A stretch of 64,000 nucleotides of DNA from Brachionus manjavacas (lineage: Eukaryota > Rotifera > Eurotatoria > Ploima > Brachionidae), in the NCBI GenBank assembly GCA_019054805.1, contig JAHQIY010000001.1:6896501-6960500 (forward strand), written 5' to 3'. The notes beneath the pieces were generated by a model that was not told the DNA's origin, did no database searches, and saw only the letters and a list, made by a program, of their open reading frames with translations. A program made the translations under genes and the position numbers. Positions 1 to 64,000 of the stretch are shown in pieces (the first letter of the stretch is position 1; every line of letters starts with the position of its first letter).

Positions 1-76
1 AACCTTTACTTAGATTAAATTCTTTTACAAGGTTATTTAATGTACTTGAAATTAATTCAAGTCGCTGTCGAATAAA
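1..76 (-). CDS. candidate exon of a gene running off the left edge
   Basis: On the minus strand an AG acceptor (TGAATTAG) is followed by 25 open codons to the window edge, starting FIRQRLELISSTLNNLVKEF. The stretch looks helical and has more coding-like codon use than the surrounding spacer. It lies downstream of the stop codon of the LRR gene, so it would belong to a different gene. I do not recognise it. A chance open frame is quite possible. Confidence 0.22.
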
Positions 77-209
77 CTAATTCACAATTGTCTACTACAA
101 AAAAATTTAAATTACTGATATTCAAAATATTAGCAAATGTTTATTTTATTAAAATAAAAATTCTCGAATGAAAGTTGGGTTTTAATAAAAATATAATTTA
201 TAAAAACAA

Positions 210-2198
210 TCAATTATACTGAATCTGGTGAAGATTTTTCAAAACAACTTTGCGACTTGTTTCTGATATATTGAGAAAATTTTCAAAAAATTCAATGTCT
301 GTACAAAATTTAGAGATCTTAAAGAAAACTTTTAGTAAAGTATTTAAAAAAATACTTATTACTTGAATAGTGCATGAATTTTCATATTGATTGTGTTCGA
401 TTTTGTTTATCATTTTGCTACTCATTTCTTTAGGGATACAAACATCATCACACCGAAAACTATTCGACAATTTATTCATATAATTCTCCAGTTTTAATTT
501 GAAATGATCGTTTGACTTAAACAATTTAATTTTTAAATATTTTAAACTTTCAATATTGTCAAAGGAATAATCAGAAATCGATTCCCAAATTGAAGCGCAA
601 TCTTTGAATGCCAAATTCAAATACTCTAACTGAGACTGGTTTACAAAAGATGAAGTACTAAAGTTCTCCAGGCCAACAACTTGAAGTCCCTGAAGGCAAA
701 TTTTTGACAAATTTGGAATATTTTTCGACTTTACAATTAGAAATTTTAAAAAGTTCAATTCAAGCTTTTGAAAATCCAAAAATATTTCCTCATTAGAAGA
801 AAGATCTAAAAAACGTAAATTTTTTAGACTATTCAGAAGCCTGTAATCTAAAGCCTGGATTAAATTTTGTCTCAGAGACAAATACTCAAGCTCTTTCAAA
901 TCACTAAATAAATCCGAATCTAAATTTTTAATGAAATTTTTTTGTAAACTTAAAATTTTCAATTTTTTTAGGCTAGCTAATGAATTCGAATTTAATGTCA
1001 ATTCACATTTTTGATCATCTAAATACAATTCTTCTAAATTTTTCAACAACTTGAAAGCTCCCGATTCTACGGATTTTATTTTGTTCGAGTCCAGTCTTAA
1101 AATTTTGAGCTCATTAAGCTGCAGTGAATTCTCTTCTATAGAATCAATGGAGTGATAGATAATGCTTAATTTTTGCAGTTTGTCCAGATTGTTTAGCTCA
1201 AAATGCGCCATTTTCGATAGGCCAGAAGAACAGAATTCCAATTTTTCAAGGCGATTTAGGCCTTCGAAACCATTTTTGTCTATTTTATCAATTATTATTT
1301 CAAAAGTGAGTCTTTTTAGATTAACAAGTGCTGCAAAATTTGCTCTTTGAACCAGGCTCAGATTGCCGGACTCGAATCTGAGCCATGTTAAGTGCTCAAA
1401 TTTGGAAAATAAACTTTTATCCAAATAGTTCAAATTGTTAAAACCAAATGTTAAAATATCCAGTTTTGGCATGTTGAGAATGGTTTCGAGCCAATCGAAG
1501 CTCTCTGGGTCCATTAGGGCGCATTTTACGTCCACTCTGTTGAGAATGTTATTTTCGCTTGATGACAAGTCGATCACAGAATCGCTTGCCTTGGACAAAA
1601 TAAGTTCATAAATGATAAATATTTTCAGAAAGTCCTTCAAAGAGTAAAAATAAAATTTAAATTCAAAAACTGATTTTTTTATTAGAAAATTTACATCAAA
1701 GTCATCGCATAGATGATTCAGGTCGTGTAGACATATATTTCGGTTTGCTAGATCTCTTAAAAATAAATTAAAATAAAATTATTTATTATTAAAATTATTT
1801 GTAAAAAAATAAGTTAAAAGTTACATTAAATTCTCGATTATTTCACAAGAGATGAATTGATTCAAAACAACTAGGACTCCGAATCTGTTTGACTTGAACA
1901 AATGGCCACGATTGGGATCATTCGGAACGAAAAAACAAAATTTACTTTGAAAAGCTAGATTAATCAAATAATCTGCATAGATAATTTTATCAGCTTGTCG
2001 GGCGTATTTCTTCAAATTTTCTAGATTAAATCGTTCAATTTGACGAATTTCGGAAACGAATAAATCTCGCAGCGAGTTTACCTGCTGAATGTCTCGCTCT
2101 GAAATATCCGGATTAGAAAGCAGAGTCTCTGCATGTGTGTCTATTACATTCAAACAGCTCTCATAATATCCGACTATATTATGCTTCAGCTCATTCAT
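210..2198 (-). CDS. leucine-rich-repeat protein, three exons, 619 aa
   Basis: Three exons join in frame: 2198-1825, 1755-1695 and 1634-210, with introns of 69 and 60 nt (GTAACT...AAG and GTAAAT...AAG). The start ATG at 2198 opens with MNELKHNIVGYYESCLNVID. Residues 1-150 form a helical N-terminal region that I cannot assign to a family. From about residue 190 there are roughly ten leucine-rich repeats of 22-25 residues of the LxxLxLxxNxI type, for example LKILRLDSNKIKSVESGAF and LEYLSLRQNLIQAL. There is no signal peptide and no membrane segment, so an intracellular scaffold or recognition role is inferred. The last 100 residues are Cys-containing and lack the repeat pattern. The LRR fold itself is clear from the sequence; partner and pathway are unknown. 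Confidence 0.8.
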
Positions 2199-3902
2199 AT
2201 TGAAATATTAATTTTAAATTTATTGAAAGCTATTGTTATAGTCGTAGTTAATTTATATTGTTTATATTTTAGCCATTTTCGTATTCATTAAATATTTAAA
2301 TTATGATTTTGCTAATTCAAAAATTTTAAAGTGCATCCATCAGCAAAATCGACCAAAGCTAAATAAATCAGAAACAATCTTTTAAAATAAATTATTCAGT
2401 TTTGGTTTGTAAAAAAAAATTCAAATTCCACTATTCAAACATAAAGAGGCTTTGCACCATTTTTTCTTCTAAAATGAGAGATGAGTTTCGTAAAATTCAG
2501 TACGAAAACAATGATAAGCATTCCTTTTTTTTTAAATTAAACAAAAGTTTAAATTTTTTTAAACGCGCAAAAAAAAATGAAATAAAATCAAACAAATTAA
2601 TTTTTTAGATATTTAATTTCGCGTATAATAATGCAAAAAAAAAAAATTATTATTATTAAACAAAAATACTGAAAATAAAGTTATTTTTAATTAAATTCAG
2701 CAAAATTAATAAAACGCGTCAAAAATTATTAATACATTTTAATTTTTAGGCAAATTGAAGTTTATGATCAAATGTAAATTTCAAATCAAAATTTTTAGTT
2801 TATGATTCAAAATTTTTTAAGAAGTTTTTAATTATTAAATTTTTAAACTTTATTAAACATGTTTTTTTTAATCTTTAATTAGCAAGAAAATTATATGAAT
2901 TCTTATCTGAAGTAAATAAAATTTAAATCAATATATTGAAATTTTGCAATACAAAATTTAACTTTATTTCGCTGTAATATTTTTTAATTAATATTGAAAT
3001 CACATTTGAAGCCATAATTTAGATGCTTTAATTTTTACTTGCCTCTAAAATTTTCAAATAAATATCTAATAAAGATCAATTGGAAAAAAAATATTTTAAA
3101 AAAGGTTTTTTCATAAGATATTAATCTACTGAGTTTTGATCATGTGATCCTGATTATGAACTTCAATTTGCTTCATTTTCAATGTATTTGTAACAAAATG
3201 AATAAAATGAAACGATTATACTTTAAAAAAGAAACAAAAAATTATTCTTTTCATTATTAAAAATTATTTTCAGTTAATTTTCTTCGAATCTAATTAAAAA
3301 ACAAAATTGATTGTAGTTCATTCGCATAAGGTCTTTTCATATTTTTTTCCATTTTATTTTAGCCATTCTTGAGAACACTAGATTTAGTTCCTCAATATTA
3401 AAAATTGTTTTTTTAATTAACTGTTTTTAAGTATGGTATATTAAAATTAAAATCAGCTAAAAAACAACATAGGAATTAAAATAACTAGATAAATAATAAA
3501 TGTTAAATAACATTTGAAGATTAAAATTTGAAAAATTTGAATGGCAAAAATTAAATAAATAGATGATAAAATTTGAAAATAATATTTTCATGTTTTCGTT
3601 TACACAAATTGATCACCAGGCAACAAAATCTTTGTAGAAAATTCAAATTTCAAATTTTAGTCATAGTTTTTGAAAATAATGGTAGCGGTTTATAAACTTA
3701 TTAAGTCGATAAATAATAATTAGAAAAAATTGTTTAAATTGAGCCATAAAAAAGTAGACCAAAATAAAATCAATAATTTTTATAAATTTAAAAAAAAAAA
3801 TAAAAAAAATTCAATTTTGATATTTAAATAGAATTTAATAAAAGAAAAAAATATTTTAAATTTAATAAAAAAAAATATTTAATTATTTTGTTGTGCTATC
3901 TG
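2199..3902. other. A/T-rich intergenic spacer
   Basis: This stretch is dominated by A and T homopolymers and short AT words. An open frame at 2402-2608 is made of Lys/Phe/Asn codons from A/T runs and I do not believe it. I see no RNA gene or mobile element here. Confidence 0.6.
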
Positions 3903-4027
3903 CTAGAAGGTTTTTAGCCCACGGCCTTTTGAATTAAAGGCATTATTATTTTTTCCATACTTTGCCTCTTGTTCTGCAGGAAATTCATACTTGAGTAACA
4001 AAGTGTTGGTCTCATGTTTTTTGATGT
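3903..4027 (-). CDS. candidate last exon of a small unrecognised protein
   Basis: After an AG acceptor (GAAAAAAG) there are 41 open codons ending in TAG, including NTLLLKYEFPAEQEAKYGKN and a C-terminal GRGLKTF. Local composition is clearly richer in G/C than the flanks, and the codon mix (Pro, Gly, Arg, Glu) is unlike the A/T-run shadows nearby. No start codon or upstream exon joins convincingly: an ATG at about 4060 gives only five codons before a stop. It could be the tail of a small gene with an unseen first exon, or a remnant. Function unknown. Confidence 0.3.
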
Positions 4028-4515
4028 CTTTTTTCTTTTAAATTATGAGGACTTGCTCATGGTACAAAAAAAAACTTTATTTTTTTTGATATTTGGATAT
4101 TTAAGCTTATAATTTCATTTCCTTATGATTTCTATTTCTTTATTTTAATTAGAAATTCGTTTTTTAAGAGCGATAATATAAGCTAGACAAAAACATGAAT
4201 ATCTTATGCGTTTAATGTAGATGGTTTTTTGAAACGTGTGTAAACACAAGCTAAAACGCGTTTTTTTTCTTGGGTTAATTCTTTTCAGTTTTGAAAAAAA
4301 AAATTATTAAATATTTTTTTTGTGGTAGACATTTTTGAAGATTTTTTGATAAACAGAGAAAGGTTGACGAAAACTAAAATAAAAAAACTGTATGTTTTTC
4401 GTGTGTAGTTGGTAGTTGGAGAATTTCTATGGAAACGTGTTTTTTTTAAATTATAATTTATATTTTTTATTATTAAATTTGAATTTTAAAAATCTGTCGA
4501 AATTCAGTTTTAAAA

Positions 4516-5493
4516 ATGAATGATACCGAGCGCGACTACCTTCATAAAGATCTTCCTTCATTGCTTAACATGCTGGAGAGCAAAAACAACTCAACTGGAC
4601 GAGTTAGTTACTCTAGTTTTTTTTAATTTTTTCTATATTTTACTTTAAAATCTTTTTAGAGAACAATATTGCATAGAATAATTATTGTTGGAAGATTAAA
4701 TAAAAATTTTGAAGACAAGAAAAAAATTGGTGAACATTATGAAATTATGTTCCGTAACCAGCAACAGCAGCAGAATAATCAAAAAAATCCGAATTTTTTT
4801 TACGAAAAAGCAACAGGAATAATAATTATTTATCCATCTCTTTTTGTTCATGTCATCGAGGTAAAAAAAAAAAAGTGGAAAAAAAATTTAAAGTTTAAAA
4901 ATTTAAGTCATCTTTGGAAACAATAAAAGATGTTTTGAAAGACATGAGAAAGATGATGGACGATCCAGAGGGCATGATTACCGATGCAAGGATTTTAAAT
5001 ATGGCTCATGAAGTTCATATACGGATGTTCCCTGTGTACACTTTCAAATTGATGAATCTTTCATTAGAGCATGACTCTTCCGAGCCGAGTGAGTCTTTAG
5101 AAACGTTGGTCAATGATATGGTTATAAAATTGTTAAGAATGGGAAAGTATTTGAATGATCAATCAAAAGGTCAGCTAAAAAAAGAAATAATAGAGAATTT
5201 GCATGAGCACCATCCTGAATTCTTTCCTAACCAAAGTAATAAGAGTTTTTAACAAAAAATTTTATAATTTAAAAAATCTAAATACTTGACCAAAGGTCAT
5301 GCGAACTATTTGGTTAAAAATCAAGAGCTCATGAGTCCAAATGAATATCTGAGCTTTTATGAAAAACCACTAAATATCATAATCGAAAGTGGTGAGATTT
5401 TGATTAAAATTTTGATTTTATCAAACAATTATTTTTGTTTTTTATTTAGATTTGACATGGCCAGCTCCCAGCAAAATGTTTCCATTCAATTAA
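4516..5493 (+). CDS. TEX47: TEX47-like (testis-expressed 47) protein, five exons, 251 aa
   Basis: Exons 4516-4602, 4660-4860, 4908-5235, 5296-5391 and 5450-5493 join in frame across four small GT-AG introns. The 251-residue product is close to the length of vertebrate TEX47 (about 250). Order of features: a short helical lead, a strand HRIIIVGRLN, then the family landmark IIIIYPSLFVHVIESSLE at about residues 85-102. A long helical middle follows, and the C-terminus has the conserved sequence of the family, IIESDLTWPAPS. TEX47 proteins are described as having a BLUF-like alpha/beta fold. Their biochemical role is not established, and expression in mammals is testis-biased. An AATAAA lies at about 5544. 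The identification rests on the two landmarks and the length match; the splice joins are inferred. Confidence 0.75.
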
Positions 5494-6188
5494 AAACAAT
5501 TTTTAAGATTTGCTGTATTCTAAATATTATTTCAGAAGTTGTTCAATAAAAAGAATAATTTTCATCTGTTTGTCTGATTAAAGTTTCAAAATTTTGAAAA
5601 CTTTTTTTTTATAATCAAAACGCTAAACACAAAGCCCAAAGGAAAGTTAATTACCATTTCAAACTGCCCGGGGTCCTCCCCTAACTATTATTTTAATTAA
5701 AAAAAAATCTAATTTTTATTCTATTTTTAATTAATTATTATCATTAATTAATAAATAAAAAATTTGAGACTATGTGAAATTTCAAATTTTTTCAAAAGAA
5801 AAAGAAAATTGATATAATATTAGCTGCAACAATCCTGATGTAAATGTTTACACCTTTATAGTAAATTTTGAACCATTTTTTCCTTATTTTATTGTATTTA
5901 TTGTTAAAAAATTATGTTAAATTTCACTAAAAAAAATTTGAAATATTAAATCTTTTAATTCTATATGTGTTCAATTTTTAAAATTTTCCACTGTGATAGA
6001 GACTTAGAGAAAATGGTTTAAAATTCTATTACTTTTACTTAGAAAATGATAGAAAATTAAAATTTTTAAAAATCTTGATTTAAATAAAAAAAAGTTTGTT
6101 TTGAATTAAAAAAAGGTTATTTAAATTACATATTCATGACAATGAAATTTTCTGACATTAAAATGATTTATCTCAATAGATTCAAAAA
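5494..6188. other. intergenic spacer between the TEX47-like gene and glycosyltransferase copy A
   Basis: Apart from the LINE tail at about 5625-5705 this is A/T-rich sequence in which I see no gene. It must contain the promoter of the following gene; no specific element stands out. Confidence 0.5.
5625..5705 (+). mobile_element. 3' end of a non-LTR retrotransposon (LINE family B)
   Basis: The segment reads ...CAAACTGCCCGGGGTCCTCC CCTAACTATT followed by an A/T tail. The same ending occurs at about 27000-27088 and 60709-60805, where it precedes a TAAATAAATAAA tail and, at 60 kb, follows recognisable reverse-transcriptase debris. It is a 5'-truncated LINE copy of which only the 3' untranslated end survives. 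Confidence 0.45.
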
Positions 6189-6304
6189 ATGCAATCATTT
6201 TTAAAATTAAAAAAACTTCCTTTTATTTTTATTTTGTACACAATGATCTACATGGTATTAAATATATTTATTCTTTATACAACAAATACTGATTTTGATA
6301 GGAT

Positions 6305-7235
6305 AATTCCATCAAAATGCAAATGCTTTGAAGATTTATTTATTCAAAGACAATCTGATTTTAACTATTCAATAAAGTATAGAAAGAAAACCTATAAAGC
6401 AGATTCTAAATCAGTGTTAACATGTGACTTTTACAAATCTCTCAAAAGAGGTCCCAACCAAAAAATAGTCTCATACTCACTTTACGGAAGAGAAAAGCGC
6501 TACTACAACTTAATTCCAAATCTAAGTCAGATAATCAACAATTCTATCCTGATCACGTAATGCGAATCTATCACGACAATTCAATAGACAAGTCAATAAT
6601 CTGCAAATTTGAATGTGCAAATGAGCATGTTGAATTTTGTGACATTCAAAAAATTCCCAAAGATATTGAAAATAGCCAAGATGTGCTCAACTTGGACTAC
6701 ATTCATTCGATGATGTGGCGCTTCCTTCCCATAGGGGACACTTTTGTTGACCATTTTATGAGCAGAGACTTGGATTCATTGATTCTGCAACGAGAAGTTG
6801 ACTCTGTTCAAGAATGGGTGAATTCGAACACTGTTGGACACATAATGAGAGGTATTTTAAAATTAATTTAAATTAATTTAAATTGTAAAGGATTAAAAAA
6901 ATTTAAGAAAATTTTAACTATAAATATTCTAGAGATCATTCTTACCTTAAACATTTCATTCACAATTCTTACACGCTTTTACAAATTAATTTTAGTTTAT
7001 TTTTATATTTAATAATTACATTTATAAAAAAAACAATGATGAAGAAAATGAAGATGATGGAAAATTAGGTACAATATGTTCTAGATCTTTTTTAAGCAAG
7101 AGCTGGACCACTTAATTTTTTTTTGGACTATTCGGATGTTTTTGGTTTAAATCGAAATTTATCAGAAATTTTCTAAGAAAAAATAAAAATAAAAACCCAA
7201 TATACCAAAATTTAGACATTTAATACACTTTTTAT
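6305..7235 (+). repeat. arm 1 of a near-identical inverted tract within the glycosyltransferase pair
   Basis: From the codons for PSKCKCFEDLF, through the rest of exon 1 and about 380 nt of intron (as far as AATATACCAAAATTTAG), this is nearly identical to the reverse complement of 14950-15875. Outside these limits the two genes share only distant protein similarity. The identical stretch includes non-coding intron sequence, so selection on protein does not explain it. Confidence 0.8.
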
Positions 7236-7384
7236 TTTAAAAGGATCTAAGCATGCTTTCTAAGAAAGCAACATAGATGGAACTAACCCACTTTTGATTA
7301 GCTTTTTAAAACGGGGTCTTAGGGTGGCACTTATTTGCAAGGGTATACGGTAAAATTTTATTTAATCATTAAAAGAAGATTTTT

Positions 7385-7990
7385 TTGTTATTATTTAATT
7401 TATTTATTTATTTGTTTTCTGTACCGAGCTAGGGCTCCTTCAGAATAAATTAAAATAAAAAAATTCAAAATAAAAATCAAAATAAAATTAAAGTTAATAA
7501 AAAGAGATAAAAAAATCAAAATAAAGTAAATAAGCCAAAAAAAAATAAATGAAAATTAAGAAGACATAGATTGTTACATGTGGCACATGTTTACATAGTT
7601 CAGGTTTCAGGAAAAAGGGAGGGAATAGCAAGGTAGCAGTTACACAATGGAGTTGGGTATTCAATATATCTCGATTCGAAACCTTCTTTGTATTCCTCCA
7701 CCAGTCTTACAATTAATGGAATAGAATGACTCAGTCCTGTCTCAACATATCTCTCATTCAACTCAAAAAGCCGATTCGAGACTGCTAGTATTTTAAGTTT
7801 ATTAAAAGCTTCATGATGCACGATGTTGGAGGAAGTATCATATTTTAACTTAAGATCTTACTGCTGAATTCTGAATTGCTTGTAGTTTTTTGATCTTATT
7901 TTCTGAAAATAATTTAAAGCAAGGAAAAGAAGAGTCTAAAATTGATCCGATTAAAAATTTATATAAATTTCCTAGTGTTTGATTTAATGA
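7385..7990 (-). mobile_element. LINE family A remnant, C-terminal reverse-transcriptase protein and 3' end, inside an intron
   Basis: Read on the minus strand, peptides of the C-terminal part of a non-LTR retrotransposon ORF2 appear in order: QTLGNLYKFLIGSILDSSF, then AVSNRLFELNERYVETGLSH, then PLIVRLVEEYKEGFESRYIE. They are followed by the 3' end TCTGAAGGAGCCCTAGCTCGG and a repeated AAATAAAT tail at about 7385-7425. It is broken by frameshifts. The same protein tail recurs at 54.1 kb, and the 3' end recurs at 28.9, 42.4, 54.46 and 61.75 kb. It is inserted opposite to the host gene, in its long intron. Confidence 0.7.
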
Positions 7991-8774
7991 TTTTTTTATA
8001 AAGAAAAAGAGCGAGTGTTATGTTTAACCTTTATAATGTAAATATCTATTCAAATAAATTTATTTTTAAATAATCTCTAAATTTTGACACCACTAACAAA
8101 GTCACTATTTGAAGGCTTCTCATTCAAATTTGATTACTTTTCACATAGTTTTTAGTGGTTTCAAATATTTTTTGGTCCCCTAAAAAATGTGAACCAACCT
8201 TTAAATTCTTTGCTCAACTTTTGTATTGATTTTCATTCTAAATCGGTTTAAACCCCAAAATTAAAGGAATTGTTGAACTTTACTCAAGAGACTAATTTAA
8301 TAATGTAATTTAAAAAAAAGAATTTTGTGAATTCACCAAATAAAATCGGTTACCCGTTAAGGATGCCTTAAATTATTTTTAATTAAATTTTTTTTAGATA
8401 ATCCTTATCATGCAACTGCTATTTTGGGAGGAATGTGGGGTCTGAAAACAAATTTGGACCGGTTAAGCTCCAACTTTATTTTCAGTCAAATCGTTGATAA
8501 AAGCCTAAGCAAAAAATTCAATCCGAACTCCAAAAGTCCTAAGGGTTTTGATCAAGTTTTTTTGGCAACAACAGTCTATGATTATATCATAAATTCATCA
8601 CTAGAACACGATAGTTATTTTTGTAATTTTTTTCCCAAAAGTAAACCTTTCCCAACAAGACGGACTGGTAATTGCTTCGTGGGATGCATTGGTAGTTGCA
8701 ATCAATCAGCTGTGTTTTATCCCTGTCCGATAGAATGCCGACCAAAGAACCACTCTAATTGGATTTATTGCTAA

Positions 8775-9466
8775 TTTTTTTTCTTAAATAAAGCTTTTTA
8801 ATGATAGCTTGAATTTTTGATTCTTTTTTAAGCCTTGGATTTTAGATTACCATGTGGTCTAGGGGTTTAGATTGCCGTCTGTCGAACATGAGACCCATGT
8901 TCGATCTCTAGTATAGCATTTTTTTTTAAGTACGCAATTAATTTCAATTTCAAACAAAATATTAAATCATATCATTCGAGTATAAAATAACACACTTGCT
9001 CTAATTTAACAAATGTATTGAATAAATTGTTTGAAAATTTCAGAAAAAATCAAGAAAAAAAAGCTTAAGTCGCGATTAAACAGCACAGAAATGATGTAGA
9101 CAAGTGATGCTTAATCTCTTCGGCGAACACTACTAAGAGTGTGCGCTTTTGTTGGAGAAAGCAAGGAAAAACTTAGCTAGAAAAAAAAAACATCAACACT
9201 TTAAAAATCAAACTGACTAAATTCTATATATAAAAAATTAAACTTAATCAAAAAAGCTTTCTTCATTTTCTAATAAAATTGTTATAAAAAAAATTTACCA
9301 TCTTCATTAGTTACTGTGCTAAGCTTTTTAACCATCTGCTTTTGGGTGCCTCGTACAATGCCAAATAAGAGAAAAATTTGCAATGAAAGCTTGAATGTAA
9401 ACTTTTAAAATAAAATGTAAACTCTTTGACAACTCATATTTTGGTTCATATCTAAAGTCGAACCAA
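8775..9466. other. intergenic spacer with a tRNA-like fragment
   Basis: An AATAAA at about 8786 probably serves the preceding gene. The tRNA-like segment at 8849-8918 is listed separately. The rest is A/T-rich with one less biased patch at 9110-9170 (CTTCGGCGAACACTACTAAG) that I cannot explain. Confidence 0.5.
8849..8918 (+). pseudogene. degenerate tRNA-Asp-like sequence (tRNA pseudogene or SINE head)
   Basis: TGGTCTAGGGGTTTAGA resembles an A box, ATGTTCGATCTC resembles a B box, and between them CTGTCGA would give a GTC (Asp) anticodon loop. The anticodon stem (GCCGT against ACATG) pairs at only two of five positions and the acceptor stem does not pair, so it is not a working tRNA. A run of T follows. 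A tRNA-derived SINE head is the alternative. Confidence 0.4.
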
Positions 9467-11841
9467 ATGATCTACATTGAGTCGCTGAATTCGTTTTACC
9501 ACACAGAAAGCGTTCTAAACTCGGCATATCGCAAAGTGTTGGACTTCAAGGAAAATGCTGAAAAAATTTTAGAAAAAGAAAAGCTGGAGACTCTAAATTT
9601 AGAAGACTTTGCCAAAGCGATTCTGGACTCGCGCTCGTTCGAGGTCTCACTACAGCACAACTACATCAAGCTCAAATGCTACATTACACTAGAAAAGGAC
9701 AAAAATTCCAAGAAGAGCCTACAAACTCCGCCCACCACGCCAAGTTTCAATCACTGCCGCACCGAATCATTCAGCTCGGACTACATGGACCAGCAGTCGT
9801 CCATGGACCAGAGTGGCGGCGCAAAAAAAGTCAATGTCGAAGTAATCATGAAGACAAATCCATTCAAAATTGAAGAAAACGAGAGCACTACTAGAATGGA
9901 ATTGATCAAAAACGAATCTGGCTCTAAAATGCTCCGATTTTCCTACTATGTTAAGTCAGAGTGCGAAAAATTTAAAGGTTTTTTAATAATTAAAAAAAAT
10001 AATTTTAAATTTTTATTTTTCATTTTTGACAGAAAACCAGCACGAAAATGAAGAACTAAATCCGAATAGATTGGTTCTTTTTAGAAATGATTTTTTCACC
10101 ATTTACCAGACCATAAATCAGCAGATGAACATTTCGTTGAATGAAATAGGTACCAACAACAAAAATTTTTCATTTGATTTAATATTTTTTTGCTTAATCA
10201 TTTCTTCTTTTCCAGTTCAATCGAGAGAAGAAGTTGTGCGAACGGAAGCGTTGGGCGAAAAATTATTTCTTTTACTGAAAGAGCGACCGCGACACAGAGC
10301 CCTTTTGACCAACGAATGCAAAATAAATCAGTCGATTTCTACAGTTAACTTGAGTGAACAGTTGTCCAGTTTGCATTTGTCCAGCTTGGTGCAATTCAGC
10401 AACCAGGAAGACGAAACCTACTACACCAGAGAACTGATCAACATATACGGGCAGCCAATAGTGCCCTCGTTCCACAAGCACTTCAATTATCAGTTGTCCA
10501 ACACACACTACGGCTACAGGACCCTGAGACGTCTGCTTAACTGTGACATACTCAAAAAATACGTCAAAATAACCAAGGAAGAGATAAGGAGTTTGGACCG
10601 AGTGGTCGAGTTTGTTCAACTGACCGAGGAAAGGTGTCTAGAAGCGTTTCAGCTAAATTTGACTAACTTTTTTGATCCGAAAAAATTTGAGAACGGAATA
10701 GTCAAAGACTGGCTGGACATATGGTATGTTGAGAGACTAAAGGAAAAGTATGCCAGCGATTCGGTGGTTTCGAGCCCAAGCTCACTCTCCTCGCCATCTT
10801 CATCATTTTCCTCATTTAACCACTGGTCAAATCCAAAGTTTAGTCTGCCCAGCTCGATATTCCTGGACGAGCACGAATGCGACCTTTGGTTCTGTCTCAG
10901 AGATTACTCGTGCGCCAGAATGGACGAGCTAATTTACAAAATAAAAAACTACATTCGGCTTGGATGCAACAGGTCCGATTTGATCCTAATACAAACAATT
11001 CATCCAATATTCGAGTACAAAAATGTTCTGGCCGAGACCAGACGCATTTTGGCCATGTTTTTAAACAAGTCAAGCATCAACAAGACCATAGATGAGCTGA
11101 TAAACCCTCAATTGCCATCGGTGGCCAGGGACCATGTTCAACATTTGTTGAACAAATTTTTGAATGTAAGCCGAGTTTGTTTGTTTTTTTTTCTTTAAAG
11201 CTTAAATTGAACATTTTTATTTTTTTTCAAGATTGATGAAATTCAAAGAAAAGTGGTAAACTTCACTGCTTTGTTTGAAATTTTGATGATTTTGAAGAGA
11301 GAATTGAGCAAAGAAAAAAATGATGAGATGAAGTATTCTCAATTTTTGTACACCCTAGAGCGTGCTAACCAAGACAAGCTCAAATTAGCAATTATTCAGC
11401 TCAAGTGTGTACCTTGTTTGTTCGCGTGAGTATTTAAGCATTTTTCATAAAGCGATTGCTAAGCCTGATTAATTTAGAAAATCGAACTCGTCAGCATCCA
11501 GTTTGGTTAGCAATGTGAACCGTTCATTGAAGCAGATGTCTTTGGTGGTCAGCACCGAGCTTCAGCAGATAGCAGTGGACTTGATTGAAAAAGTAGTTGA
11601 GGACAAATCGGTTAAATACATCCGCTTGAAGGATGAATTCAAGAGTCAGGCAGTTAATGAGTCCTCGTCCAAGCTCATTAAACAACAGCATCAGCAGATA
11701 AACAGCATCATCAAAGACAAAAAGCCGGCTAAAATATTCAATCCAAAACGCGACCTACAAAACTTTATTGCCATGGAGAACAAGACCTATGAGTTTGGAC
11801 ATGTTCGAGCCAGCTCAAATCTTTTTGTGGAAAGATTTTAA
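9467..11841 (+). CDS. unrecognised conserved-looking protein, five exons, 711 aa
   Basis: Exons 9467-9977, 10033-10149, 10216-11165, 11232-11425 and 11478-11841 join in frame with introns of 52-66 nt. The product has no signal peptide or membrane segment and is largely helical. Its N-terminal quarter contains a Ser/Thr/Pro-rich loop (LQTPPTTPSFNHC, about residues 85-95). A Ser-rich insert (SSPSSLSSPSSSFSSF) lies near residue 440. The most family-like stretches are YYTRELINIYGQPIVPSFHK, HYGYRTLRRLLNCDILKKYV and the C-terminal FIAMENKTYEFGHVRASSNL. Composition is markedly richer in G/C than the flanks and every splice site is canonical, so I take it to be a functional gene. I do not recognise the family and propose no function. 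A profile search with the residue 210-330 and 600-711 segments would be decisive. Confidence 0.8.
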
Positions 11842-14472
11842 TTTTTACTCTAAATTATTTATTCACTGATAGCTAAAAAAAATTTTAAAAAGCGAAAAAA
11901 AAAGAAATCGATGATACTGTAAATAATTTAAATAAGGAAAACACCCAAAATTCGACAATTAAACCCCGTACCAATTTTAAAAAGGTTTATTTAAATGAAA
12001 ATAAAATTTTTGGTTCCTTTCCATTTGTGTTATTTTAGATTCTTTTATTCTTTTTTTTTTAAAACATATTTATTTATTTATTTTTTGGACTTATGTTTTT
12101 CTCAAATGGAATAATTAATCGATTTAATTGATTGATTGTTCGTGTGTCGTGTCAATGTATGGGTGAATGGGCGACCTTGTTTTTATTCACATTTTATTAA
12201 AACTTTTTATATTTTTGTATCTCTTTTTTTTAGTGTTAAAAAAGCATATTTAAATTGCATTCAAAAAAAGTTCTTTTATTTTTTTAGGAAAGCTTAAGAA
12301 ATTACAATTTTTTTTAATTTATTGTGACTCTATCCGATTTAGACTTTAAACATATTTTAACTCTTCAACTCTATTTAAAATAAATATTTTAAAATTTTAT
12401 TTTTTATTATAATTGTTAGAGATGCAATCCATGCTCAAAAACCAAAATTTTTTTGCATTTTGTTTGTTCTCTTTTGCAATGAAAACAATTTTAAGAAAAG
12501 ATGCTGTCTTTCAATATTGAATAGATTTGAACTAGACAATTTGAAAAGATTGTAATATAAAAGAAATATAAAACCAAATCATCTTCAAAAAAATGCATGC
12601 ATATTTTTTAGTTGTGTCCTCGAAATTTTTAATTTATTCATTTTTTAGATTAAAATAATTTCATTAAATTTAACAAGCCACCCTAGCATTTTGAGTGCAC
12701 TCTCAGAAAATCTTATTTAATATTTGATTTGTTTTTCTTGCCTATTTTCAACCCTTCAAAAATCTTGGTCAAAATTTCAAGAGCTGAAAGGAATAGCATT
12801 TTTACTTCATCCAGTTTATATTCCATACCTATCTCCTTATGATTTTAATTTTTTTATTTTTAAAAAATAATCTTGAATTTAATGAATGGTTTAGACTTTG
12901 TCATTCATTTTTGGTCAAAATTTATAGAATGTGAATTATTAATTTTATTTTAAAAGCTAAATAATTACAGTCAATAAACATGAGATAAATTTATTAATTA
13001 AAATCTAAATCTTATTCAGAATAAAAATATAAAATCAATAAAAGATTAATGAAAAAAAGTTTAAAATATAGAAGAAAATAAAAAATAAATATTTTTAAAT
13101 TCAGGTTTGGATATTCAACGTTTCAGGAAAAAAGAATAAAAAATAAGAAAATAATTACGATATGTGTTATTATAAGTCGGCATTCTAATCGTTCACCAAT
13201 AATCATTTTGGTCGAGGTTAAGACTTAACGTTACAAAAAAGTAAAAAAACTTTCTTTTTTAACAATTTTTACTTCTTTTTTTTTGAAATCAAAATTGAAA
13301 TTAATCTCAAATTTTTTTTGAACTAATTTTTTTTTCCAAAAATGTCTACTTCATAGTGAATTTTTTTCCTTCTTATTAACAAAGTCTTTATTTTGATTTA
13401 AAAATTTAATTCATTTATCAGTTTAAAAAACTTAGCTTTCTACAGTGCATGGAGAATTTTTATTGATTACTTGCTAATATATTTTAATATTAGAATATTT
13501 CTTCAACTTTCTAGTTTGATATTTTTTACTAAGTTTTTTTTTTAAGGTTTGTTTATTATTTAAAAATGGCCTTGAGTAGTAAAACTCCTTTCGCCATTGT
13601 AATTTAAAATTAGTTTAAATAAAACGGCATTAGAAAGTAAACACAATTTGAAGAGAAGAAAAAAAAATCTTGAGGTATCAAAAGAAGTCAATTATCTATT
13701 GAAAGAGCTTATTTGGAACCTGGCACAATGGATTTTTTGAATCGGGACCTCTTGAGCCTTCAATTAAGACATCAATATAGTCATTTATAAGGGGATTGAT
13801 CAGTGATTTTTTTTCTATAGTTTACTTTACTTTTTATTTTCATAAGAGAAGGACTAAGGTTGCTCCGAAGCAAGGTCTATATTTAAAATGCAATAAAATA
13901 TTAACAAAGTAATAAATAGATAATTTATTTTCAGAGATGCACTAATCAGTTAAAAAACATTTAGAATTTTTAATCTGCATTTTAGTGCAATGTAGTTAAT
14001 AGTTGATTGTTTTTATTTTATTGCAGAAATTTGAAGAGCATTACATTTTAACTTATATAGACAGAGATGTGTCGTATTCCCTTGTTCGATATGGCAACCT
14101 CATAATTCAAAATACGACTTTGGCGTAAGCAATAAATACGAACGAGGTAGAAATTTTATTTCAGAGGAAAAAACATATTACTTATTCGAAAATACGTTCA
14201 TAAAATCAGTATTTTGGTTTTATTAATAAACATTTTTGATTATACATGATAAAACTAACTTCAAAAATTTATGTTCCTCTTCTTCTTCTTGGGGAAAAAG
14301 TGAAGCCAAAAACATTTTTAAATTTCCTGTATCTAAAATATTTTTGAAATATAGAATTTAAATAAGAATTGAAGTAAAAGAATTTTTTCTGTAATTTAAT
14401 TTTTAATAATTTTTGATTTAATAAAATTAATATAAATTAAAATTAAGATAATTTTAAATTAATTAGCCATTT
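11842..14472. other. long A/T-rich intergenic spacer
   Basis: About 2.6 kb without a supportable gene. Short less biased patches occur at about 12150-12180, 13680-13800 and 14050-14130 (AGAGATGTGTCGTATTCCC), but none holds an open frame or an RNA fold I can support. Confidence 0.55.
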
Positions 14473-16082
14473 TTAACAAGTTTCCCAGTCTAAATGTTTT
14501 AAAGGTCGACATTGTATTGGACACTTTTTGAAATCTGCCGAGACATTACAGAACCCAGATTTACCTACAAAACAATTACCAACTCTTTTGCTTGGAAAAG
14601 GTTTGGAATTTGGATACTGATTGCACAAAAAGCTATCATGAACAGTAGCATTTATCATAATTCTTTCGTAAACATGATCTGATAAAAAATATTGATCATA
14701 ACCCTTTAAGCTCTTACGGAATGTTTTATATCTGTAACCAATTTTGACAATCAGATCAAAAATCTCTATGGCTAAATTTCTGTTCTTTGAAACTTTGAAA
14801 CCCCACATTCCACCGAGAATTGAAGTTCCATGATGAGGATTATCTAAAAAATAAAAAAACATTGTAAATTTCTTTTTTATTATAGTGTATATATTTTAAG
14901 AATTAAAAGGCACCTAATGCTTGAAAGGAAATTTAATAAAAAAATTAAAAGTCTATTAAATGTTTAAATTTTGGTATATTGGGTTTTTATTTTTATTTTT
15001 TCTTAGAAAATTTCTGATAAATTTCGATTTAAACCAAAAACGTTCGAATAGTCCAAAAAAAAATTAAGTGGTCCAGCTCTTGCTTAAAAAAGATCTAGAA
15101 CATATTGTACCTAATTTTCTATCATCTTCATTTTCTTCATCATTGTTTTTTTTATAAATGTAATTATTCAATATAAAAATAAACTAAAATTAATTTGTAA
15201 AAGCGTGTAAGAATTGTGAATGAAATGTTAATGAAAGGTAAGAATGATCTCTAGAATATTTATAGTTAAAATTTTCTTAAATTTTTTTAATCCTTAACAA
15301 TTTAAATTAATTTAAATTAATTTTCAAATACCTCTCATTATGTGTCCAACAGTGTTCGAATTCACCCATTCTTGAACAGAGTCAACTTCTCGTTGCAGAA
15401 TCAATGAATCCAAGTCTCTGCTCATAAAATGGTCAACAAAAGTGTCCCCTATGGGAAGGAAGCGCCACATCATCGAATGAATGTAGTCCAAGTTGAGCAC
15501 ATCTTGGCTATTTTCAATATCTTTGGGAATTTTTTGAATGTCACAAAATTCAACATGCTCATTTGCACATTCAAATTTGCAGATTATTGACTTGTCTATT
15601 GAATTGTCGTGATAGATTCGCATTACGTGATCAGGATAGAATTTTTTGATTATCTGACTTAGATTTGGAATTAAGTTGTAGTAGCGCTTTTCTCTTCCGT
15701 AAAGTGAGTATGAGACTATTTTTTGGTTGGGACCTCTTTTGAGAGATTTGTAAAAGTCACATGTTAACACTGATTTAGAATCTGCTTTATAGGTTTTCTT
15801 TCTATACTTTATTGAATAGTTAAAATCAGATTGTTTTTGAATAAATAAATCTTCAAAGCATTTGCATTTTGATGGAATTTTTATGTGAGAAATTTGGCTT
15901 AGAATTAAGCTTTTTGGAAGTCGAATTTTTTTCATTTGAACAATTTTGAGCCATAATTGTGATTTATTCATCTCTGTTTGTTTTAAAAATCTTTGATTTT
16001 CGTAAAAAATTGTTAAAAAAATTAAAAAAATGCTAAACCGAATTATTTTTTTATAACTTAGTTTTTTTATACCAAAAAACAT
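14473..16082 (-). CDS. glycosyltransferase-like type II membrane protein, copy B, 373 aa
   Basis: Exon 1 is 16082-15332 and exon 2 is 14843-14473, with a 488-nt intron (GTATTT...TTTTTTAG) joined in phase 1. Residues 14-28 (IRFSIFLIFLTIFYE) form a membrane anchor after a short basic lead, giving a Golgi-type topology. The lumenal part holds KIVSYSLYGREKRYY (about 121-135), MMWRFLPIGD (about 194-203), SRDLDS at 211-216 (a DxD-like metal/nucleotide-sugar motif with D213 and D215) and, across the splice, HIMRGDNPHHGTSILGGMWG. The C-terminal 60 residues carry several Cys that probably form disulphides. These landmarks belong to a family of putative glycosyltransferases known from animals, bacteria and large viruses; the sugar and acceptor are unknown. 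It is the intact partner of copy A at 6189-8774. Confidence 0.72.
14950..15875 (-). repeat. arm 2 of the near-identical inverted tract within the glycosyltransferase pair
   Basis: Reverse-complement partner of 6305-7235. Exon-1 coding sequence and most of the intron match almost base for base. Upstream (membrane anchor) and downstream (exon 2) the genes differ strongly: SRNCFVG-type C-termini share motifs but few exact runs. Confidence 0.8.
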
Positions 16083-16204
16083 CGTAAATATTTCTGATAT
16101 AATATTGAAATTTTTTAATTTAAAATTTTTTAAATCAACTTGATCTTTCTTAAATTCTTTTTTGTTTACTTTTAAAAATAAAATAAAAACTATCCAAATT
16201 TTCT

Positions 16205-16430
16205 TCGCGTTTAAGCTTTAGTTGATTAGCCTATCTTGTTTTATAATTTTTTCTTTTATGTTTTGTAGTATTGTATGTTTACAATTAAATTCGAGTACTA
16301 ATTAATTGATTCTGAATAGTTTGCATTTTTGTATTTTATAAATTGGTTTTTAAAAAATTGATCGAAAAATTAGACATGAAAACAAAATTGATTGGAATTT
16401 TTAAAAATTTTTGAAACCACATAGTTTTTG
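16205..16430 (+). repeat. inverted copy of 20815-21050
   Basis: The segment from GCGTTTAAGCTTTAGTTGAT to CCACATAG is the reverse complement of 20815-21050 with few differences. It lies upstream of the larger copied block (16765-17525), whereas in the lectin-gene intron the corresponding block lies on the other side, so the order has been changed. I see no coding capacity in it. Confidence 0.65.
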
Positions 16431-16764
16431 GTAAAATACAGTTTTAAATTATTAAGAAAGATATTTTAAAGAAAATATTTGTCAAAATTAAAATTAATTT
16501 CTACATAGTTTAATTTTTTTTGTTTGAAAAAATGCTAAAATATTGAAACATATTTTTCTTAATGAAAAATGCAAAAACTAATATCTTTAACCTTTTAAAA
16601 AGTAAAATATAAAATAACATTAATTTTTATAGTCATAATTGAAAATTTTACATATTTATAAACATTTTCAACGAGTAAATTTATATTTTAAATCAAATAG
16701 AATATCTAAGTACTACAGTGCTTTTATAAAATGTCCAGAATCGCCAAAATTACGTAATTTTATC

Positions 16765-17525
16765 AATCATTCCTACTTAAAAGATATGACAACGAAATAA
16801 TTCAGCTAATTTTTTTCTTTCTTAAATTTTTTGTCGTAATTTTTAAAAATGTTTAAATTAAAGTTTAAATATTATTTTTTTTTTATTTTTTTTTATACAA
16901 TTTATACTGTATTAGTTCAAATTTTTAATCGTTTTTTTTTTTAAAGAGTTACCTTAAAAGCAAATAAATAAATAAATTACAGTATCACATTTGTTTTAGA
17001 ATGTAACAAGGATACTGTTGGTGAGTTTAAAATTATTCTTTTGAGAAAAAGTTTAAACGTTTAAATATCTATTGTTGAGTTAAAATAACTTAAAATGTGT
17101 GTTAATGGTTGCTTAAGTGATTGAGGATTATTTTTTAAAGAAAAGTGTCAAAAACCTTTTTAAGTGACATTGGGCGATTTGGTTAAGGTATCATGTACAA
17201 TTTTGCTTTTAAACAAAAATGTACATGATAAAAATGTATTTTCCTATTTTAATGTTGGAGTATAAAATTTGTAAAATGTAACACCTAAAGACCGGATGAT
17301 TTTTTTTGTATTTCTTTTTTTCGGATTTTTTCCTCATATTTAAAATAAAGAGACATTATAACTTATCAATTATTTTTGAAAAATTTTATTTTCATGCAAC
17401 AAAAAGTTTTCTTCAAGAATAAAAAGGTATTTTTTTGACCAATCAAGCAAAATAAATTGTAAATTTTAAACATTTTATCGATTTTAAATTGATAAATATC
17501 TAATTTATTACTAAAATTTTCAATC
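16765..17525 (+). repeat. inverted copy of part of the lectin-like gene's intron (21200-22000)
   Basis: Long runs such as AATTCAGCTAATTTTTTTCT, TTAAAGAGTTACCTTAAAAG and TTTGACCAATCAAGCAAAAT recur in reverse complement at 21200-22000. The copy abuts the 3'-exon fragment at 17526, although in the donor locus about 1 kb separates these parts. The join therefore carries a deletion. Confidence 0.7.
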
Positions 17526-17838
17526 GTACAATTTCTATTCACAACCCATTTATTGTACCCTTTTGGTTTCATTAGATACCACAATTAATTACAGGACTAG
17601 TTTTGATACAACTACAGCTAGAAGAACAACTGAATTAGTCGCGGCCACAACAATTATCAGATCTTCGATTACAAGCAAAATAGATGGAACTAGTACCAAT
17701 TCAGTTGCTTCAACTTCAAGGAAAACATCAACGTCCAGTTCAGTTATTGATTATGAATATTATGATGAAAATGTTTACTGTATTTCGCGAGGCTCTGGAT
17801 TTCAAACTTCCAGGAAAAATGCATGGCTCTCCAACTGA
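17526..17838 (+). pseudogene. 3'-exon fragment of the lectin-like gene (inverted partial duplicate)
   Basis: From TACAATTTCTATTCACAA onward the frame matches the Ser/Thr-rich stalk of the minus-strand gene at 19814-23089 almost residue for residue (for example TTINYRTSFDTTTARRTTEL), with only a few substitutions. It ends SRKNAWLSN, so the hydrophobic C-terminal tail of the parent (SRKNAFLFIILILSF) is lost. No signal peptide, lectin-like domain or start codon is present, so it is a dead duplicate. Confidence 0.75.
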
Positions 17839-17979
17839 ACACAGATAATAAAAATTCTTTAAAAATATATTATTTTTTATTTCATTAAATTTTTCTTTTT
17901 TTTTAATTTTATCAGAACACTAGTATTTAACATATAAATAAATAAATGATAAAAAAGATAATCTTCTATTGGTTTGAAT

Positions 17980-18636
17980 TTAGCTCTGCGCACAACTTAT
18001 TATTATTATTTCATAAAGAGCCGACTTGCATAATACAACGCTCAATTCTTTTTTTGAGTCTTTAAATTTGAAATTTTTAACAACGGTTTCGTGATCATCT
18101 AGCGTTGCTTCAAGCCAACCAGTCATTTCCTCAGTGTCAGGACAAATGAGGTTTGAAGCCTTATTGTGAACAAAGCTGCTAAAAAATTGCTTAAGATCTC
18201 ATTTATAATGAAAGTTTTTGATTATAAAAGTCTTGGTTAGCAATCAATTTTTCGATGGTGGTCTTAAAGAAAATAGGAGCAAATTTGTAGATTCGTTGTG
18301 CCATTTTTGAAAAAATATCCTCTGTTCTGGTCATTTTTTGCTTGAAGAGCTGAATTTTCCAATTTTAATTAATCAATCATTTTCTGTAGCTTTATATTTT
18401 GAGATTTTAAAGCTTCAATTTCTTTCACTAATTCACATTCCAAGTGTTTTTGATTGCAAATGTTTTTTTCCTCTGGATCGATTTTTTCTTTGTTGATATG
18501 TAAATTTTCAATTTCTATATTCAATTGCCTGTTCTCATCGATTAGTTTAGATTTTTCTTGAGATAAATTATGATGGTCACTGAAACAATGTATTTTGCAA
18601 TTTTGACAATGTAAATTGGACTTTGGTTCTTTTGAA
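17980..18636 (-). pseudogene. 5'-truncated gene for a Cys/His-motif coiled-coil protein
   Basis: After a good acceptor (TTTTTACAG at 18637) the minus strand reads SKEPKSNLHCQNCKIHCFSD, a CxxCxxxC...HH zinc-binding-like motif, then a heptad-rich coiled coil (KLIDENRQLNIEIENLH). An in-frame TAA interrupts it after KLQKMID. The reading then continues (LKLENSALQAKND), shifts frame (TEDIFSKMAQRIYKFAPIFF), and a last exon reads EEMTGWLEATLDDHETVV to a TAA at 17980. The arrangement recalls B-box/TRIM-type or similar zinc-plus-coiled-coil proteins, but I cannot name the family. No upstream exon fits before SWSAP1 begins at 18865 on the other strand. A stop plus a frameshift argue for a pseudogene. 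Confidence 0.5.
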
Positions 18637-18864
18637 CTGTAAAAATATTTAATTTTTTTAATTTAAATTAGGATTAATTAAATAGTATTGTTAAACTCTA
18701 ACTTTAAATCTGAAAAAAAATGATTGTGCAATAAAAATTTAAAATATAAATGATTTTTCTATTTGCAGCATACAGATATAAAGACAATTTTTTTGATTTA
18801 TAATTTTAAAATAAATTAAAATACAATTCAATTTTTAAATTTTGATTATTATTTGATAAAAATA

Positions 18865-19761
18865 ATGCAAAATTCAGTATTGAGCCTTATATTTCCTATA
18901 CAATCATTAGAAAAATTGACTGATCAGACAAATGAAATAACTCTATTGACAAGTCAGGAATCAAAATTTCGAAAAAATCTTTTATTTTTCGGTGACAATT
19001 CTTTGTTCAAAACATCGCTTTTATTTCAATCATGTCTCTCTTCTGCAAATGTCTATCCGACCAAAGAAGTTATCTACATTCGTAAAGAAGATTTTAAATC
19101 GATTCCGGTATTTGTTCACAACATGCCCAAGCCAAACAACGAAAATCTTCTTAAGCAAATAAAATTCAAGTTGTTTTTAAATTTTTAATTTAAAGATTAA
19201 AAATTAATTTTTAGATATTTTCAAACAACTGAGCAGTTAATAGAATATTTGGCTGATGTTCACTTAAATCAAAAAACTCCATCTCATATTGTAGTCGAAG
19301 ACTTGATAGACTTTTTGGACATACACAAACATGAACAGGTTGGCATAGTAAAATTATTTAGATTATAATCTGTTCTATTTCAAGGAAATTGATTGTATCA
19401 GACATAATTTACTAATTGGATCACATATTAAAAGCGTCTTAGACTATCTCAATACAGTTTCGTATGTTTTCAATTTTTTGTTTTAGTTATTATGAATATC
19501 TATTTCATTTATTTATTAAGAAATTGTACCTGTATTGTTGGTACCAGTCAAAAGTGCGCGGAAGAAAATCGTTTGAAATTTCTTTTTGATTCGTATTGCT
19601 CAATCAATACAATTGATAAAGACATTTTGTATGAAATTGTTTATAAAACTTTTTTGAATGAAAATTTGGAATATACTCTGAAATTTGAAAATCGAGATTC
19701 TGATTTATATCTTTATAACATAAGTCAAAAAGAAAAAGTTCTTAATTTAAATAATTTATAA
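18865..19761 (+). CDS. SWSAP1: SWSAP1-like RAD51-paralogue ATPase, four exons, 248 aa
   Basis: Exons 18865-19169, 19215-19338, 19385-19461 and 19521-19761 join in frame across introns of 45-59 nt. SWSAP1 partners with the SWIM-domain protein SWS1 (ZSWIM7) and supports RAD51/DMC1 strand exchange in homologous recombination, acting in the nucleus. Visible landmarks are the P-loop region NLLFFGDNSLFKTSLLF (residues 38-54), the family stretch LLKQIKFKYFQTTEQLIEYL that follows Walker A, and a Walker-B-like HIVVEDLIDFLD. Length matches human SWSAP1 (229 aa). The P-loop is degenerate: G43xxxxF K49 T50, with Phe where a Gly normally precedes Lys, so ATP binding may be altered. The ATG at 18865 is the first Met in the frame. 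A TAATAAA follows the stop. Confidence 0.68.
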
Positions 19762-19813
19762 TAAAATTTTATCAATCTGATCTTTATTTTTTTAAATTTA
19801 TTAAATTGTTTAT

Positions 19814-22800
19814 TTAAAATGATAAAATTAAAATAATAAATAAAAATGCATTTTTCCTGGAAGTTAGAAATCCAGAGCCTCGCGAAATACAGTAAACATT
19901 TTCATCATAATAATCATAATCAATAACTGAACTGGACGTTGTTGTTTTCCTTGAAGTTGAAGCAACTGAATTGGTACTAGTTCCATCTTTTTTGCTTGTA
20001 ATCGAAGATCTGATAATTGTTGTGGCCGCGACTAATTCAGTTGTTCTTCTAGCTGTAGTTGTATCAAAACTAGTCCTGTAATTAATTGTGGTATCTAATG
20101 AAACCAAAAGGGTACAATAAATGGATTGTGAATAGAAATTGTACAAAGATCGGTCCAAACATTGGTACTGTACCATGAGACTAATTGGCTTAGAATTTAA
20201 ATTTATTGGTAAATTAAAAGTTTCCAAGCTGAATAAATTATATTGGTCAATTAATTCTCTGGTAAAAACACATGGACTTTTGTTGATACAGTATCCACAT
20301 AATGAAGTAGTTACTTGAATATCTGAATTTGAAGTGAAGTCTGGCTGATTCAAACAATCAGGAATAGAAGCACTATTTTTAAATGATCCGGCCAAATTTG
20401 TGATCAAAATAAAATCTTGGTTGTTTGGACAAAACAGATTATAGTTGGTTAAATTGTAATCATTGTGGCAAATTGTCAATCCTTTATAAAATAGCTATTA
20501 TAGTTAATATTTAGTAAAGAATTAGAAATTAGAACTCTAAGGCTGATTTTTTTCATGTTAAAGGCTAAAATTATTTGGTAATCGACTCCAATCAATTAAT
20601 AAAGATCCAAAATTGACTAAAATTTTTAATCGATTTTATCTTTGGTAATTTGTAAAGGAATAACGCATCGTTTGAATACCAGAGAAATTTGTTACCTGGA
20701 TAATAATTATCCTAACAAAAACAAATTTTTTGCCCTTAAACATTTTGGAATTATTTTACTTAAAGTAACGTTTTTTAATGTTAGCTAACGTAATTTTACG
20801 TAAAATTAATACATACAAAAAATATGTGGTTTCAAAATTTTTAAAAATTCCAATCAATTTTGTTTTTATGTCTAATTTTTCGATTAATTTTTAAAAATCA
20901 ATTTAGAAAATACAAAAATGCAAACTATCCAGAATCAATTAATTAGTACTCAAATTTAATTGTAAACATACAATACTACAAAACATAAAAGAAAAAATTA
21001 TAAAACAAGATAGGCTAATCAACTAAAGCTTAAACGCGAAGAAAAAGAAGTACTGTTTGAATTTTAGGTCAAAGTAAGAGCTAGGGTTACAGATAGAAAA
21101 AGCTGTAAAAGAAATTTTAATAAATAAATGTTCATGTTCAAGATTGTTGACTAGATCGAAAGGCATCGTATTTTATCTAAAAACTTAAGCTAATTAAAGA
21201 ATCGATTGAAAATTTTAGTAATAAGTTAAATATTTATCAATTTAAAATCGATAAAAAGTTTAAAATTTACAATTTATTTTGCTTGATTGGTCAAAAAAAT
21301 ACCTTTTTATTCTTGAAGGAAACTTTTTGTTGCATGAAAATAAAATTTTTCAAAAATAATTGATAAGTTATAATGTCTCTTTATTTTAAAAATGAGGAAA
21401 AAATCCGAATAAAAAAATACAATAATAATCATCCGGTCTTTAGGTTTTACATTTTACAAATTTTATACTCCAACATTAAAATAGGAAATTACATTTTTAT
21501 CATGTACATTTTTGCTTTTATCATGTACATTTTTGTGTTGATACCTTAACCAAATCACCAATTGTCACTTAAAAAGGTTTTTGACACTTTTCTTTAAAAA
21601 ATAATCCTCAATCACTTAAGCAACCATTAACACACATTTTAATTTATTTTAACTCAACAATAGATATTTATAAGCTTAGGGTTTTGCTCAAAAGAATATT
21701 TTTAAACTTACCAACAGTATCCTTGTTACATTCTATAGTAAACAAAAGTGATACTGTAATTTATTTATTTATTTGCTTTTAAGGTAACTCTTTAAAAAAA
21801 AAACGATTAAAAATTTGAACTAATACAGTATAAATTGTATAAAAAAAAAATTAAAAAAAAAATAATATTTAAACTTCAATTTAAACATCTTTAAAAATTA
21901 CGACAAAAAATTTAAGAAAGAAAAAAATTAGCTGAATTATTTGGTTGTCATATCTTTTTAGTAGGAATGATTGCTCATAATGTGGTTCCGTAATTTTTAA
22001 TATTGTAGGCGTATGGTATGATGAAATTTTATTGAAATTAAACAAAATTAAGCTCCCTTTATACCTAAACAAGTTTATTAAAGGATAGTTTATTAAAGGA
22101 TAGTGAGTAGTTTTATTAAAGGTCGGAAATTAAAAGTGAAATATCAAGATGTTTACTCAAAAAAACGAAAAAATAATTAAATTCTCTAGATTTAATAAAA
22201 TCTACTTTTTCTTGCAGATTTGCTTTTCATCTCATATTCTATGCAATCGAATATAAACACTTCAGAATATGTGATCTTCAAAATTATTTGAATAAATTCA
22301 ACTTTGACATTTCAAAAAAAAATACATTAAAATGGATATTTGACTAAATTTAATAGAAGTTGTCTACTTTTTTTGAATACAACATAAAATTATTTACCTG
22401 GAATTGGCTCGACCAAATTGACGATGAAAAATAAAAATTGAATAAAAAATTTTATTTTTTTTTTATTATAAATCATTTTTTCATTATAAAATTTTGCAAT
22501 TAGCGGTTTCTTAAGATTACAAGTGTTATCTAATGCTATAATTTCTTTTTTAAAATTTGAAATTTAAATTAAGCTTTAAAATAAATAAAAAAAATTGTTG
22601 GAAAAATTAGGTAAAATTTAAATTCATATTTATTCGAGTTGTTTTCCAAAAATTCGAGACCTAAAAAGATAAATTTTTTAGAGCCCACCATTTTTTAAAA
22701 CTCTTACCTAAGCAATCGTAAATGAATAAAAGTCGAATCGGTATCTGATAAATGTTAGGAGGCACTGTATAAGGCTGAAATAAGCTTGTCACATATCCTT

Positions 22801-23089
22801 GATCCAATATGCACATACTTCTGTCTGATACACGATTACATGTGTCCTGGAATGGTCGCGTATTTTCGGTAATATTGTAGAAAATTAAAGTTTCACATTC
22901 CTTATTGAATGTAGAAGTTGATGTAAATTGGACAGAAACTGATTGAATGGAAACACCAGTATTTGAAAGGCACGAGAGTCTAAATGGAGCAATATCATCT
23001 CTACATATTTTTTGCACCTCAGTCCCCCTTGAAAAGTTAAATAAAAGAGAAATCATTACGATGAACAATACATCTAGATAGGTCTTCAT
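19814..23089 (-). CDS. secreted or GPI-anchored two-domain lectin-like protein, 349 aa
   Basis: Exon 1 (23089-22708) and exon 2 (20481-19814) join in phase across an unusually long 2226-nt intron (donor GTAAGAG). A signal peptide (VLFIVMISLLFNFSRG) precedes two related Cys-rich domains of about 100 residues. The first runs from CRDDIAPFRLSC to IPIRLLFIYDCLG, and the second from CHNDYNLTNYNLFC to ISLMVQYQCLD. Spacing of Cys and the closing hydrophobic-Y-x-C strand resemble SUEL/rhamnose-binding lectin domains, but this is a distant resemblance. Then comes a Ser/Thr-rich, probably O-glycosylated stalk of about 90 residues. The C-terminus, NAFLFIILILSF, suits a GPI-attachment signal or short membrane anchor. 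A cell-surface carbohydrate-binding role is inferred. A truncated inverted copy of the stalk lies at 17526-17838. Confidence 0.62.
20815..22000. repeat. intron segment with inverted copies at 16205-16430 and 16765-17525
   Basis: The long intron of the lectin-like gene contains two blocks (20815-21050 and 21200-22000) that recur inverted 4-5 kb away in changed order. Within it, 20760-20812 also carries the ACGTAATTTTACGTAA palindrome motif seen in the foldback elements near 26.7 and 40.7 kb. I see no additional exon. Confidence 0.6.
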
Positions 23090-23754
23090 CGTTCAAACAA
23101 AAAAATCAAATTTTTTATTTTTTAAATTAGATGTTTTTATTTTAAAATTAAAAGGTATTGTCGAAAAAGAATGCCTTTAAGGAGGACATATAAGTCGCTT
23201 ATTTTGTATTTATTTTTATATTTAAGATACGATTTTAGTTTTTTAAATTGTTACTTAATTTGAATTGTATGTTGATTAAAGATGCAAATATTTGTTTAAT
23301 GAAAACATTTTTTGTTTTTTAATTGAATTAATACCATGGAATTGGTTTGAAAAAAGATTTTGTGGACATGTATTCATAAGATTTAGATAAAACTAATTAA
23401 TTCGTTTTTATAAAATTTATATTTGATGTTTAAATAAGTTATAAAAAATGAATATGCCTCCAAAAAAAATGTATGTAATTAAAGCCATTTTTTAGTTCAA
23501 ACACTTAACGCACTTAAAACATTTAAATTTAAGATTTTTATTTTCACCAATTTAGATAATAAATGATTCAAATTTTTAAGTGAAAATCAAATAAAACATC
23601 GCAAAATAAATGTTTTAATTTAAATTTGCAAAATTCTTGATTTATTATCAGCCCAAAATATTTATAAATTCCTGTCAATCAAGGAATTTTATTCTTAATC
23701 AATTAAGGTTCTATGGTGTGTACAAAATTACACCACGATGAGCCTTTTAATCAT
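23090..23754. other. A/T-rich spacer upstream of the lectin-like gene
   Basis: Promoter side of the minus-strand gene that starts at 23089. No gene or recognisable element was seen. Confidence 0.5.
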
Positions 23755-24465
23755 TATTTTTTAAAGACTCTTAACATTTAGGCGCAATATTTTTACTAAA
23801 AATTCCACAGAAATAGTAAAAAACCCATAAATATATAAAAAAGTAATAATATTACTTTTGTGTCAATTTTTTTATATAAAATTAGTAAAAATAGTAAGAA
23901 TACCCAAAAAAAAATAATTTTTCCATTTAATCAATAATTAAAAATATTTTTAGTAAATAAAAAAAAAAAAAAAAATCAAAAAATTTAATTTTTTTTCCTA
24001 GTGCAACCATTTGGGCAATAAAAACCTCTTTTTTCTTCATTGGGGCATTACAAGTTTTACAAATATTCTCTATTGATAGAGCTGGATCATTCGGCTTGTG
24101 TCTTTTATATGATGTTGGAGCTTGTTCAAGTTCTTTATCCGAATCTTCTTCAGATTCAAGTATGGCATTCTTTTCGTTCTAAATACAGTCCGCTGGTTGA
24201 TGTTGTAGGCACGACCTTGTTTTATTTTTTGATTCTCGCTTTGGCTTGTATATCAATGCCAATATCATTGAAGTTCATCAATTCTAAAAAAATTAATATT
24301 AATAAATTTAAAGAAAATTTTTTGTATTATGTTTTCATTAATTTAATTGTTTTATTTATAATAAGTTGGGAAAAAAAAGAAAGAGATACAAATTTATAAT
24401 TTTTGTTGATTTTCTATATAAATTTGTGGTAATTTTACTAATTTTATTGCGTTAAATACTGACAG
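23755..24465 (-). mobile_element. transposase 3'-end remnant, copy 1 (MULE-like, zinc-knuckle C-terminus)
   Basis: On the minus strand, broken frames read LMNFNDIGIDIQAKARIKK and then SIENICKTCNAPMKKK with a final FYCPNGCT. This is a basic linker followed by a CxxC...CxxxC knuckle, as at the C-terminus of MULE/SWIM-type transposases. The better copy at 52930-53910 has NKPKRGSKKKTRS in the basic region, which supports the assignment. Flanking sequence on both sides (CCCATAAATATATAAA; ATAAATTTGTGGTAATTTT) is shared with that copy, so the repeat unit extends beyond the coding part. Family assignment is tentative. Confidence 0.5.
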
Positions 24466-25984
24466 CCTTTTTTAAATTATTAAAAGTATCAAAATAAAAC
24501 TTAAAATTTAAAATTTAGACTTGTTCCTTTTTATTTTATAAATCGTAGACATAATAAATATTCTTTTCAAACTCATTAATTATAAAAAAAAATTTATTGA
24601 AACCCATATTATTCTGAATTAAATTTTTATTCATCTAATTTCCGATTTGATAATCTAATTAATAAATAAATAATCAAAACTGCTCTTTTTCAAAAGATCT
24701 GGCAAGATTTAAAGATCCTTCTTTCTCTAGTTCTCGTAATTGTTTATAGTGTTCTTTATAACCAGAATAGTGGCAGTTTTGTCCATGAAAAATTTATTTC
24801 ATAGAATAAAAATATTTTTGTGAACAAGCAGAGGGGTGAAGTCTCCTCCGTACATCCGCCATTTTTCACATAATCCAATTTTGGGTGCGTTGAAGTTATT
24901 TTTTTAGATAAATTTTAAATTTTTAAAAGATAAATAAATATTTTTAATAAATTTAACACAAAAAGAGGTAGCCATCTAACTCGCTTTTTTAATCGCCAAT
25001 AAATCTCACACTTCTAAGAAAAAATTCAAGTATACAAAATCGATTCATTAAATAAAATTGATTTTGAATCCAATTTTTGTCAGAATTTGAAATTTGAATT
25101 ATTAAAATAAATGATCGATCTTGGCAAAACTTTATCCAAAAAAAAGCCATGAAAATTTACAGTGAAATTGTCAAAACTGATTCTTGAATGTTGTAGTTAT
25201 AAATCAATCCAATTTTCTTCATCAATTGTTCCATTGTTTAATTATATGAATTTTTTTTCCAGCAAAATTCTTTAAATAAGCATAGTTATTTTACTGATAG
25301 AAAAAAAAATATCAAGTGCATATCAGAAAGCAAAGCATAGTTCATTAATTAATTCCTGCTACTTTAATAAGATGAAGTAGAGCTTAAATTTGTTAAAATG
25401 GTGACAAATGATAAATAATAAAAAAAAAATTTGATAAAAAATTCAAGAATAAATTTTTTTTTTTTTTTAAATTTTGACAAAAGGGGTTAACTTTAACCCT
25501 TTATGATACTTAAAGATATTTCATTTAACAAACCATATCATTAAATAACATTTTTAAAATAATATTCTTAGTTTTTTTTGGAAATTGAAAAACGTAAGTC
25601 GATTGTTTTTTTCTATATTTTATATTATATCAGTTTTGTTTCGATTTGTCACCGCTTTAGCACATTTAAAAATTAAGAATAATTTTATTTTCTAAATTCT
25701 TGTTTTTAGAATCTTTCAGACAACAAAAAAATGATGATTAAAAAAAAATTTATTAAGAAAAAATTTGAGGTCATTGACTTGACTTGACAATGTAATTGTT
25801 TTTTAATGGCATAAAAAGCATATGTATATCATCAAAGTTATTTTCAATTGTTTTTTTTATCTTTTATCTTTATTTACGACAAATTATTATATTAAATAAT
25901 AATTGTTAAGAGCTAGACCAAAAATTATTTATTTTGAAAATTATATCACATGGTTTTTTCTAATTTAAACCTCCACTTTTAAAG
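24466..25984. other. spacer with one short open fragment
   Basis: Mostly A/T-rich. On the minus strand 24793-24674 is open for 39 codons and reads FHGQNCHYSGYKEHYKQLRE then LEKEGSLNLARSFEKEQF before TGA. This looks like old coding sequence, but no acceptor or neighbouring exon joins it, so I leave it unassigned. At 25478-25505 GGGGTTAACTTTAACCCTTT is a small palindrome. Confidence 0.4.
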
Positions 25985-26387
25985 ATGATTGTGCAACGAG
26001 CATTTTCTGCCAAAAATTAAACTCATGTCAAAGCTGGATGCATTTTAGCTGGCTATTTAAAACTGTTGCCACTATCTTTAATCATAATGCCTGGTATGAT
26101 TTCTAGAGTCCGATTCAACGGTAATTAATTCTTTTTAGAAAAGATATGCAAAATTCATTTCAATTTGGATAAACTTTTTTAATGACACTAGGAAATTTTC
26201 TACTTTGAAAAAAAAAATTTTAAATTAAAACACAAATAATATTAGGTTTTGAGTTATAAACAAAAATTTATTTAATTTTAATTCTAGCAGGTTGAGGTGA
26301 TCTTCTGTTTTATTACAAAAAATAACATTACGGAAATTTTTCATTATTTTTCAAAAAATTTGAAAAATTTATAAAAAAAACAAATTA

Positions 26388-26596
26388 ATTTCTAATAAAA
26401 AAAAATTTACCAAATTTTACTTTTTTTAACGTAAAAACCCTTTTCTTAAATGGTAAATAATGGTTAAATTGCAAAAATACGCCACTAATTAATTATACGT
26501 TTCAAATTTGAAATATTGTAATTTTATAAAAAAAATTTAAAAAATTTTACTTTCGTTAATAAAAGTAAATTTTGGTAAATTTTTTTTATTAGAAAT
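26388..26596. mobile_element. 209-bp MITE-like element with 43-bp terminal inverted repeats
   Basis: The left end ATTTCTAATAAAAAAAAATT followed by TACCAAATTTTACTTTTTTT AACG is matched in reverse complement at the right end (CGTTAATAAAAGTAAATTTT GGTAAATTTTTTTTATTAGA AAT), with only two or three differences over 43 bp. It has no coding capacity. It lies in an intron of the dead SLC5 gene. I could not settle a target-site duplication. Confidence 0.75.
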
Positions 26597-26999
26597 ACAA
26601 TGATTTTTTTTAATCATTGAATTTTTTAATAATGAAAAACTGGTCAATTTTTTGGCCTTTTTGTTTTTAGGTAAATTTACGTAATTTTTGTGTTTTTACG
26701 TAATTTAAATAAAACATACTAAAAAACTCAAATCTCAAATCACAACTGTATAATAAATCAAAAACCAAAATTAGGAAATTACTCATAACTTATCCAACTT
26801 AATAATAATGGGTGTTCAAATGAGATCCGAATTTAGCCAAATTAAATCATCAATGGTAGTTCAATTTTATTTTACAGGACATCCGAAGATAAATATGCAT
26901 TTATTTCATTATTTACCAAAATACTAGTCAATATTTATTTTCATTTTTTTTATTCTTAGTCGCTTATCTTTCTAATTTTTTATGTTTTTTATTCAATCG

Positions 27000-27088
27000 C
27001 TAGGCTGATAAGAAGGACTCTGATCCATTCTGAGCTGCCTGGGGTATTCCCTAAACTATTTAATTAAATAAATAAATAAATAAATCAT
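27000..27088 (+). mobile_element. 3' end of a LINE family B copy
   Basis: AGGCTGATAAGAAGGACTCT then CTGAGCTGCCTGGGGTATTC CCTAAACTATTTAATTAAAT, ending in (AAAT)n. The same ending occurs near 5660 and 60760. Only the 3' untranslated part is present, as is usual for 5'-truncated LINE insertions. Confidence 0.6.
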
Positions 27089-28414
27089 CAATGGTTAAAT
27101 TCGCTCAATAAGAACATATTTTTTATTTAAAAATTTTGAACATTCTTTTTTGAACATTCTAAAACTTGCTAGTCTCATGAGCTCATAGTATTATACTGTA
27201 AAACTAAAGAAATCTAAGTTTGCTGGAGTTGGTGATGTAGTTATTAAAAGAACAGTTCCAACAGTTTTTTAGAAAATTAGCATTCATATGAATCAATTTA
27301 TTGTCATTCTTTATTTTTTTTAATCTTGCCTGAATGGAAATGAAACTTTGCATACTCTATGAAAATTGGATTAAATTTTTATTTAATCGTAAATCAGAGG
27401 AAATTGGATGTGTTGATCCTGAATCGTGTAAATCGTTTTGTGGAAGTGAAAATGGTTGTTCCAATATTGCATATCCCACGCTAATAATTCAAATAATGCC
27501 AGCAGGACGGCGGGGCTTAATGGTAGTAGTTATGATAGCGGCACTTATGTCTTCGCTTACTTCAGTATTTAACTCTTGTAATGTAATTTTTACAATAGAT
27601 ATATAGAAGCACTTCTGTAAACAAGCAAAAGATATTGAACTAATGATAATTGGTAGAATTTTTGTTGTTGTGTTTGTAATCATAGCGATTTCATGGATTC
27701 CGATCATTGAAATGAATCAAGGCAGCAGACTTTTTGACTATATCCAGTCAATCACTAGCTTTTTGGCTCCGCCGGTTTGTACTGTGTACGTCAAAGCAAT
27801 TTTTTTAAAAGAATAAATGAACCGGTAAATGAAAAAAAAATGAAAAAAAAATATTTTAATCTTAAAGGGTGCTGTTGGGGTCTAATCACAGGACTGTGTT
27901 TTGGTTTAGTTAGATTTATTTGGTAATTTTCTTACAGAGAACCTTCTTGTCTCAACATGCATTTAAACAAGCGTCCTTAATAATTTCCATAGTTCACTTT
28001 TTGCGTTTTGGCATAATTCTTTTCATTGTAACTTGTTCTGCATCATGGATTATAAGCCTTTGGACTACACCTATGCCTTTATCAGACGTTTAACTTATTT
28101 TACAATTGATGATCCATTAGAGCCTGAACCGATGCCAAATAATCAAATAGATAGTAAAATAAAGGATACATTGGATATAGTGCAGTTACTTGAATCAAAT
28201 GGTAATAAAGTGAAGACACAAAAAAAGATATTTTTTTGACTTTGTGGAATTGAAAAGTATATGAGCTATGGAACAAATTCAAATACAATATGTGACAAAA
28301 TAGATACACCTATTGGAGAAAACAAATTTTGGTCTAGTATTTGTGATGTAAGTGCAGTAATTGCGATGTCATTTTGTGGGTTTTGTTATGCTTTTTTCAA
28401 TAAATTTACTAATT

Positions 28415-29090
28415 GATTATTTTTAATGCGTTTTAATTATTGCTTTAACACCCAGATACTATCAAAATTATAATATTTTATTTGCGAGAAAAAAAAATCA
28501 AAATATTTAGTCAAACGATGTAAAACCGTTAATTCTTTTATTTGATCGCTAATTAGTTGAGAATTTTATTTTTCGAAAAAAATTTAAAATAATAAAAGAG
28601 AAAATTGTCTTAAATTAAAAAAAAACCTTATATAAAATTAAAAAATTGACAATGAAAATCGAAAATTTTAATGGATATTTTAGTTATTTATGGTTTTTTA
28701 AATAATATTGTGGTATCAAGAATGAATTTGTGTTTAATAAAAGATGCCTTAACTTTTTAAAGAAATTTATATGACATTCCTGTTCCTAATATTCTAAGCT
28801 AAAATCTTAAAAATCTTTTAAACTGACCCTTAATATTTTAATATTCCGATTAATAATTGGTTTTACACTGTTTTAGGATATTATTTATTTATTTTTTTAT
28901 CTGTAATGAACTTAAGTTCCTCCAGATAAAATAAAATAAAGAAAAAAATTAAAATTAATAAATTGACAAAAGTGATGATCAGAAATCCAAGATAATTTTT
29001 TTGTAAAAATTTTTTTGGTTAAGAAGGTTCTTTTAATTTAAATATTTATTATGTATAAAATAAGATGATATAAAAACTGAACTCAAATAA
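28415..29090. other. spacer containing a LINE family A tail
   Basis: At about 28878-28935 on the minus strand the sequence reads TCTGGAGGAACTTAAGTTCA then TTACAGATAAAAAAATAAAT, a diverged copy of the family A 3' end with its AAATAAAT tail. The rest is A/T-rich with no gene seen. Confidence 0.5.
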
Positions 29091-30950
29091 TCACTTGTGT
29101 AATTTTGAATTGTTTTTTTGCAAATTTTCCATTTCAAGTACTTGCTGAAAAGTTCTAGGCGGATTTAATTTTGAAATTTTAATACCATTCAAATGACCAC
29201 ATTCATCAATTGCTAGCAAGGCCTTAATAAAAAAGTTAAAAAAAAAATTAAATAAAATAGTCTTACCCTATCAAGCATTTCACGAGTATGAGCGGCTGAT
29301 AAACAAAATCTAACTCTACCTCCAGCAAGAGGTGTTGCTGGAAAACCAACCGTAACTACAGCAATTCTTCGTTCTAGCATTAATCTATTAAAAAAAGCAA
29401 CTTTTGGGGGCATGTACAACATGGCTGGCACAATTGGTGAACCAGAGTTTCCATACACAACAAAACCCATTTTTTTCAGCTTGTCCCTGAAGTATCGCGT
29501 ATTTTCTGCCAACTGTTTAATTCTTCTTTGTCCTTCTTTGGTTCCATCTAAACCCATTATAATCTCAAGTGTTTTCTTGGTCTGCATGCACACCGGAGCG
29601 CTCATACTCGATGCGTAGCAATGTGAATGAGATGAATTTTTCAAAAGGTTTATTAGGTTTTGTGATCCTGCTACATAGCCTCCTGCGGCACCGAAACTCT
29701 TCGAAAATGTTCCCATCAAAACATCTACATCTTTTGGATCACATCCGAAATGCTCGACTACGCCACGGCCAGTCGGACCCACTGCGCCAATACTGTGCGC
29801 TTCATCCAAATACAAATAGGCCTTGTACTTTTTCTTCAAAGCGATAATTTCTGGCAATGGTGTAATTGTCCCCTCCATGCTTTATTTTTAATTTTTATTT
29901 ATTTAAAAAATTTAATAAAGACATTTTTTTCTATTTAATTATTTTACCTGTACACTCCTTCGACAATTATTAATATTTTTTTCCATGGACGGCGAGTCAA
30001 TGGATGTCCCTCAATAATTGCCTTTTTCAGCTTTGATTCCAAATCTTGGACATTGTTGTGTTTAAAAACTCGAATTGTTGCACCGGAAAGTCTTGCGCCC
30101 AAAATCAAACTAACATGGTTCAGTTCATCACTCAAAATCAAACAATCTTTTTCAATTACCACAGGAATACTTAAGGCATTAGTTGCAAAACCCATTCCAG
30201 TTACTAAAGCCGCTTCAACCCCAATAAATCTAGCCAACAATTCTTCCAATTCCAAATGACATCTCAAAGTTCCCAATTCTTGCCTTGAACTACAGCTTGA
30301 AACTCCGAAATCTTCTATGCTTTTTATGGCGCACCTTGAACTCGGACCATTGTTTTCAGCAAAGCCCAAATAATTATAAGATCCCATATTCAATGCCTTT
30401 ATTTTTTTACCAGTATAATAAAAAGTCCAATTGTAGTCATCACTTTTTCTCTCAACTAATTCGATCTCGGCTCCGGGCACACTACATATTGGTCGATTGA
30501 AGCAGTCTCTATTCCGTACATACACATTTCGGGTATGAAAACTTTCATAGCTATTAAATAATGGAACAAAATCTTCTGTGTTATTATCCACTGCGCCTTT
30601 TCTTTTCTCCAAACCCCACTTTCTCATAAATTCCCGAATGTGACCAAATATTTCCAATATAGTGTAGCAAAGGTGAGTATAAAATACTTGTAATTTGGAC
30701 GTTTCTTCATACAGTTCGTGTTGAATGCTTCTCTTTTTTACTGTCTAAAAATTTTTTTTTTAAATTTTGTCTCTTCTGAATCAGTAAAAATTACATTTTT
30801 ATACTTTAGACTACTATTTGACAAATTGCGGGAATGGTTTCTTTTGTGAAAGATAGTGGTCTGTTTTTCTGAATTTGACAGGCCGTTTGGAAGTCTTATA
30901 CTTTCTGTTCCCTGATCTTCATTGCTTGCCAGCAACTTATCATAAGTCAT
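29091..30950 (-). CDS. SPTLC2: serine palmitoyltransferase long-chain-base subunit 2, copy 1, 565 aa
   Basis: Four exons, 30950-30795, 30744-29948, 29879-29267 and 29222-29091, join in frame with introns of 44-68 nt. The product is the catalytic subunit of serine palmitoyltransferase, a PLP enzyme of the alpha-oxoamine synthase family. It condenses serine with palmitoyl-CoA to 3-ketodihydrosphingosine on the ER membrane, together with SPTLC1. Visible features are a membrane-associated segment ([15 protein letters not shown]), [68 protein letters not shown] and the PLP-lysine motif [16 protein letters not shown] with K378. Length matches human SPTLC2 (562). The N-terminal 80 residues are poorly conserved. 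The core is nearly identical to copy 2 (35932-37977), including the second intron. Copy 1 has an intron after HTREMLDR that copy 2 lacks. Confidence 0.92.
29440..30500 (-). repeat. inverted near-identical tract shared with SPTLC2 copy 2 (36320-37365)
   Basis: The reverse complement of about 30130-29440, from the codons of [11 protein letters not shown] across the intron to KKMGF, is essentially identical to 36683-37360. The 68-nt intron differs only by one A in a homopolymer. A second block (about 30500-30200) is also highly similar. Between them about 70 bp are strongly diverged: [20 protein letters not shown] against [20 protein letters not shown]. Confidence 0.85.
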
Positions 30951-33900
30951 TTTATCTAAAAAAATGCGAATAAATTTAATAGCTAGTTATTTATCGTTTT
31001 GAGAACAACATTTCCACTATTTTAAATAACGTCTAATCATTATCTATTACCAACATTGTTATTGACCTTAACTACATTCGGATTTTTGTAAATATGAAGC
31101 CTATTTTCTAACATTCAGTTAAAATAATTCATTTTTTAAAAATAATTTTTATGAATCGATATTCTCGAATATTGATAATCCTGTGTTTTAAATTTTTACT
31201 GTAATTAACTCTTACTAATGTAAGGAAAATTTTTTAAATTTTAATTATGATTTTTTAAAATATAGCTTGAATTGAATTAGTAACAACAAATTTTTTCTTG
31301 AATTGGATTTTTTATTTTCATTGTATAACCTTATGCCTTATTTTTAAACAAATCAAACTTTTAAATTAAAAGTTTTAGCAAATTAAAAATAAATTCATGA
31401 TTATTATTTTGTCAAAAATTATCAAAAAAGTAATTCTGAATTTATTAGCAAAGATTCAGTCGAAAACATTTTGATTGTAACTCATGAATCTAAAAAGAAA
31501 GATAAGAAGAAATTATTTATGTAATCATTAAAAAATAAATTGATTATATTTAATTCAAATTTTGAATAAAATTATTAATTTTCTTTTTAAAAGGTAAAAT
31601 GTATAGAAATATACGTTCCATAACAACGTCAATCAAAAATAAATAAATCAACTTGAAGCTAGAGTTAAAACTATGAGCAAATTTAAATCACTTCGAAAAA
31701 AATCTTTCAAAACAAAAAGTTGTTTGTTTTTTTTTAATACATAAGGATTTTCTTTTAATTAGAATCAAAAAGAACATTATGATATTAAAACTTAAAGTTT
31801 TAATTAACTAAAAATATTTTAAGACATATTTCAAGATAGTGGATCACATTTTTTATGAAAATAAGTAGCATAATCCAGTCAAAGAATTTTAGACTAATAC
31901 ACATTTAAAAATTATGTAAATGGTTTAGTTCTGGATTCAAAAAAAATGCACTTTTAAAATCTTTAAATTTGTTTAATAAAATAAGTATTTAAATAAGATA
32001 TTTTGAAGACTAAGTTGGAAAATTTTTATTTAATAATAGCTTGATAAGATAAAAGGTCTTTTGTAATTCGAATTTTGGAAAGTTTTTAATAGAAATGGTA
32101 AGCAAAATAGCCATCTGATTTTGATTTTTTAATTAAATTTATTTATGAAATTTATATTATTTCAAATTTAGATCGATCAAAATTTTAAATAAATTGATAA
32201 AATTAAACCAAAAAGATACTTAAAAAATTAAATACAGTGATACTAAGAATATTTTTATGTTTTTTTTTTTTATAATGTAATTAGATTAAATTAAAATTCG
32301 GAATTTATGTTTTAAGAATGCTATCATATAGATTTATTCAAAATAATCATGAGACCCTTAAAAACAAAAGTTGCTAAATGCGTGAACTGATTTATTTAAT
32401 TTCAGATTACCTTAGATAGTCTTAAAAGTACTTTTTAGTAGAATAAAAATACAGTAAGAAAAAAGGTTATAAACAGCTTTCAAGTATTTAAGTAGTTTCT
32501 GATAAAATAAATTATTCATTTGAACCATTTTGTTTTTTAATACGAAATTTGAAAAAAAAGTCGCCTCCAACATTCCATTCAGTGATTAAATTTAAAATTT
32601 TTGAAAATAAAAATTAACTTGAAATATCAATTATTCCTAAATTTCAGGTCTCATAAGTATATTAAAAAAATCGAGTTGGAGATGATTCAACAAGATATAA
32701 ATTTTTAAATTTTAAGGCATCTCAGTTTTATTGACTAAACGTTTCTTCAAACAAATCAAAAAATTATTTAACCAACAAATAAAACAAAATTTATTAAGTT
32801 TTATTATAAAGAATTTGGTTGCCTAGTTATTTTTTATGCATTTACTAAAATGTTTCAAATTAAATATTTTTCTTTCATCCATGTTTGCTACATTCAAAAT
32901 TAATAATCAATTTTTTTTGGTTTTAGTTTTAGTTATATAGAAAATTTTCTTTTTTTTTCCTCTGAAACAATCTAATAAAATTAAAATTTCTTCTTTTTCG
33001 AAACAAACAAACACTTAATTTAATGATTTTAAATTTTAACAAATAAGTAAATTTTCTAAAAAATGAGCTTTTAAAATTTTAAAATGTTTTTACTAAAAAT
33101 AGTACTTAAAATGCCTATGATTTTCACTTAAATAAAATCAAAAAGGAAAAAAAATTTTTTAAGAAAAAAATTCTTCATATTAGACTTATAGTTCTAACTC
33201 TGATTTTTTTTAGTTTTTATCAAAAATATTTGAATAAACTAATAAAAAAAAGAGCTAATATGTTTTTTGTTTTTAATTCTAAGGCTCAAAATTTAAGTTT
33301 TGACTAGTATCAAAATTTCTAATGATTCTTAAATGCTAATTTTTTTTTAAATAATTTAATAATTCTTTCTTGTTTACCGTTAATTATTATAATTAGTATT
33401 TAATTTTTTTTAAAAAATATAATTAGTATGTAATTTTTTTAATCTAATTTTTCCTGTTTTTCTTGTAATTCATTATTCATAATTAATAATAAACAATGTT
33501 GAAATTTTTTCAAAATTCTAATTAATCTAATTTTTTTTTCCTATCTTATATAAACTAAAAGTATTTATATTTATATTTTGATTAAAAAATGATAAAATCA
33601 TATTTGTGATTTAAATAAGATATGGTTTTTTAAATTTACCAAATTAAATTCTATTAATAAACTTAATGAAATAAAATAAATCTATAAACAATCAGCTTTG
33701 TTTATAAAAGCGAAAATATTCACTGAAAGTATTTTTTGTAATTTTTAGCGTTTTATAGCCAAGTTATCCAAAATGTTCCAATTTTAAAGGTAAAAAGTTT
33801 AATAAAAAAAAATAATTCACCTTAATACACAATTTTGAAAGGAAGCATTTGTTTTAATTTTAATTTAACGAAACCATCAAAACTGCGCTATTTCTTCAAA

Positions 33901-35931
33901 ACAAAAAAAACCTGGCACAATTTATAAAACATTGGCACAAAAATTAAATTAACAGAATACTTCAAAGCACAGTCTCAAAGCGTTATTAGAGTAGCGTTGT
34001 CTAGAAAAATGTTATAATTCTAAATTTTAATTGAAACAAAATCATGCATTTTATTACATGTTATTTTATTTACATCATTTTTATTCTAATATTCCATTTT
34101 GTCAATAATTGTTTTTAATTAACATACTTCAAAGACTCGTAGATTCAAAATCCTTTCAATAAATAGAAAACAGTATAGAGAGTCTAATGAAGAAATCAGA
34201 ATGTTCGACCCAAGGTTGTGTTGTGTTTAAACAACTCACAACAGTGACAGAGGTGTTTAAACATTGCGCAAATTACCTCTGCTTTTACCAATGCATGACT
34301 TTCTATGTTCTTTGGCTAATTAGGAAAATGGCCAAAAGACAAAAATAATTTTAATTATTAATCATTGTGATTTTTTTATTAAATAATTTAAAAAGAAAAA
34401 TTTGTTCATTTTACAGTTTCGTAAGATTAACTGTAATTTCAAAATTTTTATGTTAGCTGATCAATTTTTACATTCTTAAACTAAACTAGCTTGTATAAGT
34501 TAATTGAAACACTACTCTGATATTTTCTAAATAATTGAGTAATTGAATATTTTCAAATAAACTATTTTATTGACAAAAGATTTCTTTAAATTTAGATAAA
34601 TACTTAAAAAGCTTGGGATTTTTGAAAATTATTTAAAATTTTTATCATCCTTTTTCTTTCTGTAATCGATCCGATTATTTCAAATATCAATTCTTACCTT
34701 GTTCTAATGAAAAATTCGCTTGATTTGTTTAACTTTTGAGGTTAGCTTTCGAAAAAATAGCCTTCTGTTCAGAAATTATCTACAAAATAAAAAGTTATTT
34801 ACCTTTAGATTCAAAAACTGGATATTGTTTGATTTTAAATTCATAATATAAAAAATAATAAATCTAGGTTTTAAAGTTCAGCAGATATTTGAAAAAAAAT
34901 TTAAAACCGAGTTAATTAAAATTATGCGACTTAGAAAGCATGATTAAATTACACTAAATGTTGGAAATAGAAATGAAATCATTTTTTTGCTCAGCAACTA
35001 TCACCTTTATAAAAAAGAATTCATGATAATTTTTTAAAATCGATAAAAAACTAAGATAAATAAAATTATTGAAAAATAGTTAGATTTAATATTATCATTT
35101 TCAAAAAGCTAAGACCCCATCTTTTCTTTATTATGATAATTTAATACCGTTAAGTATTTTTCTAGTCTTGCTCAGGGGTGCAATCATTTATCCAGCATAA
35201 TTATAAAATTTATTACTCTTTTCACAATCGGACCATTTTTTCGTTTGCAAGTCGAATCATTAAAACTTAGTTGCTTTTACACAAAGTAAAATGACTCAGA
35301 TAATTTTAATTTAAAAATATTTTTTTTTCTAATCCCAACAATAAATTCAGTTCCGTAAATAATGCAAGTCTGTTTTGTAACTATTCTGTATCTTTTTATC
35401 AAATATTTGTTATTTTTCAAATTCAAAGACAAATGAAAAAATTAAAATTTGAAAATCTATTCTTAGCTACGTAAAACAAATTTCTTTAAATCGCATTATT
35501 TTTATAATTTCATTAATTCAGAATAAATTAAAGAACAACTTTTGCATTTTTGTCATTTTAAATCACACTTACTAAGAGAATTAAAATTTAAAAATAAAAA
35601 AAAATCAGAATTTTCTAAATTTATTAAGGTTCTTTTTAAATAAGCACTAGATTCCGATTACTCAATTTTTATTTTTAAATTAGCGTCAATTTATGTTTGG
35701 TATAAGATTTTAACGAGAATAAAAAAAATAAATTTTAACCTTAAAGGCTTAAAATATTTTTAAAACAAAAATCACGTGATTATTTTTGAGTTTATTTTTG
35801 ACAAAACAAATTTGTTTAATTTCACATTTTGATCATAAATATTAAAGTTTAAATTTATTTTAGTAGAAAAAAATCGAACGATTTTGGGTTTTGCTATTTT
35901 TTATAGAAAAAAAAAATAATAATTACTCAAA
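30951..35931. other. 5-kb A/T-rich spacer between the divergent SPTLC2 genes
   Basis: It contains the two divergent promoters. I see no open frame above background. The one less biased patch, 34190-34330, contains an imperfect palindrome (GTTGTGTTGTGTTTAAACAA CTCACAAC) and a short hairpin AGAGGT...ACCTCT. These might be regulatory, but nothing ties them to a known factor. No transposon end was recognised. Confidence 0.5.
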
Positions 35932-37977
35932 ATGACAATACAGACAAACTCTCGAGTTCAAAAAAGCAATGAAAATTTGGCCCAGTCTTTAAATGACTTT
36001 AGTTTGCATGCACCTATTCCTCAAAATTCGCAAAAACAGCGATCTCACAATCGATGTAGATCTCATGGAACAATTAATACCGTAAAACGAAGCATAAAAT
36101 TGGAGAAACCCGATTTGGAAGAAACCCCATTTTTGCAAGCATTTCTTACCTATTTAAGCTACACCGTACTTCACATTTTTGCTCATTTTAGAGAGCTACT
36201 TCGTAGGCTTAAATTTGATAGAAGAAAAGGCGCTTTGGATAACAATCCATCTGACTTTGTTCCATTGTATCAAAACTTTGATGGCTTTTTTACCAGAAAT
36301 TACTATCTTAGAGTAAGAGACGTATTTAATAGACCAATATGTAGTGTGCCTGGAGCCGAAATCGAATTAGTTGAGAGAAAAAGTGACGACTACAATTGGA
36401 CCTATTATTACACTGGTGAAAAAATAAAGGTATTGAATATGGGATCTTATAATTATTTGGGCTTTGCTGAAAACAATGGTCCGAGTTCAAGGTGCGCCAT
36501 AAAAAGCATAGAAAATTTCGGAGTTTCAAGCTGTAGTTCAAGGCAAGAATTGGGAACTTTGAGATGTCATTTGGAATTGGAAGAATTGTTGGCTAGATTT
36601 ATTGGGGTTGAAGCAGTTTTGACTTTTGGCATGGGATATTCGACCAATGTTACAAATATACCAACGCTTGTGGGCAAAAATTGTTTGATTTTGAGTGATG
36701 AACTGAACCATGTTAGTTTGATTTTGGGCGCAAGACTTTCCGGTGCAACAATTCGAGTTTTTAAACACAACAATGTCCAAGATTTGGAATCAAAGCTGAA
36801 AAAGGCAATTATTGAGGGACATCCATTGACTCGCCGTCCATGGAAAAAAATATTAATAATTGTCGAAGGAGTGTACAGGTAAAATAATTAAATAGAAAAA
36901 ATGTCTTTATTAAATTTTTTAAATAAATAAAAATTAAAAATAAAGCATGGAGGGGACAATTACACCATTGCCAGAAATTATCGCTTTGAAGAAAAAGTAC
37001 AAGGCCTATTTGTATTTGGATGAAGCGCACAGTATTGGCGCAGTGGGTCCGACTGGCCGTGGCGTAGTCGAGCATTTCGGATGTGATCCAAAAGATGTAG
37101 ATGTTTTGATGGGAACATTTTCGAAGAGTTTCGGTGCCGCAGGAGGCTATGTAGCAGGATCACAAAACCTAATAAACCTTTTGAAAAATTCATCTCATTC
37201 ACATTGCTACGCATCGAGTATGAGCGCTCCGGTGTGCATGCAGACCAAGAAAACACTTGAGATTATAATGGGTTTAGATGGAACCAAAGAAGGACAAAGA
37301 AGAATTAAACAGTTGGCAGAAAATACGCGATACTTCAGGGACAAGCTGAAAAAAATGGGTTTTATTGTCTACGGTAACTCAACTTCACCAGTAGTTCCTA
37401 CGTTGTGTTATCTTCCTTCCAAAGTTGTGTAAGTAATATTAAAATACAACAGTGGTTTGATCAAAGGTTTGTTGGTAAATATAAGAAAAATATCGACTAA
37501 TTAAATGAAAATTTGTTTAAGATTCCGAGTTCTTAATAACTAAATTTTCGAAAATTTGAATCTTTATAAAGATTTGCAATTTTTTTAGAATTCTACATTT
37601 TTCATTTAATGATAAATTCACGCAATGTATTGTCAGATATACTTTTGAACTCTATCAATTTTACACAAAATTCGGCAAAAATCTTAGATCAATTTACTGT
37701 TAAATTTTAAATTTTTTTCTATTCCTTTTTTTTAAGTGGCTTTAACCGCCTAATGCTTGAGAAAGGGATTGCTGTTGTTACCGTCGGCTACCCCGCCACA
37801 CCTTTGGTTGGGAGTAGAGTTAGATTTTGTTTATCTGCTGCTTATAGTAAAGAAATGCTTGATAAAGTTTTGCAAGCAATCTGTGAATGTGGTGACCAGA
37901 TGGGCCTAAAATTTTCGAAAAAAAACCCACACATAAAATTTTTGAAACAAAAGGAAATGGATTCTAAGCGCTTTTAG
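35932..37977 (+). CDS. SPTLC2: serine palmitoyltransferase long-chain-base subunit 2, copy 2, 556 aa
   Basis: Exons 35932-36878, 36946-37428 and 37737-37977 join in frame, with introns of 67 and 308 nt. Same enzyme as copy 1, with the complete catalytic set: [49 protein letters not shown] and [16 protein letters not shown] with PLP-lysine K376. A membrane segment ([16 protein letters not shown]) lies near residue 75. The N-terminus ([20 protein letters not shown]) and C-terminus differ clearly from copy 1. The intron after LPSKVV is absent from copy 1, and copy 1's intron after EMLDR is absent here. Both copies look functional. They may be specialised by tissue or acyl-CoA preference, but that is inference. 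Confidence 0.92.
36320..37365 (+). repeat. inverted near-identical tract shared with SPTLC2 copy 1 (29440-30500)
   Basis: Partner of the tract described in copy 1. The strongest identity runs from about 36683 through the intron 36879-36945 to about 37360, where the copies diverge again ([17 protein letters not shown] here, [17 protein letters not shown] in copy 1). Confidence 0.85.
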
Positions 37978-38840
37978 ATTTCTGAAAAGTGTTTATTCTT
38001 GACCTTTTAAGTAAAATGATTTATAATTTTGATTAATTGATTATCGTAATTTTACAAAATTCAATTAAAATTTCGATTTTTTCTTGTTACTTTTTTATAA
38101 ATTTTGTAATAAATTTTTTTTAATTGCATTTTAATTTTTGATTAAACATTCATAATTAGACCGTTCACAGTAAGAACTAATTTTTTACCGAATGTTCAAA
38201 AATTATTCATAATTTAATTTTTTCTAAAATAATTAAGCAAACAAATTCTCTATGTTTTCGATTATGCAAACTAATTTAAAAAAATTCAAGTTTACGAAAA
38301 GTAAATAAAATTTTTTAAATCTAAAAGATTTCAAAACTTACCAAAATACTTATTTAAATCTTTACTTAAAATATATGATTTGCCTGATTATTTTTTTCAT
38401 CTTTGAAACAAATGAATTAGTTTACTAAAAATTATGCTTCACAAATGATTATCAATTTTGAAAATTTTTGACTCAATTTGTAGACTATTTCGATATCAAC
38501 TTGAAATCAATTTTTTGAAAAATTTCAATTGAAAAAATATCAATAATAAATAATAAAATGAATTTAAAAAATAAAAAAAAAATACTTGAGGTTTAAATCA
38601 GGCCATCTATACCTGAAATTTCAATTATTTCATCTTTAAATGATAAAAGGCAAATAAATTTACTAAGACATTTAAGTTACTTAGCAAAAGCATAAATTAC
38701 ATAGCCATTTAAACATCACATGATATTTTTAGATGATAAAAAAGTTAGAACCGATTTAAAGCACATGATGCTAGGAAAATAGTTGAATTAAAAGATATTT
38801 AAAATGCCACTTCACGAAAAAATAAAAACTTAAATCAAAA
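37978..38840. other. A/T-rich spacer between SPTLC2 copy 2 and GILT
   Basis: No gene or element is recognised. It holds the SPTLC2 3' flank and the GILT promoter. Confidence 0.5.
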
Positions 38841-39712
38841 ATGAAATTTCTAACTTTTGTCGTAATTTTGATATTTGCAAGCAATTTATCTGCTTCTTGT
38901 CCGAGTGACCCAGCTGAATGGTGCTTGAATATTGAAAATGCCAAATCATGCAATATTGTCAAACAATGTTGGGAAAACGTTTGGTCAATAAAAAGAAGAG
39001 AAAGTGACCAAATGGAACACACTGGGTTGGTTAATTTTACTCTTTATTATGAGACCTTATGCCCTGACTGTAAGAATTTTATGTCATCTCAAATTTTGAA
39101 CGCTTTCCTTACCGTCCAAGACATAATGAATTTAACGTTGGTTCCTTATGGCAACGCAAAGGTAGTTTTTCACTTAAACAAATAAAATTTTTAATAAAAA
39201 TTTGAAAAGGAAACATGGAGAAATGAAACAAAACTATGGCAATTTGAATGCCAACACGGTTCAGATGAATGTTGGGGAAATTTGCTTCATACTTGTGTAA
39301 TCTATAATAAACCAAAAACAAATGACCACTTGCCATTCATTCTTTGCATGGAAGGAAACAATGTTGATGACATTCAGACTTCTGCTAAAAAATGCGGTCT
39401 CAAATATAACGTGTCTATTGACGAAATGGAAAAATGCATGTTTTCAAGACTTGGAAATGGTCTACAGCATGAAATGGCTGTCAAAACAGAAATTTTAAAT
39501 CCACCTCACAAATACGTGCCATGGATAACGCTAAATGGAGAGCATACGGACGAAATTCAAAAACAAGCTGAAAATAACCTAGTGGATCTAATATGCAAAA
39601 CATATAAAGTGATTTTAAATTAATTTTTCTCTTATTAATTTTTTAAAATTAGGGTACTAAAAAACCTGAAGCATGTAATCAAAAACAATCTAGAAAATGC
39701 TTTAAAATTTAA
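38841..39712 (+). CDS. IFI30: GILT, gamma-interferon-inducible lysosomal thiol reductase homologue, 259 aa
   Basis: Exons 38841-39161, 39210-39608 and 39653-39712 join in phase 0 with introns of 48 and 44 nt. GILT reduces disulphides of proteins in the acidic lysosome or phagosome. Residues 1-18 are a signal peptide (FLTFVVILIFASNLSAS). A saposin-A-type Cys pattern follows (CPSDPAEWCLN...KSCNIVKQCW). The thioredoxin-like active site is C74-P-D-C77 in ETLCPDCKNF. The family signature CQHGxxECxxN is perfect at residues 121-131 (CQHGSDECWGN). The last exon gives the typical Cys-containing tail GTKKPEACNQKQSRKCF; without it the frame would end at VILN. Several N-glycosylation sites are visible (NFT, NLT, NVS). 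An AATAAA lies at about 39718. In invertebrates GILT is linked to innate immunity. Confidence 0.93.
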
Positions 39713-40016
39713 TTTTGAATAAAAATGTAACTCAAACTAATTAGCAAAAGTAAAAATTATTCAAAAAACAGGAATTTACCCTTTTTTATTTCTATTTTAT
39801 CGTATTTTTCTGAATATCAAAAACGAAATTATTCATACACCAAAATTCATTTAATTGTTATCTTGGTTTATTTTAGAAGATAACAACAAATTTCTAATCA
39901 ATAATAATTAAAAATATGTTTTTTAAAGACAAAAAAATACTTAATTAATTTCTTATGTTTTATTTGATTTAGGATAGAAAGAGAAAAAATCGCAATTAGA
40001 TACTGAAGTCGCGTAC
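39713..40016. other. A/T-rich 3' flank of GILT
   Basis: No feature seen besides the poly(A) signal near 39718. Confidence 0.45.
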
Positions 40017-40532
40017 GTAAATTTATGTAAAAAAAGGTAAAATATGGTAAAAAAAAGTAACTTTTGAAAGAAAATTAATAAATTTTAATTTTTCTAATAG
40101 ACTAGCAGTCCGACCGTCCGCCATTTTTGTCTATCACTATATCAACTACCTATAAAACAAAAAATAACATATATATAATCTTTTAAAATTTTAAGAATTA
40201 TTTACTTTTTTTAATTGACTTATGTAATTATTACATTTAGTAATTGTAAAATTTCTTTGAAATTAAAAGTATGTAATATAATATTATGCTATTTTTTTAA
40301 AACTTGGATTTAAGGAAAATTAAAGAAATATGTGCCAAACGATTTAGCGTTTAATCTAGCCTGGGATAGAGCGAGAGATAACCTAAAAAACGCAAGGTCA
40401 AAGTCAATCAAGCCAAATAAATCAAATGATTAAAATATGCTATTAATTTATAATATTCTTTTTGTCTCGATATTTTTTTTCAAAAGTTACTTTTTTTTAC
40501 CATATTTTACCTTTTTTTACAAAAATTTACAT
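40017..40532. mobile_element. about 516-bp non-coding element with 53-bp terminal inverted repeats
   Basis: The left arm (GTAAATTTATGTAAAAAAAG then GTAAAATATGGTAAAAAAAA GTAACTTTTGAAA, 40017-40069) is matched in reverse complement at 40478-40532 with one or two differences. The interior has no open frame. This is the structure of a MITE. The GTAAA-rich ends resemble those of the element at 26388-26596 and the ACGTAA palindromes at 40640-40730. Confidence 0.75.
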
Positions 40533-41339
40533 AAAAATTAGTAAAAAAAAGGAACTTTTGGTAAAATTTGATTTAATAAATAGAAACTAATTTTTTCAAA
40601 ATTTATTAGAAAATAATAAAAAATTCAAAAAATCGGGCTTTTTGTGGCATTTTCAATTACGTAAAAATACGTAAATTTACATTTTGTTACAAAGTAATTT
40701 TACGTAAATGTACGTAAAATTACCAGAAATCCCATTGTCAAATCGATACTGTATCTTGATTAAATTTTCTTTATATTACTCTATCAGTCTCGATTCATAA
40801 TGACTTAATGGGACAGAATGACTCAGTGCTTTAGCTAAATTTCTATTAATTAAATATCAATTGATTTTATTAATTTAATTTACGTAAATTAAGCTAAATT
40901 TACAGCATTTAACGTTAATTATTTTTTAAAAAAGCATTATCTGTCATTAAATATATTAAAAATAATTAACTTTTCTCTACTGGGCAATAATAATAATAAT
41001 ATATATAAGCTACAGCAACTTGCTAGCGGAGGTGGTCCACTAGGAGGTCACCTATGGTATCTCCTTGGTATCTGATCTTATAAGAATCTTATAAGTTCTG
41101 GTAATAATTTATACTTTTCAAGAAAATATTCATTTTGAAAATTCGATTTTTTCCATGCTTTAAAAGATTTAAAAAAAAATAGTTTAAGATACATTTAAAA
41201 TCATGAAGCATTTCTAAGACTATATATTTAATCAAAAATATAGTCTATGAAATCAGGATATATAAATTTTTTACTTATTTAAAAACTGAGAGCCTCCTTT
41301 AGCTCTTCTTCCAATATAGAATTGAAAAAAATTAATTTT
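40533..41339. repeat. cluster of ACGTAAATTTACGTA-type palindromes
   Basis: At 40655-40725 the words TACGTAAAAATACGTAAATT TAC and TAATTTTACGTAAATGTACG TAAAATTAC face each other, and 40878-40915 has another (TTTACGTAAATTAAGC). The same words occur at 20760-20812 and 26665-26710. They look like ends or internal hairpins of a foldback family related to the GTAAA elements. The rest of the stretch is A/T-rich, with a short higher-GC patch at 41020-41075 (TTGCTAGCGGAGGTGGTCCA) that I cannot place. Confidence 0.5.
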
Positions 41340-42690
41340 ATTAGTATATGGTTGAATTTTTTGTGTTTGAATTACAAAATGTATCCAATCTTGAAATTAC
41401 ATTTAAAAAGTGCGATGTTTCAAATATTTTTTTCAGTACCAAAAAAAAAAAATTTCAAGTTAATATTGCAATCATGAAAAACTTTGTTTTTGTTATAAAT
41501 TTTATAATGATGATTTTATAATGTTTTTTTTATAATGATGGTCCTTAAAGATAATATTTGTAGTTGAAAAAACTATCTTCGCTCTGTTCTTCATGTTTCA
41601 TTATTAAAGTATTTGTTAAAATGTACCAAACGGAACTAAATTATCACTAAAGTCAAAATTTTATAAGAGGAAAACCAAGTTTTTTGGGTCTAGTCGCTTA
41701 GGTAAACTATGTTTCACTTGTTACTGGAACAATTCTTGTTCTCAGGCTATTTAAACTGTTAGTTGACCTTATCTAAAATATGTTCATCTATTTTAGAATC
41801 TTTTCATCTATTTATTAAAAATAAGATAGCAAGAATTATTACATTGAAAATTTAAAGTTGGGCGAAGTAAGTAAATTTTGGGAAATAAATGAATCTATGT
41901 TCCCCAAAGTCAAATACAAAGGGTGAAAAATTAATATTAATTTTCTTTAATTTTTTTATTTTATGCTGAAAGGCAAAGATTTAAGTAAAGAGCGCATTTG
42001 AGTATTTGGGATTGTTGAAAGGGTAATTCCAAGTCAACCAGATCAGAGAAAATGCTAAGCTATTTTTAAAGCTCCTTCAAATTTAAAAAAAAAAAAAAAT
42101 ATTAACTAATTATTATATCAGCTTCGAGAATTAAGAATTCTTTTAAATAGCTTTATTCAATTTGTTCACTTAATTCTATTTTGGTTCACCCTAATTATAT
42201 TTTGAAAAAAAAAATTGGGTGAACCATTAAATCACAAAACCTGAGAACAAGAATTTTTTGGATAATAAGTGAACTATGGTTTACCTAACCGACTAGACCC
42301 AGTTTTTCAGCAATTGAATAAAAAATACATTCTAAGTGAATTATTTATATTTTTTTTTGTGTTCATTTTTTATTTTATTTTATATTATTTAACTCTATTT
42401 TTATTTTTTTCATGTATTTTTATTCTAAAGGAGCATTTGCTCGGTAAAAATAAATAACTGAATTGTTTAAAAGTTAAAAATAAATTTCAAAATTTTTTTC
42501 AAATTTCCAAACAAAAATTAAACTCATTCTATTTCACCAAAGAGTTTGATTTCAAATATGAAAATGGTTGCAATATTAACTTAAAATTATTTTTTTTGAA
42601 ACATCGCACTTTTTCAATGTTATTTCAACATTGGATAAATTTTGTAATTCAAACACCAAAAATTAAACCATATATAAATCAATCTGAAAT
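41340..42690. repeat. nested foldback structure, two pairs of inverted arms
   Basis: The outer arms are about 41340-41490 and 42560-42690, sharing for example AAAAAGTGCGATGTTTCAAA against TTTGAAACATCGCACTTTTT. The inner arms are 41682-41750 and 42234-42306, for example GGGTCTAGTCGCTTAGGTAA against TTACCTAACCGACTAGACCC. In between, TTGGTTCACCCTAATT...AATTGGGTGAACCA forms a further hairpin (42180-42224). No coding sequence is present. A LINE tail at 42426-42460 has inserted between inner and outer right arms. A foldback or compound MITE is likely. Confidence 0.7.
42426..42460 (+). mobile_element. 3' end of a LINE family A copy
   Basis: TCTAAAGGAGCATTTGCTCG G followed by TAAAAATAAATAA is a slightly diverged copy of the family A 3' end (TCTGAAGGAGCTTTAGCTCG G). 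The T-rich sequence before it fits the family's 3' untranslated region. Confidence 0.5.
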
Positions 42691-43179
42691 TAAATTTTTA
42701 ACATCGTCTTAATTTAAAAAAACCACTAATATAACTCTTTTAGTATATTTAAATTAATGATAACTATTGACTAAGGGAAATTGGTGATTTTTAAGAATAG
42801 AAGATTTTAATTTACTTCGCTTATATTCAATTTAATAGCTAAAAAATGTGTTTTCTTATTTTAAAATTTGTTTACTCAAAATTTTGCTATAAAAACGAGG
42901 ACTCTTTGATGTTTTTTTTTTCAAACTAAAAAACTAAAAAAAATGATATTAAACATTTGAACACAATATTTAAAATCAGAAAACATAGTTCAATTTATTC
43001 ACAATTTAATAGTTAAAATCTAAAATTTCTTATCATTTCTTTAAATTAATATTATAAAGAATAAATTAAAATCTTATTCATTGATCTTGCACATTTCTTA
43101 AATGAATTTTTGTCCGGTAAAAATTTATCATTTTATCATTTTAAAATTAGTCAAATATAAAACTTTAAAAAAATTATCT

Positions 43180-43620
43180 GTGTTTACCAGCAAAGTCGAC
43201 ACTTTGGAACATCTAACTGATTTGCTGAAACTACTTGAAGAGGAATTTGGCGAATTCACCAGGCTAAAACTCCATTTATCCTAGAAAACCATCCGAAAAC
43301 CGCAAAAAATTTACTCAAACAACTTACAACTTATTACTTACCGGAGTCTGACTTCTCTGATTTCCGACCTAAGTTTTCAGTCCTTCGCACGGTATCGCTC
43401 ATATACACGCCATTCCGAACTCTAATACATCGAACAGAGCAAGAAAGGGGTCGAGTTAAAAGAAGGATCGAAGAAGAAGCTGTATATGTTTAACCAGGAA
43501 CATAATCAGGGCAGGGACCTGCAAAATAGAGAGATATTCATTCGCGGACTAGAAAAAGATGCTGTTCGAAATGAGTAAGAGAACGATAATTGTAGGAGAC
43601 AGGTGGAACCATGTAATAGT
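43180..43620 (+). pseudogene. decayed coding island of higher GC, unassigned
   Basis: Composition changes abruptly here, to roughly 40-45% GC by eye. Open pieces in several frames look like former protein: KVDTLEHLTDLLKLLEEEFG, FRPKFSVLRTVSLIYTPFRT, KKKLYMFNQEHNQGRDLQNR. Stops and frameshifts separate them. I do not recognise the source; a degraded retroelement gag or a transferred gene are both possible. A similar island lies at 54480-55995. Confidence 0.4.
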
Positions 43621-44165
43621 TGTTTTTGAGTTGTTTTCGACTCTGTCTTAAAATATTTTTTTTGTAGTTCATCTTAAATTTTGGTATATTTTTTGTTTTC
43701 ATTTCTACTCAAGGAACGAATTTTTTCTTAGTTAGAGGAGGAACGTCAGATCCTGAAATGAAACACTCTTTAAATTTTTCTTTTTTAATCCTTTTTATTA
43801 ATTTCTTTTATGCAGTTATTATACAGAATCAATTATATGATGTTAACAATAAAGATTCGAATAAAATAGTTTACCCAATAAAACTCTTTTTTTCTTAATT
43901 AATTTATAATTTGAATTAATTTGTCACCTCTGGTTAGACAACATGCTTATAAGCGGATTTACATCACTTTGAGAAAATTAATCCAAATAACTAAATATTT
44001 TTCTTGAAATAAGAATTAAATTTTTAATAATAAAGTCAGATTCTAAGGTAAAATAAAGGTAAAAAATGTCAAAAATTTAAATCGATTCAATTTTATTTTT
44101 AAAATTTTTTCAACGATCGATTTATTGTTTTTCAGGCTGATAAATTAAAAGGATTTTTCGTAAAA
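43621..44165. other. A/T-rich spacer downstream of the GH16 gene
   Basis: No gene seen. The segment includes the 3' flank of the minus-strand glucanase. Confidence 0.45.
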
Positions 44166-45233
44166 TTATTTATGGGCATAATGTCTGACATAATCAATCA
44201 CATACTTTTGTGGGAATATGTTTTCATCAATACCAAGAGCACCTCCCCAAAAACCTCCGACAGCAGTGTTTAAAATGATATTAAATTCATTATCAAAAGG
44301 CCAGTTGTTGTAGTTGCTATTCGCAGGTCTGTCATATCGGAAATAAATCTGTCCATCAACATATCCTCTAATGCTTGTTTCTGACCAATAAAGCTGATAC
44401 AAATGAAATTGATTGCTAACATCATTTACTTTTGTTGATTTGCCTATTTGTGTTCCTATAATGTGGTTAAAATCTTTACAATGAATTGTAGCATGAACAA
44501 TATTTTGCTCATATCCAACATGTTCCATTATATCGATCTCTCCATCATTTGGCCAATTCAATGGTCTTCCAGCAGACAATAACCAGAAAGCCGGCCATGT
44601 TCCTCTACCATATGGAAGTTGAGCTTTCATTTCATAAACACCATATCGAAATTTTTTTGTACTCATAAGTCTCGCAGATGTGAACTTCATGTTGTTCTTC
44701 CATTCTTTTCTTGTGTGTATTGTCAACATTCCATTACTGATTTCAGTATTTTCATTGTTATTTGTATAGTATTGTAGTTCATTGTTTCCCCATCCATGTC
44801 CACCTGTCTCTTGGTTCCAATTTGACATAAAGCTTGACAATGAATCAAACTCATCTGACCACAAAAGTTGACCTTTGAGACTATCGATCCCTGAACTTAC
44901 ATTTAAGTTTTCATCTAAAACTCCACATACCATAGTCATGTCGCCAGTTGAAAATGCGTCATTTTTTGACACCGAACCTTTCTTCATCCAGCAAGTTCCT
45001 CCATTATATGTGGTCCATGTAAAATGGCTACAACCTAATGTTTGAGAGCACTTATTACTACACTCTTCTCCACGAACTGTGGCTGATGTAAGGTCATTGT
45101 TTGTAAAGTCGCAGCCATGAGCCCAATTTCCATTCCATTGGATTCCATTTTGAGCTGCAACTAACCCTAAAAATATTATCTGAAACGCTAAATAAAACAT
45201 TTTTTTAAATTTAATTTCAATCAAAGATTTCAA
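44166..45233 (-). CDS. secreted GH16 beta-glucanase with N-terminal PAN/apple-like domain
   Basis: A single uninterrupted exon. The ATG at 45233 gives 355 residues, but the ATG at 45200 puts the signal peptide (MFYLAFQIIFLGLVAAQ) at the very N-terminus and is the more likely start (344 aa). Residues 36-104 (numbering from 45233) hold a PAN/apple-like domain with six Cys (GCDFTNNDL...CGV). The GH16 domain follows: LLWSDEFDS, GGHGWGNNELQYYT, and the catalytic ExDxxE in NDGEIDIMEHVG with nucleophile E232, D234 and acid/base E237. Substrate-side aromatic residues (RGTWPAFWLL) are present. Such enzymes hydrolyse beta-1,3-glucans such as laminarin, which fits an animal that eats algae or fungi. The lack of introns contrasts with neighbouring genes. 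Confidence 0.9.
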   Translation of the reverse strand: MKSLIEIKFKKMFYLAFQIIFLGLVAAQNGIQWNGNWAHGCDFTNNDLTSATVRGEECSNKCSQTLGCSHFTWTTYNGGTCWMKKGSVSKNDAFSTGDMTMVCGVLDENLNVSSGIDSLKGQLLWSDEFDSLSSFMSNWNQETGGHGWGNNELQYYTNNNENTEISNGMLTIHTRKEWKNNMKFTSARLMSTKKFRYGVYEMKAQLPYGRGTWPAFWLLSAGRPLNWPNDGEIDIMEHVGYEQNIVHATIHCKDFNHIIGTQIGKSTKVNDVSNQFHLYQLYWSETSIRGYVDGQIYFRYDRPANSNYNNWPFDNEFNIILNTAVGGFWGGALGIDENIFPQKYVIDYVRHYAHK

Positions 45234-45841
45234 ATGATCTTATAATATTTTTTTCTGGAATTAACTGAAATTTGATCATCAAGGGCTAGAAGTACAGTAT
45301 TCAAGTTTCATTTGAAGGTTAAAACACATTTTAGAAAAAATCAATATTATCTAAGTATTATTTTAAATTAAATTTTAATTCCAATTGAAACTGTTCAACA
45401 AAAATACGATTGTTGAAGAGTGGTGTCTGAATTATTTTATTTATAATTTTTTTTTATAATTATTTACAAAAGGATTTTTTAGTATCAAAAAGTATCACTT
45501 TCTTTCAAATTCTAATAAAAAAATTGAAAGCAGATATTTATGTTACAAAAACAAAACCAAAACTTAAAATATAAATTAAAATTTATTCTATCTTAGAAGT
45601 AAATAACAAATCCTGTTATTCCATCAATCTGATTTTCGAGTTTGAAATTATGCGGCCATATTTAATCAGCTTTTGCTCACTCATTTTAAAGTCACTTAAA
45701 ATGTGACCTCATTTCAGAAGGATTCCTTTGTTACCTAAAATGTGATCAACTATTCACTTAATGCAATAAATCCAGATTATCCTTATTTATAAAGTTGGAT
45801 GATTTGCATTATCTATCAGATTATATGCACATTATAAAGTT
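45234..45841. other. A/T-rich spacer upstream of the GH16 gene
   Basis: Promoter side of the glucanase. No additional gene seen. Confidence 0.45.
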
Positions 45842-46105
45842 TTACCGGTATCGATTGATCAGTACCTGAGTTTTTTTTAAATTGTTCTTGAATGACTGTT
45901 TCTTTGTTGGCTTGAATTTTAATGTGGTGGGAAAATTTAAACTACGGGAGTTATTTATTTCAAGATCTTTTTCTGTACTTAGATAATTTAAAGTGCTTCT
46001 TTTACCAAAATCACCCATTGACAACTCAGTGTTAGAGTATTAAGTCTAATCGGATCTGATGATCTCCATCAGTTTGCATTTGTTGACGTGGAAGAGAATA
46101 CGCCA
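45842..46105 (-). mobile_element. LINE family C reverse-transcriptase remnant, downstream half
   Basis: On the minus strand, immediately next to the DNA transposon end, the frame reads WRILFHVNKCKLMEIIRSD, the conserved W..FNxxKCxxM segment after the reverse-transcriptase catalytic core. Further on come TEKDLEINNSRSLNF (the EKDLGI segment) and NLKKTQVLINRY. The upstream half of the same protein lies on the other side of the transposon at 51681-51860. Frameshifts are present, so this is an old copy. Confidence 0.7.
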
Positions 46106-47349
46106 CCCAGTGACATGCATTAACGAAAAAAAAACGAAATTTTTCGAAAAAAGCACAATTTTTCGAAAAGCTTCGAATTCTCTTCGAAAATGTTCTTATT
46201 TGTCTCGAAGAATAATTTTTTTTTTTAATGATTAAAAAAAAGAGTGAACAAAAGAGTGAACAAAATTTACAATACAAATAAAAATTTTGTTTTTAATCAG
46301 TTAGTTTAGTTTTTAATTTTTATTATTATTATTTTTATTTTTATTATTATTTTTAAATATTTTTAACTTTTTAAGATTATTTTTTTAAATTATTACTTAT
46401 TAAACTTTTTATTATTTATTTTTAATTTATATTTTATAAAATCATATAAAATAAGAGAGTTGTCTTAGAGTCCCAGATTTGTAGTCAAAGTATTTAAAAT
46501 TAAAATTTAATATATTTGTAAAATTTTTAATTTTTTCTTTCATTGACCCAACATTTTCGAATACTATTATAGTTTTATTGTTAAAAATATTTGCTTTATC
46601 TGTGACGTGTTTATAAGCCTTTCCAGATTAAAATAGTAAATAATTATTACACATCTGCTTTTAAAGACTGAATGCAAAAAAAAAATAAAAATGACAATTG
46701 AATTTTTATTTAGCAAATTAAAACAATCTTTTTGTTTAAAAAAATCTTTTGATTTTTCTATCCCAAAAAAAGAGTCATCAGTTATTTCAAAAATTCCGCT
46801 TTTTAGAAAAACATCTGTTATTTAAAATTAAGGATAATTGACTTGATTCTTTGAACAGTTTGAATTATCATACTTATGCTATTTATGATTATGATAATTA
46901 TGCTAAATAATTATCGAAAAAACAAAGGTCATGAACTCGACAGTCCTTGTTTGATTTAAACTCTTATTTACGATTGAGTAAAAAATGATTTTAGTTTATG
47001 ATTTAAAATTAAATTAGATAGTTTTCTAATCATCTAAGTCAGTCAGTCATACATTTTTGAAAAATATATTAAATTAAAAAAATTTTTTTTACACTTAGAC
47101 TTTTATAAACAAAGAAGTGTTTAGCAAGGTGATCCAACTAGATTAATTAAAAAACCAAACGATTTTTACCAATCGAGTTTGACGTGTGAATTCAATACAT
47201 AAACAAAAATCAACCTTTGATGTGAATTTCCCATTTAAGGTTAGTTTTTTATCAAAAAAAATAAATATTTTTTTAAAAGCTTTATTTATAATCTAGTAAT
47301 TTATAAATTTAAATCCTAAATTTTTTTATTATTATCTGAATTTTTAAAC

Positions 47350-49653
47350 ATGAAAAAATTTAGGAGAAACTATTTATCAATTGATTCAAAGCAAGAAATT
47401 CCGCGTTCTTCTAAATATTTATTTTCCGAGAACCCTTATCAGTCTCAAGTAATTTCTTCTAAAAGGTTTCCTCCTATAAATGAAAAGGTAAAACACGGTA
47501 AAATAGATTACCAATTATCCTATCTAGATAATGATGTTTTATTAGATCACTCAACATCAAATAAAGATGAGAATATTGATGAACCACATTTAAAACAAAT
47601 TTCTGAAAAAATCTCTAATCCTAATGAAACAATAAATATATGCGAGGAAATTTTTAAATTATACATGAAAAATAACATGACAAAATCTTCAATAGAAGAT
47701 TGTATCATTCTTATTAAAAAACTTGTCCCTGATTTAAAAATTCCTACTTCTATTGATAAAATAATAGATATTTTGGCAAATGATGAAAAATCAAAAATAA
47801 ATTATAGAAAATTTGAATTTTGCAATGGCTGCAACAAAAATTTTAAAACAAGTATAAAATTTCTAAATAAGTGTAGTGAATGTGGGAAATGTTTATCAAA
47901 ATTCTATCATCTTAATATATTAGGACAAATACGGCAAATTCTGGATTCAAAGCCTATCTTTTCAGATTTTAAAGATTCAACAATTTATGAAAAAGTTAAA
48001 TCAAAGGAAAATACTAGATTCTTTACTTTTACTTTGAACACAGATGGAATTAGTCCATACAAATCCTCTAAAACCAGCATTTGGCCAATCTATTTTGTTA
48101 TAAATGAATTGAGTTTAAAAAATAGATTTAATTTTGCAAATATTATTCTTGGTGGTTTATGGGTCGGGCCTAATAAGCCTGCATTTCCCATTTTTATTGA
48201 ACCAATTTTAAACGAGCTCAAAAGTTTAGAGCTCGGTGAGATAATGAAAGTTAATGAAAAACTAGAATTAGTCAAGTTTTTTCTTTTATTTACTGTCCTA
48301 GACAAACCAGCAAGAGCAAGTCTGCTAAATATGAAGCAGTTTAATGGTTTTTTTGGTTGTACAAAATGCTACCAACCCGGTGAGTCGTTACGTACTCAAA
48401 AAAATGGTTCAATTCATATTTACCCATTTAAATTATATAATTCAGAAGGTCCTCTTAGAAGTCGGTAAAAATATCAAAAAGATTTATCTAATTGTTTAGC
48501 AACAGGAAAAGAAGTAAGAGGAGTTAAAGGCATTTCTGCTTTAACTGGATTAAAATATTTTTATCCAATTGAAGGTACTATGATAGACTACATGCATTCA
48601 ATTTTAGAGGGAGTAGTCCGCAAATTAACAGAATATTGGTTTGATGAAAAATTTCGAAATGAAAAGTTTTCTCTCAGACCTCACCTACTAAATATAAATA
48701 AGAAAATGCTAGAAATAAGAGTGCCTCAGTTTATTCCTAGAGTTCCACGTGAAATTATTCATATCAAATATTGGAAAGCAAACGAATATCTTGCATTTGT
48801 TTTATACTACGCTCTACCTATATTTAGGGGCATCATGCAACAAGACCAACTTAACCATTTGATTAACTTAATTATCATCTTAGAAAATTTATTAAGAAAA
48901 CAAATAGATAAAAAATATCTTCCTTCAATTCAAATTTTAATCAAAGACTTTAATAAAGATATGTCTTTTTTTTATGGTCCAAATTCCATGCTTTCAGGTG
49001 TACATGAGCTTATTCATATTGTTAGTGATATTAGAAATATAGGTAACTTAAATGAATTTTGTTGTTTCCAGTATGAAAATTTTAATAGGATACTCATTCA
49101 AAATTGTAAAGGTAAGAGTTCTGTTGGAATCGAAATAATTAATTCATTTAATTCAATAAAATTGTATTATAAAATAAAAAATGACGAAATCATTCATCAA
49201 GATATACAAAGTAAGGATTTCTATTTAAAAATGAAGGTTAATAATAATAATATGATATCTTCTTATGAACATAATCAGATCTGTGACTTAGTATCAAGAA
49301 ATCATTACAACTTATTTAAAATTTACAAAAGAAATAATATTTTTTTTACATCTCTATTTAACAAGCAGACACTGAGAGGTGATTATTGTATAAAATTCAA
49401 AAAAAAATTTGGTTTTATCAAATATTTTATTTCAGATTCTAAATCAGTTTATGCAGTATGCTTCCTTATTACTAAACTTCAAAACTTATTTTTTAATCCA
49501 AAGTTTCCAAATTTAAAGTCATCAATCCATATTTGTGTCAAAACAGATTCAATTTTTTTTGCCCCAGTTTCAGAGCTAGAGAAATGTGTATATATTAATG
49601 CAAATAACACAATTTATATATCAGATTTTAGCGTCTCTCATCTGTTTAGCTGA
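47350..49653 (+). pseudogene. EnSpm/CACTA-like transposase with a single in-frame stop
   Basis: 768 codons stay in one frame from the ATG at 47350 to TGA at 49651-49653, interrupted only by TAA at 48466-48468 (codon 373). The N-terminal third is helical. A Cys pair motif lies at residues 158-178 (FCNGCNKNF...KCSECGK). The transposase core starts at about residue 228 with LNTDGISPYKSSKTSIWPIY (D232 a likely catalytic acid), then NIILGGLWVGPNKPAFPIF and FNGFFGCTKCYQPGES. After the stop come GVKGISALTGLKYFYPIEGT, MIDYMHSILEGVVRKLTEYW and GVHELIHIVSDIRN. These are landmarks of the animal EnSpm/Tnp2-type transposase family. The protein would cut and reinsert the element. The rest of the frame is undamaged, so inactivation is recent. 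Confidence 0.78.
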
Positions 49654-49730
49654 ATACAGAAATTTTAAAATCGAAATCTTTAACTACAAATTTTTCATTT
49701 TTAGCCTGATTAGAAATAATTCAACGTGAA

Positions 49731-51137
49731 ATGCCAGAAACCTATGCCATTGTGTTTTGGATTAATGGAAACAAACAGGAATTCGCTGTAATTAAGACAA
49801 ATGATATATTTTTGAATGACAAAGATGAAGAAATAGAAATAGAAGAGGATTATGAATTTAAATATAAAAAAAGAGCTTTGAAAGGAACTGTAAAATTACT
49901 AGGTACTAAAGAAGAGTGTGAGTCCGAATTAAAAAAATTTTTTCCTGACAAATCCAATTCATCAATTGGTAAAAAAACAAAAATTATAAAAAATGTCAGC
50001 AATGAGTGTACTAAAGGAGTTCAAAAAAAATCTTTAAATGATCAAAAAAATAAAATTGAGGCAAATCAGTGTTTTGAAGTACCCAGAACCCAAAAAGAAA
50101 TCGACGATCACGAAAATATTACAGACACAGAAAGAAAGTTGTCCGAAAGGGATTCTTTAATATTGGATTTAAAGAACCAACTAAGAGATGAAAAGGAAAA
50201 AATTTAAACCTGGAACAGCAAATAGAAATGTTCAAAGAATTTTCAAGTGAATTTTTGTTTATTAAAATATTATTTTTAATTTAAAGAAAGATTTAAATTT
50301 TGGATTGGTGGTATTAAACATGCCTATTTTCAACGGTTGAATTAACAAGAAAAAAATTTTTTTATAGGGTAAAATTTTTAGTTAACTTTATTGATGCTTT
50401 TTATTTAGGAAGAAAAAAGAAAAATCACATCTCTTTAGCTATTTCCATTAGAATCAAAATATTTTTGATAAGCAAAGATTTGTTTTTGAATAAAATAAAA
50501 ACAAAATAAATTTAGCAAAAATAAAAAAAAAAATAATATATAGTTTAAACTAATAAAATTAACTATTTAGAATGTTAATTTATTCATTATTTAGTCATTT
50601 TATTTAATGCACAAGTCCAAAATTAAAAGCTAAAAAAAATAAAAATTAAAAAAAAGATGATTACACAAATTTAAAATTAGATCAAACTTTGTTCAACAAT
50701 TTGACAAAGTTGTCAATTCAAGTTCTGAAATATATTGGCTCAGAAAAAGACCGTGACGAGGTAAGAAAGTTTGGAAACACTTCGGGAAAAATTCTGACAC
50801 ATGAAGACTATCCTGGAAAATTTATGAGCTTGAATTTGAATAATAGAGTAGAAATAATGATAGGTGAGCAAAAAAATCCTGAGTTTATATTTCGAACTAT
50901 GGCAAAAGCATTCGTTTCTGATGTAGATATATGGGCTAAAAGCAATGGAAAAACAATGATTGAAAAATTTACCGAGTTAAGTGCAGCTCGAGGTATTAAC
51001 AAAATTTACATTTTTATTAAACTATTCATCTAATGTTTTTTAAAGATTTCTTACGTTCAAAAAATGTCAGTCTAACTGAATCAAAATTCAAGACCGTTAT
51101 GAGAGGACTCTGCTCTGAATGTAAATCAAAAAATTAA
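49731..51137 (+). pseudogene. second transposon gene, BEN-domain-like accessory protein, with a 1-nt frameshift
   Basis: Exons 49731-50246, 50681-50992 and 51046-51137. The N-terminus (MPETYAIVFWINGNKQEFAV) resembles the small beta-domain that starts ORF2 of EnSpm-type elements. A lysine-rich linker and a coiled coil (RKLSERDSLILDLKNQLRDE) follow. The frame stops at 50205-50207 in a run of A, but one base of shift restores NLNLEQQIEMFKEF up to a GT donor that joins in phase to exon 2. Exons 2 and 3 encode a helical C-terminal domain (FIFRTMAKAFVSDVDIWAKS, SLTESKFKTVMRGLCSECKS), similar to BEN or related DNA-binding domains. It probably binds the element's ends; this is inference from the family's organisation. 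Confidence 0.6.
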
Positions 51138-51680
51138 ATAAAAAAAATTTACTTAAATATACTAAAATTTTATACTATCTTTATTTTGTATTTTTTTTTG
51201 TATTTTTTCTATTAAATTTTATACTGTTTTTTTTTTTTATATCACCCATGAGTCACTTGAAAAAAAAATTTAAAAAATTCAATTAGATTATACGATATAA
51301 AATATTATTGTAATTAATAATTTTTTTTAATTAAAAAATTTTGTAATATAATTGTATAAATGCCACTAGTTTTTACTTGTAACTTTGAATTTCGATAATT
51401 TTATTCTTTTGTTAATAAATGAATGATTTATAAATTTATTTTTTATTAGCTGAAATAATAAATATTTAAAATTATAACAAATTTTCGAAACAAAAACGAA
51501 AAAAAAATCCGAACATTATTCGGAAAATATTTTTGGTATTTTTTCAAAAATTTTTTGCGAAATCTATTCAAAAATATGTTTCGAAAAAACGACGAAAAAA
51601 TTGTCAATCTTCAACGTTTTTTTTTCGATGGCTGTTTTCGTAAAATTTTTGATTTTTTTTCGTTTTTTTAAATGACTGGG

Positions 51681-51860
51681 CACCTATTCTGACACTAAGA
51701 TCTTGTTGCAATATTATGATGTCGGTGTTACTGCGAATTTTGGCGATTAATTTAAAAGATGAGTTACAACTTCAGGAATTTCAAAAAGATAACAAAAAGT
51801 AAAGGACTCAGAACTCTGCCTTGTGGTACCCTCATTTTTTTTAATGCACCCTCATTTGTC
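51681..51860 (-). mobile_element. LINE family C reverse-transcriptase remnant, upstream half
   Basis: The minus strand reads VPQGRVLSPLLFVIFLKFLK, the reverse-transcriptase motif usually written GVPQGS.LSP.LF. After damage it continues LIAKIRSNTDIIILQQDLSV RIG up to the transposon edge. The protein continues at 46105 with WRILFHVNKCK. In intact LINEs these two stretches are separated by only a few residues, so they were contiguous before insertion. Confidence 0.72.
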
Positions 51861-52929
51861 TTAAAAATTATATTTTCCAATTATTTAAAAAAAGAGTTTT
51901 TCTCAGAAATTAAAAGAATATTCATATTAAAAGTTATAAAAGAAGATTTAAAAGAAAATAGTTTGGACCTGTTTTTAGGGTTAATAAACTTTTATCTAAT
52001 TATAGATTTATAAACTCGATTTTTTTTAATAAAGATAAAAATTTAAGTAATCATTTTTAAATTATTTTCTTCAAAAAATGTTATTAAATGTCATCAAAAG
52101 CTGAAAATTTAAGTCCTGTTTCTATCCTGAAAATTTTTTTAATAAACAAAGTAAAAAATCGAAAATTTAAAAAAACTCTTCGGCGTTTGGATCCATCCAT
52201 GAAAAAATTGCTTTAAACAATCTCTAAAGCATTCTGCTTTTAGAATTGATCAATTAAGTTTTTATATTATTTATATCTTTAGTGTTAATTTAGTGTTAAA
52301 CAAGACAATTTTTTTTTATTAAAATTAATTTCTCATGTTTAGTTTCCCTTTATTATCATTTGAAAATCAGTTTAGATATTTGGAATGAATCCCTATGGAA
52401 ATCAGAGGTGATTTTTATAAAACAGTGGTCTTAAACACTGATTTATATGTTCCAAGAGAGGTCTTTTTGCCACATTAGATTGGTACATGAGTAATGAATT
52501 GCACAATTTTTTTTTTTTTTTAATTTTTATAGACATTTTATTTTCTTGTCATATTCATGGGCATGGGACATTTTAAAAAGTAATAAATTATTGTATTTCT
52601 AAAAATTAATATGTAAAAAGCTATCTTAAAGTTGATTTTTTTCATGTTACCAAAATTTTTACAAAAAATTCCTTAGTAATTGATCTAAAGAAAAAATGCT
52701 GAATTAATATATAAAATATGTTGTAAAAAGCGGGCAACTTGAAGTTTATTATCATGATTACATAATCAAAATTTAATTGATTAAAATCTAAATAAAAATG
52801 ATGATTTAATAATGAATTTTTTTAAGTTTTACATAAATTTTTTATTAATTAAATTATAAAACAAATCTTTTTTTTTTCCATTTGATCTTTAATTGATTCT
52901 TTAAAAATAATTTGTAAACTTTAAAGATA
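51861..52929. other. A/T-rich spacer
   Basis: No gene seen. The open frame 51759-52013 (+) overlaps the antisense of the LINE and A/T runs and is not credible. Confidence 0.5.
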
Positions 52930-53910
52930 AATTTTAAAGACTCTTAATATTTGTGCCCAAAATTTTTAGTTAAAATTCAACAGAAATTGTAAAAAACCCA
53001 TTAATATATAAAAAAAAAAATTTAATTTTTTTATTTAAAATAAACATAAATAGTAAAATTACCAAAAAAAAAAATTAATTTTTCCATTTAACCTATAAAA
53101 AAAAATAATCAAAAAATTTAATTTTTTATCCTGGTACAACCGTTTGGACAATAAAAACCTCTTATTTTCTTCATTGGGGCATTACAAGTTTTACAAATAT
53201 TCTCTATTGATAAAGCTGCATCATTCGGCTTATGTCTTTTAGATGATGTTGGAGCTTGTTCAAGTTCTTTATCCGAATCTTCTTCAGATACAAGTATGGC
53301 ATTCTATTCCATCCGAATACAGCCCCCTTGTTGATGTTGTATGCACGACCTTGTTTTCTTTTTTGATCCTCGCTTTGGCTTGTTGTTTAATGGTATATCC
53401 ATGCCAATATCATTTAAGTTCATCAATTCTAAAAAAATTAAATAAATTTAAAGAAAATTTTTTTTTAATTTTAAAAAAACTTACTAAGCCTTAACAAAAT
53501 GCTTTAGAATTACAAAAATAATAATTTTTTAGCCAGTATGAAAAAGTGCACGAAGTTAGTTTCCTTTTTTTAATAAAAATACTTGTTTGAATCCACTATT
53601 TTTATAATAAATACTTGTTTGAATCCACTATTTTTATAATAAATATAATGATTAATGAATTTCAAGTCTTTTACTAATTGGACAATTACTTAATTTGATG
53701 TCAATTAAATAAATATATTAAGCTTTAATGATTTTAGTTGCAATTTATTAGTTAAAGGCGTAAATCTATTAAATGTGTTATGTTTTCATAAATTTAATTG
53801 TTTTTTTTATAATAAGTTAGGAAAAAAAGAAATTTATAAAAATTTATAGATTTTATTGATTTTTATATAGATTTGTGGTAATTTTTATAATTTTATATTT
53901 TATATTTTTA
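52930..53910 (-). mobile_element. transposase 3'-end remnant, copy 2 (MULE-like)
   Basis: The minus strand reads LNDIGMDIPLNNKPKRGSKK KTRSCIQHQQ, then, after a stop and frameshift, SEEDSDKELEQAPTSSKRHK, SIENICKTCNAPMKKIRGFY and CPNGCT. A basic linker plus CxxC...CxxxC knuckle at the end of a transposase is typical of MULE/SWIM-type elements. About 85-90% of the sequence is shared with 23755-24465, including non-coding flanks. This copy has an extra block of about 300 bp at 53460-53775 that includes a 32-bp tandem repeat. Confidence 0.5.
53581..53644. repeat. 32-bp tandem repeat, two perfect copies
   Basis: The unit ACTTGTTTGAATCCACTATT TTTATAATAAAT occurs twice head to tail without a mismatch, inside the extra block of the transposase remnant. 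It is a recent replication-slippage duplication. Confidence 0.9.
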
Positions 53911-53924
53911 AGAAAAAAGGAAAT

Positions 53925-54475
53925 CTAGAAAATAAGATAAACAAATACTTAGACGAACTAGAAAAATGGCTCTTCAAGTGGAAGATGAAAGTATCTGTTG
54001 AAAAGTCTTGCTTCATTGTCTTCACTAAATATAATTAGGAAAATATTGAATTAAAATTAAAAAAATATATGAAAATAATAAACTTAAATTTTAACTGTCT
54101 CGAATCGACTTTTTGAATTGATCGAAAGATATGTAGCGGGAGAACTGCGCCATTCTGTTCCATTTGTTATCAAGCTGGTTGATGAATATAAAGCGGGTTT
54201 TGAATCAAGGTATGTTGAACACTCAACTAAATTGTGTAATTACTATCTTATTATTTCTTCTTTCTTTCCTGAACTGTTCAATACTTAAATACTTTATACA
54301 TGTCACCTCTTACAATTTATCAATATTTAATTGTATTTTTATTATATTTTAACTTATTTTAATTTTTCTTAAATTTTTTCTTTCCATTTTTATTGAATTT
54401 TGACTTAATTTTAATTTTTATTTTATATAATTTCTTTTTTATTTTTTAATCTGAAGGAGCTTTAGCTCGGGACAT
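53925..54475 (+). mobile_element. LINE family A remnant with C-terminal protein and 3' end
   Basis: The plus strand reads NKYLDELEKWLFKWKMKVSV EKSCFIVFTK (reverse-transcriptase segment after the catalytic core). After an internal deletion it continues ELRHSVPFVIKLVDEYKAGF ESRYVEHSTKLCNYYL. The 3' end TCTGAAGGAGCTTTAGCTCG G lies at 54452-54472. The second peptide is homologous to the one at 7385-7990. Confidence 0.7.
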
Positions 54476-55995
54476 TGAAAATTTTGGCCGGTTAAGTGTC
54501 CGCTTCTACGGATCCCAACACTAAACGAGAAGCATGTTCGATGAAAGTAGACGAAACTCTACGATTATCAGATTTCGATATACCTTGGAGAAAAGAGCTA
54601 AATGGACAGAACCGACTCTAGAACAACTAAAAAACACATCGTCCACTACTGAAGTAGCACAATCGGAAAGGTTAGTTGAGAATGAAGAGCCAGCTATGCA
54701 TCATTAAAAACTATTTACCAGACATGGGTTTTCTCGGCTAATTTACTCAATACATTACTTGTTTTTCTTGACCATTATTGTATGGCTATGAAAAGAATTT
54801 TTTGCAAGACAGAAACAGTGAATATTGACGCAAAGGGTTTTTTCTACACACATGCCCAATACACAAGAGTGCAGACGCCCAAAGAAGATGTTTGAGCTTT
54901 TTTTAAAATTCTGTGGAAATTAGTAAATATCGCATTCTAGAGTTGAATGCTACAGTGTTCAATGTGGATGGTTTGGTTAAAGAAAGATTCATTAATGATT
55001 GAAAGACCCGAACCTCATCATGATTTTCCAGTATACAACGGCTGGCTTATCAATCTTATAAACCACCGAGTGATCAACAAAAAAACATATCGTGCGTATG
55101 AAGAAGGCCAGATAGTAAATTTATCATTAAAAATTTGTAAAATTGTCTTTCTCTTTCGAATAATTATAATTTTCTATTTCCTTCTTTAAAACAATTTCTT
55201 AAAGCCACTATGATTTCGTTTGACAAACAAAAAATTAAAAAGATTATCAAAATGCCCCAACACGACCGCGACCGTCAGATAAGAGTCAAAATTAATCCAA
55301 TAGCCACCCCAAGCATTCGTACGAACGTGGAGTACTAACCACGTGTCTGGCATGAATTAGATAAACTCCACAAACAGCGACAACGTTGGGATGAAGAGCC
55401 TCAATGTATTGTGGACCGAATTTAAAAATTACGGATGGGAAAGCAATCCATTACCGATTTTAGGATTCAACTCGAGGCAAAGTTCCAAGCTCTATAGTAA
55501 AATCCCGTACCCGAAGAGATCATAACCTTGTGTGACCAGAAAAGGTCAAAAACCACGGTGCTAAATCGTTGAAAAGCCAGCCTGGTAATCCGATGTTCTC
55601 GAGCACTGGTCTAGGGGTTGGAAGTTGGTATTAAGAGGCTTGAAATGACACTAGCCAAAAAACAATGCATCAACGTCAACAATCAGAATCAACCAACGAT
55701 TTAGCCGGAGCCTCAAAAATTTGTGACGATTTGAACAAAGCAAAAGAATCTCTGGAAGAGGAAAAGAGAATTCTCGTAGTTCGAAATCAAACAATTAAGG
55801 CTAAAAACGAATGTTTTTAGTTATCACTCACTGAAGCCAGTCATCAAGTTTAAGCCAAGGATCGTCAGTTACAGAGAGCCAGCAGGACAATCAATAATTA
55901 AGTGAGAGATTGGAGCAATTGAAAGAGGAGAATGCGGAATTGCATGGTTGAGTGGAGCAGGATGAACCTTTGAAGTGTACGGTTTGTCTGGAGGT
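54476..55995 (+). pseudogene. decayed higher-GC coding island with a coiled coil and a RING-like start
   Basis: Composition jumps to about 40-45% GC. Open pieces in the plus orientation include TIIRFRYTLEKRAKWTEPTL, VEISKYRILELNATVFNVDG, MPQHDRDRQIRVKINPIATP, SITDFRIQLEAKFQAL and VPEEIITLCDQKRSKTTVLN. A coiled-coil stretch, CDDLNKAKESLEEEKRILVV, comes next, and then LKCTVCLEVYTK, the first CxxC of a RING-type zinc finger, after which the island ends abruptly. Many stops and frameshifts show that it is dead. A retroelement or a captured host RING gene are both possible. I do not recognise the parent. Confidence 0.45.
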
Positions 55996-56939
55996 CTACA
56001 CTAAGCTATGTTATAACCTAAATTTAATGTTATATTAAATTTGAGTTTTAAACAGTTTCAATTTCTATTTTTCTATTTTTCAAAAATTACAGTTGTTTTG
56101 TTTTCTAGTCAAAATTTCATATTTTAATGCTTGTTTTTTCATTTATTAGTTTCAGATTCCAATTTATTTCAAATTAACAAATTTTTATTTAGAAATGATT
56201 TTTTTATTGTTTGGTCTCTCAACCATAGCATAGCTGGAGTTATTTAAATTAATACTCGTCTATGCGCAAATAGTTTAAAAAACCAAATCACGTTTATTAC
56301 ACATTCTATTGATTCGAAAATTATTAAAAATAATATTTAGATAAAAAAATAAAAAATAAATTCTTCTTCCTTCAAAATTAGTAAACAATCAAAATAACAT
56401 ATAATTTGGTGTTGATTTAGCCAAAAAAGAGACAGGAAAAGTTGGGGTAGCTAAAAAAATGGCTTGAAAAGCAGGGGATTTATGTGAAATTGTTAAAAAT
56501 TATTTTCATCTTAATACAAAAAAACATTTTTTTGAATAGATCATATAAAATACAGTATTTTTGAAACACAGTTAATACTACTTCAGTTATGATAGAGGGC
56601 TTAAAATATTTAAATAAGTATTAAAAATTTTGATAAAAATTAGAGGGCAGTTGTGATTTACAGGTAAAGATCTTCTAAGTATTCTTCTTCTTTTAGTAAA
56701 CCATGGAAAAACTAGATTTTTTAATTTTTTTAATTGCTAAAGTCTATTAAAAATTTGTAAAAAATTTGGTTCGATCAATAAAAACATATCTTTTTTACTT
56801 GTGAAAATTTTAAGCATTCTTTTTTGAACATTCGTTAAAAGGTATGTATTTTAATAGATTAAAAAAGATTATACTTAACTTAGCAGCCGCATGCAGCAAC
56901 TTAATAATTTCAATTTTTTTAATTTGAAGAATTTCCAAT
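55996..56939. other. A/T-rich spacer upstream of the tRNA gene
   Basis: No gene or repeat is recognised apart from general A/T richness. Confidence 0.5.
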
Positions 56940-56959
56940 GTCTCTATGGCGCAATCGGC

Positions 56960-56996
<37 letters not shown>

Positions 56997-57013
56997 GAAT
57001 CCACCTAGGGACG
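56940..57013 (+). tRNA. tRNA-Asn (anticodon GTT)
   Basis: A complete 74-nt cloverleaf: acceptor GTCTCTA/TAGGGAC (one T-G pair), D arm GCGC...GCGC, anticodon arm TTCGG-CTGTTAA-CCGAA with GTT at its centre, variable loop AGGTT, T arm GGTGG-TTCGAAT-CCACC and discriminator G. The internal promoter boxes A (TGGCGCAATCGG) and B (GGTTCGAATCC) are intact. A run of seven T at 57016-57022 is the RNA polymerase III terminator. There is no intron, and CCA is not encoded, as expected in animals. Confidence 0.97.
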
Positions 57014-58213
57014 AATTTTTTTGATGAAGCTTACATAAAAACAATTTTTCTTTGCCAAGTACAAGAAATTTTACCATCTTCAGTCAATCCTGATTCAATT
57101 ATGTATTATCCAGAATCTCCAAATAATGGAAGAATATCAATTAACACGAATGAACCTATCTAAGTTTCCCAACAATAATACAGAGCCATGTTATCCTATA
57201 ATTCTTTTAAAATAAAGGGAAAAAAATTTAAAAATCTTATTAGAAAAAATAGACGCAATTTTTGCTTTATTTTTAATCGAGATTTCTCTTTAAGCAAAAA
57301 ACTAACTGTATACGGCTTTATCCAAAAGGGTTTAGAATTACTCACTTTTTCTAAACAAATACTGCTCACTGAAAATATGAATTAATGCAAAAAATTAAAA
57401 AAAAATCTTTTTAGAAAAAAAAGACGCAATGTTTGCTTTGTTTTTAATTGACCTGATTTTAGTTTTTAAAATTAAATAAAAATTGAACGGAACAAAATGT
57501 AATTTTTTTTTACCTTAAATCGTTTTTCAAAAATAATAAATAATTTGTTTAACTGAACTTTTTAAGTTTATGTTAATAGCCAACAAAAAAAAATTATACA
57601 TAGGGCTCGGGTGAGTTATTTGTTTACTTAATGTGATTAAGCTGAAATATAAAAAAAATTCACAGTTATTTTTTAAATGCAAATTTATATTCAAATGCAA
57701 AAAGAAGTGCAGCTTTGGCAATTCTGGGAGACACTTCAATTTTTTTTTTAATCAATTAATAAATATAAGTGGTTAGATAATTGTACATTTTTTCATCAAA
57801 ATGAAAAGGAATCTTAATTTGGTTATTTTTAGCCAAACAATCAATAAAATTGTTGCCGGGTCAAATTGACCCTGTCGGGTTAATGGCTTAAAAAATCGTT
57901 AAATAAAAAGGTGTTAAATAATTTAATTAGATTTTAAAATTAGGGGAAAATAATTGAGAAAAAACTTTGATAAGAGGAATTTTATTGTTAGACATAAAAA
58001 GCAAAAAACAAAAAAATTTGCACAAAATTGAGATTAAATTTCTCAAGTTTTGTAAGACGCATTCAAGTTGAAAAAAATATATTAATAAACAATAAAATTT
58101 AACAATGAATTTTTATTTTAAAATAAATACATTTGATTTCGCGTTTGACAAATTTTTTACTGTTTTGACCGGACTTGATAAAAGCAATACAGCAGTTAAA
58201 TAAAATTTCAAGA
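57014..58213. other. A/T-rich spacer between tRNA-Asn and the 3' end of the MGA-like gene
   Basis: Small open frames at 57188-57385 and 57527-57739 have no coding character. At 57858-57872 GGGTCAAATTGACCC is a perfect 7-bp hairpin inside a less A/T-rich patch (TTGCCGGGTCAAATTGACCC), similar to motifs at the ends of some piggyBac-type elements. No transposase was seen. Confidence 0.45.
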
Positions 58214-61200
58214 TCATTTTGTCCACTGTTGGCTTTTAAGAAGTTCCAAACGCTTTTGCAAAATAAAATTTTGGTTTTTCACATTTTCAAATTCATACTC
58301 GAGTTGTTGACCTTGAGTTTCCAATTTTTTGATGCTGTCGACCGCCTAAAAAAATAATAAGTTAAATCTAAAACTAAAAAAAAACTAATCTAGTTCTAGT
58401 ATTAATTTACTTCAGCTAAAATAGCTTGTTTAGAATGTTTAAGATTCGAGTTGTTTATTTTTACACTAGATGTATTTTCATCAGTATCATACAAAGCAAA
58501 TTTGAGCTTAGTGAGCAAATTTTTGAGCCTTAGTCGTCTTTGGCGTTCTCGCACTGAGTGGAGATTCAGCGAAATATTTTTTTGTCCGCTAGATTTAGTC
58601 GAATCTGACGACTTACTGAAATAATCATCATCATTTTCAACATCAGAATCCATTAGTTCGTCTTCTTCAAAACTTCTATTATGCTTAAAACTACTACTAT
58701 TGCTACTAATGCTAAATTTTCTACTTCTATCGCTGTTAAAATCGCTACAGCTTGGTATATTCAATTTTAACATACTAGAGGGTGACATTTGTTGTTCATG
58801 GTTCAATGAGTTTTCACTAGATTCTTCCAAACTATCGGCGTTTATATTAATTTCGCTGTAAAGAGTCAAATGACTTTGAGAATAGCTTTTTGAGTCCGAG
58901 AATAAAATTTCCGGTTCTATTTTAACTTAAAAAAAATTATTATAGAAATTTCTGGTTCAAATTGTTTTCTATGTTAAACTAATACAATCGAATAGTTTAG
59001 TAGTGTATTTTTATTCCAAATTGAAAGCTAAGCTTTTTTGTAAAAATTTTGAGAAATAAAATCAGAACCGCTAAAAATTGTTTTGGATTTATCTTTTCAA
59101 TTTTAAAAATTTAGCTAGAAGTTATGATCTTCCGAATTCAAAGATGTGAAAAAAAATTATCTTATATTTTTGAATCCTTTTTACATGAAAAAAATAAAAG
59201 AAAAATCTATGCAAAATTTATCTTTAAATCATCTAACAACCACATCTTTAAATTATCAATTTGTTTACACTCATAACTAAAAAACTTCAGATTTCTTTAA
59301 AAATTCTATCAATTAATTTTATAAGAAAATAATTTATAATGGTGAGAAAAATTCGAATTTTCATAGTCAGTTTTTGATAAAATCAAAGGTTTTTTGTGTA
59401 AAATTTCAAAGAAACACTTTTAAATTAATAGTATAAGGGCATTCTATCATAGAGTAAATCATTCTTTATTTTCAATAAAAAAAGTAGTTTTTTTTTACTA
59501 TTGTTCAAGTCTATAATAATAAAAATTGAATTCAACATTTTCTCTTTTTTTAATGAATAGTACATTTTCGAAAATAAACTAATAATTATTAATAATTTTT
59601 TCATAAGGCCATATTTGGTACTTTGCGTTAATTAGCATTCAATGTTGCGTATCTCAATTCAACGATTTCGTCAAATTTTATATTTTTAGTTTTTGTGGTA
59701 ATTTATTTCCAGCATAGTTCCATTCTGTTAGGACTTTCTATTACTTTCTTAATGAATCTTTATTAGTCTTAGATTTAAAGACATTTTTTATCCAACCTTG
59801 TTCTTAACTTAAACTCTTTAGCTTTTAAACCAGTCAAATGTTTATTTAAATACAAATTGAGGATTTAAATATATACTATAATATTACTACTATATACTAT
59901 AATAATAGTATTCCTCCTGATGTTAAAATAGCCTTGTTCACAGATGACCTCTGTATTTGGGCATCCTAGGCCAGTAAAAAAGAAATTCAAAAAATTCTTG
60001 AACTGGCAGTGAATCACTGAGTACTGCAAAAAATGGGGATTTAAAATTAACGAAAGAAAATTTACCAAAGCTGGTCTTCGAAAAAATTATGAGAAAACAT
60101 TTGGAATGAAAAAAAAAAATTGGGAATTTACCAATTTCTCTTGACCCAAATCCAACATTCCTTGGTATTAAATTATATCCCAAAATCAATTACAAAGAAC
60201 TTTTGAAAATTATCGATTCAAAACAAATTTTCAAAATAAACCTAATCAGAAAAATTAAAAGTTTTAAATAAGGATCCTCTTTTAAAATCAACAGAATTTT
60301 ATATTTGTCACTCATAAGATCATTATTCGATTACTGCTCTATAATACTCAGAAGATAAAGCCGAAAAATGCAAAATCGAGTCTTGAGAATCATCAAGTAT
60401 TTTCCACTAAGGGCAAGTATCAAAACAATCCACAAAGAGCTAAGAATCGATTTGATCGATGACGGAAAAAAAAGCTTTTTTCAAAATTTATCACCACCAG
60501 GCAAAGCCACGAATTAATAGATCACAGCATCCAGGACTTTCTGCTTCAAAGCTCCTTTAGAATCAATTAATAGTACAAAACACACTTTGATTCAATCATA
60601 AACACACCAATCTCTTAGCAGAAATTGAATTTAACAATATAAATACAATATAAATATTAATTTTTCTACTCTAATTTTACACATATAATTAATACATATT
60701 TTAATCATATTGCAACCATGTGGGCTGAAAAGAAGGCTTTGCCATTCGGAACTGCCCTGGAAAAGCTTTTCCTAAATTATTTTTAAACAAATAAATAAAT
60801 TAAATTAATGTAAGTTATAAAATCCCTAAAAAGTAGTCATCTTTTAATTTACAAAAATTAATAATTTAAAGCTTTAAATTTAAATTAATTTAAAAAAAAA
60901 TTTAAATTTATTAGATTTAAATTCAAACCTTTTCTGAATGTATTTTTTAATAAAGCGTCAATCGGTTGTAGCTTATTAGACAGCTCAAATTGATTGAAAA
61001 AATAATTAATTCAAATGCATTAATTAAATAAAATTCTAAAAATTCGAAAAAAATTCTCTATCAAAAGTTTTTTTTAGGTCAGCTCAAAAGAACGCAATTT
61101 AAAATAAAGCTTATTGTATTTGAGCTTTCTGTTTTTTGAAAAAAATATTAAAAATGTAACTTTATTTATTCAGCGTTAAGAACACAAAAAAAACCCTAAA

Positions 61201-63906
61201 GTTAGTACGTACACCTGTAAACGTAGTTTTTAAAATCTATCAAATCAAACGCTAACATGGGATTTATTTAATATTTATACTTATCAATTTTAACCTTCTT
61301 TTAAGTTTTATTAAAACATTTTTTAGTTTATATCTGAATTGGGGTCTTATAAACCTGAATATCAATGATGTTGAAATTTTAAAATCATTAATCTCAATAT
61401 CAATTAATTAATTAACCTTTTTTGATTTTCAAATTCATTATCAACTTGATAATTTGAATCAAAATATAAATTAAACCAATTAAATAATAATTAAGTAATT
61501 ATTTGGATTTATTGCATAGAACAGTAAAACCGTTGAGTCATGTAGGTACAAAGCAATTTACGTTGTCAATTGAGTGTATGTGCAATCAACTTTTCAACAA
61601 TCATCACGGCTCTTGTTGATTCTTAAGTGATCTTATAATTGAGCAACGCAACCTACATGATATATGTGAAAAATATCAACAAAGAATGTAACTACTGGAA
61701 CAAGATATAAAAATTCATCAATTTTTATTCAATATCAGAAAATTTTTTTTAATCTGAGGGAGCTTTAGCTCGGCACAGATAAAACAAATAAATAAATAAT
61801 AATTAGTCAAACTTAAAAAGTAGTTGTCAGATTTAACTTAGACTATTTAATTTCATTTTTAAAAGTTAAAAAAATTGATATTTTTCAATTTTTCTTAATC
61901 AAAAAAAAAAATAGCTGAAGAAGCTTTTTATCTGTTTAGATAAATAAATAAATAATTAACTAATTGAATAAAATTTATAAATTCCAAATTTAGTTGTTTT
62001 ATTTTTTGTCGAGTTTAAACAAACCTAAAATAAACTTAATTATGTCAACTAGAAAGTTTCTTTTTAAAAATTAAAAAAAAAATTTCAACTTACTTAAATT
62101 GGACGAATTTAAATTTTGAGTATCGTTGTTGGATTTAAATTTTTTGCTGAACAAAGTTCGTGATACAATAAATGGCTTGGCGTTTTGTGGTTCATTAAAC
62201 GGAGCTTCGACTCGGTTTATGTGAATTATTTTTGAAGCCAAAAAAGACAAATCTTGTTTTCGTTTTCTTTTTTTATCCTGGGCGCCACTGCTTAGCAAAT
62301 TTTGTTTTATTGTTGCCAATGTTGATATGGACTGGTCAAAACCAACTTTAAAAACTGGTTTTTCATCAACCAATTTGTTTATAATCGAAACTCTGTTGCC
62401 TTCGGTTGTATTCAATATTTTAACAAATTTTTTTCCTTGAGGAACAAGCTGACGGCTGCTTTTGTGCAAATTGCGCCTCAAAATTATCACATTTGGTCTT
62501 CGCTTTGGCATTTCGCTCTCAACTGGCAAAGTATGGTCACATTTTTTCTCACTATTCTCCTTATGAGTGCAAACAACACTGATCATATCATTTAGAGTCT
62601 CCGCAACTGAGTCAACCAAAGACCGGCAACCAACTCTTTTATAGCAATCGATAACTAGAGACTCGTCACTAAAAGGGTCGTACAGGTCCTTGGAATTATT
62701 GTTGTTCAAAAACTCTTTTTCTTCGCTGAACAACTCAATTTTTGCATAATCACGCAAATTTCTCAACCCATCGGATATTTTGTCGTACTGTTTTGGCAAA
62801 TTTTCCAGCAAGCTTTCCAAATTGGTGAAGAATTTTTTAGACTCGCATTTCTGCGCTCGATTGGCCTTTCGGCACAGCAACCGAGGCAGAGCTTTGGCCA
62901 CCGGTTTTTCCGGCTCTTTGTTTTCTTTATTAGCGGAGTTTTTTTTATACCGGAACAAGTGGACACAAACCATGGGAAATTTACTGCAAAAGGCATCCAG
63001 CTCGCTTTTCCGGACCGGCTCTTTGGCCTTGAATTTGGTCACTCGAGCCACCAATGGTTTGTTTATCAAACGAACATTGACAATTTTCTCAAAGCCAAAA
63101 CTCACCTCTTTCCATTCGAACAGTGCCAAATGAGTGTAAATTTTTTTAATAAAATCTAAAATTTTCATCTTGACAGAATCGAAATTTTTGCTAAGAATCT
63201 CGAGTTTAAGGTTGTGAGTAACGTTGAGTGCCAGCGTTTCACTATAGGGTCTGAATTTGGATGATTTGGACAACAATTCGGCCGATGTGTCGCTGCACGA
63301 GCCCGTTTTGGAGTAGCTTGAATAGTTGACTTTAGTCCTGCAGCGTTTGCTTTTGCGTAGACATGTAGACGAGTTGGACGAAGAGCGGGAACATACTGAG
63401 CCGGACGAGGACACCTTTTTGTTGTGGGTGTCACTTTTGGCGCGCGTAGAGCTGCGTAGTTTCCTGGCACAATTACACTCGAACATGCACTCGAATCTGC
63501 CGCAGTGTTTGCCCCCTTTGGTCTTCTTGGAGTCGTTGGACTTTTCACAAATGCATCCAAGACGGCAGTATATTTTGCCGCACTCGGGCAGGTTCACTCG
63601 GCCAGCCTGGGACCTTGTGTGGCGCTTCGAAGTGCTTACCGAGATCATGTCCTCTCCAGCAGGGTCCAGCAGTGTGTCATCACTGTCCAATTTGTTCAGG
63701 TAGCACGAGAGCGAGTCGCTGAGCCCGCACTGGTCCGAGCTAGGCCGCGATCTCGTATTGTACTTGCGCTGCGAGCTCTCCACTTCCACTTCCTCTTTCA
63801 GGTCATACTCCAACAGGTGGTTTTGGGAGACAAATTGGCGCAGAATGTCCACACTGTCAAACGAGTATATGTCTACATTGTCTATTTTGTCCAGTTCGAA
63901 GCTCAT
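58214..63906 (-). CDS. MGA: MGA-like bHLH-zipper transcription factor without T-box, 819 aa
   Basis: Exons 63906-62094, 58925-58411 and 58345-58214 join in frame. The first intron is 3168 nt with a strong GTAAGT donor; the second is 65 nt. Residues 105-150 hold the Cys-rich MGA-type domain (LPECGKIYCRLGCICEK...HCGRFECMFECNCARKLR). A second conserved-looking block is WKEVSFGFEKIVNVRLINKP with KFPMVCVHLFRYKK near residues 275-330. A bHLH starts at about 727 (HSVRERQRRLRLKNLLTKLK), with a long loop, and is completed by exon 3, whose heptads form the zipper. MGA dimerises with MAX, binds E-boxes and belongs to the PRC1.6 repressor complex in vertebrates. The usual N-terminal T-box is absent, and a TGA lies in frame two codons upstream of the ATG. 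Joining the bHLH exons to the Cys-rich exon rests on matching splice phase. Confidence 0.68.
59895..60805 (+). mobile_element. LINE family B copy, degenerate, in the MGA-like intron
   Basis: DVKIALFTDDLCIWAS carries the reverse-transcriptase catalytic box (xADD, here TDD). After frameshifts SLIRSLFDYCSIILRR and SRKMQNRVLRIIKYFPLRAS then HKELRIDLIDDGKK give the C-terminal segments of the ORF2 protein. The 3' end (GGAACTGCCCTGGAAAAGCT TTTCCTAAATTATTTTTAAA) finishes in AAATAAATAAATT at about 60805. It runs opposite to its host gene and is dead. Confidence 0.72.
61745..61800 (+). mobile_element. 3' end of a LINE family A copy in the MGA-like intron
   Basis: TCTGAGGGAGCTTTAGCTCG GCACAGATAAAACAAATAAA TAAATAA: the family A terminal sequence with its AAAT-repeat tail. 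Only this end is present. Confidence 0.6.
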
Positions 63907-64000
63907 TGTGGGTCAGCAATTCAGCATTTCCGAGTCTAAATGAACAAGAGACAGTGTTACCAGGTCAATTGAAAGAAAAAATTTGAAGGCAATTTTTTTT

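Follow-up and report, generated by a model that had tools for sequence, protein, structure and literature searches.

Two divergent SPTLC2 genes in the window

The stretch of DNA analysed here (64,000 nucleotides, hereafter the window) lies on contig 1 of a genome assembly of 114 Mb in 61 contigs. As the original prediction had it, two full SPTLC2 genes are found here in inverted order about 5 kb apart, and both could be modelled with intact reading frames. Gene A, on the minus strand (30950-29091), encodes a SPTLC2-type subunit of 565 aa in the coding exons 30950-30795, 30744-29948, 29879-29267 and 29222-29091, with a presumed N-terminal splice; PF00155 was recognised in two of its exon frames. 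Gene B, on the plus strand (35932-37977), encodes a SPTLC2-type subunit of 556 aa in the coding exons 35932-36878, 36946-37428 and 37737-37977. The two genes are divergent, lying head to head with 4981 bases from start codon to start codon.

When B was used as query against solved structures, the best relative was human SPTLC2 (E 1.2e-202), followed by the yeast (5.1e-149) and Arabidopsis (9e-146) proteins, with the best other match at 2.3e-68. B is thus closest to SPTLC2/Lcb2, before SPTLC1, ALAS, AONS, and KBL, and A aligns with B and with two further SPTLC2 genes, C and D, across the whole core. C and D form a direct tandem pair on contig 3 (4483862-4491208) and bring the SPTLC2 genes found to four in all; the model of C starts at the open frame, its first exon not having been found. 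The PLP lysine motif TF(S/T)KS, whose role is taken from the available part of a study of a bacterial enzyme (PMC10196870), and the PLP-stacking His are present in all four genes, spaced identically (24 and 116 residues). A and B are therefore both predicted to be catalytic PLP subunits of serine palmitoyltransferase.

Superfamily members were also found on contigs 7, 15, and 20. Judging from their motifs, we take these to be ALAS-, SPTLC1-, and GCAT-like, with one presumed SPTLC1-like gene, on contig 15. In vertebrates, SPTLC2 and SPTLC3 are duplicate catalytic subunits of serine palmitoyltransferase, a situation that A and B resemble, and the duplication that gave rise to A and B is taken to be separate from the vertebrate one.

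Identity between A and B is patchy along the genes

The identity profile across both loci recovered two blocks, a graded shoulder, a short island and diverged ends, with three levels of divergence: that of the blocks, that of the shoulder, and that shared by the ends and the island. The main block, block 2, covers 36680-37363 in B (plus strand, 684 bp) and 30146-29462 in A (minus strand), without a single substitution and with one indel. It consists of two uninterrupted identical stretches, 216 and 468 columns long, parted by a single extra A in a homopolymer run of A's intron i3 (29880-29947, minus strand, 68 nt; 36879-36945, plus strand, 67 nt in B). A near-identical block of about 670 bp that includes an intron differing by one homopolymer base had been described beforehand; the block stands, and its positions, which deviated by 3-22 bases, are replaced by those given here. 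The intron within the block is free of substitutions, unlike the heavily diverged ends of the two genes.

Upstream, block 1 (36432-36614 in B, plus strand, 183 bp; 30394-30212 in A, minus strand) differs at 1/183 positions, in agreement with the very similar second block reported earlier, and is preceded by the shoulder (36348-36431 in B, plus strand; 30395-30478 in A, minus strand), in which 8/84 positions differ (9.5%). The strongly diverged island between the blocks, formerly estimated at about 70 bp, measures exactly 65 bp (36615-36679 in B, plus strand; 30211-30147 in A, minus strand) and carries 30 differences; its loop reads GMGY in B and GMGF in A. The transition between levels is sharp at 37363 and on both sides of the island, and gradual at the 5' end.

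In the parts not covered by the blocks, the protein of A is roughly as distant from that of B as either is from one of the two further SPTLC2 proteins. Protein identity between A and B is 43/76 on the N side (B residues 62-137), 60/88 on the C side and 10/23 in the island, and that between A and C outside the blocks is 50/76 and 66/88; at the protein level, the ends of A resemble those of B no more than those of C. In DNA, A and B share 145/228 positions on the N side and 186/264 on the C side, vs. 151/228 and 182/264 for A and C, so that the two comparisons come out almost level. Codons for the same amino acid differ in the two ends at 20/43 and 27/57 between A and B, and at 27/50 and 36/61 between A and C. 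The original view of an old duplication, with diverged N- and C-termini and some introns not shared, is borne out by these end identities and by introns i4 and i5, which differ between the two genes.

The length of the identical stretches was evaluated over residues 62-540 of B, with introns left out. The longest identical coding run between A and B, 617 nt, was reached in 0/2000 shuffles of the differences, and the same was true of a run of 199 identical same-amino-acid codons (0/2000). The five remaining pairs among the four genes gave runs of 12-26 nt; the run of 26 nt belongs to C and D, the direct pair of contig 3, and was reached in 19/2000 shuffles.

Silent sites point to recent interlocus gene conversion

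None of the four-fold sites differs between A and B in block 2 (0/80) or block 1 (0/17), that is, 0/97 in the blocks together. By comparison, 2/8 differ in the shoulder, 5/5 in the island, 4/9 on the N side and 18/31 on the C side (22/40 in the two ends). In block 2, 35/54 four-fold sites differ between A/B and C, and such sites are therefore free to vary. Silent sites and the intron are thus identical in blocks bounded by old divergence, which is the pattern of an old pair recently homogenised in its core. Interlocus gene conversion between A and B is well supported by these comparisons, although the mechanism itself we infer. Pooling the 97 four-fold sites with the 67 bases of the intron gives 0/~164 differences at nearly neutral positions, from which simple arithmetic places the upper 95% limit of divergence since the last event near 1.8%. 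Polishing or assembly may have affected the last few differences between A and B; nevertheless, in our judgement, they could not turn identity of about 70% into 684 bp of identical sequence.

A recent inverted duplication followed by rapid change of the ends and the island would also leave a highly identical core. However, it would have to account for the heavy silent-site divergence of ends and island and for the differences in introns i4 and i5, and when the two halves of the spacer between A and B were compared, nothing beyond short A+T-rich matches was shared. This scenario, which we regard as scarcely credible, was rejected on the silent-site divergence outside the blocks.

A and B are very probably old inverted paralogues whose core was homogenised by conversion, with the ends and the 65-bp island escaping. 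Ectopic conversion, favoured by the closeness of the two genes, would have copied the catalytic core (the 183- and 684-bp blocks in B) from one gene to the other, the last event being so recent that silent sites in the blocks are all still unchanged. Three parts would have escaped and kept their original divergence: the N-terminal region, the C-terminal exons, and the island with its PLP-phosphate loop. The shoulder is probably what remains of an older, longer tract, and its graded divergence (8/84) would then imply at least two events. A single event for both blocks is also compatible with the data, since 1/183 and 0/684 are within chance of each other. The conversion proposed originally is accordingly retained, specified as recent and probably repeated, and the choice it offered between two tracts and selection as the cause of the island is left undecided.

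The diverged island and the cofactor loop

In the alignment, the island corresponds to residues 231-253 of human SPTLC2. In all four SPTLC2 genes, the SDELNH His comes 24 residues after the F/Y of the GMG(F/Y) loop. In the bacterial enzyme, according to the available part of the study, the PLP phosphate is anchored in part by the main chain of Phe114, and the PLP ring is stacked by His138, at the same spacing (PMC10196870). Mapped by this spacing, the island F/Y would be the PLP-phosphate anchor matching Phe114, and it is kept in both copies, as F in A and as Y in B. A departs at five positions, 235 (T), N245S, L249V, V250I, and G251E, at which B, C, D, and human are alike (or all F/Y), and B departs at F239Y and A240S, where A, C, D, and human are alike. 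Over the 16 sites at which human and D agree, derived changes number 6 in A, 4 in B, and 2 in C, and are therefore too few to show acceleration.

The codons for shared amino acids in the island also differ between A and B, at 7/9. Thus, the island represents retained old divergence rather than new change, and its synonymous differences argue against fast change of the island after a recent duplication. Retained old divergence is predicted alike by selection, by a mismatch barrier to conversion, and by the chance position of tract ends.

An island without selective cause appears the probable reading: two tracts may happen to flank it, a single heteroduplex may have undergone patchy repair, or the 46% mismatch may block strand exchange. 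The divergence of 30/65 is about that of the unconverted ends (identity 145/228 and 186/264), blocks 1 and 2 (1/183 and 0/684) fit one or two events, and substitutions in diverged stretches that end conversion have been proposed for the GOT1Sd/GOT1Sr introns of Tigriopus in the part of that report available (PMC3728101). Against it stand the shortness of the 65-bp gap between near-zero blocks and its position on a functional loop, neither of which counts as a test.

Alternatively, and more tentatively, the island could be kept by selection, A and B being isozymes that differ near the cofactor and at both ends, with conversions covering the island removed. The putative phosphate anchor within it, the five departures of A from positions conserved in B, C, D, and human, and the intact frames of both genes speak for this possibility; on the other hand, the derived changes do not amount to acceleration, and the synonymous divergence of the island matches that found elsewhere, as it would in any unconverted stretch. 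In the peak-of-divergence model attributed to Teshima and Innan, selection reportedly keeps a narrow peak of divergence inside converted DNA, and the island has that shape (30/65 between 1/183 and 0/684).

As two further SPTLC2 genes are present, a third paralogue could also have supplied the island of A by conversion. Nevertheless, its codons are only 43/69 identical to those of C and 39/69 to those of D. A genome search with 91 bases across A's island returned the self-match only, which makes a close third donor unlikely, although the known copy in B was missed as well. With no other close copy detected by a search that overlooked B too, a third donor, very unlikely in our estimation, was dropped.

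Comparison with known systems

The locus is a clean case of a known process, not a new process. In Caenorhabditis, nearby divergent or convergent paralogues are often highly alike within a species, and conversion has been proposed for them in the part of the study available (PMC1803023); A and B, close and inverted, resemble these pairs. In the examples accessible there, genes and intergenic arms are alike around spacers of 126 and 414 bp (PMC1803023), whereas A and B are alike in the core alone and have 5 kb between their start codons. Tracts in Caenorhabditis reach into introns, and conversion occurs in either orientation, according to the portion of a second study at hand (PMC3966223).

Islands of divergence amid converted stretches also occur in GOT1 of Tigriopus californicus, where, as far as the accessible text goes, selection was considered but not shown (PMC3728101). 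Those genes are likewise enzyme paralogues, compared there in several populations, whereas A and B come from one genome. In the human opsins, a peak of divergence lies inside converted DNA, as in A and B, and a review, in its available part, names selection as the cause (PMC3924837). For the opsins, the peak is linked to two residues that tune colour, with macaque as comparison, whereas for the island in A and B a functional difference is hypothetical. Among the matches listed in a literature search, judged partly by title, no paper on conversion between SPTLC2 genes was found. The locus appears to be a new, clean example of conversion with an island of divergence: an old pair of enzyme genes homogenised in its core, with the ends and one short active-site patch still different. 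Together with related genomes, A and B would provide a direct test of whether such patches are selected functional differences or leftovers of tract ends, and of whether conversion moves introns between paralogues.

Donor direction and intron history

The GC content of third codon positions (GC3) is 100/262 in the blocks, vs. 45/187 in the unconverted parts of A (p 0.002) and 58/187 in those of B (p 0.13). No GC3 contrast between the block region and the rest was seen in C (p 0.63) or D (p 0.34). These values lean weakly towards B as the last donor. The lean is weak because C, itself unconverted, has a similar contrast in four-fold GC (38/104 inside the block region vs. 17/84 outside), and because GC-biased conversion would explain the hint as well.

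Intron i3 is found in A and B and is lacking in C and D; i4 is present in B, C, and D and missing from A alone; i5 is common to A and C and lacking in B and D; and A has a presumed additional N-terminal intron. Outside the blocks (188 columns), the best tree of A, B, and C groups A with C (bootstrap 78), with p-AU values of 0.283 for (A,B) and 0.045 for (B,C). If the best tree holds, A groups with a gene without i3, and i3 may therefore have moved with the core; the pattern would be explained equally by a loss of i3 from C. FastTree gave (A,B) on the N side alone and (A,C) on the C side alone, and silent codons in the ends lean to A-B, with fewer differences for that pair (47/100) than for A and C (63/111). 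Given these disagreements and the p-AU of 0.283 for (A,B), the transfer of i3 is not settled. The joint proposal that selection holds the cofactor-loop island apart under frequent conversion and that conversion also moved i3 between the paralogues, A perhaps having received core and intron from B, seems improbable.

Protein change in A and B was also compared between regions, each having 37/124 in the unconverted parts vs. 22/170 in the blocks (p 0.0006). The same trend is seen in C (25/124 vs. 23/170, p 0.15), from which A and B do not differ significantly (p 0.33); faster change of A and B in the unconverted parts was therefore dropped.

Other inverted pairs and repeats around the locus

A second inverted pair (6305-7238 vs. 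14941-15879) is 98.2% identical over 939 columns, and its presumed last exons (8361-8771 vs. 14476-14895) share 65/134 amino acids. It seems to follow the same design as A and B, with a near-identical block and a diverged presumed last exon. Seven other places found in the genome match it at 68-80%, and none of the frames tried matched a Pfam family at E 0.01. In the left copy, the block appears to contain a shift of the reading frame. In a third inverted pair (16199-17824 vs. 19846-21973), blocks of 93.5-98.3% identity occur in rearranged order; the best match found outside the window is 81% over a short stretch, and no Pfam family was found for the frames 17515-17838 and 19814-20494.

Repeats were counted as aligned pieces, not as independent pairs, with a length of 150 bp or more, at least 90% identity and less than 20 kb between them. 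The window holds 5 such pieces, all inverted, and the 224 kb that include it hold 5 direct and 6 inverted pieces. Outside the window there are thus 5 direct and 1 inverted, and a general bias to inverted pairs was rejected. C and D, direct and unconverted, provide a single contrast to the inverted A and B.

Among the direct repeats, one to the right of the window on contig 1 (121085-121699 and 125558-126172 in window numbering) extends over 615 bp at 100% identity, its copies lying 3.9 kb apart. A frame for a GH16 glycosyl hydrolase with a PAN domain was detected at 44166-45239, and direct repeats of this region lie at 72226-73780 and 91429-92398 (window numbering). Two adjoining open frames were found at 47320-49653, the first matching Transposase_21 and DUF1258 and the second without a Pfam match; together they probably represent a relative of DNA transposons. 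The window also carries genes of animal type, with GILT, saposin A, and MGA domains.
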